Positions 1-64,000 of a stretch of DNA of 64,000 bases are shown here, in pieces (position 1 is the stretch's first letter; each line of letters begins with the position of its first letter). Position numbers and translations under genes: made by a program. The stretch is from Tsukamurella sp. TY48 (lineage in GTDB: Bacteria > Actinomycetota > Actinomycetes > Mycobacteriales > Mycobacteriaceae), in the NCBI RefSeq assembly GCF_019656655.1, contig NZ_BPMV01000001.1, forward strand, positions 806,001 through 870,000. The letters are read 5' to 3'. Below the pieces are notes generated by a model. It did not search any database. It saw only the letters and a program-made list of their open reading frames with translations, and was not told the origin of the DNA.

Positions 1-51
1 CGCGTGAGCGGTGCGCGGCCGCCCTGCGGCGGCACGTGAGGCGCCAGGCCG

Positions 52-705
52 CTAGCCCTTGACGTCCAGCACGATCCGGCTCGGACCGGTGAGCGTGAAG
101 TCCTTGGAGGGCTTGGCGCCCTTGCCGTCCGCGAGCTTCACGGCGACTTGCAGCTGCCCCTCGAAGGCGCACGAGATCGTCGCGCGGTCGATCGCGCCGC
201 CGCCGGGTCCCGGGATGCTGTTCGGGCCCTTGTAGGCCGGATTGCCGTTGTCGTCGAACAGCGCGATCGGCTCGACCTTCACCACGAGGTACTCGCCGGC
301 ATCGCCCACGGCGGCCCCGGATCCGCAGTCCTGGATGGGACCGGACTGCCGGACCACGGTGTACTTGGGCACCGCCGTGGTGAACTGCAGGACGAGACGA
401 TCGGCATCGTCGCTGCGGCCGGTCCGCAGGTCCGAGAGCATCGTCGGACCCGAGGCCGGGGCGGCACCGCCGGCGGGCGCGCCGCCGGCCGCCGGGGCCT
501 GGGGTGCCGCGGTCACCGTCGCCGTCACCGGAGCACCGGTCACGCCCGCCGCCGCCGGACTGGCGGCGGCGCTGGACGTCGACGGTGCCGCTTCCTTCTT
601 CGTCTCGTTGCCGCAGGCGACCAGCGTGCCGCCGAGCGCCAGCACCGTGGCCGTCACCGCGGCCGCGGTCTTGAGATCACCAAGAGTGGATTTGCTAAAC
701 GTCAT
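52..705 (-). CDS. AMIN-like domain secreted lipoprotein
   Basis: This 217-residue protein is probably a cell-envelope lipoprotein. The start was set at the ATG giving MTFSKSTL, because the N-terminus then reads as a lipoprotein signal peptide: a hydrophobic run ending in a LVACG lipobox with Cys at about residue 31. A 60-residue Ala/Pro/Thr-rich linker follows. The C-terminal 120 residues resemble the AMIN-like domain of actinobacterial lipoproteins (LVLQFTTAVP near the start, SRIVLDVKG at the end). A polysaccharide- or envelope-binding role is inferred from the domain type only. No strong Shine-Dalgarno precedes the chosen ATG. The genes upstream on this strand are transcribed as single units. 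Confidence 0.75.
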   Translation of the reverse strand: MTFSKSTLGDLKTAAAVTATVLALGGTLVACGNETKKEAAPSTSSAAASPAAAGVTGAPVTATVTAAPQAPAAGGAPAGGAAPASGPTMLSDLRTGRSDDADRLVLQFTTAVPKYTVVRQSGPIQDCGSGAAVGDAGEYLVVKVEPIALFDDNGNPAYKGPNSIPGPGGGAIDRATISCAFEGQLQVAVKLADGKGAKPSKDFTLTGPSRIVLDVKG

Positions 706-791
706 ACATGCGACATTACGGACGCGCCGGACCCCCGGCACGACTCGTTATGTAATTGCAATGTATTTATGTGATGAGATTTCCTGATCTT

Positions 792-1952
792 TCAGCGGAG
801 CAGCTGGCGGCTCATCACGAGGCGCTGCACCTGGTTGGTGCCCTCGTAGATCTGGGTGATCTTCGCGTCGCGCATCATGCGCTCCACCGGGAAGTCACGG
901 GTGTAGCCGGCGCCGCCGAGCAGCTGCACGGCGTCGGTGGTCACGTCCATCGCGACATCGGAGGCGAAGCACTTCGACGCGGAGCTGATGAAGCCCAGGT
1001 TCTTCTCGCCGCGCTCGGCGCGGGCGGCGGCGGTGTACACCATGAGGCGGGCGGCCTCGAGGCGCATCGCCATATCGGCCACCATGAACTGGATGCCCTG
1101 GAACTCGGAGATCGACTTGCCGAACTGCTTGCGATCCTTGATGTAGTCGATCGCCACGTCGAGCGCGCCCTGCGCGATGCCCACGGCCTGCGCGCCGATG
1201 GTGGGGCGGGTGTGGTCGAGGGTCTGCAGCGCGGTCTTGAAGCCGGTGCCCTCGGCACCGATGATCCGGTCGCCGGGGATGCGGCACTCCTCGAAGGCCA
1301 GCTCGGCGGTGGGGCTGCCCTTGATGCCCAGCTTGTGCTCGTAGCCGGTCACGGAGAAGCCGGGGTCGTCCTTGTTGACGATGAAGGAGCTGATGCCGTT
1401 GGCGCCCTTCTCGGGGTCGGTCACGGCCATCACGGTGTACCAGGTGGACTTGCCACCGTTGGTGATCCAGCACTTGGAGCCGTTGAGGACCCAGTCCTCG
1501 CCGTCCTTGCGGGCGCGGGTGCGCATCGACGCGGCGTCGGAGCCGGCCTCGCGCTCGGAGAGGGCGTAGGAGGCCATGGCCTCACCGTTGGCGAGCGAGG
1601 GCAGCACCTGCTGCTTGAGCTCCTCGGAGCCGTTGAGGATCAGGCCCATGGTGCCCAGCTTGTTCACGGCGGGGATCAGCGAGGAGCTGCCGCAGACGCG
1701 GGCGACCTCTTCGATCACGATGCAGGTGGCCACGGAATCGGCGCCCTGGCCGCCGTACTCCTCGGGCACGTGGATGGCGTTGAAACCGCTGGCGACGAGG
1801 GCGTCGAGGGCCTCCTGCGGGAAGCGCTCCTTCTCGTCGACGTCCTTGGCGTGCGGCGCGATATCGCGCTCCGCCAGCGCCCGGATCGCCGTGCGCAGCT
1901 CCTCGTGCTCTTCGGGGAGCTGGAACAGATCGAAGTCGGGATTGCCTGCCAT
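792..1952 (-). CDS. fadE25: Acyl-CoA dehydrogenase (FadE25-like)
   Basis: This is a FAD-dependent acyl-CoA dehydrogenase of 386 residues, full length for the family. It would catalyse the first, alpha-beta dehydrogenation step of acyl-CoA beta-oxidation in the cytoplasm. Visible family signatures are YALSEREAGSDAASM, the WITNG motif and the C-terminal KITQIYEGTNQVQR, which carries the usual catalytic-base Glu of short-chain members. The start has a GGAGG Shine-Dalgarno 8 nt upstream. The FadE25 name rests on similarity and on position: in M. tuberculosis fadE25 lies next to purE. Here a 6-kb insertion separates the two. A 20-bp palindrome lies in its divergent promoter region. Confidence 0.92.
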   Translation of the reverse strand: MAGNPDFDLFQLPEEHEELRTAIRALAERDIAPHAKDVDEKERFPQEALDALVASGFNAIHVPEEYGGQGADSVATCIVIEEVARVCGSSSLIPAVNKLGTMGLILNGSEELKQQVLPSLANGEAMASYALSEREAGSDAASMRTRARKDGEDWVLNGSKCWITNGGKSTWYTVMAVTDPEKGANGISSFIVNKDDPGFSVTGYEHKLGIKGSPTAELAFEECRIPGDRIIGAEGTGFKTALQTLDHTRPTIGAQAVGIAQGALDVAIDYIKDRKQFGKSISEFQGIQFMVADMAMRLEAARLMVYTAAARAERGEKNLGFISSASKCFASDVAMDVTTDAVQLLGGAGYTRDFPVERMMRDAKITQIYEGTNQVQRLVMSRQLLR

Positions 1953-2052
1953 TGACGGCCTCCATCAGCAAGTACGGGTCGTTTCCGCTGATCATTCTAT
2001 CCGGGCCGGTGCGGGGGTCAGTTAGTCGCCCGTAACTAGAGAAGCGCCTTTC

Positions 2053-2072
2053 CGTTGTTCCCGGGAACAACG
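2053..2072. promoter_or_regulatory. 20-bp perfect palindrome, candidate operator
   Basis: The two 10-base arms, CGTTGTTCCC and GGGAACAACG, are exact reverse complements with no spacer. They sit in the 211-bp gap between the divergently transcribed fadE25 and ImmA/IrrE genes, so the repeat cannot be a terminator of either. With no loop it is better read as a dimeric repressor site than as an RNA hairpin. Which regulator binds is unknown; the XRE protein at 4333-4713 is one candidate. Confidence 0.6.
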
Positions 2073-2163
2073 TGCGGTCCGATGCCCGATTCGTCGCGAT
2101 GGTGCGGACGCGATTCCGCTATTCGTTAGCTACGATCGCTATCTGACATTCACGGAAGGGCTG

Positions 2164-2682
2164 GTGATGGCCGGAAGCCGAGGGCGACGCGGAGCACAGG
2201 GCTGCTCCCCCAGCGACGTCGACGCCGCTCTCAACGGGCTGCTCGCGGTGAGCAGCGCCGATGAGGCGCGCACCCTGCCCGGGCTGGTCGCAGCCGCGGC
2301 CCGGATGCGGGAGCGCCCGCTCTCCATCGAGTTCGACGAGGACCTCCCCGCCGGGGTCTTCGGCTGGTGGCTGGCGAAGGCGGACGACGACGTGATCGTG
2401 GTCCCGCCGGGGCTGCCCTCGCAGGCGCACACGATCGCGCACGAGCTGGGCCATGTGCTGCTCGGCCACCGCGGCGGGTCGGACCTGACCGAGTTGCTCG
2501 GGAGCGACCGGCCCTCGGCCGAGGTCGTGAACTTCATGCTGTGCCGGGAGTCCGACCAGGGTGCGGTGGCCGAGGAGGCGGCGGCGGAGATGTTCGCCCG
2601 GCGCCTGCTGAGCAGGCTGCGGCGGACGCAGCGCGTCGCCGACCCGCGGTCCGCCATTCTGCTGAGCGATTTCCTGAGGTAG
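2164..2682 (+). CDS. ImmA/IrrE-family metallo-endopeptidase
   Basis: This small cytoplasmic zinc peptidase has about 171 residues. The HEXXH motif is in AHTIAHELGHVLLGH, about residues 88-101, with zinc ligands His92 and His96 and catalytic Glu93 counted from the ATG. An acidic segment further on (AVAEEAAAEMFARRLL) supplies the Glu typical of the third ligand region. ImmA/IrrE proteases usually cleave a partner XRE-type repressor. An XRE gene lies three genes away, on the opposite strand. The start is either GTG 2164 or ATG 2167. The next gene begins 3 nt after the stop, so the two are probably co-transcribed. Confidence 0.88.
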   Translation: MMAGSRGRRGAQGCSPSDVDAALNGLLAVSSADEARTLPGLVAAAARMRERPLSIEFDEDLPAGVFGWWLAKADDDVIVVPPGLPSQAHTIAHELGHVLLGHRGGSDLTELLGSDRPSAEVVNFMLCRESDQGAVAEEAAAEMFARRLLSRLRRTQRVADPRSAILLSDFLR

Positions 2683-2685
2683 GTC

Positions 2686-3732
2686 ATGTTCTCGATGGTT
2701 TTCGCCACCGTCCTGTGGGCGGTGGGGGCGCAACGGTTCTGGCGACTGTCCACGGGGCGGTACTCCCCGGTCGTGCTGGGCCAGGCGATCCTGTACTGGG
2801 GATTCGCCGCACACGTGACCCTGAACATCCCCGCGGTCGAGGCGGCCCTGCACGGGGTGATCGGCAACGGCACGGTGCCGATGAAGTTCGCCTCCGACGG
2901 TGCCGCCGCGATGGGTGCCGCGATCGTGGCCTCGGCGGCGGTTCCGGCGTTCGTCGGGCAGTCGCGGCGGTGGATCGCGATCCATGTCGGCCTCGCCACC
3001 GCCGGATTCCTCGGAGCGACGGCGCTCTTCTTCGCCGCGCGGCCGCGGCTTCCGGTGCTCGACGACGCGATCTTCGAGCGGGTCGCGGTGCGGCAGGGTG
3101 GCCCGTACGGCCTGTCGTACGCGGTGTCCGAGATCTATCCGTTCCTCGCGGCTTTCGCGATCTTCCTGGTGTTCGTGCCGCTGCTCAAAATGGTGCGCTC
3201 GCCGCGCGACTACGGCGTGATCCTCCTCTGCGTCGGCGCCGGGGTGAGCACCGTGTACGCGGCCCTGCGCGGCGGCTACGCGCTGGCGGCGCCGTACCTG
3301 CACGGCGACGCCCAGGTGGTCTACGACATCACCCCGATCCTGGCCTACGTGGGTGCGCTGGGGCTGCTGAGTGGCGTGATCTATTCGACGGTGTACGACT
3401 GGATCCGGGCCACCGGCGCGCGGCGGCGGATCGGCGGGCTGCACGACTACCTCGTGGCGCTGTGGCCGGGTGTGCAGCGGGATTCGTGGAAGCGCGCCAC
3501 CCGGATCGAGCAGGTCGAGGACCGCTCGGTGGAGGTGCTGGACGCGCTGTACATGGAGGGGCGCTCGCGCGGGATCCCGGCGGCCGGCCCGCGCCGCACC
3601 CCGGGTGAGGTGGCCGCGTGGCTGGCGGCCTCCGGCTCCGAGGCGATGTCGATCGACGCGCTCGCGGCACCGGAGGGGACCGACGCGCTGGACTGGGTGG
3701 AGAGCATCGCCGACGAATGGAGTGTGCAGTGA
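2686..3732 (+). CDS. MAB_1171c-type seven-TM membrane protein
   Basis: This 348-residue integral membrane protein has about seven hydrophobic segments in its first 230 residues, for example WGFAAHVTL, GFLGATALFF, FLAAFAIFLVFVPLL and ILAYVGALGLLSGVIY. A hydrophilic tail of about 115 residues follows. The pattern and several phrases (RSPRDYG, DYLVALWPGV) match what I recall of the actinobacterial MAB_1171c family of putative transporters with a DUF6545-type tail. Substrate and direction are unknown. It starts 3 nt after the ImmA/IrrE stop and overlaps the next gene by 4 nt (GTGA), so it is the centre of a three-gene operon. Confidence 0.72.
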   Translation: MFSMVFATVLWAVGAQRFWRLSTGRYSPVVLGQAILYWGFAAHVTLNIPAVEAALHGVIGNGTVPMKFASDGAAAMGAAIVASAAVPAFVGQSRRWIAIHVGLATAGFLGATALFFAARPRLPVLDDAIFERVAVRQGGPYGLSYAVSEIYPFLAAFAIFLVFVPLLKMVRSPRDYGVILLCVGAGVSTVYAALRGGYALAAPYLHGDAQVVYDITPILAYVGALGLLSGVIYSTVYDWIRATGARRRIGGLHDYLVALWPGVQRDSWKRATRIEQVEDRSVEVLDALYMEGRSRGIPAAGPRRTPGEVAAWLAASGSEAMSIDALAAPEGTDALDWVESIADEWSVQ

Positions 3733-4328
3733 CGGACGGTACGGTGGCGCAGCCGGATTCATCGGTGCGGTTCGCGAAGGCGATCACGGAGATCGGTGCG
3801 CCGTGGGTGTCGAACATCCTGGGCAGCATCGCCGTCGGCGTACTCGCTCGGTCGGTCGTCTGGGGCGTCGTGCTGGTGCTGCTCACGGCGATCCTGCCGA
3901 TGGCACTGATCTTCGCGGCGATGAAGGTGCGCGGCGGTGGCGATCACCACGTCTCCGATCGGTCGCAGCGCCCACTGATCCTGTTGCTGATCCTGCTGAT
4001 TCAGATCGTCGGCGTGGTCGTGGAGGTCGCGGTCGGGGCGCCCACGGTGGTGGTCGCGTTCACCGTGGTCGGCGTGGTCACGCTGGTGGTGACCGGCGTG
4101 ATCACGGCGGCGCTGAAGTGGAAGGTGAGCCTGCACGTGGCGGTCGCGACCAGTATCGTCGCCTTCCTGGCGCTCGCCGACGGGTCCTGGCTGTGGCTCC
4201 TGCTGTTCGCGTGGGTGGTGCTGATCGGCTGGTCGCGGGTGAAGCTGGGCGCCCACACGCCGATGCAGGTGCTGGTCGGCTTCGTCTGCGGTCTGGTCTC
4301 GGCCGCGGCGGCACTGCCGATCCTGTGA
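3729..4328 (+). CDS. PAP2-like membrane phosphatase, divergent
   Basis: This 199-residue membrane protein has about five hydrophobic helices. The second half carries a reduced PAP2 signature: SLHVAVAT in the place of the usual PSGH motif, then SRVKLGAHTPMQVLVG, which keeps the SR-x5-H pattern. Family members dephosphorylate lipid phosphates at the membrane. The missing canonical PSGH makes activity uncertain. GTG 3729 was chosen because it overlaps the upstream stop (GTGA), a coupling common in this window. An ATG at 3717 would add four residues. It ends 4 nt before the convergent XRE gene stop. Confidence 0.62.
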   Translation: MTDGTVAQPDSSVRFAKAITEIGAPWVSNILGSIAVGVLARSVVWGVVLVLLTAILPMALIFAAMKVRGGGDHHVSDRSQRPLILLLILLIQIVGVVVEVAVGAPTVVVAFTVVGVVTLVVTGVITAALKWKVSLHVAVATSIVAFLALADGSWLWLLLFAWVVLIGWSRVKLGAHTPMQVLVGFVCGLVSAAAALPIL

Positions 4329-4332
4329 TGCG

Positions 4333-4713
4333 CTAGGAGCCGGTGGTCCACTCCGCGTAGCGGCGGTACGGGTCGTAGCGGCGGGCGGCGATGCCGGGGT
4401 TCCCGGAATCGCGCACCGCGGCACCGGCGATGATGTCGGACCGGATCTCTTCGCTGAGTTCGTCGTCCGCGAAGTAGTCCAGGGGAACGTGGAAGAATCC
4501 GGCGAGCTCCAGGAGCACGCCGAGCCCGGGGTTCGATCGCTTGCCGGACATCAGCTGGCTGAGATGACCGGTGGTCATGGAGCCGCCCTCGCGACGGATC
4601 GCGTCCACCACCTCGGTGGGGGTGAAGGGTTCGCGGCCGCGCGGGTAGACGTATTCGAAGAGGAACCTCAGCCGCTCCGAGAGCGGCCTCGATGACGACG
4701 GTGTCTCGCTCAT
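4333..4713 (-). CDS. XRE-family transcriptional regulator
   Basis: This is a 126-residue DNA-binding protein. The helix-turn-helix lies at about residues 25-75: TPTEVVDAIRREGG, TTGHLSQLMSGKRSNPG and LLELAGFFHVPLDYF, the usual lambda-repressor-like pattern. The 45-residue tail is short and hydrophilic. The start is preceded by GGGAGG. The gene is convergent with the ImmA/IrrE, 7-TM and PAP2 operon and plausibly regulates it. XRE/ImmA pairs typically work as repressor and protease. A TGTAG-N5-CTACA repeat overlapping a possible -10 lies about 40 bp upstream. Confidence 0.85.
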   Translation of the reverse strand: MSETPSSSRPLSERLRFLFEYVYPRGREPFTPTEVVDAIRREGGSMTTGHLSQLMSGKRSNPGLGVLLELAGFFHVPLDYFADDELSEEIRSDIIAGAAVRDSGNPGIAARRYDPYRRYAEWTTGS

Positions 4714-4748
4714 GCCGGCCCTCCCCTCGTGGCTTCTCACCGGATGCG

Positions 4749-4763
4749 TGTAGCGAGTCTACA
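4749..4763 (-). promoter_or_regulatory. Inverted repeat upstream of XRE gene
   Basis: TGTAG and CTACA flank a 5-base spacer, 36 bp upstream of the XRE start. On the minus strand a TAGACT hexamer inside the repeat could serve as the -10 box, which would suit autorepression. A further TGTAGCG occurs at 4830-4836 in direct orientation. Function is inferred from layout alone. Confidence 0.35.
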
Positions 4764-5053
4764 GAGTGCCGGTGTTGTCGATCGTGGAGCCCACGCCGGG
4801 GACCTCGGTAGATCTCTCTCGCAACTTGCTGTAGCGTGCTGACCGGACGGACGTTACCCACTCGAAAGACATGGGTCGGCCCTGCCGCACCCCTGCGGGG
4901 CCGGGGTTCGTCCGCTGCATCGACGTCCGCGGCCGCGGCGGCCCGTTTGCCGGAATGGGGCGAACGGTTCGCCGCGGTCGCGCGTCTCTGCCGGCGCGAC
5001 TAGGCCGTCGTCACGGCCGCACCGTCGGCCTCCATACGCCCCATCCGGCACTG
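4764..5053. other. Intergenic region, no gene seen
   Basis: About 400 bp separate the XRE start from the HNH gene start. Open frames here have poor codon bias and no ribosome-binding site. Apart from the XRE upstream repeat, a second TGTAGCG at 4830 and the SOS-like box at 5054, I see no recognisable structure. Confidence 0.5.
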
Positions 5054-5069
5054 TAGAAACAGTGTTCGA
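5054..5069. promoter_or_regulatory. SOS (LexA)-like box
   Basis: TAGAAA-CAGT-GTTCGA matches 10 of the 12 defined bases of the mycobacterial and actinobacterial LexA box TCGAAC-N4-GTTCGA. It lies just upstream of a possible TTGCTT (5076-5081) and TACAAT (5097-5102) promoter, 55 bp before the DUF222/HNH gene. Genes of the 13E12 repeat family in M. tuberculosis are known to carry such boxes, which supports the reading. Confidence 0.55.
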
Positions 5070-5123
5070 ATAGTGTTGCTTTCTCGAATCTTTCGGTACA
5101 ATCGAAGGAGAAGGGAGGCGGCG

Positions 5124-6722
5124 ATGAACGCGATAATCCGCACGTCGGAGGGATACCTCGCCGCGCTCGCCGCTTTCGAACACGCCGCCGATGCCCTGGC
5201 CGATGCCGATCCGGTTCTGCTGTCGTCACCCGAGGTGCTCGGCGGGCTGCGCCGGTTGGAGGCCGCCGCCCGGAAGGTACCGGCCGCACAGCACGCGCTC
5301 ACGCAGGTCGCGCACGAGCAGGGCCTGCCCGGCAGCCTCGGCTACACCGGGATGAAGGAATTGCTGACCGATCAGCTGCGGCTCGCCGGAACCGAAGCGC
5401 GAGACCGTGTTCACGGCGCGAGGAACCGGGCGGTCGAGCACCTCCCGTCCGGGGTGGCTGCGCCGCGATTCGCGGTGGCGGCGGCCGCGCAGCGTGAGGG
5501 CGCGATCAGCGAACGGCACGCCCTGGCCGTCGAGCAGGTCTTCCGCCACTGCCCGCCGAGTCTTTCCGAGCCGGAGGTCTTGGAGGACATCCTCGTCACC
5601 GCGGCGCGGGAGGTCACGCCGGAGGAGGTCGCGAAGATCGGGAGGCGGGCCGTCGAACTGCTCGATCCCGATGGCGCCGAGCCTAATCCGGAGAAGGCGC
5701 GCCGCTCGCGCGGACTGGAGATCGGCCGGCAGGACGCGAATCTGATGTCCGAGTTCGGCGGCAGCCTGTCGGCCGAGGGGCGGGCTCTGCTCGATGCGGT
5801 GCTCGACAAGCTCGCCCGGCCGGGCGTGAACAATCCCGACGATCCGGAGTGCCCGGGTGAGGGTGCCTCGGCCGAGGCGCTCGCCGATGCAGCGGAACGG
5901 GATCGACGGTCCGCGGCCCAGCGCAATCACGACGCGCTCGTGGCGGCGCTGCGGATCGCCGTCGGGTCGGGAGCACTCGGGCAGCACCGTGGCGTGCTGT
6001 GCGTCCCGATCATCACGATGGGGATCGATCAGTTGGAGTCGGAGACCGGGATCGCCACCACCGCGACCGGCGGCCGGCTCCCGATCGCCGACGCGGTGCG
6101 CATGGCCGGTACGAACCCGCGCTACTTCCTGCTGTTGGATCTCGCGGAGCGGCCGCTGTTCCTCGGCCGGGAGAAGCGGCTCGCCAGTACAGATCAGCGG
6201 ATCGCGTTGTACGGCAGTGAGGAGGGCTGCTCCGCCCCCGGGTGTGATGCGCCCGCTACCCGCACCCAGGTGCATCACGTGACGGAGTGGGCGGGCGGCG
6301 GGCGTACCGACATCACCGGGCTGACCCTGGCCTGCGATGCCCACCACAGCAAGGTCACTCCGACGCCGACCGGGATGGAGACCATCGTGGTGCCCACCGG
6401 CGAGTTCGCTGGCCGCATCGGCTGGCGCCGCCGGGCGGACGCCTCGGGTGGCCACCGCGTCAATCACTCCCACCACGCCGCGGAGCTGTATCGGGAGGCG
6501 CTGGAGCGCTGGCAGCGCCGCCGGGAAGAGATGCGGCGGACCTGGCGCGCGGAGGATCTGCGGGTCCAGTACCAGGACCGCATCGGGTCGGCCTACGCCG
6601 ATATCGACGCCCTGCTCGACGGTCCGCACGGTCCGCCCCTGCTCGAAGCGCTTCTCGCCGAACACGATGCCGAGGATGCGTGGCGATCGCCGGCGCCCGA
6701 CGGCCTCCGCCCCGCGGCCTGA
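5124..6722 (+). CDS. DUF222/HNH endonuclease domain protein (13E12-like)
   Basis: This 532-residue protein is of the actinobacterial DUF222 plus HNH type. The N-terminal 300 residues form the helical DUF222 region (for example SEFGGSLSAEGRALLDAVLDKLA). The HNH motif is at about residues 367-410: GCSAPGCDAP with paired Cys, then QVHHVTEW and LACDAHHSK. That is an intact Cys/His set for a metal-dependent nuclease. The ATG has a GGGAGG ribosome-binding site. These genes are multicopy and often near intron- or phage-like insertions, but no mobile element accompanies this copy. A LexA-like box upstream suggests induction by DNA damage. The physiological role of the family is poorly known. Confidence 0.88.
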   Translation: MNAIIRTSEGYLAALAAFEHAADALADADPVLLSSPEVLGGLRRLEAAARKVPAAQHALTQVAHEQGLPGSLGYTGMKELLTDQLRLAGTEARDRVHGARNRAVEHLPSGVAAPRFAVAAAAQREGAISERHALAVEQVFRHCPPSLSEPEVLEDILVTAAREVTPEEVAKIGRRAVELLDPDGAEPNPEKARRSRGLEIGRQDANLMSEFGGSLSAEGRALLDAVLDKLARPGVNNPDDPECPGEGASAEALADAAERDRRSAAQRNHDALVAALRIAVGSGALGQHRGVLCVPIITMGIDQLESETGIATTATGGRLPIADAVRMAGTNPRYFLLLDLAERPLFLGREKRLASTDQRIALYGSEEGCSAPGCDAPATRTQVHHVTEWAGGGRTDITGLTLACDAHHSKVTPTPTGMETIVVPTGEFAGRIGWRRRADASGGHRVNHSHHAAELYREALERWQRRREEMRRTWRAEDLRVQYQDRIGSAYADIDALLDGPHGPPLLEALLAEHDAEDAWRSPAPDGLRPAA

Positions 6723-6769
6723 CGGGGAGTTGCGCTGCGCCCAGCAGGTGTGCGGTCGACAATGCGTGC

Positions 6770-7678
6770 ATGACGTTCACGATCTCGGTCGGTAGTGCGC
6801 GGGTGGATCAGGTGACGGAGCTGGAGCGGTGGGCGTTTCCACCGGCCGGCCTGTTCCCGGCGATCCCGGACGGGGTGGCGGCGCAGGCGCAGGGTGAGTT
6901 CGGCGACGGTTCCATCGATCCGGACAACGGCGATCTGCTGCTCGCGATCCACACCTACGTCATCCGCCTCGGCGACACGGTGATCATCGCCGATACCGGC
7001 AACGGGAACCACAAGCAGCGGCCGAATCTGCTGCCGCACCACATGTTCGATACCGACTTCCTCGATCGTCTCGCCGCAGTGGGCGTCACCCCGGATGAGG
7101 TCGACATCGTGATCAGCACCCACCTGCACCCCGATCACTGCGGCTGGAACACGCGCCTGCAGGACGGGCAGTGGGTGCCGACATTCCCGTACGCCACCTA
7201 CCTGTTCGCGCAGTCGGACCTCGACGCCCTCGCCGAGCTCGCCGACACCAGCGACCTCGACGGTGTGGAGGCCGATCTCGCCCGCACCTATCTCGACAGC
7301 GTCGGTCCGGTGCTCCGCGAGGGCCACTGGCGCGCCGTGACCGACGGTGAGGCGATCGCCGCATACGACGGCACCGAGGTGGTCGTGCTCGCGATGCCCG
7401 GCCACACCCACGGACACCTCGCCGTCGAGATCACCAGCCCACAGGGCGGCGCCATCATCTCCGGCGATGCGATCCATCACCCCATCCAGCTGCTCCACCC
7501 CGACCTCGTTCAGGGCGGCGATGCGGACCCGCACGCGGCGCGGACCACCCGCGATGCCCTGCTCCGCCGGTGCGCAACGGAAGACCTGCTCCTCCTGCCC
7601 GCGCACTTCACCGAGCAGGCACCCTTCCGCGTGACGCTCGAGAACGATCGGCCGCAGGTCAGCGCGGTAGCCGACTGA
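6770..7678 (+). CDS. MBL-fold metallo-hydrolase
   Basis: This 302-residue metallo-beta-lactamase-fold enzyme carries the metal-binding HxHxDH in STHLHPDHCGWN (His118, His120, Asp122, His123). Further ligands follow in MPGHTHGHLAVE and ISGDAIHHP, in the order expected for the fold. Phrases such as GDTVIIADTGNGNHKQRP are typical of lactonase-like or N-acyl-homoserine-lactonase-like subfamilies. The substrate cannot be named. The start follows a hydrophilic in-frame stretch that lacks coding character. The gene is convergent with the DHFR-like gene and their 3' ends overlap by 20 bp. Confidence 0.87.
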   Translation: MTFTISVGSARVDQVTELERWAFPPAGLFPAIPDGVAAQAQGEFGDGSIDPDNGDLLLAIHTYVIRLGDTVIIADTGNGNHKQRPNLLPHHMFDTDFLDRLAAVGVTPDEVDIVISTHLHPDHCGWNTRLQDGQWVPTFPYATYLFAQSDLDALAELADTSDLDGVEADLARTYLDSVGPVLREGHWRAVTDGEAIAAYDGTEVVVLAMPGHTHGHLAVEITSPQGGAIISGDAIHHPIQLLHPDLVQGGDADPHAARTTRDALLRRCATEDLLLLPAHFTEQAPFRVTLENDRPQVSAVAD

Positions 7679-8315
7679 AGCTGCGGTGCACCACACCGCT
7701 CATCGGGCTCGCCACCGACTCCACGGTGAACCGCTCCTGCACGCCCTCGAGTCCGTCCCACAGCCGCTCGCCCCGGCCCAGCACGATCGGCACCTCCACC
7801 AGGTGCATGTGATCGATGAGGTCGGCGGCGAGGAACTCGCGCACCGTCGCCACTCCTCCGCCGATCCGCACATCCAAACCGTCGGCGGCCTCGCGGGCCT
7901 GCGCCAACGCCTCGGCGGGCGTGGCGTCGAGGAAGCGGAAGACGGTGCCGTCGCCCATCTCGATGGACGGCCGCGGATGATGGGTGAGCACGAAGACGGG
8001 CGTCTTGAAGGGCGTCTCCTCGCCCCACCAGCCGCGCCACGACTCGTCCTCCCACGGTCCGCGCTGGGGGCCGAACTTGTTGCGGCCCATGATCTCGGCG
8101 CCGATTCCATCGCCCCAGGCGGAGGCGAAGGCATCGTCCACACCGAGGGCGGCGGGTTCGAGGCCGTGGATCGCGGCGCCCATCCGGGTGCCGAAGAACC
8201 AGTTCAGCAACGATCCGCCGGCGTGGCCGAACGGAGCCTCCTGGGTCTGGCCTTCGCCCGCGCCGAAGCCGTCGAGCGAGATCGAGAAGTTGTGTACGCG
8301 CACCTGTCCGGTCAC
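7659..8315 (-). CDS. Dihydrofolate reductase family protein (RibD C-terminal-like)
   Basis: This 218-residue predicted NADPH-binding reductase belongs to the RibD-C/DHFR superfamily. The opening VHNFSISLDGFGAG, central MGRNKFGP and RIGGGVATVREFLAADLIDHMHLVEVPIVLGRGERLW are hallmark segments. Such proteins are widespread in actinobacteria and mostly uncharacterised. A role in folate or riboflavin synthesis should not be assumed. The start is GTG (8315); an internal GTG at 8303 is also possible. The gene ends within the 3' end of the MBL hydrolase on the opposite strand and begins 20 bp from the purE stop. Confidence 0.83.
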   Translation of the reverse strand: MTGQVRVHNFSISLDGFGAGEGQTQEAPFGHAGGSLLNWFFGTRMGAAIHGLEPAALGVDDAFASAWGDGIGAEIMGRNKFGPQRGPWEDESWRGWWGEETPFKTPVFVLTHHPRPSIEMGDGTVFRFLDATPAEALAQAREAADGLDVRIGGGVATVREFLAADLIDHMHLVEVPIVLGRGERLWDGLEGVQERFTVESVASPMSGVVHRSFSRLPR

Positions 8316-8334
8316 GGACTCAGGCTAGTCGCGT

Positions 8335-8862
8335 TCAGTCCTCCAGGAGCTTCTTCCGCAGGGCGGCGTCCTTCTCCAGCACCATCTTCTCCAGGCCGTC
8401 CTGGAAGGCGACCATCCGCTGCTGCAACGAGGGATCGGCGGAACCGAGGATCCGCACTGCCAACAGCCCCGCGTTGCGGGCGCCACCGACGGACACCGTC
8501 GCGACCGGAATCCCGGCGGGCATCTGGACGATCGACAGCAGCGAGTCCATGCCGTCGAGGTACTTCAGCGGCACGGGCACGCCGATCACCGGCAAGGGCG
8601 TCGCGGAGGCGACCATGCCGGGCAGGTGTGCGGCACCGCCGGCACCGGCGATGATCACCTCGATGCCCCGACCCGCAGCCGACGACGCGTAATCGAGCAT
8701 CCGCTGCGGCGTGCGATGCGCCGAGACCACGCCCACCTCGAACCGCACCCCGAACTCGGCCAGCGCCTCGGCGGCGGCCTCCATCACGGGCCAGTCCGAA
8801 TCACTGCCCATGATCAGCCCGACCCTGGGGCCGGCCGATCGGGCGCCAGCAGTCTCAGCCAT
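8335..8862 (-). CDS. purE: N5-carboxyaminoimidazole ribonucleotide mutase PurE
   Basis: PurE (175 residues) converts N5-CAIR, made by PurK, to CAIR in de novo purine synthesis. Diagnostic segments are [38 protein letters not shown] and the PVIGVP loop, all intact. The length is normal. The ATG at 8862 was preferred over an in-frame ATG 15 nt upstream because it has a GGAG 8 nt before it. That start overlaps the purK stop by 8 nt, consistent with translational coupling. The purK-purE order is conserved in mycobacteria. Confidence 0.96.
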
Positions 8863-10069
8863 GCACACTCCATCCATCGGTCCACTCCGCGGTCGCCATC
8901 CAGTGCGCCGCGCGTTCCGCCCGCTCCCGCAGCTCCGCCACGTAATCGGGATCGTTCCGGTCACCGTCGAACCCGCCGACGATGTTGATGTGCCCCACCT
9001 TGCGGTCGGGCCGGAATTCCTTGCCGTACATGTGCACGTGCGCCTCGGGCATCCGCGCCATGAGGTGATGCAGCCGCTCGTCCACACTCATCTCGGGATT
9101 CACCGAGGCCCCCAGCACGTTCGCCATCACCGTGAGCGGCGCGGTCGCGGCGGTGCCGCCCAGCGGGTAATCGAGCACGGCCCGCAGGTGCTGCTCGAAC
9201 TGGCTGGTGACGCAGCCGTTCATCGACCAGTGGCCGGAGTTGTGCGGCCGCATCGCCAGCTCGTTCACCAACAGCTCGCCCGACGGTGTCTGGAACAGCT
9301 CCACGGCCATCACACCCACCACGCCCAGCTCGTTCGCCAACCGCAGCGCGAGCGATTCGGCGAAGGCGGCGTCTTCGTCGGACAGGTTCGGCGCCGGGGC
9401 CAGCACCACGGCGCACTGCCCGTTCCGCTGCACCGTCTCCACCACGGGCCAGGCCGCGCCCTGCCCGAAGGGCGACCGCGCGACCATCGCCGACAGCTCC
9501 CGCGCCAACTCCACCCGCTGCTCCGCCAGCAGCGAGACCCCGGCCTCCAACTGCGCGGCAGCCACGGCGAGCGCCTCGTCGAGCGTGTCCGGCAGCCACA
9601 CGCCCCGCCCGTCGTACCCGCCGCGCACGGCCTTGAGCACCACGGCGCCGGGGAACCGCTCCCAGAAGTCGCGCACATCGTCGACCGACTCGATCTCCGC
9701 GTAGCCCGGCACCGGGGCACCCAGCTCGGCGAGACGGCGGCGCATGGCCAGCTTGTCCTGCGCGTACAGCAGCGCCTGCGGCGGCGGGTTCACGGTGACG
9801 CCCTCGGCCTGTAGCGCCAGCAGATGCTCGGTGGGCACGCCCTCGTGATCGAAGGTGAGCACGTGCGCGCCGGTGGCGACGCGGCGCAGGTCGTCGAGCA
9901 CATCGTGATCGCCGAGCACCACATCGGGGGCCACCTGGGGCGCGGGCTCGTCGGGCGAAGCGGCGAGAACCCGCAGGCTCTGGCCCAGCGCCACGGCCGC
10001 CTGATGCGTCATCCGGGCGAGCTGTCCGCCGCCCACCATCGCCACCACGGGCCTGCGTGCACCAACCAT
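8855..10069 (-). CDS. purK: N5-carboxyaminoimidazole ribonucleotide synthase PurK
   Basis: This ATP-grasp enzyme (404 residues) carboxylates AIR to N5-CAIR using ATP and bicarbonate. The N-terminus [18 protein letters not shown] is the PurK nucleotide-fold start. [16 protein letters not shown] is the ATP-grasp loop, and [33 protein letters not shown] is the metal-binding end. The start was set at the ATG for MVGARRPVV; a longer frame reaches 18 codons upstream without family similarity. It is co-transcribed with purE and divergent from the GtrA gene. Confidence 0.96.
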
Positions 10070-10176
10070 GGGTCCATAATCGCAGGCCGCCGGGCGCGCG
10101 CCGCGCTGGACCGCCCCCTTCACGACCTGGTCACACTCCCAAAGGTATGCTCAGTAGTTCCGCTAGACTGGCCGTC

Positions 10177-10731
10177 GTGGCTTTCATCGAGTCGATCATG
10201 GATCGCACCCCGGCACCCCTGCGCGGACTTGTCATGCAGCATCACGAGCTGATCAAGTTCGCGATCGTCGGTGCCACCACGTGCGTTTTCGACCTCGCGA
10301 TCTACTACGCCCTCGTCTTCACCGTGCTGGACGAGAAGCCCACCGTCGCGAAGATCTTCTCCGGCGTCTGCGCCGTGATCCTCTCCTACATCCTCAATCG
10401 CGAGTGGAGCTTCAAGAACCGTGGCGGCCGCGAGCGGCACCACGAGGCGCTGCTGTTCTTCGTGATCTCGGGCATCGGCGTGCTCATCATGGCCGCCCCC
10501 ATCTTCATCGCGAACAACGTCTTCAACCTGCGCGCCACCGATTCCAAGACCACGTTGATCGTGCTCGACTTCGTGCTCAACTACATCGTGGGCAACCTGC
10601 TGCAGATGGCCTTCCGGTTCTGGGCCCTGCGCCGCTGGGCCTTCCCCGAGGACATGAGCAACGCCCCCGAGCAGGAGTCCATCCCGGCGGACCCGCAGGA
10701 CGCCGAGCGGGACGCCGCCGCAGAGCGGTAG
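10177..10731 (+). CDS. GtrA-family membrane protein
   Basis: This is a roughly 184-residue membrane protein with four predicted helices and the GtrA/DPMS fold signature: LIKFAIVGATTCVFDLAIYYAL, NREWSFKNRGG, and a late FRFWALRRWAF. Family members help move polyprenyl-linked sugars across the membrane. The specific lipid is unknown. The start is GTG 10177; ATG 10198 is possible. An orthologue follows purK in M. tuberculosis (Rv3277), so this position is ancestral. The 3' end runs 27 bp before the histidine kinase gene on the same strand. Confidence 0.86.
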   Translation: MAFIESIMDRTPAPLRGLVMQHHELIKFAIVGATTCVFDLAIYYALVFTVLDEKPTVAKIFSGVCAVILSYILNREWSFKNRGGRERHHEALLFFVISGIGVLIMAAPIFIANNVFNLRATDSKTTLIVLDFVLNYIVGNLLQMAFRFWALRRWAFPEDMSNAPEQESIPADPQDAERDAAAER

Positions 10732-10758
10732 CAGCCGGCCCCGCCGGCTGGAATCCCC

Positions 10759-12054
10759 GTGCGCCTGCGCATCCTCCGCTCCACCATCGCCGTGGTGGCA
10801 GTCACGGTCCTGTTCCTGGGCGTGCCGCTCATGGTCTCCACCTGGCTGTGGCTGGGTGACTCCGCCCGCACCGACCTCCAGCACCGCGTCCAGCGCGCTT
10901 CCTCGGACGTGCTCGCGCAGGAACAGTCCGGTCGCGTCGGAGCGCCACCCGCAGACCGACTCCGGCTGCTGGTTCCCGAGGGCGGCCGGCTCGTGCTCAG
11001 CTACAGCGACGCCGACGGCGAACCCCTCGAATTCGCGATCGGCGATCGGGTCGCGGACCCCATGGTCGAAAGCCTGAACCTCGGCGAGGCCGGCACGCTC
11101 CGCATCGAGAAGCCCATGTCGCAGGTCCGGTCCCAGCAGTACCAGGCACTCACCATCGAGGCGGTCGTGATCGCGCTCGCCCTCACGGCCGGCTTCGTGG
11201 TGGCCGCGATCACCGCCAGCCGCATCGCCGACCCGGTCCAGGAGGTCGCCGACCGCGCCCAGCGCCTCGCCCGGGGCGATTTCCGGCCCGATCCGCGCAG
11301 GCACGGCGTCGAGGAACTCGACCGGGTGCTCGACGTGCTGGACGCCGCCACCGTGGAGATCGCCGACCGGCTGCAACGCGAGCGGCAGATCGTGGGCGAG
11401 GTCTCGCACCAACTGCGCAGCCGGCTCACCGCGGTGCACATCCGGCTCGACGAGCTGACCCTGCACGCCGACCCCGATGTGGTCACCGAGGCCCAGGCCG
11501 CGCTCGATCAGGTCGATCGGCTCACCGCCTCCGTCACCGAGATGGTCGAGGCCTCGCGTTCGGTCTCGCATCCGCGCACCGAGGTCGACGTCCGCGGCGA
11601 GCTGGAACCGCTCGTCGCGGATCTGGCACCGTCCTTCGCGCTCGCCGGGCGCCGGCTGGAGCTGGCCGACCGCGCCGACGGTCCGCTGATCGCGTGGGCC
11701 ACGGCGGCCCGGCTGCGCGAGGCCGCGGCGGTGCTCATCGACAACGCGCTCGAACACGGCACCGGCACGGCCACGGTCACCCTCGGCACGGCCGGGGCGC
11801 ACACGGTGCTGGTGACGGTGGCCGACGAGGGCTCGGCCATCGCGGACGCCGACGCGCAACGGATCTTCCGTCGCGGCGTCTCGGGCGGCGACGGGACCGG
11901 GGTGGGCCTGGCACTGGCCCGCGCCTTCATCGAGGGCGACGGTGGCCGCCTGCAACTGCAGAGCCGCCGCCCCACCACCTTCGCGATCTTCCTGCCCACC
12001 GTCGATCCCGACGAGCCGCCCGCCGCTCCCCCGCGGGAACCGGAACCCCGCTGA
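10759..12054 (+). CDS. Sensor histidine kinase with HAMP domain
   Basis: This is a 431-residue membrane sensor. Helices lie at about residues 9-32 and 130-152, flanking a roughly 95-residue extracytoplasmic sensor region. A HAMP linker follows (SRIADPVQEVADRAQRLARGDF). The phosphoacceptor His217 is in GEVSHQLRSRLTAV, where Gln replaces the more usual Glu. The N box (LIDNALEHG) and a short G box (GTGVGLALARAF) complete the kinase. The start is GTG. The apparent partner regulator is convergent, with only 23 bp between the stops, rather than downstream in the same operon. Confidence 0.87.
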   Translation: MRLRILRSTIAVVAVTVLFLGVPLMVSTWLWLGDSARTDLQHRVQRASSDVLAQEQSGRVGAPPADRLRLLVPEGGRLVLSYSDADGEPLEFAIGDRVADPMVESLNLGEAGTLRIEKPMSQVRSQQYQALTIEAVVIALALTAGFVVAAITASRIADPVQEVADRAQRLARGDFRPDPRRHGVEELDRVLDVLDAATVEIADRLQRERQIVGEVSHQLRSRLTAVHIRLDELTLHADPDVVTEAQAALDQVDRLTASVTEMVEASRSVSHPRTEVDVRGELEPLVADLAPSFALAGRRLELADRADGPLIAWATAARLREAAAVLIDNALEHGTGTATVTLGTAGAHTVLVTVADEGSAIADADAQRIFRRGVSGGDGTGVGLALARAFIEGDGGRLQLQSRRPTTFAIFLPTVDPDEPPAAPPREPEPR

Positions 12055-12077
12055 GCTGCTGAACTACTCCGGTCGCA

Positions 12078-12770
12078 CTACTCCGCGTCGAAGCGGAAAC
12101 CCACACCGCGCACGGTGACGATGCGCCGCGGACCGTGCGGCCCGGTGTCGTCGCCGATCTTCCGGCGCAACCAGGAGATGTGCATGTCCAGGGTCTTCGA
12201 CCCGCGCAGGTCGGAATCGCCCCACACATCGGCGAGGATCGCCTCCCGGGAGAGCAGCTCGCCCGCGTGCTCCATGAGGAACCGCAGCAGCTCGAACTCC
12301 TTGTTGGCCAGGGACACGTCGGCCCCGTCGACGGTGACCCGCCGGGCCTTGGCGTCGAGCCGGATACCCCCGGCGTCGAGCACATCGACCGCATCGGCGA
12401 CGGGGGCGCTGCGCCGCAGCAGGGCGCGGGTGCGGGCCATCAGCTCGAACATCCGGAAGGGCTTGCCCACGTAATCGTCGGCGCCGGCATCCAGACCCAC
12501 CACGAAATCCATCTCGTCGGTGCGGGCGGTCAGCATGAGCACCGCCACCTCGGGGCGCGCGGCGCGCACCTCGCGGCACACCTCCAACCCATCGACCTCG
12601 GGCAGCCCGAGGTCGAGGATGAGGAGTGCGAACTCCTCGTCGAGGGCGCGGCGCAAGGCATCGGTGCCGGTCGCGGCCACAGTCACGTCGTATCCCTCGC
12701 GGGTGAGCGCGCGCGCCAGCGGCGACGCGATCGCCTCATCGTCCTCGGCCAGCAGAACCCGTGTGGTCAT
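12078..12770 (-). CDS. OmpR-family response regulator
   Basis: This 230-residue two-domain regulator has a receiver with acidic residues in LLAEDDEA, phospho-Asp53 in LILDLGLPEVDG and the conserved Lys in DDYVGKPF. A winged-helix effector follows (FELLRFLMEHAGELLSREAILADVWG, LDMHISWLRRKIG, IVTVRGVGFRF). It probably receives phosphate from the convergent histidine kinase at 10759-12054. It is the last gene of a birA, PH-domain, regulator run on the minus strand, with 11 bp between the PH stop and its start. Targets are unknown. Confidence 0.9.
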   Translation of the reverse strand: MTTRVLLAEDDEAIASPLARALTREGYDVTVAATGTDALRRALDEEFALLILDLGLPEVDGLEVCREVRAARPEVAVLMLTARTDEMDFVVGLDAGADDYVGKPFRMFELMARTRALLRRSAPVADAVDVLDAGGIRLDAKARRVTVDGADVSLANKEFELLRFLMEHAGELLSREAILADVWGDSDLRGSKTLDMHISWLRRKIGDDTGPHGPRRIVTVRGVGFRFDAE

Positions 12771-12781
12771 GACCGCCCAGG

Positions 12782-13330
12782 TTACTCCGCCCGCCACCGT
12801 TCGCCGCGGCGGTCGTACTCGGCGGAGCCCTGATCGGCGGCATCGTCGAGCGCGTCCACCAGCAGCGCGTGCACCGCGGCGATCCGCGGAACGTCGGGGA
12901 AGTCGAGCGGATCGTCGCCCGCGGACTCCACGGTGAGCACGCCCGAGCGCAGCATCCGGTCGACCAGCCGCTGGTGGTACTGCACGGAATTGATGCGCCG
13001 CAACGGGATGTCGATGCCGCGACGGCGCAGGAGGCCCGCGCGGAACATGATCCGCAGGTCCGTCACCACCAGGTGGGTGGCCCGGCGCACGGCCCAGGGG
13101 CGCACCGTCCACCACCCCACGACGGCCGCCCACACCGCCACGATGGCCAGCGTCAGCCAGCCCGCGGTCTGGCCGGAGACGTTCGACCGGGTCACCAGGC
13201 CGCCCGCGACGCCGGCGAGCGCGGAGGCCAGGAACAGCACCAGCACCGGCGTGATCATCCGCTTGGCGTGCGGACGGGTGTGCAGCAGCACCTGCTCGTC
13301 GTCGACGAGCACCTTGTCCGGGAAGCCCAT
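12782..13330 (-). CDS. PH domain-containing membrane protein
   Basis: This 182-residue protein has two transmembrane helices at about residues 26-46 and 57-76, followed by a bacterial PH (bPH2-type) domain. The domain includes THLVVTDLRIMFRAGLLRRRGIDIPLRRINSVQYHQRLVDRML and the acidic tail. An orthologue sits between the GtrA and birA genes in M. tuberculosis (Rv3278c). No molecular function is established. It lies 9 bp downstream of birA and 11 bp upstream of the response regulator, which suggests one transcript. Confidence 0.83.
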   Translation of the reverse strand: MGFPDKVLVDDEQVLLHTRPHAKRMITPVLVLFLASALAGVAGGLVTRSNVSGQTAGWLTLAIVAVWAAVVGWWTVRPWAVRRATHLVVTDLRIMFRAGLLRRRGIDIPLRRINSVQYHQRLVDRMLRSGVLTVESAGDDPLDFPDVPRIAAVHALLVDALDDAADQGSAEYDRRGERWRAE

Positions 13331-13339
13331 GCGCGCAGC

Positions 13340-14155
13340 CTAGGTGTCGGTCCGGGCGGGCCGCAGATGCGTCACATCGCCGGCCGAGAGCACGTGCCGC
13401 TGCCCGGCGTCGTCGGCCACCACGATCCGGCCCTCCACGTCCACGTCGACGGCGGTGCCGGTGAGCACCTCGTCACCCGGGAGCGAGACGGTCACCCGCT
13501 GCCCGACGGTGACGCACACGTCCAGGTAGTCGGTGCGCGCGGCGGCGGGATCGCCGGCCCACGTGGTCAGTCCCGCGTCCAGGTGGCGCAGGTAGGCGAC
13601 GGCGAGCGCGGTGCGGTCCGGGTCGACCGCACCGGCCAGTTCGAGCGACGTGGCGGTCTCGACCGGCACATCGGCGGCGGCGAGCGTGGTGTTGAGTCCG
13701 GTGCCGATCACGGCGACGAGCCCGCCGTGCGGATCGGTCGCGAGCTCGGAGAGGATGCCGGCGGTCTTCCCGCCGCGCCTGCCCGGTTCGGGGGTCAGCA
13801 GCACGTCGTTCGGCCACTTCAGCCCGGCCTGCAGCCCCGTCACCTCGCGCACCGCGCGGACGGCGGCGACCCCGGTCACCAGCGACAGCCAGCCTGCGCG
13901 CGGGGCGGCCGCGGCGGGCACGGCCACCGTGACGGAGATGGAGAGCTGGGTGCCGGCGGGTGCCGACCACGGGCGCAGGTGCCGGCCGCGGCCGGCGGTC
14001 TGGACGTCGGCGATGAGCACGCGCCCGGGCTCGTCGCCCGCGCGCACCCCGTCGGCCAGGTCGGCGTTGGTCGAACCGGTGCTGGCCACCACGGCCACGT
14101 CGTACCAGCGCGTGCCGCGCACGGCCGCGGCGATCGCCGCCTGATCGGGGAGCAT
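13340..14155 (-). CDS. birA: Biotin--[acetyl-CoA-carboxylase] ligase BirA
   Basis: This 271-residue, single-function biotin protein ligase lacks the N-terminal helix-turn-helix of E. coli BirA. It would activate biotin as biotinyl-AMP and attach it to the biotin carrier Lys of AccA3 encoded at 27273-29078. Visible motifs are the STGSTNADL start, biotinoyl-binding [22 protein letters not shown] and GTGLN. The ATG is preceded by GAAGGAGAGG. It is divergent from accD5 across 95 bp, which contains a perfect inverted repeat. Confidence 0.94.
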
Positions 14156-14223
14156 CGGGGCCCTCTCCTTCACCCGGGCAGGATCACGTGTGTCGGCCAC
14201 TGGGGCGACCCTGCAGTTCGACA

Positions 14224-14246
14224 CCGACTCTATTGGTTAGAGTCGG
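14224..14246 (+). promoter_or_regulatory. Perfect 9-5-9 inverted repeat before accD5
   Basis: CCGACTCTA and TAGAGTCGG are exact complements around a TTGGT spacer. The repeat ends 4 nt before the accD5 ATG and touches its GGGGG ribosome-binding region. It could be an operator covering a -10 (TAGAGT), or an RNA hairpin that masks translation start. It also lies in the divergent birA promoter gap. Confidence 0.6.
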
Positions 14247-14250
14247 GGGT

Positions 14251-15906
14251 ATGACGAGTGCCTCCACCACCGACGGCGCAGCCGGCGGCAGCGACGCCGC
14301 TGGCGCCGAGCCCAGCATCCACACCACCGCTGGCAAGCTGGCCGACTTCCGTAAGCGCGATGCGCAGGCCCTGGCCCCCATGGGTCAGGCCGCGATCGAC
14401 CGCGTGCACGAGAAGGGCCGGCTCACGGCCCGCGAGCGCGTCCTGGCGCTGCTCGACGAGGGCTCCTTCGTCGAGCTCGACAAGCTGGCGCAGCACCGCT
14501 CCACCAACTTCGGCATGGGCGCCAAGCGTCCGGTCGGCGACGGCGTGGTGGCCGGCTACGGCACCATCGACGGCCGCGAGGTGTGCGTCTTCAGCCAGGA
14601 TTCCACCGTCTTCGGCGGCTCGCTCGGCGAGGTCTACGGCGACAAGATCGTCAAGGTCATGGACCTGGCCACCAAGACCGGCCGCCCGCTGGTCGGCATC
14701 ATCGACGGTGCCGGTGCCCGCATCCAGGAGGGCGTGGTCTCCCTCGCGCTGTACTCGAAGATCTTCTTCCGCAACACCCAGGCCTCGGGCGTCATCCCGC
14801 AGATCTCGGTGATCATGGGCGCGGCCGCCGGCGGCCACGTGTACTCCCCCGCGCTCACCGACTTCGTGGTCATGGTCGACCACGAGAGCCAGATGTTCAT
14901 CACCGGCCCGGACGTGATCAAGTCCGTGACCGGCGAGGAGGTCACCAAGGAGGAGCTGGGCGGCGCCCAGACCCACATGAGCAAGTCGGGCACCGCGCAC
15001 TACGTGGCGTCCGGCGAGCAGGACGCGCTCGATTACGTCCGCGAGCTGATGACCTACCTGCCGTCGAACAACCGCACCGAGGCGCCGCGCTTCGTGCCCA
15101 CCGATCCGCTCACCGGGTCGATCGAGGAGTCGGTGAACGACGAAGACCGCGAACTGGATTCGCTGATCCCGGACTCGCCGAACCAGCCCTACGACATGCA
15201 CGAGGTGATCCGTCGCCTGCTCGACGACGACGAGTTCCTCGAGATCCAGCCGCAGCGCGCGATGAACATCATCAACGGCTTCGGCCGCATCGACGGCCGC
15301 AGCGTGGGCATCGTGGCCAACCAGCCCACCCAACTGGCCGGCTGCCTGGACATCGACGCCTCGGAGAAGGCCGCGCGCTTCGTGCGCTTCTGCGACGCCT
15401 TCAACATCCCCATCATCACCCTGGTCGACGTGCCCGGCTTCCTGCCCGGCACCGGCCAGGAGTACGACGGCATCATCCGCCGCGGCGCGAAGCTGCTGTA
15501 CGCCTACGGCGAGGCCACCGTCCCGAAGATCACCGTGGTCACCCGCAAGGCCTACGGCGGCGCGTACTGCGTGATGGGCAGCAAGGACATGGGCGCCGAT
15601 ATCAACCTGGCGTGGCCCACCGCCCAGTTCGCCGTGATGGGCGCCTCGGGCGCCGTCGGCTTCGTGTACCGCAAGGAGCTCGCGGAGGCGGCCGAGAAGG
15701 GTGAGGACGTCGAGGCCCTGCGTCTGAAGCTCCAGGAGGAGTACGAGGACACCCTGGTGAACCCGTACGTCGCCGCCGAGCGCGGCTACGTGGACGCGGT
15801 GATCCCGCCCTCGCAGACGCGCGGCCAGATCGTCACGGCGCTCAACATGCTCGAGCGCAAGGTGGCCATCACGCTGCCCAAGAAGCACGGGAACATCCCG
15901 CTGTGA
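14251..15906 (+). CDS. accD5: Acyl-CoA carboxylase beta subunit AccD5
   Basis: This is the carboxyltransferase subunit of biotin-dependent acyl-CoA carboxylase (551 residues). It transfers CO2 from carboxybiotin on AccA3 to propionyl- or acetyl-CoA, giving (methyl)malonyl-CoA for fatty, mycolic and methyl-branched lipid synthesis. Two crotonase-like halves are visible. The oxyanion-hole glycines are in [12 protein letters not shown] and [13 protein letters not shown] (N half) and [14 protein letters not shown] and [17 protein letters not shown] (C half). The AccD5 assignment rests on the neighbours birA, accE and maf, as in mycobacteria. The following gene overlaps the stop by 4 nt. Confidence 0.94.
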
Positions 15907-16181
15907 GCGCCGCCGAGAAGCCGGTGGAGGCCACCAAGGTTCCCGAGGCCGAGGCGGAGAAGCTGCGCGCCGCGATCCGGTTCGAGAAGGGCAACCCCTC
16001 GGCCGCCGATGTCGCCGCGATCGTCACGGTGCTCGCCGCCGCGTCGAGCTCTGCGCCGCAGGCCGGCGCTCCGCTGAACTCCCTGTGGGGCAACAACAAG
16101 GAACGGATGCGCCCGCAGTACTTCAACGGGCCCAACGCCTTCACCAGCCAGACCCCCGTCTTTTGGACCAAGGGCTCGTAA
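15903..16181 (+). CDS. accE5: Acyl-CoA carboxylase epsilon subunit AccE5
   Basis: This 92-residue small subunit stabilises the AccA3-AccD5 complex in actinobacteria. The conserved part is the central [19 protein letters not shown] segment. It is followed by a Ser/Ala-rich region and an aromatic tail ([26 protein letters not shown]) of the type seen in AccE proteins. The start is GTG, overlapping the accD5 stop (GTGA), which implies translational coupling. Its last codons overlap the presumed start of maf. Confidence 0.9.
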
Positions 16182-16840
16182 CCGGCCCGGTCGGGCTGGT
16201 CCTCGCGTCGGCGTCGCCGGCGCGGCTCGGTGTGCTCCGCGCCGCCGGGGTCGAGCCCACGGTGATCGTCTCGCAGGTCGACGAGGACGCGATCCTCGCC
16301 GACCTCGGAAGCACTGTGCCGCACGAGGATGCGGTCACCGCGCTGGCCCGCGCCAAGGCGCACGACGTGGCCGCCCGTCTCGTCGGCGAGCCCTCGCAGC
16401 GCGGGCGCACCTCGGTGGTGATCGGCTGCGACTCGATGCTCTCCATCGACGGCGCCCTGGTCGGTAAGCCGCACACGCCCGCGGTCGCGCGGGAGCGCTG
16501 GCACGCGATGCGGGGCCGCTCCGGGCGGTTGCTCACCGGGCACTGCGCGCTGCTCCTGGTCGACGGTGCGCTCGCCCACGAGGCCGTCGGGACGGGCGAT
16601 ACGGTGCTGCGCTTCGGCGCACCGTCGGACGCCGAGATCGACGCCTACGTCGCGACCGGCGAGCCCCTGGAGGTGGCGGGCGCCTTCACTCTGGACGGCC
16701 TCGGCGGCTGGTTCATCGACGGGATCGACGGCGACCCGAGTTCGGTGATCGGCATTTCATTGCCATTGATGCGAAGCCTGCTCTGCGATCTCGGCGGCGA
16801 TGTGGTCTCGCTGTGGGCGGGATCGCCGCGCACAACCTGA
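16163..16840 (+). CDS. maf: Maf-like nucleotide pyrophosphatase
   Basis: This is a Maf/Ham1-fold nucleoside triphosphate pyrophosphatase, about 225 residues, that probably removes non-canonical or modified nucleotides. Recognisable pieces are [18 protein letters not shown] at the N-terminus, [32 protein letters not shown] and the late [36 protein letters not shown]. No ATG or GTG precedes the conserved start. TTG 16163, inside accE5, is the best candidate, so the 5' end is uncertain. The gene is last in the accD5, accE5, maf run, as in M. tuberculosis. Confidence 0.85.
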
Positions 16841-16888
16841 GCTGCGGGTGTCCGACGTCACATTCTCGGCGTGTTCTGCGCGTAAGCA

Positions 16889-17012
16889 TTGCGTTAACTC
16901 CACGGAAGCGGAACGTTTCCCCAGCTCGGAACCCATGGCAACTCGCGAGTAACAAAACACCGTTCAGTCAGCGAAGTTTCACCGAACCCAGCACGCGCGC
17001 CGGTTAACGCAA
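16889..17012. promoter_or_regulatory. Paired inverted TTGCGTTAAC repeats
   Basis: TTGCGTTAAC at 16889-16898 and its exact complement GTTAACGCAA at 17003-17012 flank 104 bp of unusually AT-rich DNA, just upstream of the acyltransferase cluster. Each copy contains the palindrome GTTAAC. The pair could hold a dimeric regulator that loops over the promoter. The 291-bp gap between maf and the cluster holds no gene. A weak CCTTCG/CGAAGG hairpin is at 17053-17069. Confidence 0.45.
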
Positions 17013-17131
17013 CCCCGGTCAAGGGTGCAACACAGTGACGATCGACACCACTCCTTCGGCTCGCGAAGGGAATGGACAGGCCTTTAGCGTTCATGGCGAA
17101 CCAGGTAACCGCCCACAGGTAGGAACCGCGC

Positions 17132-18403
17132 ATGAACGCAACGCTTCGCCCGCTCGCACTCTCCGAGCGCGGTTTCGTGGGCCCGTACCCGACCACGGTC
17201 GCCTTCGAGCTCACGCTGCGCGGCGATCTGGATCTGGCCGCCCTCAGCGATGCGCTCACCGCGCTGCGCGGCACTCACCCCGCCCTCGACGCCGCCGTGG
17301 TCGCCGACGGCGCGGACTTCGCCTTCGTCGTGCCCGCGGAGGCGACCGGTGCGGCGCTCACGGTGGACCGGGTGGACACCCTCCCGGAGATCGCGGTGCC
17401 GCCGCTGGTCGACCCGGGGGTGGCCCTGGGCCGGCTGCACGTGGTGACCGCGGGCGACCGGCACCGGGTCTCGCTCGCGATCAACCACGCGCTGGGCGAC
17501 GGCACCTACCTGTTCACCCTGTTCTCGCAACTGTTCGCGCACTACACCGCCCTGGTCCGCACCGGCGGCCTCGATGCGGCCCGCCCGCAGGAGTTCCCGT
17601 CCTCGGCGCAGGAGATCCTGCGTGAGGTCGCCACCGTCGCCGATACCGGACGCGAGCGGCTCGACGGCATCCGCTGGTACGGCGCGGCTCCCACGCTGGA
17701 CGCCGACGGTGCGCCGGCCGCGCCGCGCCTGCCCGAGGTGGCCTCGCTCCGCTTCTCCGAGGACGTGACCGCCGGTTTCGCGGCCGCGGCCAGCGGCGTG
17801 GGCATGAACGCACTGCTCTCCGGTGTGCTGCTGTGTGCCGAGCGGGTCGGATTCCTCGACGCCGATCCGGCGGAGTCGATCCGGATCGGCGCGATGACCC
17901 TGGCCGATATGCGACGCCGGATCCAGCCGGCGCTAGCGGCCACCGCGGTCACCAACTTCGTCGGGGCGTCCTTCGCCGCGCCCGAGCTGACCGCCCTCGC
18001 CGATCCGATCGCCGTGGGCGCCGCGATCGCCGACACCGTGCGCGCCGATGTCGCCGCGGGACGCAGCCTGGCCGTGCTCGCCGCACCCGCTCCCCCCGGC
18101 CCCGCGGAGCCGCCCGTGGTGCTCAGCAACCTCGGCGCCCTCGCCCTGGACCTTCCCGACACCGTGGAGGCCGAGCACCTGCGCCCGCTCATGTCGATGG
18201 ATTCCGCCGGACTGCACGGCCCCGCCGGGCAACGGCGACCATCGCCCTCGGCCACGATCTTCCAGGCCTCCACCTTCCAGGGCCGCCTGGGCATCGAGGC
18301 GATCACGCTGGGCGGCACCGCCTCCCCCGCCGCGCGGTCCGCGGTCGCCGACCGGATCGCCGCCCTCGTCCACGCCGCCGCCCGCCTCGCCCCCGCGGCC
18401 TGA
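17132..18403 (+). CDS. PapA5-like acyltransferase 1
   Basis: This 423-residue condensation-fold acyltransferase resembles PapA5. The N-terminal half aligns by eye with PapA5 (ELTLRGDLDLAALSDALTAL, then a HPALDA segment). The catalytic motif is NHALGDG with His119 and Asp123; the first His of the canonical HHxxxDG is Asn. The C half keeps the AVTNFVGASFAAPEL and FQGRLGIEAITLGG strands of the PapA_C region. PapA5 transfers acyl chains from a carrier or CoA to hydroxyls of a lipid. The substrate here is unknown. It is the first gene of a six-gene coupled cluster, preceded by an AT-rich gap with inverted repeats. Confidence 0.85.
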   Translation: MNATLRPLALSERGFVGPYPTTVAFELTLRGDLDLAALSDALTALRGTHPALDAAVVADGADFAFVVPAEATGAALTVDRVDTLPEIAVPPLVDPGVALGRLHVVTAGDRHRVSLAINHALGDGTYLFTLFSQLFAHYTALVRTGGLDAARPQEFPSSAQEILREVATVADTGRERLDGIRWYGAAPTLDADGAPAAPRLPEVASLRFSEDVTAGFAAAASGVGMNALLSGVLLCAERVGFLDADPAESIRIGAMTLADMRRRIQPALAATAVTNFVGASFAAPELTALADPIAVGAAIADTVRADVAAGRSLAVLAAPAPPGPAEPPVVLSNLGALALDLPDTVEAEHLRPLMSMDSAGLHGPAGQRRPSPSATIFQASTFQGRLGIEAITLGGTASPAARSAVADRIAALVHAAARLAPAA

Positions 18404-18425
18404 CCGGATCGAACCAGGAGACGTC

Positions 18426-19715
18426 ATGCAGACCTACCGCGCACTCACCTTCTCGGAGGCCTCCTTCGTGCGGCCCACCTCCCGCGAGGTGATCGGCACC
18501 TCGTTCGAGCTGCGGGGCGCCGTGGACACCACCGCGCTGCGCGCCGCGTACGGCGCGCTTCTGGAGGAGTACCCCGTGCTGTCGGCGCGGATCGTGACCC
18601 TCGGCGGCAAGCCGCATTTCGCGCCGGGCGATGCGGCCGTGGCCGCCGCCATCGGGTTCCAGGACGTCTCCGCCCCGTGGTCCGGCTACGACCAGACGCC
18701 GCCGTGGTTCGTCGGCAGTGAGCAGCTGTCGGCGCTCACCCTGACCGGCCTCGGCGAGCGGTACCGGCTCACCCTGTGGGCCAGCCACGCCGCCACCGAC
18801 GGTTCCGGCATCGTCGCGATCTCGGTGCGGCTGTTCGAGCTGTACACGGCGTTCGCCAGCGGGGCGACGCCGATCGTGCGGCCCGCCCGCGATTTCCCGG
18901 CCGAGCCGCATCTGGTGATGGCGGCGCGCGGTCACATGCCCGGCGAGCTCGACTACGAGGAGCGTCTCGCGGGCACCCGCTGGCACGGCGCGGTCCCGGC
19001 CCCGGCGGACGAGGCTCCCGACGCTCCGGACGCCGACGATGCGCACCGCGTGCGGTTCGACGCCGCCGCCACCGCCGCCCTCGCCGCCGCCGCGCGGGCC
19101 CACGGCTTCTCCATCCACGCCCTGGTGAGCGGTCTCATCGCCCGTGCGGAACTGGCCGAATCCGAGGACGATTCGGCCCTGGCCCTGCTCACGCCGGTCG
19201 ATTTCCGCGGCCGCATCGAGCCGCCCATCCCGCTGCGCTCGGTGACCGCCCTGTGCGGGTTCTCCTACGTGGCCGTGCGCGACGATGCGGTGGAGGCGAT
19301 CGCCCGCATCGTGGCGGACACCATCCGCTCGGACGTCCGTGACGGCACCGTGCTGCGCACCGCCGTGAGCCCGATGCCCGACCTGGCCACCCGCCGCCAC
19401 GGCCCGCCGGTGCTGATCAGCAACCTCGGCGAATTCCCCGCCCTCCCCGTGCCCGCCGCCCTGGAGGTGCTCGACTTCCACTCGCAGATCGTGCGCAGCG
19501 CGGCAGGCATCCGCGAGCACGCCGCCACCTGGCAGGGCGACGGTGCCGCGCCGGTCCCGATCGGCTCGTCGTACCTGATCTCCACCTTCGGCGACCGGCT
19601 CTCGATCGAGATGCGGGTGCTGCCCGGCACTCTCGGCGACGAGGCCCGGACCCGGATCCTGCGCCGCATCGAGGCCGGCGCGCACGCGCTACTGGAACTC
19701 GGGACGGCCGCATGA
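18426..19715 (+). CDS. PapA5-like acyltransferase 2
   Basis: This 429-residue paralogue of the preceding gene has the same layout: SFELRGAVDTTALRAAYGALLEEYPVLSARI at the N-terminus and SHAATDGSG as the active-site motif (His121, Asp125; Ser in the first His position). It continues with ALLTPVDFRGRIEPPIP in the bridging region and STFGDRLSIEMRVLPGTL near the end. An AGGAG site precedes the ATG by 5 nt. It lies 22 bp after acyltransferase 1, and its stop overlaps the next start (ATGA). Divergence from its neighbours suggests a distinct acyl donor or hydroxyl target. Confidence 0.85.
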   Translation: MQTYRALTFSEASFVRPTSREVIGTSFELRGAVDTTALRAAYGALLEEYPVLSARIVTLGGKPHFAPGDAAVAAAIGFQDVSAPWSGYDQTPPWFVGSEQLSALTLTGLGERYRLTLWASHAATDGSGIVAISVRLFELYTAFASGATPIVRPARDFPAEPHLVMAARGHMPGELDYEERLAGTRWHGAVPAPADEAPDAPDADDAHRVRFDAAATAALAAAARAHGFSIHALVSGLIARAELAESEDDSALALLTPVDFRGRIEPPIPLRSVTALCGFSYVAVRDDAVEAIARIVADTIRSDVRDGTVLRTAVSPMPDLATRRHGPPVLISNLGEFPALPVPAALEVLDFHSQIVRSAAGIREHAATWQGDGAAPVPIGSSYLISTFGDRLSIEMRVLPGTLGDEARTRILRRIEAGAHALLELGTAA

Positions 19716-20407
19716 GCGTGCCCCTCGCCGACACCGAATCGCCGCCGGCCCCGCCGGTGGCGCTGCTGGTGGATGTCGCCATCCAGCTCGGTGTGTACTT
19801 CACGCTCCGCTACCTGGTGGGCGCGGGCCAGCTGGTGGCCCTCGTCACCGGCACCGCGCTGGTCGCCACCCGGATCCTGGTGCGCACCTTCCGCCGTCGC
19901 GCCACCGATCCGCTGGAGATCTTCACCCTCTCGCTGCTCACCTGCTCGATCATCGCCGCCGCCGTCTCCGGCAGCCCGCGGGTGATCCTGCTGGTGGAGA
20001 CCAGCATCGGCGGGCTGATGTTCGTGGCGATCGTCGCCGGGCTGGTGCTGCGCCGCCGCGCGGTGGCCACCCTGATCATGCGGCTCACCGTCCGCGGCGA
20101 CGCCGAGCGCGCCCAGGCCTGGAACCGCCGGGTGCGGGTGTCCCCCACCACTGTCCGGGCCGTCTCCGCCATCGATCCGCTGTGGCTGGTGGCCGTGGCC
20201 GTCAGCACCGGCGCCTCGGTCACCGCGGCGCTGGCCCTGCCGATCGACTACGCGGTGGTCGCCTGTCAGCTGATCCCCCTGCTGGTGGCCGTGCCGATCG
20301 CGCCGATCACCCTGTTGCTGCTCCGCCCCGTCCGGGCTGCGCTGGCAACCCCCGACCGTCCCCTGACCCCGTCACCGAAGAACGTCGAAAGGACGAACCG
20401 ATCATGA
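19712..20407 (+). CDS. VC0807-like membrane protein
   Basis: This 231-residue integral membrane protein has about six hydrophobic segments, among them LLVDVAIQLGVYFTLRYLV, LEIFTLSLLTCSIIAAAV, VAIVAGLVLR and the last IPLLVAVPIAPITLLLLRP. Positions such as RILVRTFRRRATDPLEIF recall the VC0807 family of unknown function. It is overlapped by 4 nt on both sides, by acyltransferase 2 and by the glycosyltransferase, so it is an integral member of the cluster. A role in anchoring the enzymes or exporting the product is only inference. Confidence 0.62.
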   Translation: MSVPLADTESPPAPPVALLVDVAIQLGVYFTLRYLVGAGQLVALVTGTALVATRILVRTFRRRATDPLEIFTLSLLTCSIIAAAVSGSPRVILLVETSIGGLMFVAIVAGLVLRRRAVATLIMRLTVRGDAERAQAWNRRVRVSPTTVRAVSAIDPLWLVAVAVSTGASVTAALALPIDYAVVACQLIPLLVAVPIAPITLLLLRPVRAALATPDRPLTPSPKNVERTNRS

Positions 20408-21792
20408 AGGTGTGCATCCTCGCCATGGGCAGCCGAGGCGATGTCCAGCCGACGATCGCGATCGGGCTTGCCCTGAAGAATCGCGGACACGATGTGACGA
20501 TCGCCGCCATGGGCGATCCGCTGGTGAAGCTGATCCGCTCCGCGGGCCTGGAAGGGCACCGGCTCAACGAGATCGTGCCCGACTACGACGACGACTACCG
20601 CGAGGTGATCCACCGGCCGGTGGAGCGGATGCGTGCCTACGGCCGCTTCCTGGTGCGCAACATCGCCACCATCTCGCACGAGATCGAGACCGTGTGCCGA
20701 GACGCCGATGTGGTGCTCACCCACTCGGACGCCGTGGATTTCGCGCTGCCCGTCACCCGCCGCACCGGCGCCTCGATCATCAGCTACCGGTTCTTCCCGG
20801 GCACCACCAACAGCGTGTACCCGATGACCCAGTACACGCCCGCCGGTCTCACCAGCGATGTGCTCTCGCGGTCGCCGCGGATGGTCAAGCGCGCCACCTG
20901 GGCCCTGGGCGATTCCTTCACCTGGACGCACGTGCGGCACGCGGTGAACTTCCACCGCATGTCGATCGGCGAGGCGCCGTACCGGTCGCGTCGCGCGAAG
21001 AACCGGGACGCGAACGAGATCGTGGACCTGCAGCTCTACGATCCCGCCCTCACGCCCGATCTGGTGCCCGAGTTCAGCCGCACCCGGCCGATGCTCGGCT
21101 TCCTGGAGGTCCCGTCGGACGCGTGGTTGCGCGAGGGCAAGCAGACCCGCACCGACGCCGACCTGATGCGCTGGATCAAGGAGGGCGACGCACCGATCTA
21201 CTGGGGCTTCGGCAGCATGCGCATCGCCGACCCCGATGAGAAGGCCCGCATCTTCGCGCAGGTGTGCAAGGAACGCGGCCGCCGCGGACTCATCGTGGCC
21301 GGGTGGAGCGATCTCCAGGGCGCCGATCTCGGCGATCACATCCGCGTGGTCGACGAGGTCGTTCACTCGGAGGTGTTGCCGCACTGCGCCGCCGCCGTGC
21401 ATCACGGCGGCGCCGGCACCACCGCGGCATCGCTGCGCGCGGGACTGCCCACGCTGATCTGCCCGGTGCTCGCCGATCAGCCCTTCTGGGGCGCGCGGGT
21501 CACCGATCTGGGCGTGGGCGCGTGCCTGCCGATGCGCAGCATGACCCCGGAGCGCCTGCACGCGGCCTTCGACAAGCTGCTCGATCCCGCGACCCGGCGG
21601 CGCGCGCAGCGCACCTCGTCGCTGATCGACCTGGGCGACATCCCCGCCCGCCGGGCCGCGCTGATCATCGAGTCCATCGCCGAGGACGACGGGGTCGATG
21701 TGACGGGCCGGCTGGTGGACACCATCTCCGCCCCCGCCACCGTCGATTTCGCCGCCCCGGCGGCGCTGCCGCTGGAAGCCATGGAGGTGTGA
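20404..21792 (+). CDS. GT1-family (UGT/MurG-fold) glycosyltransferase
   Basis: This glycosyltransferase (462 residues) has the sterol-glucosyltransferase/Rv1524-like architecture. The acceptor domain opens with MKVCILAMGSRGDVQPTIAI. The donor domain carries the sugar-nucleotide motif HHGGAGTTAASLRAGLPTL at about residues 333-351 and ends in the DQPFWG signature. Relatives glucosylate or rhamnosylate lipid acceptors from nucleotide sugars in the cytoplasm, including mycobacterial glycopeptidolipid enzymes. It sits in the middle of four acyltransferases with ATGA coupling upstream and a 1-nt gap downstream. That suggests sugar addition to the same acylated product. Donor and acceptor are not predictable. 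Confidence 0.88.
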   Translation: MKVCILAMGSRGDVQPTIAIGLALKNRGHDVTIAAMGDPLVKLIRSAGLEGHRLNEIVPDYDDDYREVIHRPVERMRAYGRFLVRNIATISHEIETVCRDADVVLTHSDAVDFALPVTRRTGASIISYRFFPGTTNSVYPMTQYTPAGLTSDVLSRSPRMVKRATWALGDSFTWTHVRHAVNFHRMSIGEAPYRSRRAKNRDANEIVDLQLYDPALTPDLVPEFSRTRPMLGFLEVPSDAWLREGKQTRTDADLMRWIKEGDAPIYWGFGSMRIADPDEKARIFAQVCKERGRRGLIVAGWSDLQGADLGDHIRVVDEVVHSEVLPHCAAAVHHGGAGTTAASLRAGLPTLICPVLADQPFWGARVTDLGVGACLPMRSMTPERLHAAFDKLLDPATRRRAQRTSSLIDLGDIPARRAALIIESIAEDDGVDVTGRLVDTISAPATVDFAAPAALPLEAMEV

Positions 21793-21793
21793 G

Positions 21794-23053
21794 ATGTCCC
21801 GTCGTGCACTGACTCCGCTGGAGGTGCCGTACGTCGTCACCAACACCACCTCCAGCGGCAGCTTCATCGCCCGCGGGCCGATCGACGCCGATCGGCTGGC
21901 CGCGGCGTACGCGGCCCTGCGCCGCGAGTACCCCGAGCTGACCGGCCGGATCGAGGCCACGGCCTTCGGTTTCGACCTCGTGACACCCGATGTACCGCTC
22001 GACGAGGCGAGCGCCCCGGTGATCGTCGAACAGCGCCCGTTCGCCGCGGGTGATGTGGCGCTCGGCGTGCAGCCCGACGAGGCGCTCGCCGCCGTGCAAC
22101 TGGTCTCCGACGGCGACCTGCACCGGGTGACCCTCGGGGTGAACCACGCCGTGGCCGACGGTGCGCACGCGCTGTTCCTGAATCTGCGCCTGTGGCAGCT
22201 GTACACCGATCCCGCCGCGTACGCGGGCCCGGTGACTGATCTTCCGGCCGGCCCCCTCGATCTCGCGGACCGGTTGGGCACCTCGGGCGCACCCGGGCAG
22301 TTCACCGCTGTGGCCGTCGAGTCGGCCGGCGTCGTGCCCACCCCCGCGGCGGTGGACGACGGGATATTCGGGTTCGAGCGGATCCGGATCGACGAGGCCG
22401 CCACCGCCGCGGTGCGGCAGCGCGCCAAGGCGGCCGGGGTCAGCGTGCACGGCCTGCTCGCCGGACTCATCGTGACCGCCGAACGCGCCGAACTCGACCG
22501 TCCCACCGACGAGGCCGTGAGCATGGCCGTCTTCAGCCCGGTGGACCTGCGCGGGCGCTGCGATCCGCCCGTCGAGGCCGCCGCGGTCACCAACTTCGCC
22601 GGCTCCTCGACCGCACCGGTCGCGGTGCGCGGAGATGCCGCCCCGGAGGAGATCGGCCGGATCGTGCTGGACCGGCTCAAGTCCGATCTCGCCGACGGCA
22701 CCGTGGTCGCCGCCCTCACCGGCGCGGCCGGCGTGCAGGTGACGGGCGGGGCGCCCGTGCGGCTGAGCAACATCGGCGCGATCCCCGCGCCCGCCGCACC
22801 CGAGGAGGTCACGGTGCTCGACTTCCACACCAGCTCCGAGGTCGATATCGACCGGGTGCGTGCGCTCGTACACAGCGCACCGCCCGAGGCGCTCGCCCCG
22901 CTCGTCGGATTGCACTACCACGCCCTCACCTTCGGTGGCCGCCTCTCGATCGAGCTGCGCTACGCCCCGGGCACCCTGAGCCCGGAGGCGGTGCAGCGCA
23001 TCCGCACCCGCATCGAGGCCGCACTCACCGCACCCGTCGGAGCCGCCGCATGA
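21794..23053 (+). CDS. PapA5-like acyltransferase 3
   Basis: This 419-residue member of the same family has GSFIARGPIDADRLAAAYAALRREYPELTGRIE at the start. The catalytic motif is NHAVADG (His118, Asp122), followed by FSPVDLRGRCDPPVEAAAVTNFAGSS and a C-terminal LTFGGRLSIELRYAPGTL. It is closest in layout to acyltransferase 2, and the two share the PVDxRGR and RLSIE blocks, which points to duplication within the cluster. It begins 1 nt after the glycosyltransferase stop and overlaps acyltransferase 4 by 4 nt. Confidence 0.85.
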   Translation: MSRRALTPLEVPYVVTNTTSSGSFIARGPIDADRLAAAYAALRREYPELTGRIEATAFGFDLVTPDVPLDEASAPVIVEQRPFAAGDVALGVQPDEALAAVQLVSDGDLHRVTLGVNHAVADGAHALFLNLRLWQLYTDPAAYAGPVTDLPAGPLDLADRLGTSGAPGQFTAVAVESAGVVPTPAAVDDGIFGFERIRIDEAATAAVRQRAKAAGVSVHGLLAGLIVTAERAELDRPTDEAVSMAVFSPVDLRGRCDPPVEAAAVTNFAGSSTAPVAVRGDAAPEEIGRIVLDRLKSDLADGTVVAALTGAAGVQVTGGAPVRLSNIGAIPAPAAPEEVTVLDFHTSSEVDIDRVRALVHSAPPEALAPLVGLHYHALTFGGRLSIELRYAPGTLSPEAVQRIRTRIEAALTAPVGAAA

Positions 23054-24345
23054 CCGACGATTCCGCCGATCTGCTCGCCTTCGTCGATCAGGGCGCTGCA
23101 GCGGGAACCCGCGCCACCGGCCGCAATTCCCTGATCCAGATCGTCTGGGTGTACGACCACGGCGTGAACCTCGAAGGCCTGGAGGAGTTCCGCCGGTCCC
23201 TCACCCGCGGCCTGCTGGGCCGCCGGGTGACGGCATCGCCCCTGCCCTTCGGGCGGGACCGCTGGGTTGCCAGCACCGCGGCGGCGCAGATCTCCGTGGC
23301 CGCGCAGCCCCGTCCGCGGGAGGAGATCGACGCCTGGGTGGACCGGCGCGCCGCGGTACCCATCGACCCGTGGTCCGGCCCCGGCTGGCACCTCGGAGTC
23401 CTCCCGCTGACCGACGGCGGATCCGCTGTGACGCTGGTGGTCTCGCACGTCCTCGCCGACGGTGTCGGCGCCGCCACCGCCGCCGCCGAGGCCGCACTGG
23501 GCGCCGCCCGCGAGCTCCCCTACCCGCGGGAGGCTCCGCCGCTGTGGCGGTCCATCCCCCGCGATGCCGCCCTGACCGCCCGGCAGATCCCGGCCGCGAT
23601 CCGGGCCGCCGCGGCCGCGTCCCGGCTGGCGAAGGGACGGCTGGCGCCCACGGGCACCGCGAAACCGCACCCCGTCGGGCCCGATCGGTGGACGGTCGCC
23701 CACCTGGACCGCGCCCTGCTCACCGAGCGGGCCGAGGCGCTGGGCGGCACCGAGACCACCCTGCTGTTCGGGGTCACCGCGGCGATCGCCTCGACGCTCG
23801 GCTGGGTACAACCCGCCGACGGCGCCGCCGTCCTCGGCCTGTCCGTGAACCGGCGCACCGACGGGGACCTGCGGGGCAACGCGATCGTCGACGCCGAGCT
23901 CACCGTGGACCCCGCCGCGGGCCCCGAGGGCATCGCCGCGCTGCGCGGCACCGTGAAGCGGTTGCTGGCCGGGCTCGGGGACGGAGGCCGGTTCGACGTC
24001 TTCGGCCCGCTGATCACGCTGCTGCCGCGCCGCACGCTCGCCGCACTGATCGACGCGCCACCGGACCCCGCGCGCCCGGTGACCACGTGCGCCGGGGTGG
24101 GGGCGCTGCCCGCCCCCGTGCGCTCGCCGGACGGCACGCCCGCGGACCGCGCCTGGTTCCGCCTGGCCTGGTCCGATCTGCCGGGGCGGGAGACGGGACC
24201 GCGTCCGCCGTACTTGTACGTGGGCTGGACCGGAACCGACGACGAGATGTCCGTGTTCGCCGCGACCAACCTGGCGACGGCGGAGGATCTGCCCGGGGTC
24301 GTCGACGATGCGGTGGCGAAATTGGTGCACCGCTCCCCCGTCTGA
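23050..24345 (+). CDS. Divergent condensation-fold acyltransferase 4
   Basis: This 431-residue protein has SHVLADGVGA as its active-site motif (His133, Asp137), but the rest differs from the other three. It lacks the PVDxRGR block and instead has LSVNRRTDGDLRGNAIVDAEL, reminiscent of the bridging region in wax-ester-synthase-like or NRPS condensation folds. It is probably an acyltransferase with its own substrate. The start overlaps the previous stop (ATGA). It is the last gene of the cluster, with 37 bp to sseA and no evident terminator. Confidence 0.72.
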   Translation: MTDDSADLLAFVDQGAAAGTRATGRNSLIQIVWVYDHGVNLEGLEEFRRSLTRGLLGRRVTASPLPFGRDRWVASTAAAQISVAAQPRPREEIDAWVDRRAAVPIDPWSGPGWHLGVLPLTDGGSAVTLVVSHVLADGVGAATAAAEAALGAARELPYPREAPPLWRSIPRDAALTARQIPAAIRAAAAASRLAKGRLAPTGTAKPHPVGPDRWTVAHLDRALLTERAEALGGTETTLLFGVTAAIASTLGWVQPADGAAVLGLSVNRRTDGDLRGNAIVDAELTVDPAAGPEGIAALRGTVKRLLAGLGDGGRFDVFGPLITLLPRRTLAALIDAPPDPARPVTTCAGVGALPAPVRSPDGTPADRAWFRLAWSDLPGRETGPRPPYLYVGWTGTDDEMSVFAATNLATAEDLPGVVDDAVAKLVHRSPV

Positions 24346-24382
24346 GCCGACACCGGTCCCGCGCGACCGCTAGGCTTGCCGC

Positions 24383-25276
24383 GTGGCCATCGAGACCGAT
24401 CCCAGCCCCGAGCTGCAGGACTACGCGCACCCCGAACGCCTCGTCACCGCCGATTGGCTGAGCGGGCACCTCGGTGTGCCGGGCCTGAAGGTGATCGAGT
24501 CCGATGAGGACGTGCTGCTCTACGACATCGGGCACATCCCGACCGCGCAGAAGGTGGACTGGCACCTGCACCTCAACGACGCCGTCACGCGCGACTACAT
24601 CGACGGCGCGGCGTTCGCGGAACTGATGCGCGCCAAGGGCATCAGCCGCGACGACACCGTGGTGATCTACGGCGACAAGTCGAACTGGTGGGCCGCCTAC
24701 GCGCTGTGGGTGTTCACCCTGTTCGGCCATCCGGACGTGCGCTTGCTCGACGGTGGCCGTGATCTGTGGATCAGCGACGGCCGCGATGTCTCGCTGGACC
24801 GCCCGGACTATCCGCGCAGCGACTACCCCGTGGTCGAGCGCGACGACGCCGCGATCCGCGCCTTCGCCGACGAGGTGCGCGCCGATCTCGGTACCCGCGC
24901 CCTGGTCGATGTGCGCTCGCCGCAGGAGTACACCGGCGAGCGCACCCACATGCCCGATTACCCGGAGGAGGGCGCCCTGCGCGGCGGGCACATCCCGACC
25001 GCGGTGTCGATCCCGTGGGCCAAGGCCGCGCGGTCGGACGGCCGGTTCCTGCCGCACGCCGAACTGACCGAGGTCTACGCGGATCTCGATCCGCAGGCGC
25101 CCGTCACGGCCTACTGCCGGATCGGCGAGCGGTCGAGCCACACCTGGTTCGTCCTCACGCATCTGCTGGGCTTCGCGGATGTGAAGAACTACGACGGCTC
25201 CTGGACGGAGTGGGGCAACACCGTGCGTGCGCCGATCGCGCGCGGCGAAGAGCCGGGCCCCGTCCCGAGCGCGTGA
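24383..25276 (+). CDS. sseA: Thiosulfate sulfurtransferase SseA
   Basis: This two-domain rhodanese (297 residues) transfers sulfane sulfur from thiosulfate to acceptors. The N-terminal domain ([18 protein letters not shown]) is inactive by pattern. The C-terminal domain carries the catalytic Cys245 in [15 protein letters not shown] and the substrate segment [11 protein letters not shown]. The start is GTG 24383. The sufE-like gene overlaps its stop by 4 nt (GTGA), as expected for a sulfur-relay pair. In M. tuberculosis sseA directly follows maf; here the acyltransferase/glycosyltransferase cluster lies between. Confidence 0.94.
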
Positions 25277-25689
25277 GCAGCCTGCCCGCGCCGCTCGCGG
25301 AGATCGTCGACGACTTCGCCGGTCTGGGCGAGCAGGACCGGCTAGAACTGCTGCTCGAGTTCTCCCGCGAGCTGCCCGACCTGCCGGAGCACCTGACCGC
25401 GGCGGCCATGGAGCCGGTGCCCGAGTGCCAATCGCCGCTGTTCCTGGACGTCGACGCGTCCGATCCGGGCGCGGTGCGGCTGTACTTCAGCGCGCCGCCG
25501 GAGGCGCCCACCACCCGCGGTTTCGCGTCGATCCTGGCGCAGGGTCTGGACGGCCAGTCGGCGGCGGCCATCGCCGCCGTCCCCGACGATTTCCACCACG
25601 CGCTGGGGTTGGACTCCGTGGTCAGTCCGCTACGGCTGCGCGGTATGTCTGCCATGCTGTCCCGGATCAAGCGTCGCCTCGCGGCGTAG
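25273..25689 (+). CDS. SufE-like sulfur acceptor protein
   Basis: This 138-residue SufE-fold protein is predicted to accept or relay sulfur for Fe-S assembly or tRNA thiolation. The start [18 protein letters not shown], the exposed Cys52 in [10 protein letters not shown] and the end [19 protein letters not shown] match the family. The start is GTG 25273, overlapping the sseA stop. An orthologue follows sseA in M. tuberculosis (Rv3284). Only 9 bp separate it from the PapA2-like gene, which is an insertion relative to mycobacteria. Confidence 0.88.
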
Positions 25690-25698
25690 CGAGCCGCC

Positions 25699-27141
25699 AT
25701 GCAGTTCACCGAGCTGGCCACGTATCCGCTTCGCCCCGGCGAATTGCGCAACTGGATCCCCACCACCGGCCCGGCCTCCCGGTGGCGCGACGACCCGCGC
25801 GCCACCTCGCACGTGCACGAGGCGCACCTGCGCGGCGCGCTGTCGATCCTGCAGCGCCGGCACATCGACGGCGGTCGCGAGTCCTGGCTGGGCCTGGGGA
25901 TAGAGTTCGACGAGCCGCTGTCCATCCCCGGCCTGCGCACCGCGCTGCGGGCCTGGATCGACCGGCACGAGGTGCTGCGCACCCACGTCTTCCTGGAGGA
26001 CGGCGTTCCGCGGCGGCGCAGCGCGCTGCCGGACACCGTGGATCTCAAGGTCCAGACGGTGGGCACCTACAGCAGCACCGAGCCCCTGGCCGAGCAGTTG
26101 CTGGGTGAGTTCGATAGGGCCACGGCGCCGCTCACCTGGCCCGCGTACATGTTCTCGACGGTGGCGCGGGAGGACTCGTTCACGCTGTTCTTCGCCGCCG
26201 ATCATTCGCTGCTGGACGGCTACTCGCTGATCCTGAGCCCGTACGAGCTGCGCGAGCTGTACCGCGAGGCGGTGCACGGCGACGAGCCGCGGCTGATCCC
26301 CGCCGGCAGCTACGTGAACTACTCCGATACCGACCGGCAGTCCGCCGACCGTGCCACCGCCGATCATCCGGCGGCGGTGATGTGGGAGGAGTACCTCACC
26401 GAGACCTCCTTCCAGCCCGAGCCGTTCCCCATGCCGCTGCTGCCGCCGAGCGCCAAGGTGCTGGCGGACGAGACGCTCGCCGCGCTCAGCCTCGACCCCG
26501 ACGGGGTGCCGCGGATGCCGCAGAACGCCCTGAACTTCCATCTGCTCGACGACGAGCGGGCCAACAACTTCACCCGCGTGTGTTCCGAGGCGGGCGCCAC
26601 GCTGGTGACCGGCGTGCTCGCGTGCATGGCGAAGATCAACACCGATCTGGGCTTCGGCCCGGTGTTCCGGTGCGCGGTCACCCGGCACACCCGCGACGCG
26701 GAGCAGTGGATCGCGGCGCTCGGCTGGTTCGTGGGCATCGCCCCCTTCCGGCTGGACACCACGGGGACCCGTACTTTCGGCGAGCTGGCGCAGCGCTCGC
26801 AGGAGCAGTGGCGGCACTCGAAGGTCGGCAGCACCCTGCCCTACCTGCGGATTGGCGAGGTGCTGGGCTCCGCGCCCCCGCCGAGGTTCGTGGTCTCGTT
26901 CATGGACACCCGCTCGGCGCCCGGTTCGGCGGTCAACGACGCGGGTGGCGCGGGTGCGCTCCGCTCGCGCGATTACTCGCTGGAGGACGTCTATCTGTGG
27001 ATGCTGCGCACGCCCACCGGACTGCACGTGGCGGCGCGGTTCCCGGGCTTCGACACCGCGCGCCGCAGCATGACGCTGTACCTCGGCGCGCTACGGTCGA
27101 TGTTGACCGAGATCGGCGACGCAACGGTTACTCGCGGGTAA
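25699..27141 (+). CDS. PapA2-like acyltransferase 5
   Basis: This 480-residue condensation-domain acyltransferase resembles the mycobacterial PapA1/PapA2/PapA3 type more than PapA5. Shared features are a W/P-rich N-terminus (RPGELRNWIP), DHSLLDGYS as the catalytic motif (His169, Asp173), LGWFVGIAPFRL and RFVVSFMDTRSAPGS. PapA2 and PapA1 acylate trehalose sulfate in sulfolipid synthesis. That makes a trehalose-like sugar acceptor plausible here, but it is inference. It sits between sufE-like and accA3, about 1.3 kb from the six-gene acyltransferase cluster. A short hairpin (27126-27143) spans its stop. Confidence 0.82.
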   Translation: MQFTELATYPLRPGELRNWIPTTGPASRWRDDPRATSHVHEAHLRGALSILQRRHIDGGRESWLGLGIEFDEPLSIPGLRTALRAWIDRHEVLRTHVFLEDGVPRRRSALPDTVDLKVQTVGTYSSTEPLAEQLLGEFDRATAPLTWPAYMFSTVAREDSFTLFFAADHSLLDGYSLILSPYELRELYREAVHGDEPRLIPAGSYVNYSDTDRQSADRATADHPAAVMWEEYLTETSFQPEPFPMPLLPPSAKVLADETLAALSLDPDGVPRMPQNALNFHLLDDERANNFTRVCSEAGATLVTGVLACMAKINTDLGFGPVFRCAVTRHTRDAEQWIAALGWFVGIAPFRLDTTGTRTFGELAQRSQEQWRHSKVGSTLPYLRIGEVLGSAPPPRFVVSFMDTRSAPGSAVNDAGGAGALRSRDYSLEDVYLWMLRTPTGLHVAARFPGFDTARRSMTLYLGALRSMLTEIGDATVTRG

Positions 27142-27191
27142 CCCATTCGCGGGGGACTGTCGCGTGCGCCACAGCGGGTGAGGCATAGACT

Positions 27192-27255
27192 CCGTCTGGA
27201 GCCTGGCCCGACAACGGGTGTACACAGACGGCTGCGCGCGCACCCTCGCGCAGCC
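27192..27255 (+). promoter_or_regulatory. Structured accA3 leader (two stem-loops)
   Basis: CCGTCTG (27192-27198) pairs with CAGACGG (27225-27231), and GGCTGCGCG (27230-27238) pairs with CGCGCAGCC (27247-27255). The two stems share 2 bases, so they partly compete. They lie between a possible TAGACT -10 (27186-27191) and the accA3 ribosome-binding site GAGGAG. Function is unknown. Confidence 0.4.
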
Positions 27256-27272
27256 TGGAACGAGGAGATTGA

Positions 27273-29078
27273 GTGGCAGCGCACGCCGATAAGAAGATCG
27301 AGAAGGTGCTCATCGCCAACCGCGGCGAGATCGCGGTTCGCGTGATCCGGGCCGCGCGAGATGCCGGCCTGACCAGCGTCGCCGTCTACGCCGAGCCCGA
27401 CGCCGACGCCAAGTTCGTGCGCCTGGCCGACGAGGCCTTCGCGCTGGGCGGCCAGACCTCCGCCGAGTCGTACCTGGTCTTCGACAAGATCCTGGACGCC
27501 GCCGCGAAGTCCGGTGCCGATGCGATCCACCCCGGCTACGGCTTCCTGTCGGAGAACGCCGACTTCGCGCAGGCCGTGATCGACGCGGGCCTCACCTGGA
27601 TCGGCCCGTCGCCGTCGTCGATCCGTGACCTGGGCGACAAGGTGACCGCGCGGCACATCGCCGAGCGCGCCAACGCGCCGATGGCCCCCGGTACCAAGGA
27701 CCCGGTCAAGGACGCCGACGAGGTCGTCGCCTTCGCCAAGGAGTACGGCGTGCCCGTCGCCATCAAGGCGGCGTTCGGCGGCGGTGGCCGCGGCATGAAG
27801 GTCGCGTACACCATCGAGGAGATCCCCGAGCTGTTCGAGTCGGCCACCCGTGAGGCCGTGGCGGCCTTCGGTCGCGGCGAGTGCTTCGTGGAGCGCTACC
27901 TGGACAAGGCCCGCCACGTCGAGGCGCAGGTCATCGCCGATCAGCACGGCAACGTGGTGGTCGCGGGCACCCGCGACTGCTCGCTGCAGCGCCGCTTCCA
28001 GAAGCTGGTCGAGGAGGCGCCCGCACCCTTCCTCACCGACGAGCAGCGCGCCCGCATCCACCAGTCCGCCAAGGACATCTGCCGCGAGGCGGGCTACTAC
28101 GGTGCCGGCACCGTGGAGTTCCTCGTGGCCGCCGATGGCCTGGTCAGCTTCCTCGAGGTGAACACGCGCCTGCAGGTGGAGCACCCGGTCACCGAGGAGA
28201 CCGCGGGTATCGACCTGGTGCGCCAGCAGTTCCGCATCGCCGAGGGCAAGGAGCTGACTATCACGGAGGATCCCACTCCGCGCGGTCACAGCTTCGAGTT
28301 CCGGATCAACGGCGAGGACGCCGGTCGCGGCTTCCTGCCCGCCCCCGGCCCCATCACCGTGTACCGCGAGCCCACCGGCCCCGGCGTGCGCGTCGACTCC
28401 GGCGTGGATCAGGGCGATGTGATCGGCGGCCAGTTCGACTCGATGCTGGCCAAGCTCATCGTGACCGGCGCGACCCGCCAGGAGGCGCTGGAGCGCTCGC
28501 GGCGCGCGCTGGCCGAGTTCGAGGTCGATGGCCTCGCGACGGTCATCCCGTTCCACCGCCACATCGTCTCCAACCCCGCCTTCATCGGAGACGGCGAGAA
28601 GTTCGACATCTACACCAAGTGGATCGAGACCGATTGGGAGAACCCGATCGAGCCCTACGCCGGTGGCCAGGCCATCGAGGAGGACGACTCGCTCCCCCGC
28701 CAGAACGTGGTCGTGGTGGTCGACGGCCGCCGCGTCGAGGTCTCGCTCCCGGGCGAGCTGTCGCTGGGCGGCGGCGGCAACGCCGGTGGCGCCGGTGTGA
28801 TCCGCCGCAAGCCGAAGCCGCGCACCCGTGACCGGAGCGCCGGCGTGGCCGCGACCGGTGACTCGGTGACCGCTCCGATGCAGGGCACGGTCGTCAAGGT
28901 GGCCGTCGAGGAGGGCCAGGAGGTCAAGGCCGGCGAGCTGGTCGTGGTCCTGGAGGCCATGAAGATGGAGAACCCGGTGGCCGCGCACAAGGACGGTGTC
29001 GTGACCGGCCTGTCGGTCGAGCCGGGCACCGCCGTCACGCAGGGCACCGTGCTCCTCGAGCTGAAGTCCGCGGAGTAG
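27273..29078 (+). CDS. accA3: Acyl-CoA carboxylase alpha subunit AccA3
   Basis: This is the biotin carboxylase plus biotin carrier subunit (601 residues) shared by several actinobacterial acyl-CoA carboxylases. The biotin carboxylase domain starts [20 protein letters not shown], has the ATP-grasp loop FGGGGRGMK and the [19 protein letters not shown] region. [15 protein letters not shown] is the catalytic segment. The C-terminal carrier has the biotinylation site EAMKMEN, with Lys564. The start is GTG with GAGGAG 5 nt upstream. It works with AccD5 and AccE5 from 14.2-16.2 kb and is biotinylated by BirA. Confidence 0.96.
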
Positions 29079-29094
29079 CTGGAAGAACCGGATC

Positions 29095-29322
29095 GTGGAT
29101 CCGATAGGCCTCAACGTCGGGGCGTGGTACCTCACGGAACTGCGCCCCGACGCCTGGCTGGCCGATGAGGCCTACGCCTGGGCCGTCCGCGTGAACACCA
29201 CCGGTGATTCGATCGGCGAGGTCACGCTGCACCCGTCGGGCGAGGTCACCGTCGACGGCCCCGATTCCGAGGGCCTGCGCACCGCGCGCGATGCGGTGAC
29301 GCGATTCGGCGCCTCGCTCTAG
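29095..29322 (+). CDS. Small hypothetical protein downstream of accA3
   Basis: This 75-residue protein starts with GTG, 16 bp after accA3 and in the same direction. It reads as a compact alpha/beta domain with amphipathic strands (WAVRVNTTGDSIGEVTLHPSGEVTVDG). Third-codon G/C content matches the neighbouring genes, which supports it as a real gene. I do not recognise a family or function. It is probably co-transcribed with accA3. Confidence 0.55.
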   Translation: MDPIGLNVGAWYLTELRPDAWLADEAYAWAVRVNTTGDSIGEVTLHPSGEVTVDGPDSEGLRTARDAVTRFGASL

Positions 29323-29365
29323 CGAAATCGCCCCGCCCGGCCCCGCGCCGAGCGATGATCTGTGC

Positions 29366-29770
29366 ATGGCGAAGAAGAAGGAACCCGAGAAGGTTCCCCC
29401 GTCCATCTCGGACTCGATGACCGGTCTGGTGGATTCGGTGCGCTCCGCGGCCACCCGCGCGATGGACAACACCGGCCGCACGGTCAACAGCGTGGGCAAG
29501 CTCAGCACCGTCCCGCCCGACACCATCGAGCTGATCTCCGAGCTGCCGAAGATGATGCTCGCGATGGCCGACATGATCGAGCGCGCGAACAACGTGATCG
29601 ACCGGGTCGAGCGGATGACCGCGGTGGCCGATCCCGCGCTGAACACCCTCGACGCGGTGCTCCCGCCCCTGGTCGAGGTCACGAACAAGCTCACCGACGT
29701 CCAGAAGGGCGTCAACAAGCTCCCCGGCGTCAGTCACCTCCGCAAGGCCACCGGCCTCAGCAACGACTGA
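29366..29770 (+). CDS. Hypothetical amphipathic-helix protein
   Basis: This 134-residue protein has a basic N-terminus (MAKKKEPEKVP). A long, mostly helical region follows with regular hydrophobic spacing (ELPKMMLAMADMIERANNVIDRVERMTAV), then LPPLVEVTNKLTDVQKGVNKLPG. There is no signal peptide, membrane helix or Cys. The pattern is that of a coiled-coil or membrane-surface-associated helix protein. No family was recognised. It lies 43 bp after the previous small gene, with a weak ribosome-binding site. Confidence 0.6.
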   Translation: MAKKKEPEKVPPSISDSMTGLVDSVRSAATRAMDNTGRTVNSVGKLSTVPPDTIELISELPKMMLAMADMIERANNVIDRVERMTAVADPALNTLDAVLPPLVEVTNKLTDVQKGVNKLPGVSHLRKATGLSND

Positions 29771-29809
29771 GCGACTCGCGGCCCGTTCGGGGCGGCGTCG
29801 GTGCTCGAT

Positions 29810-30406
29810 TCACCGTTTCCGTTGGAGGAACATGACATCCGTCTCCTCTCGGAGGACTCCCGAGATGAGATCGAAACCACGCGGATTGAGTTCGGCGGAT
29901 CGACTCGCGACATCGACCGCGTCCAGGTCGATCTGCGAGATGCCTGCCGCTCGGATGCCTGCGATCGAGGTGGCCCACACGATGGTCCGAATGCCGCACC
30001 ACGCCATGGCGCTCATACACATGGAGCAGGGCTCTCCCGTGGTGTACAGGGTCGTGTCGGCCCACCCGCTCAGCCCTCGATCGGCGTAGTCGTTGATCGC
30101 AACTATTTCGCCGTGCAGGATCGGGTTCGTCTTCGACGAGTTGGCCCCGCGCGCCACCACCGCATCGGTGCGTCGATCGACGATGACCGCGCCGAAGGGA
30201 TAGCTGGCGTTCTTCCGGCCTTCGGCGACCGCCTGGCGCATGAAACCTTCGTGGTACGCACGATCTGCACCCGACAGTGCCGATGCGTCGCGAACCCGCG
30301 GTGACGAGGGAGCCGCGAAGACGGCGCCGGGGTTGGTCGCTGCGAATGCCGAGGCGACGGTGACCGTGAGGGCGGCGGGGAACAGGCTGCGTCGCGAAAG
30401 CGTCAT
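29810..30406 (-). CDS. Tat-exported nucleoside deaminase family protein
   Basis: This 198-residue cytidine/deoxycytidylate-deaminase-fold protein has zinc ligands in HGE (His98, Glu100) and PCSMC (Cys127, Cys130). HGE replaces the usual HAE. The family deaminates nucleobases or nucleosides. Unusually, the N-terminus TLSRRSLFPAALTVTVASAFA looks like a twin-arginine signal peptide with an AxA-like cleavage site near residue 32, so the enzyme is probably extracytoplasmic. The ATG has a strong AAGGAGG site. It lies downstream of the XRE-cupin regulator gene on the same strand. Confidence 0.82.
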   Translation of the reverse strand: MTLSRRSLFPAALTVTVASAFAATNPGAVFAAPSSPRVRDASALSGADRAYHEGFMRQAVAEGRKNASYPFGAVIVDRRTDAVVARGANSSKTNPILHGEIVAINDYADRGLSGWADTTLYTTGEPCSMCMSAMAWCGIRTIVWATSIAGIRAAGISQIDLDAVDVASRSAELNPRGFDLISGVLREETDVMFLQRKR

Positions 30407-30741
30407 GGGGCCTCCTTGCAGGTGGTTCCGGGACGAAGTCCCTCGCGCGGGCACGAACGCGCGAGCACGAACACTCGAGCGCGGGGAGCGCGATCGCTGA
30501 TGCGCACTTCCGTGGTCCCGAGAACATCGACATCGGTAGTGATTCCGTCGCGCACAGCGCTGGGCGCACGGCCAGTCACCCGCTCCGCCCGGTCGGCTGA
30601 ACCGGTTGGACGCGCTGCGACGATGCAGTCGCGGGCTCCTTGATCTGATTGTGCCCGAACATGACCGGCTCGGCAGTGCTGAGACGAAACTGCGACCGAG
30701 ACACGGTTATCTCGGACGAACGGCTGCAAGCGCGCCGTCAT
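30403..30741 (-). CDS. Questionable ORF between XRE-cupin and deaminase genes
   Basis: A 112-codon frame fills the roughly 330-bp gap exactly. Its ATG overlaps the XRE-cupin stop (ATGA) and its stop overlaps the deaminase ATG (ATGA). Against it, G/C at third positions is only about 60 percent, well below the surrounding genes. No ribosome-binding site was checked as convincing, and the product is Arg-rich with no recognisable domain. It may be a non-coding gap with fortuitous overlaps. Listed so that the gap is accounted for. Confidence 0.22.
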   Translation of the reverse strand: MTARLQPFVRDNRVSVAVSSQHCRAGHVRAQSDQGARDCIVAARPTGSADRAERVTGRAPSAVRDGITTDVDVLGTTEVRISDRAPRARVFVLARSCPREGLRPGTTCKEAP

Positions 30742-31313
30742 TCCCCCCAGACGTGATGGGCGCGCTCGCCCTGCGGCCCGTAGATACCCAGGTACTCAAC
30801 GGGTTTGTCGTCGGCGCTGCCGAACCAGTGCGGTAGCCGGGTGTCGAATTCGATCACCTCGCCGGGCTTGATGATCATGTCCTTCTCGCCGAGGATCAGG
30901 CGCAGGTTCCCGTCGAGCACGTACACCCAGTGATAGCCCGGATGCGATACCTGGGTGTGGGTCCGCGTGCCCGGCTGCGGCCGGATCACCTCTTTGAACG
31001 TGCGCAGTCCGCCGGCCCGGCGGGTGAGCGGGACGATCGTGCGGTCACCGTGCCGGACGGGCTTGAGCCGCACGCGCGGATCGCCGGTCTCGGGGGCGTC
31101 GACGAGCTCGTCGAGCGGCAGTCCGTAGGTCCGCGCGAGCGGGAGCAACAGTTCCAGGGTGGGCTTGCGGGAGCCGCCCTCCAGCCGGGACAGGGTGCTC
31201 ACCGAGATCCCGGTGGCCTCGGCGACGGCGGTGAGGGTGATATCGCGCTCCTGGCGGATGGCGCGCAATCGCGGACCCACCTGGGCCAGTACCGGATCGG
31301 TCGCTTCGGTCAT
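30738..31313 (-). CDS. XRE-family regulator with cupin domain
   Basis: This 191-residue cytoplasmic regulator has an N-terminal helix-turn-helix at about residues 12-65 (RLRAIRQERDITLTAVAEATGISVSTLSRLEGGSRKP). The C-terminal cupin sensor domain includes HPGYHWVYVLDGNLRLILGEKDMIIKPGEVIEFDTRLPHWF. Proteins of this design sense small ligands and often repress adjacent genes. The ATG is preceded by GGAG. It is divergent from the FMN reductase gene across 123 bp containing two palindromes, so control of that gene is plausible. Confidence 0.88.
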   Translation of the reverse strand: MTEATDPVLAQVGPRLRAIRQERDITLTAVAEATGISVSTLSRLEGGSRKPTLELLLPLARTYGLPLDELVDAPETGDPRVRLKPVRHGDRTIVPLTRRAGGLRTFKEVIRPQPGTRTHTQVSHPGYHWVYVLDGNLRLILGEKDMIIKPGEVIEFDTRLPHWFGSADDKPVEYLGIYGPQGERAHHVWGE

Positions 31314-31323
31314 ATCTCCATTG

Positions 31324-31376
31324 TGCCGACTCGGCAATCGGGTTTGCCGGAACCTCGCCTAGCGGACCGCGGTCCG
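31324..31376. promoter_or_regulatory. Two palindromes in the XRE-cupin/FMN reductase gap
   Basis: TGCCGACTCGGCA (31324-31336) and CGGACCGCGGTCCG (31363-31376) are perfect palindromes in the 123-bp divergent promoter region. GC-rich palindromes arise easily in this DNA, so each alone is weak evidence. Two in one promoter gap next to a regulator gene are worth recording as operator candidates. Confidence 0.35.
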
Positions 31377-31436
31377 TTACGCTACCGTGGTGGAGTCGCC
31401 CGGACCGGCCGGGCTGAGCACACGAAAGGACTTCCC

Positions 31437-31988
31437 ATGAAGATCGGTGTCATCGAGGGCTCCATCCGCGACGGACGCAAGGCCGAGCAGATCGGGCAGT
31501 GGGTCGCCGCCGCAGCCGGCGCACGCGAGGGCGTCGAGGTCACCGTCCTCGACCTCAAGGAGTACGACGTCCCGCTGCTCACCTCCGCCACCGTGCCGGG
31601 TGCCGCGAACCGTCAGTACGACAACGCGGCCGTGACCGCCTGGGGCCAGGCCGTCGACGCGCAGGACGGATTCATCTTCGTCACCCCCGAGTACAACCAC
31701 TCGGTGCCCGGCGCCTTCAAGAACGCCTTCGACTCCATCGGACCCGAGTGGGCCGGCAAGACCGTGGCCTTCGTGGCCTACGGCGCCGACGGCGGCGTGC
31801 GTGCGGTGGAGCACTGGCGCCAGATCACCGCCAACTTCTCCATGGTCGATGCCCGCTCGCAGGTGAGCCTGGGCCTGTTCACCGATTTCGACGGCGAGGG
31901 CAACTTCGCACCGCTGGATCGCCGCCAGGCCGAGCTGCAGGGCGTGCTCGACGAGCTGACCGCCGCCACCGCGCGCAACCTGGGTTAG
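31437..31988 (+). CDS. NAD(P)H-dependent FMN reductase family protein
   Basis: This 183-residue flavodoxin-fold oxidoreductase is predicted to reduce FMN or quinone-like substrates with NAD(P)H. The N-terminal phosphate-binding loop VIEGSIRDGRKAEQIGQW and the family motif FVTPEYNHSVPGAFKNAFD are clear. The length is typical. AAAGGA lies 7 nt before the ATG. It is divergent from the XRE-cupin regulator and followed by a 13-bp GC-rich hairpin. Confidence 0.88.
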   Translation: MKIGVIEGSIRDGRKAEQIGQWVAAAAGAREGVEVTVLDLKEYDVPLLTSATVPGAANRQYDNAAVTAWGQAVDAQDGFIFVTPEYNHSVPGAFKNAFDSIGPEWAGKTVAFVAYGADGGVRAVEHWRQITANFSMVDARSQVSLGLFTDFDGEGNFAPLDRRQAELQGVLDELTAATARNLG

Positions 31989-31994
31989 CAGCGT

Positions 31995-32028
31995 CGTCGG
32001 GCCTCGGCGCCGATCCCGAGGCCCGACG
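31995..32028 (+). terminator. Hairpin terminator after FMN reductase
   Basis: The 13-base arms CGTCGGGCCTCGG and CCGAGGCCCGACG form a perfect stem around an 8-nt loop, starting 7 nt after the FMN reductase stop. There is no T-run, which is common for actinobacterial terminators. Confidence 0.7.
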
Positions 32029-32042
32029 CGCACCCCGCCGAT

Positions 32043-32060
32043 CGATTACACTGCTAATCG
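32043..32060. promoter_or_regulatory. 6-6-6 inverted repeat before amidohydrolase gene
   Basis: CGATTA and TAATCG flank a 6-base spacer, ending 21 bp before the amidohydrolase ATG. The AT-rich arms stand out in this GC-rich DNA. The sequence could hold the promoter -10 region and an operator. No regulator gene is adjacent. Confidence 0.4.
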
Positions 32061-32081
32061 TATCGGCGACAAGGGGGCCTC

Positions 32082-33845
32082 ATGAGCTTCGATCTCATCG
32101 TCCGTGACGGGCTCTGGTTCGACGGCACGGGCGCCGAGCCCCGGCGCGCGCACCTCGGCATCCGCGACGGCCGGGTGGCCTCGGTCTCCGCCGAACCGCT
32201 CGACGAGGCCGGGTGCCCCGAGGTGATCGACGCCGCCGGCAGGTGGGTGATGCCCGGCTTCGTGGACATCCACACCCACTACGACGCCGAGGTGCTGCTC
32301 AACCCCGGCCTCGACGAATCGGTCCGGCACGGCGTGACCACCGTGGTGCTCGGCTGTTGCTCGATGTCCACGGTGTACGCCACCTCCGAGGACGCCGCCG
32401 ATCTGTTCAGCCGCGTGGAGGCCGTGCCCCGCAAGCACGTGATCGCCGCGCTCGAGGACTTCCGAGATTGGACCGATCCCGAGGGCTACATCAAGCGCCT
32501 CGATTCCCTGCCCCTGGGCCCGAACATCGCCTCCTTCGTGGGACATTCGGACCTGAGGACCGCCGTCATGGGCCTGGGTCGCGCCACCGAGAACAGGTCG
32601 CTGCCCAGCCGCGCCGAACTGGACCGGATGGCGCAGATGCTCGACCGGGCGCTCGACGCCGGGATGCTCGGCATGTCCGGGATGGACGCGCCGATCGACA
32701 AGCTCGACGGTGACCGCTACCGCTCCCGCGCCCTGCCCTCGACCTATGCCTGGTGGCACGAGCGCTGGCGCCTGATCAACGTGCTGCGCGAGCGCGGCCG
32801 CATCCTGCAGAGCGCACCGAACATCAACAACCCGCTCACCGTGGTGATGTTCTTCCTGGCCTCCGGTAACCGGCTGTTCTCCCGCCGCCGCACCGTGCCG
32901 GTCAGCCTGCTGGTCGCGGCGGATTCCAAGTCCGCCAAGGGCGCCCACCGCGTGCTCAGCCTGGGCGCGGCGCTCGGCAACCGGATCTTCCGCTCGAAGA
33001 TCAAGTTCCAGCATCTGCCGCTCCCCTTCACCCTGTACTCCGACGGCATCGATCTGCCGGTCTTCGAGGAGTTCGGCGCGGGCACCGCGGCGTTGCACAT
33101 CCGCGATCAACTCGACCGCAACGAGCTGATGGCCGATACCGAGTACCGGCGCCGGTTCCGCCGCGAGTTCGCGCTCAAGAAGCACAAGCCCGGCTTGTGG
33201 CACAAGGACTTCCGCGATGCGGTCATCGTGGACTGTCCGGATGCGTCACTGATCGGCAAGAACTTCGCACAGATCGCCGACGAGCGCGGCATCGCCCCGT
33301 TGGACGCCTTCCTGGACGTGCTCGTGGAGAACGGCGAGAAGAACGTCCGGTGGACCACCACCGTGGGCAATCACCGCCCCGCGGTGCTCGACGAGATGGC
33401 GAAGGACCCGAACTTCCAGCTCGGCTTCTCCGATGCCGGTGCGCACCTGCGCAACATGGCCTTCTACAACTTCCCGCTGCGCTTCCTCAAGCGGATGCGC
33501 GATGCGGAACAGCGGGGTGCCACGGTACTGCCGCTGGGGCGCGCCGTGCACCGCCTCACCGGCGAGCTCGCCGGCTGGTTCGGCCTCGATGCCGGCCACC
33601 TGCGCGAGGGAGACCGAGCCGATTTCGTGATCATCGATCCGGCGAAGCTCGACGATGCCGTGGACGCCTACAACGAGGCGGCCGCTCCGTTCTTCGACGG
33701 TCTCTCGCGCATGGTCAACCGCAACGACGCGACGGTGGTCGCCACCGCGATCGGTGGCCGCGTGGTGTTCCGGCTCGGCGAGTTCGTCCCGGGCTACGGT
33801 CGTGACCAGCAGACCGGTCACTACCTCCGGGCCGGCGCGCGGTAA
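32082..33845 (+). CDS. N-acyl-D-amino-acid deacylase family amidohydrolase
   Basis: This metal-dependent amidohydrolase (587 residues) is of the D-aminoacylase type. The N-terminal small beta domain (FDLIVRDGLWFDGTG) leads into the metal motif MPGFVDIHTHYDAE (His64, His66). Later features are the SFVGHSDLR segment, GFSDAGAHLRNMAFYNFPL near the C-terminal metal site, and LREGDRADFVIIDP, which closes the composite domain. Relatives hydrolyse N-acyl-D-amino acids or related amides. The substrate is not certain, and the central region is longer than in D-aminoacylase. It appears monocistronic, with a 46-bp gap to a convergent peptidase gene. Confidence 0.83.
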   Translation: MSFDLIVRDGLWFDGTGAEPRRAHLGIRDGRVASVSAEPLDEAGCPEVIDAAGRWVMPGFVDIHTHYDAEVLLNPGLDESVRHGVTTVVLGCCSMSTVYATSEDAADLFSRVEAVPRKHVIAALEDFRDWTDPEGYIKRLDSLPLGPNIASFVGHSDLRTAVMGLGRATENRSLPSRAELDRMAQMLDRALDAGMLGMSGMDAPIDKLDGDRYRSRALPSTYAWWHERWRLINVLRERGRILQSAPNINNPLTVVMFFLASGNRLFSRRRTVPVSLLVAADSKSAKGAHRVLSLGAALGNRIFRSKIKFQHLPLPFTLYSDGIDLPVFEEFGAGTAALHIRDQLDRNELMADTEYRRRFRREFALKKHKPGLWHKDFRDAVIVDCPDASLIGKNFAQIADERGIAPLDAFLDVLVENGEKNVRWTTTVGNHRPAVLDEMAKDPNFQLGFSDAGAHLRNMAFYNFPLRFLKRMRDAEQRGATVLPLGRAVHRLTGELAGWFGLDAGHLREGDRADFVIIDPAKLDDAVDAYNEAAAPFFDGLSRMVNRNDATVVATAIGGRVVFRLGEFVPGYGRDQQTGHYLRAGAR

Positions 33846-33891
33846 TCCACCCACCGGTCCCGCGCGCCGACCCACGTCCACCGGCCCGCGT

Positions 33892-35325
33892 CTAGGGCAT
33901 CGGCGGCGCGGTCGGCGAGTACAACCACGACTCGATGTACCCGGTGAGGTCCTCGCCCGAGACCGCGTTCGCGGTATCGATGTAGTCGCGGGTGGATGCC
34001 GACTTGTACCGGTACTTCTCGAAGAAGGTCTTCTGGATCTGCTTGAACTTCTCCGCGCCGACCTTCTTCTCGAGCCCGTACAGCATGATGATCCCACCGC
34101 CGTAGGACTGCCCTATCGCGGCGAAGACGTCCTTCGGCTTGGCCGCCGGGCCGCCGTCGGAACGGAGTTCGGCGTCCTGCGCATAGGCGTTGGCGATGCT
34201 GTCCTGGAACTTCTTCGTGCCCACCGCATCGAAGTACTTGTACTGGTAGAAGGATGCGTTCGCCTCGCTGATCCAGTTGTCGAACCAGGTCTTCGGCGTC
34301 ACGGCTGCGCCGAACCACTGGTGCGCCAGTTCGTGCACCAACGGGGTTCGACTCGGGTCGGTGAGGCCTTCGGCGCTGTAGATCGGGATCGTCGCCGTTT
34401 CCAGCGCCGCCCCGTTCGCGCTGGCGGCGTCCACCCCCAGCAGTCCGAAGACTTCGAACGGGTACGCGGTACCGGTCTCCTTCTCCATCCACGCCACCTG
34501 GTCGCCCGCCAGGTCGACCGACGGCCGAGCGCGGGCGCCGACCTTCGTGTCGATCAGGCTTCGTAGCGGCATCCCGGTGGCGGTGCTCCCGGTGAACTCG
34601 TCGTACCGGCCGACGGTGGCTTGGACGAATTGCGTCGAGATCTCATCACGCGTGGTGAAGGTCGACGTGGCCCGGCCGTCCTTCTCCACGCGCTCCGTGC
34701 GGCGACCATTGGCGGCCACCTGCAGATCGGCGGGAGCGCTGATCTTGAAGGTCATCCGCGCCTTGTCCTGCAGGGTGTCGTTCATCGGGAAGAACAGATG
34801 CGCCCGGTCGGGCTGGCCGAACAGTGCGAAGCCGTCGGGGAAGTTGATCCACTGTTTCAGGTTCGACACGGTGTCGCCCGCCGGGCTCTGCGGCCTCGCC
34901 TGTCGATCGGCGACGAAATCGATCGCGACGCGGAATTCGGTCCCCTTGGCGACCGGCGCGGCGGGGCTGATGATCAGCTTCTCGGACTCGCTACGGTGTC
35001 CGGCCTGCACCCCGTCGACCGTCACTCGCGTGATCTTCTGGCCTGCGGAGTCGAGCGAGAACTCCGAGAGCGCCTGGAGCGAGGTGGCCTTGATCGTGAC
35101 CGACGATGCCATCGTCGTCTCGCCCGGCCGGAAGTCATAGCCGACCTCGTAGGAGGCCACGTCGTATCCACCGTTGCCGAGGTAGGAGACCAGGGGGTCG
35201 CCCGCGGATCGAGCGCCCGGTTCCGGCGTATCCGATCGAGCCCCCGAACATCCCGCCGTCGCGGCGATGACCGTGATGAGACCCGCCGCAGCGAGCCCCG
35301 CCTTCTTCGTCCTGTCCATCCACAT
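33892..35325 (-). CDS. M1-family metallopeptidase lipoprotein
   Basis: This roughly 477-residue exported lipoprotein has a lipobox Cys26 in AATAGCS after a hydrophobic signal. The catalytic site is HELAHQWFG (His331, Glu332, His335), with the third zinc ligand Glu354 in NWISEANASF. The beta-rich N domain resembles aminopeptidase N. The exopeptidase GAMEN motif is replaced by NGAALETATI, so aminopeptidase specificity is doubtful. The C-terminal helical domain of full-length M1 enzymes is absent. The start could be either of two ATGs 6 nt apart (35325 or 35319). Confidence 0.83.
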   Translation of the reverse strand: MWMDRTKKAGLAAAGLITVIAATAGCSGARSDTPEPGARSAGDPLVSYLGNGGYDVASYEVGYDFRPGETTMASSVTIKATSLQALSEFSLDSAGQKITRVTVDGVQAGHRSESEKLIISPAAPVAKGTEFRVAIDFVADRQARPQSPAGDTVSNLKQWINFPDGFALFGQPDRAHLFFPMNDTLQDKARMTFKISAPADLQVAANGRRTERVEKDGRATSTFTTRDEISTQFVQATVGRYDEFTGSTATGMPLRSLIDTKVGARARPSVDLAGDQVAWMEKETGTAYPFEVFGLLGVDAASANGAALETATIPIYSAEGLTDPSRTPLVHELAHQWFGAAVTPKTWFDNWISEANASFYQYKYFDAVGTKKFQDSIANAYAQDAELRSDGGPAAKPKDVFAAIGQSYGGGIIMLYGLEKKVGAEKFKQIQKTFFEKYRYKSASTRDYIDTANAVSGEDLTGYIESWLYSPTAPPMP

Positions 35326-35427
35326 GTCGCCGACGGTAGGAAGCAACCGCCCCTACTCGGTCACGGATCGGTCTCAACTCGCCACCGGACTCTTGTGTGT
35401 GACCCGCGCCACGCGATACTCTGAATC

Positions 35428-35435
35428 CGAATTCG
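35428..35435. promoter_or_regulatory. Short palindrome in tetR promoter
   Basis: CGAATTCG lies between a possible GATACT -10 (35415-35420) and the TetR start codon, 15 bp before the ATG. It is short but AT-rich for this genome. It might be part of an autoregulatory operator. Confidence 0.25.
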
Positions 35436-35450
35436 AAACTTGGAGGATCG

Positions 35451-36062
35451 ATGGCCTACCGGCAGACGGAGCGCGTGGCCTCGCGGCTCGCGCAGCGCCG
35501 CGCCGACATCGTGGATGCGGCCTGCCGCCTGGTGGCCGAGGGCGGCTTCGGCCATGCCAAGGTGGGCGCCATCGCACAGGCCGCCGGCGTGGGCGTGGGC
35601 TCGGTGTACAGCCACTTCGACGGCATCGACGGTGTGCACGCCGAGGTCTTCGCCGTCTTCGCCGAACGCGAATTGCAGCGCACCGCAGCTGATCTGCGAG
35701 AGCCCAACGATCCGCGCGAGGCCGTGATCGCCCAGGTCCACGGCTTCGGGACGCGCGCGCTGCGCGCCCCCGTCCTGGCCTGGGCCCTGCTGCTGGAACC
35801 GGCCGGCACCGTCATCGAGGAGCTGCGCCGCAGCTACCGGGACGGGCACGCCGCGCTGGCCGCCGAGCGGATCTCGGCCGGGGTCGCCTCCGGCCACTTC
35901 CCCGCCCAGGACGCGCGCGTCACCGGCGCCGCGATCGTCGGCGCCATCGCCGAGACCCTGGTGCGCCCCCTGTCCCCCGGCGCCGCCGCGGAGCCGCCCG
36001 AGAACACCATCGACGAGGCGATCGCCTTCTGTCTTCGCGCCGTCGGCGCCACCCCCGAATAA
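35451..36062 (+). CDS. TetR-family transcriptional regulator
   Basis: This 203-residue regulator has the N-terminal TetR helix-turn-helix at about residues 15-60 (RRADIVDAACRLVAEGGFGHAKVGAIAQAAGVGVGSVYSHF). The variable ligand-binding C domain follows. GGAGG precedes the ATG. It heads a three-gene run with an acyl-CoA dehydrogenase-like gene and an LtrA gene, with 21 bp and 0 bp spacing. It probably controls that operon, plausibly in response to an acyl-CoA or lipid-like ligand. Confidence 0.88.
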   Translation: MAYRQTERVASRLAQRRADIVDAACRLVAEGGFGHAKVGAIAQAAGVGVGSVYSHFDGIDGVHAEVFAVFAERELQRTAADLREPNDPREAVIAQVHGFGTRALRAPVLAWALLLEPAGTVIEELRRSYRDGHAALAAERISAGVASGHFPAQDARVTGAAIVGAIAETLVRPLSPGAAAEPPENTIDEAIAFCLRAVGATPE

Positions 36063-36083
36063 CCGCTCCAGGAGATGATTCCC

Positions 36084-37733
36084 ATGCCCGCCACCCACGA
36101 CGTCTTCAATCAGGCCACCCCGCTCGTCGATTACGACGCCGCGCAGTACCCGCCGCTGCTGGACGCGGTGCGGTCCGCCGGAGCCACTGATTCGCTGGAG
36201 GAGATCCACGCGACCGGGCGGCGCGCGGGCAGCGCCGAGGCGATCGAGTGGGGCGAGCTGGCCAATGCCCATCCGCCCGTGCTGAAGACGCACGATCGGT
36301 TCGGCAACCGGGTCGACGAGGTGACGTACGATCCCGCCTATCACCAGCTGATGAGTGCCGCGATCGATCAGGGCCTGCACGCCGCGCCGTGGGCGTCCGA
36401 CTCGCCGCACGCCCATCTCACGCGTGCCGCGAAGTTCTCCGTGTGGACCGCGGTGGACGCGGGACACACCTGCCCGATCTCGATGACCTACGCCGCCGTT
36501 CCCGCCCTCCGGCACGCCCCCGAGCTCGCCGCGCAGTACGAGCCGCTGCTCAGCACCCGCGTCTACGATCCGGTGCTGCGCGTGCCCTCCACCAAGCCCG
36601 GCCTCACCGCCGGCATGTCGATGACCGAGAAGCAGGGCGGCTCGGATGTGCGCTCGGGCACCACCCGGGCGGTCCCGCAGCCCGACGGCACGTACCTGCT
36701 GACCGGCCACAAGTGGTTCACCTCCGCCCCGATGTCGGACATGTTCCTCACCCTCGCACAGGCGCCGGGCGGCCTGAGTTGCGTTCTCGTTCCCCGCATC
36801 CTGCCCGACGGCACGCGCAACCAGTTCCACCTGCAGCGCCTCAAGGACAAGCTGGGCAATCACAGCAACGCCAGCTCGGAGATCGAATACGACGGTGCCG
36901 TGGGCCATCTCGTGGGCGAGGAGGGCGCGGGCGTGCGCACCATCGTGGAGATGGTGAACATGACCCGCCTCGACTGCACCATCGGATCGGCAGCCCTCAT
37001 GCGGATCGGCACCCAGCAGGCGGCGCACCACGCCGCGCACCGTCAGGCCTTCGGGGCGGCACTGATCGACCAGCCGCTCATGCGGAACGTGCTGGCCGAC
37101 TTGGCCACCGAGGCCGAGGCCGCCACCACCGTCTCGATGTGGCTGGCCGAGCTCACCGACCTCGCCCAGGCGGGTGCCACCATGCCCGACGGCTCGTCGG
37201 CCGCCGATCTGCGGCGGATCGCCCTGGCCGTCAGCAAGTTCCACGTGTGCAAGCGCGGGCCGATCCACGCGGCCGAGGCCATCGAGTGCTTCGGCGGCAA
37301 CGGCTACGTGGAGGAGTCGGGCATGCCGCGGCTCTACCGCGAGGCGCCGCTGCTCTCGATCTGGGAGGGCTCGGGCAACGTGGCCGCGCTCGACGTGCTG
37401 CGGGCCGCTGCGCGCCAGCCCGCCAGCGTGGCCGCGCTGTTCGGCTTCCTCGACGGTGCGGCGGGCGCGGACGAGCGGCTCGACGCGGCGGTGGCCCGGC
37501 TCAAGGCGGAACTCTCCGACGTCGATCAGCTCGAATTCCGCGCACGACGCGTGGTGGAGGCCGCGGCGCTGGCGATCCAGGGCGCCCTGCTGGTGACCCG
37601 CGGCGAACAGGCCGCCGCCGACGCCTTCTGCGCGACCCGCCTCGCCGCGGACTGGGGCGGCGTCTTCGGCACCCTGCCGCGGGGCCTGGACATCGGCACG
37701 CTGATCGACCGTGTCACCCCTAAGATCGGCTGA
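36084..37733 (+). CDS. AidB-like acyl-CoA dehydrogenase
   Basis: This 549-residue flavoprotein is of the AidB branch of acyl-CoA dehydrogenases. The N-terminal region opens with FNQATPLVDYDA, as in AidB. MTEKQGGSDVRSGTTRA and HKWFTSAPMSD form the FAD-binding middle. CFGGNGYVEESGMPRLYREAPLLSIWEGSGNV is the AidB-type variant of the catalytic segment. AidB is linked to alkylation-damage response in E. coli, and many actinobacterial homologues may instead be catabolic. ATG 36084 was chosen over 36075 because GGAG at 36071-36074 spaces correctly for it. Confidence 0.87.
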   Translation: MPATHDVFNQATPLVDYDAAQYPPLLDAVRSAGATDSLEEIHATGRRAGSAEAIEWGELANAHPPVLKTHDRFGNRVDEVTYDPAYHQLMSAAIDQGLHAAPWASDSPHAHLTRAAKFSVWTAVDAGHTCPISMTYAAVPALRHAPELAAQYEPLLSTRVYDPVLRVPSTKPGLTAGMSMTEKQGGSDVRSGTTRAVPQPDGTYLLTGHKWFTSAPMSDMFLTLAQAPGGLSCVLVPRILPDGTRNQFHLQRLKDKLGNHSNASSEIEYDGAVGHLVGEEGAGVRTIVEMVNMTRLDCTIGSAALMRIGTQQAAHHAAHRQAFGAALIDQPLMRNVLADLATEAEAATTVSMWLAELTDLAQAGATMPDGSSAADLRRIALAVSKFHVCKRGPIHAAEAIECFGGNGYVEESGMPRLYREAPLLSIWEGSGNVAALDVLRAAARQPASVAALFGFLDGAAGADERLDAAVARLKAELSDVDQLEFRARRVVEAAALAIQGALLVTRGEQAAADAFCATRLAADWGGVFGTLPRGLDIGTLIDRVTPKIG

Positions 37734-38939
37734 GTGGGCAGCAAACACCTGGCGGCGGTGACGGGATCACTGCGGCGCGAGAAGGACGATCCCGAGGTCA
37801 GCTCCACGGAGCTGTTCTACGACCTGGTGTACGTCTTCGTCGCCATCCAGCTCGCCAAGTTCCTGGTGGAGAACCTCACCGGGATCGGCGCGCTGCAGGC
37901 CACGGTGATGTTCGCCGCCGCCTGGTGGGCGTGGAACTACACCACCTGGACCGCGGTCTGGCTCAATCCGCGGGCGCTCCCGGTACGCGGCCTGTTCCTC
38001 ACGCTCATGCTGCTCACGCTGATCATGGCGTCGGCGATCCCCGAGGCCTTCGAATCCCGCGGGCTGGAGTTCGCCATCGCCATCACGGCGATGCAGGTGC
38101 TGCGGCCCGCCTACATGGTGGTGGCGCTGCGGAACCGGCCCGAGGGCAGGTACTTCCACAGCCTGGCGGTCTGGTCGATCGTCGCCGGAGCGCTGTGGAT
38201 CGCGGGGGCCTTCCAGCACGACGGTGCCCGCCTGGCCCTGTGGGGCGGCGCGATCGCGATCGAACTGGCGGGGCCGATCTTCCGGTTCCGGCTTCCCGGC
38301 CGCGGCGCGGTACCGCTCGAATCCTGGCCCGTGGCACCGGGGCACCTGGCCGAACGGTGCCGGCTGATCGTGATCGTCGCGCTGGGCGAGGCGGTGCTCT
38401 CCGCCGGACGCACCTACGCCGATCTGGAGCCCGGATGGGGCACGCTCGGCACCCTCGTGATCGGCTTCGTGACCTGCGGCGCGCTGTGGTGGCTGTACTT
38501 CGCCCGGCACTCCGCGCAGGCGCTGGACCGGATGCGCGGCTCGTCCGAGATGACCCGGATGGGCCTGCACGGCTACGCCTACTCGCACGCGCTGATCGTG
38601 GGCGCGATCCTGGTGACGGCGGTGGGCACCGAACTGATGATGGCGCACCCCGGTGAGGCCACCCGGCTCGCCACCGGGACGGCGATCGTGGGTGGCCCGC
38701 TGCTCTACCTCGTCGGTCTCACGCTGTTCGTGTACCTCACCGGCGGCATCGACGGCACCGAGCGCGTGATCGTCTACGTGGGCCTGAGCATCACCGCGGT
38801 GCTCGCCGTGGTCGTGGTGCTCACGAAGGTCCCGCTCGTGCTGGCGGCGGGCATCATGCTCGCCCTGCTCATCGGTTTCGTGGCCGCCGCGGGCTGGCAC
38901 GCCCGCCGGGTGGAGCCGGACGGCGTCACGGCCAGGTGA
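37734..38939 (+). CDS. Low temperature requirement protein A (LtrA) family
   Basis: This 401-residue membrane protein has about ten or eleven helices. The LtrA signature is at the N-terminus: EVSSTELFYDLVYVFVAIQLAKFL and AWWAWNYTTWTAVWLNPR. The central ERCRLIVIVALGEAVL segment is also conserved. Biochemical function is unknown. The GTG start directly abuts the upstream TGA, so it is translated from the tetR/AidB-like transcript. Its 3' end overlaps the convergent LGFP gene by 14 bp. Confidence 0.87.
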   Translation: MGSKHLAAVTGSLRREKDDPEVSSTELFYDLVYVFVAIQLAKFLVENLTGIGALQATVMFAAAWWAWNYTTWTAVWLNPRALPVRGLFLTLMLLTLIMASAIPEAFESRGLEFAIAITAMQVLRPAYMVVALRNRPEGRYFHSLAVWSIVAGALWIAGAFQHDGARLALWGGAIAIELAGPIFRFRLPGRGAVPLESWPVAPGHLAERCRLIVIVALGEAVLSAGRTYADLEPGWGTLGTLVIGFVTCGALWWLYFARHSAQALDRMRGSSEMTRMGLHGYAYSHALIVGAILVTAVGTELMMAHPGEATRLATGTAIVGGPLLYLVGLTLFVYLTGGIDGTERVIVYVGLSITAVLAVVVVLTKVPLVLAAGIMLALLIGFVAAAGWHARRVEPDGVTAR

Positions 38940-39543
38940 TCACACCGCGCTGGAAGGTCTGCGAGAAGCTGTTGCCCGTGCGGATCTCCGGCCCCGTGGG
39001 GTAGCCGTACTTGCCGGACTCGCGCTTGTCGGCGCTCCACTTCACCAGGATCTCGCCCCACACCGGCCAGGTGCCGCTCGTCGGCGACCAGTAGATGACG
39101 CCGCCCTGGAAGGCGTTCATGGCGCCGCTCACGCTGTTGAACGGGCCGCGTGCCTGGATCTCGTCGGTGATCGGGTAGCCGAGCGGGCCGTTCTCCCAGC
39201 GGTTCTCGCCCCACTTGGCGCGGATGGCGCCGCCGATCTGGTGAGCATTGCCGCCGTCGACGCTCGGGTGCCAGTAGAAGGAGGTGTTCTCCTTGAAGGT
39301 CTGGAACTTGCCGCCGCGGGCGGCGTTCGACTCGGCGATCAGGGGCACACCCCAGCGGGCCCAGCCGCCGGTCGCGAAGTAGGAGACCTCGATCTGGCCC
39401 TTCACCAGGAAGCGGCCCACCTGCTGATCCGCCTTGGCGACGGCGGTCACGGTGCCGCTGATCCCCACGGCGAGGGCGGCGGCAGCGACGGCGACCCGCA
39501 GGGCGGTGCGGCGCTGGCTGAGATGCGTGGCGTGCGTAGTCAT
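38926..39543 (-). CDS. Secreted LGFP-repeat protein
   Basis: This 205-residue exported protein has a signal peptide (LRVAVAAAALAVGISGTVTAVA, cleavage near AKA). Tandem LGFP-type repeats follow, visible as GWARWGVPLIAE, GPLGYPITDE and GKYGYPTGPE, each with aromatic residues and an FQGGVIYW-like strand. In corynebacteria and relatives such repeats anchor proteins to the mycolate cell wall. There is no attached catalytic domain, so it is probably a structural envelope protein. The gene is monocistronic and convergent with ltrA. Confidence 0.86.
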   Translation of the reverse strand: MTTHATHLSQRRTALRVAVAAAALAVGISGTVTAVAKADQQVGRFLVKGQIEVSYFATGGWARWGVPLIAESNAARGGKFQTFKENTSFYWHPSVDGGNAHQIGGAIRAKWGENRWENGPLGYPITDEIQARGPFNSVSGAMNAFQGGVIYWSPTSGTWPVWGEILVKWSADKRESGKYGYPTGPEIRTGNSFSQTFQRGVITWP

Positions 39544-39609
39544 GCCTACTCCTTAGTTTCAACCTCACATTCATCATGAATCACATGAGTCACACAGGCA
39601 ACAATAAGA

Positions 39610-39650
39610 GAGGGCGTGTCGGCGGTGACGCGCACCACCGACACGCCCTC
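39610..39650 (-). terminator. Hairpin terminator after carboxylesterase
   Basis: The 13-base arms GAGGGCGTGTCGG and CCGACACGCCCTC pair perfectly, with further inner pairing. The hairpin lies about 30 bp past the carboxylesterase stop. On the minus strand it is followed by a moderately T-rich stretch. Confidence 0.75.
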
Positions 39651-39682
39651 GGGCCGGTTCGATCCGGGTGACGCTCAGGCGA

Positions 39683-41122
39683 TCAGTACGACCACGCCTT
39701 GAGCGCCTCGGTGTTGCGGGCCGCCGGCGGGCCGAAGACGTGCACATCGTCCTCCGACCCGAAGGGCTTCCAGTCGTCACCGGGGACACCGGTCTTGATG
39801 AACTGCAGCCACCGGCCGTGGATGTCGTCGGCCAACGCCTGCGGCGCAGCATCGCCCGCGTACATCGTGAAACCGGGATCGGCAATGTTGTCGAAGGCGA
39901 AGCCCAGGTCGAGCGTGTGCATCGGCGTCTTGGTGTGGATGCTCGACGGCCAGGTGAAGTAGTAGGCGTAGCAGTTCTCGGCCTGGCCGGTCTGCGCCGC
40001 GTACGTGGGTCCGCCGAAGGCACCGTCGGACAGCAGCTCGAGGAAGATCTCGCCCGCCGTGAGCGTGCCCCCGTACACCTTCTTGTAGGCGGTGACCACG
40101 GGCTCGGTGACCCCGAGCGGCCGCAGCAGCACATCGAGCGTCTTGAGGGTGTGCTCCCCCGGGACGAACTCGCCGAAGACGCGCCAGAAGTCGGACTCCT
40201 TCTGGTTGTTGCCGATCAGCATGCGCACCGGCACCGGCCCGCGGTTGAGCCGGCTCACGGGATTGACCGGCACCAGATCGTTGTCGACCACCGGCGGGAA
40301 CAGGGTCAGGACGTTGTGCGGGCTCAGCTTGCGCATCACCTTCGCCACCGCCGCCGCCTGCTCACGCGGGTCCTTATCGCGCAGCGCCGCCGCGGTCAGG
40401 TGCAGGCCCAGGGCCGGCTTGAGCGGCTCCGCCGCCTGCTTGGCGGTTTCCACGGGCGCCGCCACACCGATACCCGATTCGCAGATCACCTGATGGAACA
40501 GGCTTCCCGCGTACTTCGTGGTGGCCAGGGTGGACACGCTCATCGAGCCCGCGGACTCGCCACCGATCGTGACGTGCTTGGGATCGCCGCCGAAGGACTC
40601 GATGTTGGCCTGCACCCACTGCAGTGCCGCGATCTGATCGTGCAGGCCGCGATTGTCCGGTGCGTCGGGCAGATGGGTGAAGCCCTCCAGGCCCACGCGG
40701 TAGTTGGCCGAGACGTACACCACGCCGTCCCGCGCGAAGGTGGTGCCGTCGAACAGGGACTGCGCCGTGCTGCCCATCGCGAACGAGCCGCCGTAGAACC
40801 ACACGTACACGGGAAGGTTCGCGCCGGGCTGCGCGTCCGGCGGGGTCCACACGTTGAGCGTGAGCCAGTCGTCACCCTCGATCACCGGATAGGTGTACGG
40901 CGCGGGCAGCTCCATCGACGCGGGCGGCGTCGGCCCGAACGCGGTGGCCTCGAAGACGCCCGGCAGCCGATCCACGGGCTCGGGCAGGGCGAACCGGCGC
41001 TCACCCACCGGAGGCTTCGCGTACGGGATCCCGAGGTACCGCGCGACACCTCCCACCACTGCACCGCTGATCTCGCCGGCCGGACACTCGACCTTGGGCT
41101 CGCCCATCTCCACCACCTTCAC
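39683..41122 (-). CDS. Type B carboxylesterase
   Basis: This 479-residue alpha/beta-hydrolase belongs to the carboxylesterase/para-nitrobenzyl-esterase family. The N-terminal RYLGIPYAKPPVGERRF, the oxyanion WFYGGSFAMGS and the nucleophile elbow HVTIGGESAGS (Ser190) are intact. The acidic residue (NNQKESDFW) and a late His region (HTLDLGFAFDN) complete the triad pattern. It hydrolyses carboxylic esters; the natural substrate is unknown. It lacks a signal peptide. The start is GTG 41122, with ATG 41107 as an alternative. A strong terminator follows. Confidence 0.88.
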   Translation of the reverse strand: MKVVEMGEPKVECPAGEISGAVVGGVARYLGIPYAKPPVGERRFALPEPVDRLPGVFEATAFGPTPPASMELPAPYTYPVIEGDDWLTLNVWTPPDAQPGANLPVYVWFYGGSFAMGSTAQSLFDGTTFARDGVVYVSANYRVGLEGFTHLPDAPDNRGLHDQIAALQWVQANIESFGGDPKHVTIGGESAGSMSVSTLATTKYAGSLFHQVICESGIGVAAPVETAKQAAEPLKPALGLHLTAAALRDKDPREQAAAVAKVMRKLSPHNVLTLFPPVVDNDLVPVNPVSRLNRGPVPVRMLIGNNQKESDFWRVFGEFVPGEHTLKTLDVLLRPLGVTEPVVTAYKKVYGGTLTAGEIFLELLSDGAFGGPTYAAQTGQAENCYAYYFTWPSSIHTKTPMHTLDLGFAFDNIADPGFTMYAGDAAPQALADDIHGRWLQFIKTGVPGDDWKPFGSEDDVHVFGPPAARNTEALKAWSY

Positions 41123-41280
41123 GAGGGCCGCCCGTAGTACGGGTCGACCCGTTCGGACTCTGTCGTTTGCGATTCAATCACCAGTTGCGGCACAGCATCG
41201 TGGCTTGCGGCCGAACCAGTGCCGATCCGGGACAAACGGGGACAACTTCATCTGTCGGACGTCTGCGCCATGATGGATCC

Positions 41281-44200
41281 ATGCCGGACGTCCTCCGGGC
41301 GTTCACGCCCGCCACCGCCGAGTGGTTCACCGAATCCTTCGCCGCCCCCACCGCGGCGCAGGCCAAGGCCTGGGCGTCCATCGCGAAGGGCCGCAACACC
41401 CTCGTCGTCGCGCCCACCGGATCGGGCAAAACGCTCTCCGCCTTCCTCTGGGCGCTGGACCGGCTGGCCGATACGGCACCGTCGGACCGCCCGGCCGGCA
41501 CGTCCGTGCTGTACATCTCCCCGCTCAAGGCCCTCGCCGTCGATGTCGAGCGCAACCTGCGCGCACCGCTCACCGGGATCGCCCGGGTCCGCGAGCGGCG
41601 GGGCGAGCCGGCGCCCGGGATCACGGTGGGCGTCCGCTCCGGCGATACCCCCGCCCAGCAGCGGCGGCAGCTGGTGCGCACTCCCCCGGACGTGCTGATC
41701 ACCACGCCGGAGTCACTGTTCCTCATGCTCACCTCGCAGGCCCGGGAGACCCTCGCGGGCGTGCACACCGTGATCGTCGACGAGGTGCACGCCGTCGCGG
41801 GCACCAAACGCGGTACGCACCTCGCGCTCTCCCTGGAGCGGCTCGACGCCCTGCTGGAGCGGCCCGCGCAGCGCATCGGCCTGTCCGCCACGGTGGAACC
41901 GGCCCAGGAGGTGGCGGCCTTCCTCGGTGGTCCGCGCCCGGCCACCGTGGTGCGTCCGCCGTCGGAGAAGGAGTTCGAGCTCACCGTCACCGTGCCGGTC
42001 CCGGACATGACGGAGCTGGACGTGATCGCGGGCGACGGTGAAGAGCCCGTGCAGCAGGGGTCGCTGTGGCCGCACGTGGAATCGGCGATCGTCGACCTCA
42101 TCGATCGGCACCGCTCCACCATCGTCTTCGCCAACTCGCGGCGGCTCGCGGAGCGGCTCACGGCGCGGATCAACGAACTGGCCGCGGGGGTGAGCGCCGG
42201 TGGCCCCAATCCCGCCGTCGCCGGCGGAGCCCCCGCCCAGGTCCTCGCGAGCGGGCAGACCCACGGGGCCGAGGCGGTGCTGGCGCGGGCCCACCACGGT
42301 TCGGTGAGCAAGGAACAGCGCGCGATCATCGAGGACGATCTGAAATCGGGGCGGCTGCGCTGCGTGGTGGCCACGTCCAGCCTGGAACTCGGGATCGACA
42401 TGGGCGCGGTCGATCTGGTGATCCAGGTGGAGGCGCCGCCCTCGGTGGCCGCCGGCCTGCAGCGGGTGGGCCGCGCCGGCCACCAGGTGGGCGAGCCCAG
42501 CCGCGGCGTCTTCTTCCCCAAACACCGCACCGACCTGCTGCACAGCACCGTCACCGTGCAGCGCATGCGCGAGGGCGCCATCGAGAAGCTCACCGTGCCG
42601 CGCAATCCGCTCGACGTGCTGGCCCAGCAGACGGTGGCGGCGGCCGCGATGGACGTGCTCGACGTGCACGAGTGGCTGGCCCTGGTGCGGGGCGCCCATC
42701 CCTATGCCGCGCTGCCGGATTCGGCGTACGAGGCGGTGCTCGATCTGCTCTCCGGGCGGTACCCGTCGGAGGACTTCGGTGAGCTGCGCCCGCGGCTGGT
42801 GTGGGACCGGGACGCCGGAACGCTCACCGGCCGCCCCGGCGCCGGTCGGCTCGCCGTCACCTCCGGCGGCGCCATCCCCGATCGCGGCCTGTTCGGCGTC
42901 TTCATGGTGGGCGAACGCGCTTCCCGCGTGGGCGAACTCGACGAGGAGATGGTGTACGAGTCCCGGGTGGGCGATGTCTTCGCGCTGGGCGCCACGAGCT
43001 GGCGGATCGAGGAGATCACCCACGACCGCGTGCTGGTCTCCCCCGCCTTCGGCCAGCCCGGCAGGCTGCCCTTCTGGGTGGGCGACACCGTGGGCCGTCC
43101 GGCCGAACTCGGCCGCGCCATCGGCAGATTCACGCGCGAGTTCACCGCGCTCTCCGGGCCGGAACGGGCGGCGCGGGCGGGTGCCGTGGGCCTCGGCGAG
43201 TGGGCCACCGACAACCTGGTGGCACTGCTCGACGAGCAGCAGGACGCCACCGGGGTGCTCCCCACTGATCGCACGCTGGTGGTCGAACGTTTCCGCGACG
43301 AGCTCGGCGACTGGCGGGTGGCGCTGCACTCCCCGCTCGGCATGCGGGTGCACGCGCCGTGGGCACTGGCGGTCGGCGCCCGGCTGAACGAGCGGCTCGG
43401 GCTCAGCGGCGCCGTCACCGCCACGGACGACGGGATCGTGGTGCGGCTGCCCGATACCGACGATGCGCCGCCCGGCGCCGAACTCTTCCGGTTCGACCCC
43501 GACGAGATCGATGGCCTGGTCACCGAGGCCGTGGGGTCCAGCGCGCTGTTCGCCTCCCGGTTCCGCGAGTGCGCCGCCCGCGCCCTGCTGTTGCCGCGCC
43601 GCGATCCGGGCAAGCGTTCGCCGCTGTGGCAGCAGCGGCAGCGGGCCAGCCAATTGCTGGAGGTGGCGCGCGGCTACCCGCAGTTCCCCATCGTGCTGGA
43701 GGCCGTGCGCGAGTGCCTGCAGGACGTGTACGACGTGCCCGAGCTCATCGCAGTGCACCGCTCGCTCGAATCACGATCGCTGCGGATCGCCGAGGTGGAG
43801 ACCGCCTCCCCCTCTCCCTTCGCCGCATCGCTGCTGTTCAGCTACGTGGGTGCGTTCATGTACGAGGGCGATGCGCCGCTCGCCGAGCGTCGGGCGGCGG
43901 TGTTGAGCCTCGATCCGGCGGTGCTGTCCCAGTTGCTGGGCCGGGTCGAGCTGACCGAGCTGCTGGACGCCGACATCCTGGCCGAGGTGGCGTCGCAGTT
44001 GCAGCGCACCGCATCCGGGTACCGCGCTCGCACCCTGGAGCAGGTGGCCGATCTGATCCGCGAGCTCGGGCCGCTCACGCGCACCGAGATCGCCGACCGG
44101 TCCGAGGGTGTCGACGCCCGGCACGCCGTCGACGAACTCATCGACGCGGGAAGGGCATTCGCGTACGGCGACGAGTGGGTGGCCGCCGTGGAGGATGCGG

Positions 44201-45762
44201 CCCGTCTGCGCGACGGCCTCGGCGTACCGCTGCAGCCCGGTATCGCGCAGGTCTTCACCGAGGCGGTTCCCGATCCGATCGGCGATCTCATCGCGCGGTA
44301 CGCCCGCCGCCACGGTCCGTTCACGGCGGCGCAGGTGGCCCAGCGGTACGGGCTCGGTGTCGCGGTGGTGCACCGCACCCTCACCGATCTCGTGCGGGCG
44401 CGCCGCGTGGTGGAGGGTCGTTTCATCACGATCGACGATCCGGATGCCGCTGATGCGCCGCAGTTCTGCGATGCCGAGGTGCTCCGGCGCATCCGGCAGC
44501 GCAGCCTGGCGCGGCTGCGGCACGATGTGGAGCCGGTGCCGGAGCGCGCCTACAGCGAGTTCCTGGCCGGCTGGCACCACCTCCGGTCGCCCCTGCGCGG
44601 GATCGACGGCGTGGCCACCGTGATCGATCAACTCGCGGGCGTTCCGATCCCGGCGTCGGCGTGGGAATCGCTGATCCTGCCGCAGCGGGTGCGGGATTAC
44701 TCGCCCGCGATGCTCGACGAGCTGACCACCTCCGGCGAGGTGGTGTGGACCGGCCACGGCGCGATCGGCGCCCAGGACGGCTGGATCGCCTTGCATCCCG
44801 CCGATCTCGCACCGCTCACCGTCCCGCCGCCGGACGAGCTCGACCTCACCGCCGCGCACGAGGCGATCGAGGACGCGGTGCGCGGCGGCGGCGCCTACCT
44901 GTACCGGCAGCTCACCGGCGCCACCCCGGACGCGCTGTGGGACCTGGTGTGGGCGGGCCGCCTCTCCGGCGACACCTTCGCGCCGGTGCGGGCCCGGCTC
45001 GCGGGCGGCCGTCGCGCCACCGCGCACCGCTCCCCCCGCCGTCCGCCGCGGGCGCGGTTCCGGATGCCGGTGGAGCAGTCGCCGCCGATGGTCGCGGGCC
45101 GGTGGTCGCTGCCGCCCGCACCGCCGGAGGCCGACGATCCGACGGTCCGCTCGCACACCATCGCCGAGCAGCTCCTGGAGCGGTACGGCGTGGTCACCCG
45201 GGGGTCCGTGATGGCCGAGCACGTGGAGGGCGGCTTCGCCCGGGTGTACCGCACCCTGGCCGCGTTCGAGGAATCCGGGAAGGCGCGGCGCGGCTACTTC
45301 ATCGAGCGGCTCGGGGCGGCCCAGTTCGCGCGCAACGGCACCGTCGACGCGCTGCGCGAGGCGGCGGCAGCGCTGCAGCAGGCGGAGGATCGCGGCGAGC
45401 CCGCGCCGCCGCTGGTACTCGCGGCCACCGATCCGGCCAATCCGTTCGGCGCCGCCCTGCCGTGGCCCGAACGCCCGTCGTCCGGCGAGGGCCCGGGGGC
45501 GCGGCCCGGCCGTAAGCCCGGAGCCGTCGTGGTGCTGGCCGACGGTGCGCTGGCCGCCTTCGTCGAGCGGGGCGGGCGCACGCTGCTCACCTTCACCGAC
45601 GCTCCCGAGGCGGCCTTCGCTGCGCTCGCGGAGGCGGTGCCGCGGCTGGGCGGGCTCACCATCGAGAAGGTCGACGGTGCGCCGGCCCTCACCTCGCCCC
45701 TGGCCGCCGCGCTGGCGGCCGCCGGATTCGCGAAGACGCCGAAGGGGCTGCGCGTGCGCTGA
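41281..45762 (+). CDS. lhr: ATP-dependent helicase Lhr
   Basis: This is a large superfamily 2 DNA/RNA helicase (1,493 residues) for 3'-to-5' unwinding in DNA repair. The Lhr core has Walker A APTGSGKT (Lys50), DEVH at 167-170, SATVEP as motif III, ATSSLELGIDMGAVD as motif IVa/V and QRVGRAGHQVGE as motif VI. The long C-terminal part carries winged-helix and Lhr-specific domains typical of actinobacterial Lhr. The start was taken at MPDVLRAF, because the upstream frame extension is not conserved-looking. An orthologue (Rv3296) occupies a comparable position in M. tuberculosis. Confidence 0.95.
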   Translation: MPDVLRAFTPATAEWFTESFAAPTAAQAKAWASIAKGRNTLVVAPTGSGKTLSAFLWALDRLADTAPSDRPAGTSVLYISPLKALAVDVERNLRAPLTGIARVRERRGEPAPGITVGVRSGDTPAQQRRQLVRTPPDVLITTPESLFLMLTSQARETLAGVHTVIVDEVHAVAGTKRGTHLALSLERLDALLERPAQRIGLSATVEPAQEVAAFLGGPRPATVVRPPSEKEFELTVTVPVPDMTELDVIAGDGEEPVQQGSLWPHVESAIVDLIDRHRSTIVFANSRRLAERLTARINELAAGVSAGGPNPAVAGGAPAQVLASGQTHGAEAVLARAHHGSVSKEQRAIIEDDLKSGRLRCVVATSSLELGIDMGAVDLVIQVEAPPSVAAGLQRVGRAGHQVGEPSRGVFFPKHRTDLLHSTVTVQRMREGAIEKLTVPRNPLDVLAQQTVAAAAMDVLDVHEWLALVRGAHPYAALPDSAYEAVLDLLSGRYPSEDFGELRPRLVWDRDAGTLTGRPGAGRLAVTSGGAIPDRGLFGVFMVGERASRVGELDEEMVYESRVGDVFALGATSWRIEEITHDRVLVSPAFGQPGRLPFWVGDTVGRPAELGRAIGRFTREFTALSGPERAARAGAVGLGEWATDNLVALLDEQQDATGVLPTDRTLVVERFRDELGDWRVALHSPLGMRVHAPWALAVGARLNERLGLSGAVTATDDGIVVRLPDTDDAPPGAELFRFDPDEIDGLVTEAVGSSALFASRFRECAARALLLPRRDPGKRSPLWQQRQRASQLLEVARGYPQFPIVLEAVRECLQDVYDVPELIAVHRSLESRSLRIAEVETASPSPFAASLLFSYVGAFMYEGDAPLAERRAAVLSLDPAVLSQLLGRVELTELLDADILAEVASQLQRTASGYRARTLEQVADLIRELGPLTRTEIADRSEGVDARHAVDELIDAGRAFAYGDEWVAAVEDAARLRDGLGVPLQPGIAQVFTEAVPDPIGDLIARYARRHGPFTAAQVAQRYGLGVAVVHRTLTDLVRARRVVEGRFITIDDPDAADAPQFCDAEVLRRIRQRSLARLRHDVEPVPERAYSEFLAGWHHLRSPLRGIDGVATVIDQLAGVPIPASAWESLILPQRVRDYSPAMLDELTTSGEVVWTGHGAIGAQDGWIALHPADLAPLTVPPPDELDLTAAHEAIEDAVRGGGAYLYRQLTGATPDALWDLVWAGRLSGDTFAPVRARLAGGRRATAHRSPRRPPRARFRMPVEQSPPMVAGRWSLPPAPPEADDPTVRSHTIAEQLLERYGVVTRGSVMAEHVEGGFARVYRTLAAFEESGKARRGYFIERLGAAQFARNGTVDALREAAAALQQAEDRGEPAPPLVLAATDPANPFGAALPWPERPSSGEGPGARPGRKPGAVVVLADGALAAFVERGGRTLLTFTDAPEAAFAALAEAVPRLGGLTIEKVDGAPALTSPLAAALAAAGFAKTPKGLRVR

Positions 45763-45785
45763 TCCGCGTCGGGGAGGATGGAGGC

Positions 45786-46175
45786 ATGAGCAGCGCGCAG
45801 CCTCCCGTCGACCGGTACGCCCAGCATCTCGGGATCGAGGTGACCGGCCACGGCGGCGGCCGCGCGGAGGCCACCGTCACCGTCACGGAGGATCACCTCA
45901 ATCCGCACGAGACCACGCACGGAGCCTTCGTCTTCGCCGTGGTGGGCACCGCGGTGGCCGCGGCGGCGAACGACGACGAGCACACCGGTGTGGCCAGCTC
46001 CATCCACATCGACTACCTGCGCCCCACGCGCCTGGGCGACACGCTGCACGCCGATGCATCGGTGGCCGAGCGGCTGCCGAAGGAGGACATCTTCGTGGTC
46101 CGCGTGACCGATCCCGCGGGTGAGATCGTGGCCCGCGCCACCGCGCGCTTCAACCGGCGGGCGCGCGCGAAGTAG
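45786..46175 (+). CDS. PaaI-type hotdog-fold thioesterase
   Basis: This 129-residue thioesterase-like protein shows the hotdog signature in LNPHETTHGAFVFAVVGTAVAAAAN and SSIHIDYLRPTRLGDTLHADASV. PaaI-type enzymes hydrolyse aryl- or hydroxyacyl-CoA esters. The usual nucleophile-adjacent Asp/Asn could not be assigned with certainty. It starts 23 bp after lhr in the same direction and is convergent with the SRPBCC gene. Confidence 0.82.
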   Translation: MSSAQPPVDRYAQHLGIEVTGHGGGRAEATVTVTEDHLNPHETTHGAFVFAVVGTAVAAAANDDEHTGVASSIHIDYLRPTRLGDTLHADASVAERLPKEDIFVVRVTDPAGEIVARATARFNRRARAK

Positions 46176-46184
46176 CGGTCCGGA

Positions 46185-46628
46185 TCAGCGGGCGAGCTGC
46201 TCCGCCCGGCCCACGAGCCCGTCGACGTTGCCGTCGAAGCCGCGCCGCAGGCTCGGCCCGAGCAGCGCTCCCACCACGGGCGAGAGCGGACCGTCGAGCT
46301 GGAAGTGGGACGTGTACCGCGAGCGGCCGTCCCCGAGATCGTCGATGCGCTGGTCCCGGATGCTGCGCAGCAGCCCCGCGGGGGCCGGTTTCATCCGGTA
46401 CGAGAAGCCGCGGCCCTCCTGGACGGAGACCACGATCTCGTTCTGCGTCATCACCCGGCCGGGGAACAGGGCGACCCGCATCGAGATCACGCCGCCGGGC
46501 CGCAGATCGCAGCGGGCCGAGACGGCGAAGGGGTTCCATTCGCCGTAGCTGTCGAAGTCGGTGAGCGCCTGCCACACCAGGGCGGCGGGGGCGGCGATCT
46601 CGCGGGTGTGGTCGATGACGAAGGCCAT
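46185..46628 (-). CDS. SRPBCC-family lipid-binding-like protein
   Basis: This 147-residue START/Bet v1-fold protein has VIDHTREIAAPAALVWQALTDFDSYGEWNPF at the N-terminus, the standard SRPBCC opening, and a helix at the C-terminus (LRRGFDGNVDGLVGRAEQLA). Such domains bind hydrophobic ligands or polyketides. No ligand is predicted. It is divergent from the MFS exporter gene across 131 bp, with AT-rich promoter-like sequence between. Confidence 0.82.
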   Translation of the reverse strand: MAFVIDHTREIAAPAALVWQALTDFDSYGEWNPFAVSARCDLRPGGVISMRVALFPGRVMTQNEIVVSVQEGRGFSYRMKPAPAGLLRSIRDQRIDDLGDGRSRYTSHFQLDGPLSPVVGALLGPSLRRGFDGNVDGLVGRAEQLAR

Positions 46629-46759
46629 GCGCACCAATCTAGAACACGTTTCACTACTGCGACCCGAGTCACAGTCGTTTCCTTTGAGGAATATCTTCGC
46701 GAACGTTACAGTTGCACCCTGCACGTTATTGCTTAGAAACTTGAAGGAAGAAGGTAGCG

Positions 46760-48328
46760 ATGTCGGACACCGTGGAGGCACCCCCACATCAGTCATCGTC
46801 CGCCCCCATGACCCACCGGGAGATCCTCGAGGTCATGGCCGGGCTGCTCGCCGCACTGTTCACCGCGCTGCTGAGCACCACCATCGTGTCCACGGCACTC
46901 CCGCGGATCATCGCCGACCTGCACGCCTCGCAGACCGCGTTCTCCTGGGTCATCACCACCGCGCTGCTGGCCAACGCCGCGTCCACCCCGATCTGGGGCA
47001 AGCTGGCCGACCTGTTCAACAAGAAAGTCCTGGTCCAGGCCGCGATCGTCATCTTCGTGGCGGGCTCGGTGATCGCCGGCGCCTCGCCCAACGTCGAGGT
47101 GCTCCTCGGCGCCCGCGTGATCCAGGGCATCGGCATGGGCGGCCTCACCGCCCTGGTCGTGGCCATCATCGGCAGCATCATCCCGCCGCGTGAGCGCGGC
47201 CGGTACTCCGGCTACATGGGCGCCGTCATGGCCGTCTCGATGTCGGGCGGACCCATCCTGGGCGGCGTCATCACCGACCACATCGGCTGGCGCTGGTGCT
47301 TCTACGTGAGCGTCCCGCTGGCCGTCGGCGCACTGATCCTCATCCAGCGCACCCTGCACCTGCCCACCCAGCGCAAGAACGACGTCTCGATCGACTGGCT
47401 CGGCGCCACCCTGCTCACCGCGGGCGTCTCGGTTCTGCTGATCTGGGTCTCGTTCGCCGGCAAGAACTACGACTGGATCTCCAGCACCTCGGCCGCCTAC
47501 CTGATCGCGGGCTTCCTACTGCTGGGCCTCACCGTGTACGTCGAGTCGCGGGCCAAGGATCCGATCATTCCGCTGCACATCATCACCGAGCGCACCACCG
47601 CGCTCGCGATCATCGCCTCGATCGCCGTGGGTGTCGGCATGTTCGGCGCCACGTCCTTCCTGGGCCTGTACTTCCAGACCTCGCGCGGCTACACCCCCAC
47701 GATGGCGGGCGTGCTCACCATCCCGATGGTGCTGGGCATGCTGGTCTCGTCGGTGGCCTCGGGCCAGCTCATCACCCGCACCGGCAAGTGGAAGCCCTTC
47801 GTCGTGGGCGGCGCGGTGATCATGGTCATCGGCTTCACCCTGCTGGGCACCATCGACCACGAGACCCCGCTGAGCACCGTGATGCTGTACATCGCGATCG
47901 TCGGCCTCGGTGTCGGCTCGCTCATGCAGAACCTGGTGCTGGCCGTGCAGAACACGGTGAGCGTGCAGAACATCGGCTCGGCGTCGAGCTCGGTGGCCTT
48001 CTTCCGCACCTTCGGCGGCGCGATCGGCGTCTCCGCCCTGGGCGCCGTGCTGGCCTCGCGGGTCTCCGATCTCACCCAGAGCGGCCTGGCCAAGCTGGGC
48101 ATCCACGCTCCGGCGGGCGGCTCGGGCAGCGGCGCGCAGCTCGACCTGACGGCGCTCCCCGGCCCGATCCAGGAGATCATCCGCGCCTCGTACGGCGATG
48201 CGACGGGCCGCATCTTCCTGGTCGCCGCCGCCTGTGCGGTGGTCACCCTGATCGCGGTGGCGCTGCTGCCGAACCGGCCGCTGCGCACCACGCTCGACAT
48301 GGAACCGGCGGGCGAAAAGACCAACTGA
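46760..48328 (+). CDS. DHA2-family 14-TM MFS exporter
   Basis: This 522-residue drug:H+ antiporter is of the EmrB/QacA (DHA2) type, with about 14 membrane helices. Motif A is in WGKLADLFNKKV, and motif C is in GPILGGVITDHIGWRWCFYVSVP. An amphipathic linker and a C-terminal cytoplasmic tail are normal. Substrates could be antimicrobials or lipids. The upstream gap contains two CGTTA direct repeats spaced 15 bp and possible TTGAGG/TTACAG promoter elements (46684 and 46706). No dedicated regulator gene is adjacent. Confidence 0.9.
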   Translation: MSDTVEAPPHQSSSAPMTHREILEVMAGLLAALFTALLSTTIVSTALPRIIADLHASQTAFSWVITTALLANAASTPIWGKLADLFNKKVLVQAAIVIFVAGSVIAGASPNVEVLLGARVIQGIGMGGLTALVVAIIGSIIPPRERGRYSGYMGAVMAVSMSGGPILGGVITDHIGWRWCFYVSVPLAVGALILIQRTLHLPTQRKNDVSIDWLGATLLTAGVSVLLIWVSFAGKNYDWISSTSAAYLIAGFLLLGLTVYVESRAKDPIIPLHIITERTTALAIIASIAVGVGMFGATSFLGLYFQTSRGYTPTMAGVLTIPMVLGMLVSSVASGQLITRTGKWKPFVVGGAVIMVIGFTLLGTIDHETPLSTVMLYIAIVGLGVGSLMQNLVLAVQNTVSVQNIGSASSSVAFFRTFGGAIGVSALGAVLASRVSDLTQSGLAKLGIHAPAGGSGSGAQLDLTALPGPIQEIIRASYGDATGRIFLVAAACAVVTLIAVALLPNRPLRTTLDMEPAGEKTN

Positions 48329-48378
48329 GGTGTTACTGAAGTTTCCATTGTGACGAGGGAGGCGGCATACTTGGGCGC

Positions 48379-48975
48379 ATGACGCGCAAGACCGCCTCCC
48401 TCATCGCCCCGCTCGTCGCGGGCGCCGCACTGCTGACCGCCGGGTGCGCCGGCTACGCCGGAGCCGACCCCGCGACACCGTCGAAGTCGGGCTCGGCCGC
48501 CCCCACCACCGCGAAGGCCCCCGCCAAGCCCGGCTCGATCGTCGGCTCGCAGTGGCGCTTCAAGAGCGACCCCGTCGCATGGTTCCGCGTGCAGGGCTCG
48601 AACATCTCGGGCAACGACTCCTGCAACGCCTTCTCGGGCACCGCGACCGCGCTGACCAACGCCGCCGACAAGGTGGACTTCGGCGCCGGCGTCGCGAGCA
48701 CCCAGAAGTACTGCCCCGATCCCAAGGGCACTCAGACCGCCATCCGCGAGGCGCTCACCGGCCTGCGGCAGTGGTCGCGCTCCGGCTCCGAGCTGGTGCT
48801 GACCGATGCGGCGAACAACCGCACCTGGACCTTCGTGCTCACCGGTTCCGGCGCCTCGACGGCCCCGTCGGCGAGTGCCGCTCCGTCGGTGAGCACCCTG
48901 CCCGCCACCAGCGCGGCCCCGACGGCCACCAGCTCGGCGGCACCGGCGACCACCACCACCGCCGCGGCGCGCTAG
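48379..48975 (+). CDS. META/HslJ-like lipoprotein
   Basis: This 198-residue lipoprotein has a signal peptide ending in the lipobox LLTAGCAG (Cys23). A META/HslJ-like domain follows, with GSQWRFKSDP, SGNDSCNAFSG and FGAGVASTQKYCPDPKG. A Ser/Ala/Thr-rich tail of about 50 residues ends the protein. META-domain proteins are associated with stress or antibiotic tolerance in some bacteria; the role here is unknown. The gene is convergent with the NarL-type regulator, 1 nt between stops. Confidence 0.78.
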   Translation: MTRKTASLIAPLVAGAALLTAGCAGYAGADPATPSKSGSAAPTTAKAPAKPGSIVGSQWRFKSDPVAWFRVQGSNISGNDSCNAFSGTATALTNAADKVDFGAGVASTQKYCPDPKGTQTAIREALTGLRQWSRSGSELVLTDAANNRTWTFVLTGSGASTAPSASAAPSVSTLPATSAAPTATSSAAPATTTTAAAR

Positions 48976-48976
48976 C

Positions 48977-49618
48977 TCAGTCCATCGCGCCCGCGGCCCA
49001 CATGGCCGCGGCGATCTCCACCCGATTGCGGGCGCCGAGCCGCTGCCCGATGGCACTGAGGTGGGTCTTCACCGTGCCCAGGCTGATCACCAGTTCGTCG
49101 GCGATCTCGGCGTTGGTGCGTCCGCGGGCCACGCAGGAGGCCACCTCGCGTTCGCGCGGGGTGAGTCCGGCGATCGCGTCCGCGGCCGCGCCCCGGGAGC
49201 CCGCTCCTCGGTTCCGGGCCAGGAGATCCACGGTGAGTTCGGGGCTGATCAAGGCATCGCCCTCGGCGGCGGCGCGGACGGCTGCCACCAGTAGTTCCGG
49301 CCCCGCGTCCTTGAGCAGGAAGCCCGACGCCCCCGCGGCCAGCGCATCGTCGACGTAGTCCGGCTCGCCGAAGGTCGTCACCATCACCGCCCGGGTGCCG
49401 GCCTCGGTCACCCGGCGGCACACCTCGATACCGTCCAGCCGGGGCATCCGGATGTCGAGCAGGGCCACGTCCGGCCGGGTCTGCGCGATCACCGAGATCG
49501 CCTCGGCACCGTCGGCGGCCTGACCGACCACCTCGATGTCGGGAGCGGCCCCCAGGATCATCGCGAACCCCATCCGCACCATCTCCTGATCGTCGGCGAG
49601 CACCACCGTGATCGGCAT
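48977..49618 (-). CDS. NarL/LuxR-family response regulator
   Basis: This 213-residue regulator has a receiver with DD in VVLADDQEM, phospho-Asp55 in VALLDIRMPRLDG and Lys in GFLLKDAG. The LuxR helix-turn-helix at about residues 150-205 reads LTPREREVASCVARGRTNAEIADELVISLGTVKTHL. It is coupled to the histidine kinase gene with a 1-nt gap and forms a two-component system with it. Targets may include the operon itself. Confidence 0.92.
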   Translation of the reverse strand: MPITVVLADDQEMVRMGFAMILGAAPDIEVVGQAADGAEAISVIAQTRPDVALLDIRMPRLDGIEVCRRVTEAGTRAVMVTTFGEPDYVDDALAAGASGFLLKDAGPELLVAAVRAAAEGDALISPELTVDLLARNRGAGSRGAAADAIAGLTPREREVASCVARGRTNAEIADELVISLGTVKTHLSAIGQRLGARNRVEIAAAMWAAGAMD

Positions 49619-49619
49619 A

Positions 49620-50747
49620 TCAGGAACCTCCATCGATCGGCAGGTGTGCGGTGAGGCGCCAGCCGGCGCCCTCGGGTCCATCGGGGCCGGAGGTCACCGT
49701 GCCCCCGACGGTGGCCGCCCGCTCGGCCAGGCCGATCAGTCCGGTGCCACCGCCCGGTCCGGGGCCGGGCGGAGCGTCGGCGGAGGCACCGTCGTCGACC
49801 ACGTCCACCCGCAGGTCACCGTCGACCCGCCCGACGGTGACCCGCACGGTGCTGCCGGGTGCGTGCCTGCGGGCGTTGGTGAGTCCCTCCGCGACCACCC
49901 GGTGCGCCACCAGACGCAGCAGGTCGGGCACGTCGTCGGTGTCCACCGCCGGATCGACGGTGACGTCCACGCCGGTTTGGGCCAGATCGCCGAGCGAGGC
50001 CGAGAGCTCCGATCCGGAGGCGGACGGGGCCAGCGGCGGCGGCGCCTCGCCCGGTTCGCGCAGGGTGCCGACCATGGCTCGGATGTCGGCCAGGGCGCGC
50101 GAACCGCTGCGCTCGATGCGGGCCAGCGTGCCGTCGGCGTCCGCGCCCGCGGCGATCCCGGCCTGGGCGAGCACCACGATGCCCGTCACCTCGTGGGCGA
50201 TCACGTCGTGCAGTTCGCGCGCCATCGCCGTTCGCTCCGTCATCTGAACCTCCGATCGGGTCTGCTCGAGTCGTCGCTCCGCTGTTCTGTGCTTGTGCCC
50301 GAACATGATCGACACGTACACCGCACCGGCGGCGAGGACGGCGATCAGCCACATGCCCGTGTCCTGCAGCGCGACCGGCACCACGGGGAGCACGGCGAGC
50401 AGGGCCGCGACGGCCTCGAGCGCACCGTCGGCCGCGGTGTCGGCCTGCGCCGCGGCGAGCCCTGCGGCGATCACGAACGCCCAGCACACCCCCGCCGGCC
50501 AGATCGGGTCCGGCGCCACCACCGCGCCCGCGACGAACGCGGCCGCCGCGATCACGATCCCGCTCCAGGCCGCGGCGGCGGGCGCCCGGCGCAGGAGAGC
50601 CATCACCGTGATGAGGGCACCCACCGACCCCACGCCGTTCACGAGCAGTCCCAGGTCCGACGACGTCGAGGCGATCGAGAGCAGCGTGCCGACGGCCCAT
50701 CCCAGGATGAGCAGCCCGATCACCACGATCTGGTTCGCTCGCGTCAT
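49620..50747 (-). CDS. NarX-type sensor histidine kinase
   Basis: This 375-residue membrane kinase has about six hydrophobic segments in the first 150 residues as an intramembrane sensor. A HisKA_3 dimerisation domain follows, with His180 in ARELHDVIAHEVTGIVV. The ATPase domain includes GLTNARRHAPG (N box) and GGTGLIGLAERAATVGG (G box). This design senses membrane or envelope stress in many Gram-positives. The start overlaps the DUF418 stop (ATGA), and the regulator follows, making a three-gene operon. Confidence 0.9.
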   Translation of the reverse strand: MTRANQIVVIGLLILGWAVGTLLSIASTSSDLGLLVNGVGSVGALITVMALLRRAPAAAAWSGIVIAAAAFVAGAVVAPDPIWPAGVCWAFVIAAGLAAAQADTAADGALEAVAALLAVLPVVPVALQDTGMWLIAVLAAGAVYVSIMFGHKHRTAERRLEQTRSEVQMTERTAMARELHDVIAHEVTGIVVLAQAGIAAGADADGTLARIERSGSRALADIRAMVGTLREPGEAPPPLAPSASGSELSASLGDLAQTGVDVTVDPAVDTDDVPDLLRLVAHRVVAEGLTNARRHAPGSTVRVTVGRVDGDLRVDVVDDGASADAPPGPGPGGGTGLIGLAERAATVGGTVTSGPDGPEGAGWRLTAHLPIDGGS

Positions 50748-51739
50748 GACCACGTCGTCATCCGGCTTCCACCCCTGTCGAAGTCGCGCCCAGCGGGCCG
50801 TTCGCGACGCAGTGGCGGCACCGACCGCCAGGTGACCGCGCGCAGCACCCATTCCAGTGGACCGTAGCGCAGCCCGGACAGCCACACCCGGCTCCCCACA
50901 GACTGCGCCGCGATGATCGCGACCGCGACCGCCAGCACCGTCGCCAGTGGGGTCTGCGGCCCCAGCACGCCCACGGCCTTCAGCACGACCACGATGACCG
51001 AGGCGGTCACGTAGTTGGTCAACGACATCCGGCCGAGGGGTTCGAAGACGGCGCGCAGTGCCGCCCGGGCCGGTCGCCAGTGCCAGGCGATCGCGAGGAC
51101 GCCGATGTAGACGATCGCCGCCGCGACTCCCGCACGCGTCCCTTCCACGGAGTACCGCGGGTCGCCGCCGATCGACGAGTAGGCCAGCAGCAGCGGCACG
51201 GCGGCGAGGATTCCCACTCCGGCCAGCCACAGCCCCGCCCTCGGCGAGCGCTCCAGCCGGGCGGGCACGCCGATGCCGGCGGCGCCGGCGCCCACCAGCA
51301 TCAGCCCCGGCGTGGAGTCGGTCGCTCCCGCTCCCAGCGTGAAGGAGGCGATGGTGAGCGCCACGCCGATCAGCAGCACCCAGCGCGGCGACAGCCACAC
51401 CACCAGCGGAATCACGAAGAGTCCGATCGCTGCGTAGATGCGCAGGATGTCGCCGTCGTAGACCAGGGAGTGCAGGACGCCGATCACCCCGAGCCCCGCC
51501 ATCCGCCACACCAGCGGAACCCAGCCCGCCGTGCCACGGCGCCGCGCACCGTCGGCGATCAGGTAGAGCGATGCGCCGAACAGCAGGGTGAAGATCGGGA
51601 CGAACCGCGATTGGACCAGTAGGTCCAGCGCCGACCGTCCCGCCGCATCCTGTGCGGTGCCGACCAGGTCGACGATGTTCACCAGGAGGATGCCTAGCAG
51701 GGCGAAGCCGCGCAGGCTGTCGAGGAAGCGATATCTCAT
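50744..51739 (-). CDS. DUF418-family membrane protein
   Basis: This 331-residue protein has about eight to nine transmembrane helices. It starts with the family hallmark RFLDSLRGFALLGILLVNIVDL and ends with the SLTNYVTASVIVVVLK and YGPLEWVLRAVTWRS segments of DUF418. Function is unknown. Genetic coupling with the downstream histidine kinase (ATGA) suggests it takes part in sensing or is a target of the same system. A 6-13-6 inverted repeat (CGGGAT/ATCCCG) lies at 51754-51778, in its promoter gap. Confidence 0.85.
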   Translation of the reverse strand: MRYRFLDSLRGFALLGILLVNIVDLVGTAQDAAGRSALDLLVQSRFVPIFTLLFGASLYLIADGARRRGTAGWVPLVWRMAGLGVIGVLHSLVYDGDILRIYAAIGLFVIPLVVWLSPRWVLLIGVALTIASFTLGAGATDSTPGLMLVGAGAAGIGVPARLERSPRAGLWLAGVGILAAVPLLLAYSSIGGDPRYSVEGTRAGVAAAIVYIGVLAIAWHWRPARAALRAVFEPLGRMSLTNYVTASVIVVVLKAVGVLGPQTPLATVLAVAVAIIAAQSVGSRVWLSGLRYGPLEWVLRAVTWRSVPPLRRERPAGRDFDRGGSRMTTWS

Positions 51740-51827
51740 GCCTCCACGATGACCGGGATCGCCGCCCGCCGAATCCCGCGAACGGCCGGTCCCTTCCCGT
51801 CCGCCTCGGCCGAACGGATGAGGGGGC

Positions 51828-52097
51828 TCAGCGGGCGCGGGCGCGCTCTCGGCGCAGGTTGACGACGGTGAGCGGTCCGCTCAGCACCGGCAGGAAGGCA
51901 CACATCCGGGTGACGGGACTGAGGCCGCGGGCGAACGCGGCGGTCACCGCGACGGCGAGGTACAGGGCGCCGTGTGTGGGACCGAGCACCCGCGTGATGC
52001 CCGGATCGTGGACGGTGACGAGATTGACCAGAAGGATCGCCACGCTGACGGTCTCGAACGCGGAGAGGGCGCCGAGCGCGCGGATCGGGGCGCTCAC
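51828..52097 (-). CDS. DUF3817-family small membrane protein
   Basis: This 89-residue protein has three hydrophobic helices and the DUF3817 pattern ETVSVAILLVNLVTVHDPGITRVLGPTHGALYLAV, ending in a basic tail. The GTG start overlaps the upstream stop (GTGA). It is the last gene of the MarR, DUF2269-like, DUF3817 run. Function is unknown. Confidence 0.8.
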   Translation of the reverse strand: MSAPIRALGALSAFETVSVAILLVNLVTVHDPGITRVLGPTHGALYLAVAVTAAFARGLSPVTRMCAFLPVLSGPLTVVNLRRERARAR

Positions 52098-52537
52098 GCG
52101 ACGGCTCCGGGACGCACCACCATGAGCACGACCACGATCACCCAGAGCACGTTGAACAGCCCGGTGAGCATCCCCAGGCGCCGCAGGTGATCGGCGCCGG
52201 ACTCGAGCACCTCCGCCTGCAAGGGCGCGATCTGCAGGGCGAGCAGCGCCCCGGCGACCGCGGTGAGCGCCATCGCCACGATCACCCAGACGTCGGTGGC
52301 GCGGCCTTGCACCACGGCCAGCACCAGGCCGAGTACCGGCACCACGAGCGCGGCGAGGCCGTAGCCGCGGGTGATCCGGTGCAGCAGCCGGGCGGTGCGC
52401 TCGTCACCGTCGGGCGACGGTGCGCCGGCCGCCGCCGGGACCGGGGCGAAGCGGGGGAACAGGCTCGCCGCGACCGCGACGGGGCCGACGAAGAGGATCC
52501 CGGCCACGATGTGGACGGACAACAGCAGCGATTCCAT
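52094..52537 (-). CDS. DUF2269-like membrane protein
   Basis: This 147-residue membrane protein has four helices (LLLSVHIVAGILFVGPVAVAAS at the N-terminus, then three more), in the style of DUF2269 or copper-resistance-D-like small proteins. The N-terminal His is in the SVHIVAG position typical of these. It directly follows a perfect MarR-type palindrome that lies between it and the marR stop. Its stop overlaps the DUF3817 start. Confidence 0.68.
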   Translation of the reverse strand: MESLLLSVHIVAGILFVGPVAVAASLFPRFAPVPAAAGAPSPDGDERTARLLHRITRGYGLAALVVPVLGLVLAVVQGRATDVWVIVAMALTAVAGALLALQIAPLQAEVLESGADHLRRLGMLTGLFNVLWVIVVVLMVVRPGAVA

Positions 52538-52538
52538 A

Positions 52539-52557
52539 CCTTCAGTTTAACTGAAGG
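52539..52557. promoter_or_regulatory. MarR-type 9-1-9 palindrome
   Basis: CCTTCAGTT and AACTGAAGG are exact complements around a single T. The palindrome fits exactly between the marR stop (52558-52560) and the DUF2269 start codon (52535-52537). A 1-nt centre rules out an efficient hairpin. TTCAGTT/AACTGAA-like palindromes are typical MarR-family sites. Confidence 0.7.
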
Positions 52558-52977
52558 TTAGCGGGCGGCTTCCCACGCCCGGGCCATCTCGGCCCGGAAG
52601 GCCGCGGTCAGTTCGGGGTACCGATCGGCGAAATCGGCGTCGAGGCGCGCGACCTCGGTCGCGGCGCGGTTGAGCAGATCGTCGCCGGCGGCGGTGATCC
52701 GCAGGGTGGAGGCCGACCCCGCCTGCGCCGTGCCGTCCCCCACCAGACCGGCCGCCACGAATCCCGCGACCGCGGTGTGCACGCTCTGCACCGTGATCCG
52801 CGAGCGCCGCGCCAGCTCACTGAAGGAGATGTCGGGCACCGCCCGGATGTGCCCCAGCAGACCGTACTTCCGGGTCGTGAGCCCCAAGGGCTTGAGCGCC
52901 TCCGCGTACTCCGCGTCCCACGTGCGCCCCAGGGTGAGCAGCATGATCGTGGGGCTGAACGGCGGCGGAGCAGACAT
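52558..52977 (-). CDS. MarR-family transcriptional regulator
   Basis: This 139-residue winged-helix regulator has [52 protein letters not shown] as the DNA-binding region, then a wing and a C-terminal dimer helix. It lies immediately upstream of two membrane-protein genes and a palindrome on the same strand. Regulation of those genes is therefore likely. The ATG is 26 bp after the glpD stop, so read-through from glpD is possible. Confidence 0.87.
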
Positions 52978-53003
52978 GCCAGCAGGCTACCGAGGCCCGG
53001 AGA

Positions 53004-54803
53004 CTACGAGATCGCCTTGGCGTCCTGTCCCGGTACGGGAACCGGCTCCAGGATCTCCGCGCGGGCCTCGGGGGCCGCGGCACGCAGTGCGTCGGCGCTG
53101 CCGTCGTCCGGCATCTCCTGCGAGCGCACCTCGGCGTCCACGCGGGCGCGGTAGGTGTCGAGCTCGCGCGCCACGTCGGCGTCCGACCACCCCAGCACGG
53201 GCGCGATCAGCTCGGCCACCTCGGACATCGCTTCGAGCCCGCGATCCGGGTACTCGATCGAGATCCGGGTGCGGCGGGCCAGCACGTCCTCCAGGTGCAG
53301 CGCGCCCTCGGCCAGCGCGGCGTACACGGCCTCCACGCGCAGGTACTGCGGCGCACCGGCGAGGGGCTCCAGCAGGCCCGGATCGCTGTCCGCCAGCGCG
53401 AGCACATCGCCGATGAGCGAGCCGTACCGGTTGAGCAGGTGCGTCACCCGGTGCGGGTGCACATCGTGTTCCGCCGCGATCGAGGTGGTCTGGTTGCTCA
53501 GCGCGAAGTAGCCGTCGGCCCCGGCGAGCGGCACCTTCTCGGTGCACGACGGTGCCACCTTGTGCGGCAGGTAGGCCTCGGCCGCGTCCACGGCATCGGC
53601 GGCCATCACCCGGTAGGTGGTGTACTTGCCGCCCGCGATGGTCACCAGTCCGGGCGCGATCGCGGCCACGGCGTGCTCGCGGGACAGCTTGCTGGTCTCG
53701 TCGGACTCCCCCGCCAGCAGTGGCCGGAGCCCGGCGTACACGCCGGTGATGTCGTCCCGGGTCAGCTCGGTGATGAGCACCTTGTTGACGTGATCGAGGA
53801 TGTAGTCGATATCGGTCGCCGTCGCGGCGGGGTGCGCGAGATCGAGGTTCCAGTCGGTGTCGGTGGTGCCGATGATCCAGTGGATGCCCCACGGGATCAC
53901 GAACAGCACGCTCTTCTCGGTGCGCAGGATGAGCGCCACATCGCTGACGATCCGGTCGCGCGGCACCAGGATGTGCACGCCCTTCGATGCGCGCACCCGG
54001 AAGCGTCCCTTCTGGTGCGAGAGCGCCTGCAGTTCGTCGGTCCACACGCCGGTCGCGTTGATCACCACGGTGGAGCGGACCTCGGTGGTCTCGCCGGTCT
54101 CGCTGTCGCGGACCACTACGCCCGAGACCCGGTCCGCCTCGCGCAGGAAGTCCACCACCTGGGTGGACGTGCGCACCACGGCGCCGTAGTTCGCAGCGGT
54201 GCGGGCCACCGTCATGGTGTGCCGGGCGTCGTCGACCACGGTGTCGTAGTACCGGATGCCGCCCACGAGGGCGTCCCGCTTGAGCCCCGGGGACAGGCGC
54301 AGCGCGCCGGACCGGGTGAGGTGCTTCTGCGCGGGCACCGACTTCGCGCCGCCCATCGTGTCGTAGAGGAACATGCCCGCGGCCATGTACGGCCGCTCGT
54401 AGACGCGCTTGGTGAGCGGGAACAGGAAGGGCAGCGGCTTGACCAGGTGCGGCGCCAGTGTCGAGAGCGAGAGCTCGCGCTCGTGCAGGGCCTCGCGGAC
54501 CAGGCCGAATTCCAGCTGCTCCAGGTAGCGCAGGCCGCCGTGGAACATCTTGGAGCTGCGCGAGCTGGTGCCCGACGCGAAGTCGCGGGCCTCCACCAGG
54601 GCCACCTTGAGGCCGCGGGTGGCGGCGTCGAGGGCCGCACCGACTCCGACGATGCCGCCGCCGATCACCACCACGTCGAACTCGTCGGTCCCCAGCTTCT
54701 CCCAGGCCTGTGCCCGGTAGGCCGGCGACAGCAGCGTCGCGGCCGAGGACAGCCCTCCGAGAGCACCCGGAGTTGTGACGGTTTCAGGGTTGGCAGCATT
54801 CAT
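53004..54803 (-). CDS. glpD: Glycerol-3-phosphate dehydrogenase GlpD
   Basis: This FAD-dependent membrane-associated dehydrogenase (599 residues) oxidises glycerol-3-phosphate to DHAP and passes electrons to quinone. The FAD fold is [21 protein letters not shown], followed by [26 protein letters not shown], and [12 protein letters not shown] mid-protein. The C-terminal DAO_C-like domain is present. It is divergent from glpK across only 27 bp, so the promoters must overlap or lie within the genes. Together they form a glycerol-catabolic pair. The name glpD2 is used for the orthologue in M. tuberculosis. Confidence 0.95.
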
Positions 54804-54830
54804 CGGGCATCACCATGTCAGTATTCGTTC

Positions 54831-56375
54831 GTGGCAGTTTCACATCGTGACCCGCAATTCGTCGCCGCGATCGATCAGGGCACCAGTTCCACCAGGTGCA
54901 TCATCTTCGATCGTGGTGGCACCATCGTGGCCGCCGAGCAACGGGAGCACGATCAGATCTTCCCACGTAACGGCTGGGTGGAACACGACGCCACGCAGAT
55001 ATGGGTGAATACGCGCCAGGTGTGCGCGCAGGCGCTCGCGACCGCCGACCTCACCGCCGCCGATATCGCGGCGGTCGGCATCACCAACCAACGTGAGACG
55101 GTCGTGGTGTGGGATCGCGCCACCGGCGAACCGATCCACAACGCGATCGTCTGGCAGGACACCCGCACCGAGGCGATGTGCGAGGAACTGGCCTCCGTCG
55201 GGTTGGAGACGCCCGACCGCGACCGGTTCAAGCCCTCCTGCGGCCTGCCGCTCGCCTCGTACTTCTCGGGCCCGAAGATCGCCTGGATCCTCGACAACGT
55301 GCCGGGCGCCCGCGAACGTGCCGAGCGCGGCGAACTCTGCGCCGGCACCATCGACTCGTGGCTGGTGTGGAACCTGACCACCGACGACGCCGCCAGCTCG
55401 GGCCCCGGCCGCCCGATGCACATCACGGACATCACCAACGCCTCGCGCACCATGCTGATGAACCTCGCGGAGGGCGCGTGGGACCCGGCGACCTGTGCGG
55501 CGATGGGCATCCCGATGTCGATGCTGCCCGAGATCCGTTCCAGCGCCGAGGTCTACGGCGAGGTGCGCGAGCGGGGCGTCTTCGGCGGAGTCCCCATCGC
55601 CGGCATCCTCGGCGATCAGCAGGCCGCGATGTTCGGACAGGCTGCGCTGGACGAGGGCGCCGCCAAGAACACCTACGGCACCGGCAACTTCCTGCTGATC
55701 AACACCGGCGAACGGCCCGTCTTCAGCGAGCACGGGCTGCTCACCACGGTCTGCTACAAGCTGGGCGACGAGGCCACCGTGTACGCCCTCGAGGGTTCCG
55801 TCGCGGTGAGCGGCTCACTGGTGCAATGGCTTCGCGACAATCTCGGCATCATCAAGACGGCGCCCGAGATCGAGGACCTCGCCACCGGCGTCCCCGACAA
55901 CGGCGGCGTGTACGTGGTGCCCGCGTTCTCGGGCCTGTTCGCACCGCGCTGGCGCCCCGACGCGCGCGGCGTGATCGTGGGTCTGACCCGGTTCTCGGAT
56001 AAGCGGCACATCGCACGGGCGGCCTTGGAGGCCACCGCCTATCAGTCGCGCGAGGTGATCGAGGCGATGAACGCCGACAGCGGCATCCCCCTCACCGAGC
56101 TGCGGGTGGACGGCGGCATGGTGGTCAACGACACCCTGATGCAGTTCCAGGCCGACGTGCTCGGGGTCCCGGTGATCCGCCCCCGGATCATCGAGACCAC
56201 CGCGCTCGGTGCCGCCTACGCCGCGGGGTACGCCACCGGCGTGTGGACGCTGGAGGAGATCCGCACCAACTGGGCCGAGGACGCCCGCTGGCTCCCCCAG
56301 ATGCCCGAGGACGAACGCGCCCGCCTGTACTCGGACTGGAACCGCGCGGTGGAGCGCACCCTCAACTGGGCGTAG
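54831..56375 (+). CDS. glpK: Glycerol kinase GlpK
   Basis: This FGGY-family kinase (514 residues) phosphorylates glycerol at the expense of ATP. Segments include [21 protein letters not shown] (phosphate loop), [46 protein letters not shown] and [25 protein letters not shown]. The start is GTG 54831; upstream in-frame sequence is antisense to glpD and was excluded. It is divergent from glpD and ends 3 bp from the convergent galK. Confidence 0.95.
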
Positions 56376-56378
56376 CGC

Positions 56379-57461
56379 TCAGACGGTGCGCGCCTGCGCG
56401 CCCTCGCCCGGGCGGATGACGGTGACCTCCGGGCGCGGGTGCCCGGCGGCCTCGACGGACCCGGGCAGTTCAGCCGCGATCCGGTCGGCGGCGGTGCGCG
56501 GGGCGAGCGCGATCACCGTGCCGCCGAAGCCGCCACCGGTCATCCGGGCGCCGTACGCTCCGAGTTCCTCGGCCGTCGCTGCGATGAGATCGATCGCGGG
56601 AACGGTGATCTCGAAGTCGTCGCGCATCGAGGCGTGCGAGGCGGTCATGAGCACACCGAAGGCGGCGTGATCCCGGTTCCGTAGCGCGGCGGCGCCGTCG
56701 AGCACCCGGCGGTTCTCGGTGAGGATGTGGCGCGCACGGCGCCGGGTCTCGTCGTCGGAGAGCCGCTCCCACGCATCGTCGGCGGCATCGCGCAGCGAGG
56801 CGACGCCGAGTTCGGCGGCGGCGCGCTCGCACGCCGCGCGGCGCTTGCCGTACTCACCGCCCGCGTGCTGATGCGGCGCACGGGAATCGATCGCCAGCAG
56901 CACGTCGTGCTCCAACTCCAGCGGGATGCGGCCGACTTCGAGCGATCGGAAGTCGAGCAGCATCGCCTCGTTCTCGCGGCCGTACAGGCTGCTCATCTGG
57001 TCGAGTAGTCCTGTGGGGGCACCCACGTAGTGGTTCTCCGCGCGCTGCGCGATGCGGGCGACGGTGGTCCGGTCGGGAGCGGGCGTGCCACCGGCCTCGA
57101 TCAGGGCACCGAGCACCGCGCATTCCAGCGCCGCAGAGGAGGACAGGCCGGCGCCCACCGGGACCTGCGAGGTCAGGTGAATCCGTCCGCCCGGCGGCGT
57201 GATGCCGTGATCCCTCAGCGCCCAGATGCATCCCGCGACGTACGCGGCCCAGCCCTCGACATCGCCCGGCGCGGTGTCGAGGGGGATGACGACCGTGCCG
57301 CTCTCACCGTCGGAGCTCACCGTGAGCCGGGTTCCACCGTCCGGTTCGAACACCGCGGAGGTTCCCACCTGCAGCGAGATCGGCATCGCGTAGCCGTCGT
57401 TGTAGTCGGTGTGTTCGCCGATCAGGTTGATGCGGCCGGGGGCGTACGCGCGCACCGTCAT
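56379..57461 (-). CDS. galK: Galactokinase GalK
   Basis: This GHMP-family kinase (360 residues) phosphorylates galactose to galactose-1-phosphate, the first Leloir step. Motifs are APGRINLIGEHTDYNDGYAMP (substrate-binding), VPVGAGLSSSAALECAV (ATP loop), and MTGGGFGGTVIAL near the end. It overlaps galT by 4 nt (ATGA) and is last in the operon. It ends 3 bp from the glpK stop, so the two operons converge with no visible terminator. Confidence 0.96.
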   Translation of the reverse strand: MTVRAYAPGRINLIGEHTDYNDGYAMPISLQVGTSAVFEPDGGTRLTVSSDGESGTVVIPLDTAPGDVEGWAAYVAGCIWALRDHGITPPGGRIHLTSQVPVGAGLSSSAALECAVLGALIEAGGTPAPDRTTVARIAQRAENHYVGAPTGLLDQMSSLYGRENEAMLLDFRSLEVGRIPLELEHDVLLAIDSRAPHQHAGGEYGKRRAACERAAAELGVASLRDAADDAWERLSDDETRRRARHILTENRRVLDGAAALRNRDHAAFGVLMTASHASMRDDFEITVPAIDLIAATAEELGAYGARMTGGGFGGTVIALAPRTAADRIAAELPGSVEAAGHPRPEVTVIRPGEGAQARTV

Positions 57462-58558
57462 TCGATCACCTGCCGCAGCTCCTGCGCGATCGTCTCCGGA
57501 GTCTTATCGGTCACGAAGGCGTCCCGTCCCGACTCCGCACCGGCGAGGTACTTCAGTTTGTCGGCGCTGCGCCGGATCGAGAAGAGTTCGGCGTGCAGGT
57601 AGCCCTCGTCGGAGCCGGACCGGAACTGGTGCCACCCGGCGATGTAGGGCAACGGCAAACCGTACAGCGAGTCGAAGGCGCGGAGAACCGTGAGGTACAC
57701 CCGGGCCAGATCGTCGGCCTCCGCGGCCGTCAGCTCGGCGAGGTTGTGCACGTGGCGATTCGGGTACACGTGCACCTCCACCGGCCAGCGCGCCGCGAAG
57801 GGCACGAAGGCGGTGGCGTGTTCGGTGCGCACCAGGATCCGCTCGTCGTCGGCGATCTCGGCGGCCAGGATGTCCTCGAACAGATCTGTGCCGGAGCGGG
57901 AACGGTGCGCTGCCGCCTCGCGCAGCATGGCCTCGGTGCGCGGCGTGCGGTACGGGAAGGCGTAGATCTGACCGTGCGGATGCGGCAGGGTGACACCGAT
58001 CTCCTCGCCGCGGTTCTCGAAGCAGAACACCTCCGCCACGTCGTCGCGCTCCAGCAGCTGCGTGGTCCGGTGGGCCCACACGTCCACCACCAGGCGGGCG
58101 TGCTCTTCGGTGAGCCGGGCGAACGCGCCGTCGTGCGCGCTGGTGAAACACACCACCTCGCAGCGCCCGACGCCCGGATCCTCCACGCGCAGGCTCCCGC
58201 CCGGGTGATCGACGGCGGTCGCGACCGCGCCGGACAGTGAGGGGAATCGATTCTCGAACGAGGCGACGCGGTAGTCCTGGACCGGGAGCTCACTGGAGCG
58301 GCCCTCGGGGTCCGGGCACAGCGGGCACATCTTCTTGGGCGGCTTGTACGTGCGGTCCTGGCGGGCCGGCGCCACGATCACGCGATCGCCGGTCTGCGGA
58401 TCACGGCGCACGGTGGTGACGGGGCCGTCCGGCCGCGGCGCGAGGGCCCGCCGATCGGTTCCGAGCACCGGCCGCGGACCGTCGGGCAACTCGAACAGCA
58501 GGATCTCCCGGCCGTCCGCCAGATGCCCCACGGTCGGGTCCGGCAGCGATCGGGTCAT
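57458..58558 (-). CDS. galT: Galactose-1-phosphate uridylyltransferase GalT
   Basis: This HIT-superfamily enzyme (366 residues) swaps UMP from UDP-glucose to galactose-1-phosphate. The zinc site CPLCPDPEG and the catalytic LPHPHGQIYAFPY (HPH motif with the UMP-accepting His) are intact. It overlaps DeoR upstream and galK downstream by 4 nt each. No galE is in the window, so epimerase must come from elsewhere. Confidence 0.95.
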   Translation of the reverse strand: MTRSLPDPTVGHLADGREILLFELPDGPRPVLGTDRRALAPRPDGPVTTVRRDPQTGDRVIVAPARQDRTYKPPKKMCPLCPDPEGRSSELPVQDYRVASFENRFPSLSGAVATAVDHPGGSLRVEDPGVGRCEVVCFTSAHDGAFARLTEEHARLVVDVWAHRTTQLLERDDVAEVFCFENRGEEIGVTLPHPHGQIYAFPYRTPRTEAMLREAAAHRSRSGTDLFEDILAAEIADDERILVRTEHATAFVPFAARWPVEVHVYPNRHVHNLAELTAAEADDLARVYLTVLRAFDSLYGLPLPYIAGWHQFRSGSDEGYLHAELFSIRRSADKLKYLAGAESGRDAFVTDKTPETIAQELRQVIE

Positions 58559-59349
58559 GACACGCCTCCTTCGGCGACGGTGAGTGCGACGACGCCGGAC
58601 AGCGCCTCGCGCGCGGCTGGTCCGAGACCGCCGTCGGTGATGAGTTGGTCGACCGCGGAGAACTCCGCGAACAGGTGCGCGCCGATCTCACCGAATTTGG
58701 TGTGGTCGGCCAGCATCACGGTGTTCCGTGATGCCCCGATCAGGCGCCGGTCGGTCTCCGCCTCGCCGATGTTCGGGGTGGTGAATCCGGCGGTCGGGTC
58801 GATGCCGTGGCAACCGAGGAAGCCGATATCGCAGCGCACGCGTTCGAGCATGGCGTTGGCCACCGGGCCCACCAGGGCATCCGACGGTGTGCGTTGGCCG
58901 CCGGTGAGTTGCACGGCGCCCCCGGCAACGAGGTCCGGGGCGGGATCGGTGAGCACGTGGAAGTGCGAGATCGAGTTGGTGACCACGGCGATGGCCCGCC
59001 CGCGGAGCAGCCGGGCGAGCTCCAGCGTGGTGGTTCCCGCACCGAGGGCCACCGTCATCCCGTCCTCGATCAGTGCCGAGGCGGCATTCGCGATGGCCCG
59101 CTTCTCGACGGTGGCGCGTTCGGCCTTGAGCGCGGACGTCGGCTCCAAGCCCCGTCCGGACGGGGCGCCGGCGGTGCGGACCGCTCCGCCGTGCACCTTC
59201 GTGAGCTCGCCGCCCTCTTCCAACCGGTCGAGGTCGCGGCGAATGGTCATCTCGGACACGCCCAGATCCTCGGCGAGGTCGTTCACCCGCACGGCGCCGT
59301 GCGCGATCGCCGCGGCGAGGATGTGTCGTCGTCGCTCCGCTGCGAGCAC
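58555..59349 (-). CDS. DeoR/GlpR-family regulator of gal operon
   Basis: This is a 264-residue regulator with the DeoR helix-turn-helix at about residues 6-57: ERRRHILAAAIAHGAVRVNDLAEDLGVSEMTIRRDLDRLEEGG. The sugar-phosphate-sensing domain (VALGAGTTTLELARLL, FLGCHGIDPTAGFTTPN, ADHTKFGE) follows. Galactose or a phosphate derivative is the likely ligand, from its position inside the gal operon. It overlaps galT by 4 nt. A candidate operator is at 61446-61475, in front of the operon. Confidence 0.9.
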   Translation of the reverse strand: MLAAERRRHILAAAIAHGAVRVNDLAEDLGVSEMTIRRDLDRLEEGGELTKVHGGAVRTAGAPSGRGLEPTSALKAERATVEKRAIANAASALIEDGMTVALGAGTTTLELARLLRGRAIAVVTNSISHFHVLTDPAPDLVAGGAVQLTGGQRTPSDALVGPVANAMLERVRCDIGFLGCHGIDPTAGFTTPNIGEAETDRRLIGASRNTVMLADHTKFGEIGAHLFAEFSAVDQLITDGGLGPAAREALSGVVALTVAEGGVS

Positions 59350-59355
59350 TCGCGG

Positions 59356-59649
59356 CTAGCCCTGCGCGGAGTCGTCGCGCGGGGGCTTGAGCGCCGCCCA
59401 GGTCGCGAACACCGCGGCGAAGAACAGCATCCCCGCCCCCACCCACAGGTTCGCCGAGCTACCGGCGGCCATGTCGATGGGATTCTGGCCGCGCTGTGCC
59501 TGGCCGGCGCCCGCCTCTGCGACGCTCGGAAGCAGTCCCGCGATCAGCAGGCCGATCCCGTAGAGGCCGAGGAGGGCTGCGATCACGTTGCGGATGTCGA
59601 ACAGTCGGGTCAGCAGTCCCTGTTTGGGAGTACCGGAGGAATCGGTCAT
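59356..59649 (-). CDS. Small two-TM protein in gal operon
   Basis: This 97-residue protein has two predicted membrane helices (VIAALLGLYGIGLLIAGLLP and ANLWVGAGMLFFAAVFATWAAL) joined by a short Gly/Gln-rich loop. The ATG is preceded by AGGAG at 7 nt, which fixed the start. It sits between the SSS symporter and the DeoR gene and is probably co-transcribed. It may act with the symporter, but no family was recognised. Confidence 0.7.
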   Translation of the reverse strand: MTDSSGTPKQGLLTRLFDIRNVIAALLGLYGIGLLIAGLLPSVAEAGAGQAQRGQNPIDMAAGSSANLWVGAGMLFFAAVFATWAALKPPRDDSAQG

Positions 59650-59684
59650 CGATGTGCTCCTGTCGTCGAAGTCATTGTGGCTCA

Positions 59685-61394
59685 TCAGCGGAAGATGATG
59701 CCCAGCACCAGGGTGGTGGCGAGGACGGCGATGCCGAGCGGAACGGCACGCGCGTACCACGGAGCGACCGCATCGGACTCCTCGGCACCGCGCAGGATCG
59801 CCTTATCGGTGAGCGAGTACACGTAGCCGTTGAGCTCGGCCTCGGGCTTGGGCATGGTGAAGTACGAGACCACCACCGAGATCAGGATGTCCACCACGAA
59901 CGCCGCGGAGGCGGCGACGAAGGCCATGCCCTGGCCTGGGAGGTCGATCACCCCGGTCTTCTGCAGGATGAACACCGTGATGGCCGCCAACGTGCCGGCC
60001 ACCAGGCCCACCCAGCCCGCGGTGGGGGTCATCCGCTTCCAGAACATGCCGAGCAGGAAGGTCGCGAACAGCGGGGCGTTGAAGAAGCCGAACAGGGTCT
60101 GGAGGTAGTCCATGAGGTTGGAGTACCCGGCGGCGATGGTCGCGGTGCCGACGGCGAGCAACACGGCGATCACCGTGGCGACCTGTCCCACCTTGATGTA
60201 GTACGAATCCTCCCGGTCCTTGACCACGTACTGCTGCCACAGGTCGAAGCTGAAGACGGTATTGAAGGCGGAGACGTTGGCCGCCATGCCCGCCATGAAC
60301 GAGGCGATGAGGCCGGCGACCGCGACGCCGAGCAGGCCGTTGGGCAGGATGTCGCGCATCATGAGCAACATCGCGTCGTTGTACGTGACTCCTTCGGCCG
60401 CACCGTTGTTCTTGAGATTCATCATGTCGCCGATCGCGGCGGCGCAGATCATGCCCGGAACCACCACGACGAAGGGGATGAACATCTTCGGGATGGCGCC
60501 GATGATCGGAGTGCGGCGGGCGGCCGACATCGAATCGGATGCCATGGCCCGCTGGACCTCGACGAAGTTGGTGGTCCAGTAGCCGAAGGAGAGCACGAAG
60601 CCGAGACCGAAGACGATGCCGACCACGGACCACACCGGGGATTCGAATCCACTGAGCGCCTGGCCCGGCCAGGTGTGCAACTGTTCGGAGACGGTGGCGG
60701 TGACGCCCTTGTCGGTGCGGGTCTCGATCACCTTCTCGCGCAGGCCGCTCCAGCCACCCACCTTGATCAGGCCGATCACCGTGAGCGGGACGAGCGCGGC
60801 GAGGATCACGAAGAACTGCAGCACCTCGTTGTAGATCGCGGCCGAGAGACCGCCGAGCACGGTGTACGTGAGCACCACCGCGGCCGCGACGAGCAGCGAA
60901 ACCCACTGCGGCCAGCCGAGGACCACATTGATCACGGTGCCGAGCAGGAAGAGGTTGACGCCGGCGATGAGCACCTGTGCCACGGCGAAGCTGATCGAGT
61001 TCACCAGGTGCGCACCTGTTCCGAACCGCTTACGCATGAACTCGGGGACGCTGCGGACCTTCGAGCCGTAGTAGAACGGCATCATCACCAGGCCGAGGAA
61101 GACCATGGCCGGCACGGCGCCGATCCAGTAGTAGTGGAAGGTCGACATGCCGATCTGGGCGCCGGTCGCCGACATGCCCATGATCTCGACGGCGCCGAGG
61201 TTCGCGGACACGAAGGCGATGCCGGTGACCCATGCGGGGAGCCGCCGCCCGGACAGGAAGAAGTCGAGACTCGATGCCACCTGCCGCCGGGCCAGGTAGC
61301 CGATTCCCAGCACGAACACGAAGTAGATCGCGATCAACCAGTAATCGAGGAATCCGACGTTCAGTCGGAGCGGAGCGTCCATCGCCAGGTTCAT
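59685..61394 (-). CDS. SSS-family sodium:galactose-type symporter
   Basis: This 569-residue sodium/solute symporter has about 14 helices. Family signatures are DFFLSGRRLPAWVTGIAFVSANLGAVEIMG near the N-terminus and FVLSFGYWTTNFVEVQRAMASDSMSAARRTPIIG, as in sugar-type SSS members (SGLT-like). It is the first gene of an operon with a small membrane protein, DeoR, galT and galK, so galactose is the likely substrate. The cation is not proven. The promoter gap upstream is 99 bp, with a TCAAACA/TGTTTGA repeat. Confidence 0.88.
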   Translation of the reverse strand: MNLAMDAPLRLNVGFLDYWLIAIYFVFVLGIGYLARRQVASSLDFFLSGRRLPAWVTGIAFVSANLGAVEIMGMSATGAQIGMSTFHYYWIGAVPAMVFLGLVMMPFYYGSKVRSVPEFMRKRFGTGAHLVNSISFAVAQVLIAGVNLFLLGTVINVVLGWPQWVSLLVAAAVVLTYTVLGGLSAAIYNEVLQFFVILAALVPLTVIGLIKVGGWSGLREKVIETRTDKGVTATVSEQLHTWPGQALSGFESPVWSVVGIVFGLGFVLSFGYWTTNFVEVQRAMASDSMSAARRTPIIGAIPKMFIPFVVVVPGMICAAAIGDMMNLKNNGAAEGVTYNDAMLLMMRDILPNGLLGVAVAGLIASFMAGMAANVSAFNTVFSFDLWQQYVVKDREDSYYIKVGQVATVIAVLLAVGTATIAAGYSNLMDYLQTLFGFFNAPLFATFLLGMFWKRMTPTAGWVGLVAGTLAAITVFILQKTGVIDLPGQGMAFVAASAAFVVDILISVVVSYFTMPKPEAELNGYVYSLTDKAILRGAEESDAVAPWYARAVPLGIAVLATTLVLGIIFR

Positions 61395-61445
61395 GGCCGA
61401 TAGTCCCCTTCAGTCGCAGCAATGAGTCCACGGAATCTAACAGGC

Positions 61446-61475
61446 TCAAACACTGGAACGATGAAGATTGTTTGA
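61446..61475 (-). promoter_or_regulatory. Inverted repeat in gal operon promoter
   Basis: TCAAACA (61446-61452) and TGTTTGA (61469-61475) flank 16 bp in the gap before the symporter gene. T-rich spaced repeats of this kind are seen at DeoR/GlpR-type operators. The DeoR protein of the same operon is the natural candidate. Confidence 0.5.
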
Positions 61476-61493
61476 ATTTGTGCGGCAGAAGTG

Positions 61494-62657
61494 TCAGAGA
61501 ACGGTCGCAAGACGCTTCACGGCCTCGAACAGCACCTCCGGCTCGGCCGTGGTGAAGCAGAACCGCAGCGCCGTCGAATGCCCTCCCACCACGGCGAACG
61601 CGGCACCCGGGACGTACGCGACTCCGGCGTCGGCCGCGGCGGGGAGCGCCGCAGCGGTGTCGGTGCCGTCGCCGAACTCGCCCCAGAGGAACATGCCCCC
61701 AGCGGGTTCGGTCAGCGTGAGCCGGTCACCGAACCGCTCGGTCAGCGCTGCGTGCAGGGCCTGCGCGCGCTCGCCGTAGACGGAGCGGATCCGCGCGACG
61801 TGGGCGTCGAGCCACGGCTCGTCCGCGAGGACATCGGCGGCGATCGCGTGCGTCAGGCTCGAGCCGCACAGGTCCGCACCCTGTTTGATCCGTTCGACGA
61901 GTGCCAGGACCGCCGGATCGCCGTGCATCCACCCCACGCGCAACGCCGGCGCGATGATCTTCGATGCGCTCGAGAGCCGGATCACCCGGTCGGTGTGCGC
62001 GGCAACGGGCGCCACCTCGTCACCCCGGAACCGCAGACGGCCGTACGGATCGTCCTCGATGATCCAGAACCCGAATTCGTCCGCGAGCCTTGCCAGTTCC
62101 GCGCGTCGCTCGGCCGAGAGCGTGGCACCACCGGGATTGTGGAAGTTCGAGACCGTGTGCACCACCCGCACACCGCCGCGTTCGAGGATGGGCCGCAGCG
62201 CGTCGACGCACATGCCGTCGCCGTCCATCGGCACCGCCTCGATGTTCGCTCGCACGGTGGCGAACACCTGCAACGCCCCGGTGTACCCCGGGTCCTCCAC
62301 GACCACCGTGTCGCCGGGATCGAGCAGCACCTGCGCCAACAGCGAGAGCGCCTGCTGCGAGCCGTGCGTGATCACCACCGAGCCGGCATCGCGCCCGATC
62401 GCCGCCGATTCGCGGGCGTGCACCACCTCGCGGAGCGCGGGTGCGCCCGTCGTCAATCCGTACTGCAGGCTCGACGGTGCCGCCAGCGCCCGCGCCGCGG
62501 CCGCGGCGATCCGCTCCGTGGGAAGCAATTCGGGTGCGGGCAGGCCACCTGCGAGCGAGATCACCCCCGGCCGGTCGGTGATCGCGAGTAGGTCACGGAT
62601 CGCCGACCCGCGCACATTGCGCACGGCCGCCGACCCCAGTTCTCCGTGTGTCGTCAT
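61494..62657 (-). CDS. PLP-dependent aminotransferase (2-aminoadipate/MocR-like)
   Basis: This fold-type I aminotransferase (387 residues) resembles LysN/2-aminoadipate transaminases and the aminotransferase half of MocR regulators, without the GntR domain. The N-terminus VISLAGGLPAPELLP, the ITHGSQQALSLL segment, NPGGATLS and the PLP Lys233 in SSASKIIAPALRVGW are intact. It transfers amino groups from an amino acid to a 2-oxo acid. The amino acid is unknown. The gene is divergent from the P-loop protein across 101 bp with a perfect palindrome, and it lies upstream of the gal operon on the same strand. Confidence 0.87.
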   Translation of the reverse strand: MTTHGELGSAAVRNVRGSAIRDLLAITDRPGVISLAGGLPAPELLPTERIAAAAARALAAPSSLQYGLTTGAPALREVVHARESAAIGRDAGSVVITHGSQQALSLLAQVLLDPGDTVVVEDPGYTGALQVFATVRANIEAVPMDGDGMCVDALRPILERGGVRVVHTVSNFHNPGGATLSAERRAELARLADEFGFWIIEDDPYGRLRFRGDEVAPVAAHTDRVIRLSSASKIIAPALRVGWMHGDPAVLALVERIKQGADLCGSSLTHAIAADVLADEPWLDAHVARIRSVYGERAQALHAALTERFGDRLTLTEPAGGMFLWGEFGDGTDTAAALPAAADAGVAYVPGAAFAVVGGHSTALRFCFTTAEPEVLFEAVKRLATVL

Positions 62658-62699
62658 GCGAAGACTCTGACACAGCGCGGTTCACAATGCGAGATTCAT

Positions 62700-62716
62700 A
62701 TCTCATTCAATGAGAT
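62700..62716. promoter_or_regulatory. 8-1-8 perfect palindrome between divergent genes
   Basis: ATCTCATT and AATGAGAT are exact complements around a single C, in the divergent gap between the aminotransferase and the P-loop protein. The AT-rich arms and lack of a loop favour a protein-binding site over a hairpin. Confidence 0.6.
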
Positions 62717-62758
62717 CGTTGGAGGTGTATCGCCCTCCGTCGGGCTAGTGTCCGAGTC

Positions 62759-63310
62759 ATGCGCATCGTCGTCTCCGGTACCCATGCCAGCGGAAAGAGT
62801 TCGCTGATCGACGATTTCGTCCGAGTGAACCCCGAGTACGAGGTGTTGCCCGACCCGTTCGACGCTCTCGCGGACCAGGCACTCGAGGTAGACGCCGGGT
62901 TGTTCTACTCCCAGCTCGTGATCGCCGCCGACCGGCTGCGCGGACGGCGGCGAGGCGACCGGGTGATCGCCGAACGCGGCCCCATCGACTTCCTCGCTTA
63001 CCTCCACGCCCTTCGCGATCTGGGAAGGCCGAGCCGGTCCGCCGGATACATCGAGCGCGGCGCCGTAACCACGGCGCAGGCGATGACCTCGGTGGACCTC
63101 CTCGTCCTGCTCCCGCTGCAGCACCGCGACCCGATCACGGTCTCGGCGGACGAAGACCGGGAGCTTCGAGCCGCGACCGATGCCGCGCTCCTCGACCTCG
63201 TCGACGATCCCGACCTCATGGGGAGCACCCGGGTCGTCGAGGTCACGGGCCGGCCCGACGAGCGGCTCGCCCGACTCTGCGCCGCCCTGTCGCCGCCAGA
63301 AAGCCCCTAG
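62759..63310 (+). CDS. P-loop NTPase, AAA_28/kinase-like
   Basis: This 183-residue protein has an N-terminal Walker A loop (VVSGTHASGKSSLIDDF, Lys13). DRVIAERGPIDFLAYLHAL is a kinase-like D/R segment, and VDLLVLLPLQ comes before a C-terminal REL-type region. It looks like an ATP-dependent small-molecule or nucleotide kinase of the AAA_28 type. The substrate is unknown. It is convergent with the NmrA-like gene, and their stops overlap by 4 bp. Confidence 0.75.
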   Translation: MRIVVSGTHASGKSSLIDDFVRVNPEYEVLPDPFDALADQALEVDAGLFYSQLVIAADRLRGRRRGDRVIAERGPIDFLAYLHALRDLGRPSRSAGYIERGAVTTAQAMTSVDLLVLLPLQHRDPITVSADEDRELRAATDAALLDLVDDPDLMGSTRVVEVTGRPDERLARLCAALSPPESP

Positions 63311-64000
63311 CCGAAGAACCTGGTGCCCGCGAGGGCCGCGTCGGGACCGGGGAGCAGGGTGTCCTCGTCCAGGTGCGCGCCGAAGTAGGTGGCCTGCGGA
63401 TCGCGGACCACTTCGCGCTCATCGCCGTTCGCCGCAAGAGCGCGCCGCACCAGCTCGTCGAGGGCGAAGGTGTCGGGCCCGGCCACCTCGGCGAAGCGGC
63501 CCAGCGGCGCGGCCGTGGCGGCGGAGGCCACCGCGGCCGCCACATCCGCGGAGGCGATCGGCGCGATGCCCGCGCCCGGCAGGCGGATCACACCGTCGAC
63601 GGTCGACGCGGCGGCGATGCCCGGTACGAACTCGAAGAACTGGGTGGCCCGCACGATCGAGTAGGGCACACCACCGTCACGGATCAACTCCTCCTGCTTG
63701 ATCTTTCCGCGGAAGTACCCGCTCTCCGCGAGCCGATCGGTGCCCACCACCGAGAGCGCGACGTGGTGCCGTACTCCCGCCGCCTTCTCCGCGGCCAACA
63801 GGTTGCCGGTGGATGCGGTGAAGAACTCCAGCACGGCGTCGTCCTCGAACGACGGGGAATTGGCCACGTCGATCACCACATCGGCACCGTCGAGCGCGCC
63901 CGCGAGCCCCTCCCCCGTCACGGCGTTGATCCCCGTGCTCGGCGCCCCCACGATCACCTCGTGTCCGTCGCCCCGCAGCACGCTCACCACCTGGGAACCG
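63307..64000 (-). CDS. NmrA-like NAD(P)-binding protein (5' truncated)
   Basis: This atypical short-chain dehydrogenase (NmrA/UOG-like) is cut at the window end, so its start is beyond the sequence. The in-frame sequence up to 64000 encodes a GSQVVSVLRGDGHEV stretch, where the family Gly-rich NAD(P) loop should lie just outside. Later segments GLAGALDGADVVIDVANSP, HHVALSVVGTDRLAESGYFRGKIKQEELI and VPYSIVRATQFFEF are characteristic. Redox or regulatory function is unknown. Confidence 0.82.
   Translation of the reverse strand, partial: GSQVVSVLRGDGHEVIVGAPSTGINAVTGEGLAGALDGADVVIDVANSPSFEDDAVLEFFTASTGNLLAAEKAAGVRHHVALSVVGTDRLAESGYFRGKIKQEELIRDGGVPYSIVRATQFFEFVPGIAAASTVDGVIRLPGAGIAPIASADVAAAVASAATAAPLGRFAEVAGPDTFALDELVRRALAANGDEREVVRDPQATYFGAHLDEDTLLPGPDAALAGTRFFG

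Follow-up and report, generated by a model that had tools for sequence, protein, structure and literature searches.

A six-gene acyltransferase and glycosyltransferase block between maf and sseA in Tsukamurella, a candidate locus for acylated trehalose oligosaccharide lipids

Introduction

Reports of acylated trehalose oligosaccharide lipids from Tsukamurella date back to 1998, and T. tyrosinosolvens DSM 44370 makes tri- and tetrasaccharide lipids in which two of the sugars bear two acyl groups each, as described in the parts consulted of a review (PMC4365757). Related lipids are found in Rhodococcus. Strain I2R makes di- and trisaccharide succinoyl lipids, for which the authors propose four papA genes of 1461, 1431, 1404 and 1488 bp; in the sections consulted, this 2021 study describes the genetic basis of succinoyl trehalolipids as poorly understood (PMC8396431).

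The closest described assembly systems are mycobacterial. In the acyltrehalose pathways, trehalose is esterified by CoA-dependent enzymes of the condensation fold, with PapA3, Chp2, MmpL10 and Pks3/4 acting in DAT/PAT synthesis and PapA2 and PapA1 in sulfolipid synthesis. PapA2 is a trehalose-2-sulfate acyltransferase. PapA3 acylates trehalose at position 2 and then at position 3 (PMC4183827, consulted in part). Lipooligosaccharides and glycopeptidolipids are acylated sugar lipids made by glycosyltransferases and Pap enzymes and exported by MmpL. In clusters mined from serpentinite actinobacteria, papA3 near a glycosyltransferase has been taken as a sign of trehalose ester synthesis; the cluster in question is, by the text consulted, an NRPS cluster, unlike the locus reported below (PMC13206832).

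Results

A coupled block in a conserved locus

In Tsukamurella sp. TY48, a block of six genes, A to F (17132-24345), lies between maf and sseA in the window, the whole stretch of 64,000 nucleotides analysed. Genes A, B and E encode PapA5-type acyltransferases, C a membrane protein of the VC0807 family, D a glycosyltransferase of GT1 type and F a divergent acyltransferase of the condensation fold (Table 1). No published description of the block was found in the literature searched, as far as the texts consulted go.

The genes are tightly coupled. The coordinates and spacing given by the first-pass annotation are correct: the A-B and D-E gaps are 22 nt and 1 nt, the B/C, C/D and E/F junctions overlap by 4 nt, and F ends 37 nt before sseA. 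Its view of the block as an insertion in a conserved locus also agrees with two block-free Tsukamurella genomes, where maf and sseA are about 100 and 315 nt apart. The region ahead of A is perhaps the block's own promoter: in an alignment of 12 such regions, one of them from Gordonia effusa, every sequence keeps GGTCAA and GTGACGA by visual count. Rfam gave no match at the gathering threshold between 16500 and 27500.

Table 1. Features of the accD5-accA3 locus in the TY48 window
Feature	Position	Strand	Basis
accD5, acyl-CoA carboxylase beta subunit; left anchor of locus	14251..15906	+	annotated acyl-CoA carboxylase subunit beta in T. tyrosinosolvens
maf; start codon approximate	16163..16840	+	Maf family protein in T. 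tyrosinosolvens
Region upstream of block	16841..17131	+	GGTCAA and GTGACGA conserved
A, PapA5-type acyltransferase, 423 aa, HALGDG	17132..18403	+	PF16911, 149 bits
B, PapA5-type acyltransferase, 429 aa, HAATDG	18426..19715	+	PF16911, 192 bits
C, VC0807-family membrane protein, 231 aa	19712..20407	+	NF041646, 96.6 bits
D, GT1-type glycosyltransferase, 462 aa	20404..21792	+	PF06722 and PF00201 over cut-off
E, PapA5-type acyltransferase, 419 aa, HAVADG	21794..23053	+	PF16911, 201 bits
F, divergent condensation/WS-DGAT-fold acyltransferase, 431 aa, HVLADG	23050..24345	+	PF03007, 20.4 bits (below cut-off); Foldseek
sseA, sulfurtransferase; right neighbour of block	24383..25276	+	
sufE	25273..25689	+	PF02657, 101.7 bits
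G, PapA1-3-type acyltransferase, 480 aa, HSLLDG	25699..27141	+	PF00668, 67 bits; PapA2 6aef
accA3, acyl-CoA carboxylase alpha subunit; right anchor of locus	27273..29078	+	

Acyltransferases of the block

All four acyltransferases of the block have the catalytic His-x3-Asp that had been claimed for them. Three of the four, A, B and E, are Pap-type; F is not. The PapA_C domain (PF16911) is found in A, B and E far above its cut-off of 30 bits and is absent from F and G in the Pfam scan. HX3DX14Y, the signature of PapA5-type Pap acyltransferases, is present in 12 of 12 orthologues of A and of E and in all 12 intact copies of B, as well as in G (16/16) and in 64 of the 65 proteins of the G tree set; in shuffled window proteins, used as a control, its frequency is 0.5-2.2%. 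The best solved match of E is PapA5 (1q9j, E-value 2e-11). A, B and E share this domain and signature with PapA5 of PDIM/PGL assembly, but at 148.6, 175.9 and 200.8 bits they stay below the NCBIfam PapA5 cut-off of 396 bits (NF006787). The substrate of PapA5 is a polyketide diol rather than a sugar, and the likeness to it speaks against the sugar acceptor that we presume for A, B and E.

The block could therefore be thought to serve PapA5-like release or tailoring of a polyketide or peptide made elsewhere, similar to a glycopeptidolipid or phenolic glycolipid and glycosylated by D. The TY48 genome does have condensation domains in very long, NRPS-like frames, and on contig 2 a PapA5-like gene has frames nearby that resemble PKS on visual inspection. 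However, these PKS-like frames have their own adjacent PapA5-like gene. The T. tyrosinosolvens stretch with the same gene order has 29 annotated features, none of them a PKS, NRPS or FadD, no PKS partner was found among the locus genes scanned in the TY48 window (where the scan covered part of the open reading frames outside the locus), and the scanned frames flanking the Gordonia effusa genes hold no such gene. We consider this explanation improbable.

F is more distant. H133, D137 and G138 are invariant in 12 of 12 orthologues, and HX3DX14Y occurs in none of the 12. A role as a WS/DGAT wax ester synthase is not supported, as F misses the cut-offs of WS_DGAT_cat (PF03007, 23.6 bits) and of TIGR02946 (14.8 vs 309.95 bits). 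Its predicted model is of low confidence (pLDDT 56) and gave 193 PDB matches in Foldseek at E <= 0.001; the 50 listed of these are mostly condensation-type domains, together with the WS/DGAT structure 6chj. From this modelled fold and the His-x3-Asp-Gly motif, F is predicted to be a condensation-fold CoA acyltransferase that is not Pap-type.

A resident acyltransferase beside the block

The first-pass annotation overlooked G, which lies between sufE and accA3, outside the coordinates it gave. G has a condensation domain (PF00668, cut-off 30.6 bits), and its closest solved relative is PapA2 (6aef, E-value 4e-25), aligned over the whole length (residues 16-477). Judged by sequence, G is the enzyme of the locus most like a trehalose acyltransferase. 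It is found in all 16 Tsukamurella genomes examined, including two without the block (G008 and G012).

Membrane protein C and glycosyltransferase D

C exceeds the cut-off of the VC0807 model (65 bits), and in each of the 12 complete B-C-D runs seen (11 in Tsukamurella, 1 in Gordonia) it stands between the other two genes. Its predicted model is mostly helical (pLDDT 77.4), and Foldseek found no solved structure matching it at E <= 0.001. D matches EryCIII-like_C (PF06722; 71 vs 31.7 bits) and UDPGT (PF00201; 34 vs 19.5 bits), and its nearest solved structures are GtfA, GtfB and sterol 3-beta-glucosyltransferase.

The top NCBIfam match of D is the rifamycin-inactivating Rgt (NF000354), an identity not supported at 120.9 bits against a cut-off of 800. 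This match, together with the weak WS/DGAT match of F, would suit genes that are merely neighbours, D being a detoxifying glycosyltransferase of rifamycin or macrolide type and the acyltransferases acting on a storage lipid or wax ester. Both scores fall below their cut-offs, and the gene arrangement also opposes such a split. The fixed, overlapping order in 11 genomes, the presence of A to E together in Gordonia effusa, and a distant neighbourhood of glycosyltransferase, PapA5-like and VC0807 genes argue for one pathway, and thus separate functions are very improbable.

Distribution

The block is not universal in the genus: among 16 Tsukamurella genomes it is complete in 11, cut by a contig end in 1 and absent from 2, and 2 carry another gene set. 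The last two (G013 and G014) have three G-like genes of Rhodococcus clades, an MFS transporter and the remnant of a decayed B. In the 10 complete-block genomes other than TY48, the order is identical and the spacing similar; across complete-block genomes the A-B gap is 17-55 nt and the C-D junction -4 or +1. Median dN/dS ranges from 0.11 for D, the most conserved gene, to 0.39 for A, the fastest-evolving (55 pairs). Because order and spacing are kept and dN/dS is in this range, the block is more than a chance arrangement.

T. tyrosinosolvens NCTC13231 has the complete locus, accD5-accE-maf-A-B-C-D-E-F-sseA-sufE-G-accA3. The lipids were described from another strain, DSM 44370, which weakens the link between block and product. 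The T. pseudospumae genome also carries the block, yet the text consulted names trehalose diesters alone for this species, an observation that runs against our main reading. Gordonia effusa has A to E together at a different site, neither next to G nor at the accD5/sseA locus.

The Rhodococcus version of the site

Rhodococcus has a locus proposed for succinoyl di- and trisaccharide lipids (papA of I2R; TlsA of SD-74) at the same site, accD5-maf-...-sseA-sufE-G-accA3. Here a GT1 gene, two F-like and three G-like genes are followed by sseA, sufE and G; in both genera the accD5-accA3 interval contains a glycosyltransferase gene and several genes for condensation-fold acyltransferases. The G homologue is in the same place (36-39% identity). 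The two loci differ in that the extra acyltransferases of Rhodococcus are three G-type and two F-like (on the minus strand), without A, B or E. C has no match at the Rhodococcus locus, and the variable Rhodococcus genes G1, G2 and G3 have no orthologues in the A-F block, with clade members in G013 and G014. Since the glycosyltransferases are just 31-36% identical to D, and A, B and E lack Rhodococcus counterparts, the shared site points to parallel use and not to a single inherited pathway.

The four papA genes of I2R appear to be this locus, as judged from gene lengths and spacing. I2R has more than 98% ANI to Rhodococcus KRD197, according to the text consulted. Three of the four papA lengths are identical in KRD197, the third being different; the first two genes are 1478 nt apart in both strains, the I2R value being taken from the partial text; and in KRD197 sseA and sufE occupy the gap ahead of the fourth. 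The I2R authors list the papA genes, and the parts consulted mention neither the adjacent glycosyltransferase nor the site (PMC8396431). Their link between genes and product is, in those parts, a proposal only, which counts against building on it.

An acylated glycolipid not based on trehalose is an unlikely alternative, in which D would glycosylate a different lipid alcohol (a hydroxylated fatty acid, a triterpenoid resembling a hopanoid or sterol, or a carotenoid), with the acyltransferases acylating that sugar and G being an independent trehalose acyltransferase. The sterol 3-beta-glucosyltransferase and GtfA/GtfB among the solved relatives of D would fit, as would the separability of block and G, seen in Gordonia effusa and in the block-free genomes. 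However, GT1 similarity does not fix the acceptor, the 29 kb surrounding the block in T. tyrosinosolvens contain no annotated gene for lipid-alcohol synthesis, and the I2R authors tie the Rhodococcus version to trehalose oligosaccharide lipids in the text consulted.

Discussion

Observed here are the protein families and their catalytic motifs, the conserved coupling and the distribution of the genes, a site shared with Rhodococcus, and the MMPL neighbourhood of a distant relative. From these we infer that the block and G probably assemble, without a PKS, an acylated oligosaccharide lipid of the cell surface that is built on trehalose. G would acylate trehalose in the cytosol in the manner of PapA3, at the 2- and then the 3-position, to yield the trehalose diesters that have been described in Tsukamurella. 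In block-bearing species, D would attach a further sugar, and A, B, E and F would transfer further acyl groups from acyl-CoA, perhaps each serving its own hydroxyl or type of chain. C may anchor the enzymes at the membrane or assist the lipid in crossing it. The system would likely make the tri- (and tetra-) saccharide tetraester known from T. tyrosinosolvens; a single glycosyltransferase does not by itself explain the tetrasaccharide. The multiply acylated glycolipid suggested by the first-pass annotation is thus upheld by inference, through the whole block in T. tyrosinosolvens and the proposed papA genes in the Rhodococcus equivalent, and its guess of the genus is right.

Compared with the mycobacterial acyltrehalose pathways, G is of the PapA1-3 type, but the block is without PKS, FadD or mmpL and adds three PapA5-type enzymes, a glycosyltransferase and a VC0807 protein. 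Unlike lipooligosaccharide and glycopeptidolipid systems, it has one glycosyltransferase and no NRPS/PKS, methyltransferase or MmpL.

More tentatively, the accD5-maf-sseA-accA3 locus of mycolic-acid bacteria might be an exchange site for whole glycolipid-assembly cassettes around the resident trehalose acyltransferase G. Two cassettes would be swapped there, the A-F block of PapA5 type and the Rhodococcus set of PapA1-3 type; both would start from one acyltrehalose core but make different acylated oligosaccharide lipids, with A-F as the basis of the Tsukamurella tri- and tetrasaccharide lipids and C in a dedicated assembly or flipping complex.

If these readings are true, one chromosomal site provides candidate genes in Tsukamurella and Rhodococcus, including one for the missing glycosyltransferase. 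Tsukamurella species that carry the block, lack it or have the other set would form a natural comparison. The locus would also serve as a model, outside Mycobacterium, of how Pap-type enzymes assemble sugar lipids without a PKS, and it would help in tailoring biosurfactants.

As the first-pass annotation had noted, neither a PKS nor a dedicated exporter gene lies inside the A-F block, and the lack of an exporter counts against our main reading. The mycobacterial clusters include MmpL, and a similar neighbourhood is seen in a genome of another genus (G022). Its D relative (52%) is the nearest that was found apart from those of Tsukamurella and G. effusa. This gene lies near an MMPL gene and is followed by four tandem PapA5-like genes and a C-like gene (29%). 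A search of the TY48 genome with this MMPL matched a single 1045-aa frame in two stretches (E <= 1e-30), about 0.47 Mb from the block.

Enzymes encoded by the block and its neighbourhood

The six genes A to F form one coupled run between maf and sseA, with the coordinates and spacing that the first-pass annotation had assigned to them. The PapA_C domain is present in A (149 bits), B (192) and E (201; cut-off 30), C is a membrane protein of the VC0807 family, and D has GT1-type domains that exceed the cut-off. F falls slightly below the WS/DGAT cut-off. All four acyltransferases had been described as keeping the catalytic His-x3-Asp, and His-x3-Asp-Gly is indeed found in each of A, B, E and F. 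The Pap signature is HX3DX14Y. It occurs in every copy of A, B and E (12/12 each) and of gene G (16/16), and in none of the 12 copies of F. Thus, A, B and E are Pap-type enzymes, with F a more remote relative. For F, a predicted model of low confidence (pLDDT 56, pTM 0.55) nevertheless matched 193 chains in the PDB at E <= 0.001; NRPS condensation-type domains dominate the 50 matches listed, among which is also the wax ester synthase 6chj. The model of C has no structural match at E <= 0.001, so its fold gives no functional clue.

Gene G, a seventh acyltransferase gene, carries a condensation domain (67 bits), and among solved structures it is most similar to PapA2, a trehalose-2-sulfate acyltransferase (residues 16-477, E 4e-25). 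According to the available text of PMC4183827, the mycobacterial enzyme PapA3 acylates trehalose first at position 2 and subsequently at position 3.

Coordinates of the gene sets discussed
Feature	Position	Strand	Description
A-F block, six genes	17132-24345	+	Between maf and sseA; gaps 22, -4, -4, +1, -4 nt
Gene G	25699-27141		After sseA and sufE, ahead of accA3; beyond the coordinates of the first-pass annotation
Alternative set (Tsukamurella G013, G014)	L119 4400-13507; L120 4600-13455		Decayed B gene, three G-like acyltransferases; in L119 also a frame with no Pfam match, an MFS transporter and an HTAADG protein of 444 aa

Since GGTCAA and GTGACGA are kept upstream of A in 12/12 sequences, including Gordonia effusa (counted by eye), the block probably has its own promoter. 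There is no Rfam match to an RNA element within 16500-27500. Recent import into the TY48 genome is unsupported by composition, because GC (0.70-0.76) and GC3 (0.90-0.93) of A-F resemble those of the neighbouring genes.

Both the block and gene G are maintained, with A the loosest. Median dN/dS over 55 pairs from 11 complete loci is 0.39 for A, 0.24 for B, 0.24 for C, 0.11 for D, 0.21 for E, 0.20 for F and 0.13 for G, compared with 0.09-0.10 for accD5, sseA and accA3 and 0.235 for maf. This set leaves out G007 (contig end), G008, G012, G013 and G014 (block incomplete), and G. effusa.

Distribution within Tsukamurella

The genus had been guessed to be Tsukamurella, and the named neighbours bear this out (7 loci, D identity 86-90%). 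Gene G lies between sufE and accA3 in 16/16 Tsukamurella genomes examined. The complete block is present at the maf-sseA locus in 11 of these 16, and we reject it as a universal feature of the genus. In G007 the locus is interrupted by a contig end, with a partial E followed by F and G; in G008 and G012 maf and sseA are about 315 and 100 nt apart, respectively.

In G013 and G014 a different set of about 9.1 kb occupies the same site. The slot after maf contains a B-like frame of 310 aa from which several parts of the protein are missing, as is the catalytic His-x3-Asp at its usual position; a search for HX3DX14Y matched L120 solely at an unrelated N-terminal spot. G-like genes follow, and then an MFS transporter. 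The HTAADG protein of L119 matches neither Pfam nor F, and no match to D was seen in this set. The B-like remnant, followed by G-like genes, the transporter and, in L119, the HTAADG protein, makes it look as if an A-F block once stood here and gave way to a set of the Rhodococcus kind.

The entire locus is also present in T. tyrosinosolvens NCTC13231, where A and F are annotated as hypothetical, B and E as acyltransferase, C as VC0807, D as glycosyltransferase and G as condensation domain-containing. The single match to the block in the plasmid collection is the "plasmid 9" record of this strain (NZ_LR134451.1, 415,783 bp). This record carries chromosomal housekeeping genes, including accD, maf and purE, and is hence more likely a piece of chromosome, so we do not regard the block as plasmid-borne. 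The plasmid designation is probably an assembly label error.

Related sets at the same site in other genera

Block genes were compared across loci L029-L060. Among the 24 loci L037-L060, 14 from Rhodococcus and Rhodococcoides share the order maf, F-like (-), GT1 (+), F-like (-), three G-like (+), sseA, sufE, G and the start of accA3, and a fifteenth (L047) stops after two G-like genes. The Rhodococcus loci were retrieved through their glycosyltransferase, so the frequency of the set in that genus cannot be read from these counts. Of 21 family genomes sampled to represent other genera (G016-G036), four have a set with a glycosyltransferase and G-like genes at the locus (G020, G025, G031, G033; in G020 between accD5 and maf) and another four have G only (G021, G023, G024, G036). 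The remaining 13 showed neither; among these, G016 and G018 yielded no more than a weak relative of sseA, with no accA3 close by, G022 was retrieved around its glycosyltransferase, and the G034 contig is without the stretch before sseA. In G023 (L125), tblastn with the block and with G matched nothing in the 3.3-kb maf-sseA interval. Beside the glycosyltransferase and PapA genes of G031 (L133 11192-16904) are a DrrA-like ABC transporter gene and an esterase of PF00756, a family that includes mycolyltransferases.

A tree was built from 65 G-type proteins and has several long branches. In it, the copies adjacent to accA3 need only 2 label changes, against 19.5 after shuffling, and the variable copies form three supported clades common to Rhodococcus, other genera, Gordonia and Tsukamurella G013 and G014.

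A proposed link to acylated sugar lipids

In Rhodococcus sp. I2R, a producer of succinoylated di- and trisaccharide lipids, three papA3 genes and one papA1 gene on contig 9 were proposed by the authors of the study to encode trehalose acyltransferases; the strain shares >98% ANI with KRD197 (PMC8396431). The available text of that paper does not discuss the glycosyltransferase beside these genes. The gene lengths of KRD197 (L052) come from an analysis of 26 loci that kept matches of at least 600 nt and proteins of at least 350 aa. The G-type genes of 1461, 1431 and 1488 bp in KRD197 are identical in length to those given for I2R, the first two are 1478 nt apart in both strains, and the fourth follows a gap that in KRD197 is occupied by sseA and sufE. 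From these matches in length, spacing and gap we infer that the I2R papA genes belong to the accD5-maf-sseA-accA3 locus. The third G-like gene of KRD197 (L052 16116-17533) has no read-through from the expected start; I2R lists a 1404-bp gene there.

In Tsukamurella, the available text of the reports records trehalose diesters from T. pulmonis, T. spumae, T. pseudospumae and T. tyrosinosolvens (PMC4365757; for T. pseudospumae also PMC9321207), and tri- and tetrasaccharide lipids from T. tyrosinosolvens DSM 44370, with two sugars of the trisaccharide lipids bearing two acyl groups each (PMC4365757). Protein families, gene coupling, distribution and the shared site are direct observations; for acceptor, donor, order of steps and export, we infer the following scheme. 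G would most likely make mono- or diacyltrehalose, D would add a sugar to this product, A, B, E and F would add acyl groups, and C could anchor or move the product.

Several points stand against this mechanism. One glycosyltransferase does not explain a tetrasaccharide, and the substrate of PapA5 itself is a polyketide diol. The block has no exporter gene, and a search of the TY48 genome for a dedicated MmpL, with the G022 protein as query, found only one MmpL-like frame, far from the block. T. pseudospumae has the block, yet the accounts available for it report only diesters.

Acylated sugar-lipid assembly by Pap-type enzymes is a known kind of system, of which A-F appears from its gene content to be a variant that we have not found described. 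Among the matches listed from the open-licence literature on Tsukamurella, trehalose lipids, their genes or mycobacterial relatives, none described the block, and the combination of Tsukamurella, papA and glycosyltransferase gave no paper.

Occurrence beyond Tsukamurella

The search across Mycobacteriales suggested for the six proteins was run with D, which reached E <= 1e-80 in 3/397 genomes of the order, all Tsukamurella; neither G022 nor the Gordonia copy gave a match in that sample. A block common across the order is thus unsupported. D reached E <= 1e-90 in one of 59 Gordonia genomes. Gordonia effusa has A-E in order (identities 66, 72, 76, 83 and 69%) at another site, with a Clp-type ATPase gene on one side and a PRC-barrel gene on the other; it has no F orthologue (best match 32%). 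Both this distribution and the change of site point to lateral transfer of the block. The identity values by themselves are no proof of it: D identity (83-85%) tops that of sseA between Tsukamurella and other sampled genera (at most 79%), but accA3 reaches 86% there and A, B, C and E stay at 66-76%.

Outside Tsukamurella and G. effusa, the nearest relative of D that was found (52%) is in G022, a genome of another genus. It sits between fabG-inhA-like genes and an MMPL gene (PF03176) accompanied by a short mmpS-like frame (both -like labels by eye, without family search). About 2 kb onward are four tandem PapA5-like genes (all matched by tblastn, one examined with Pfam), followed directly by a C-like gene (29%). 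Thus, PapA5-type genes, a VC0807 protein and a D-kind glycosyltransferase also co-occur outside Tsukamurella, near a lipid-exporter-type gene. GC3 of the PapA5/VC0807 run (L124, L157) is 0.59-0.66, lower than in most surrounding frames (0.74-0.91; glycosyltransferase 0.68), which suggests that the run was imported.

C by itself is not diagnostic of the module, since VC0807-like genes occur at E <= 1e-8 in 42/397 genomes of the order, and 35 of these genomes lie outside the family. In Tsukamurella G010 and G003 (L181, L182) a second VC0807-like gene adjoins a GT2-like frame (by eye), with a GT1 also in G010, suggesting that VC0807 proteins may recur in sugar-lipid loci. TY48 has a further PapA5-like gene (L183, C2:772000-791900) that adjoins large frames, PKS-like by eye.
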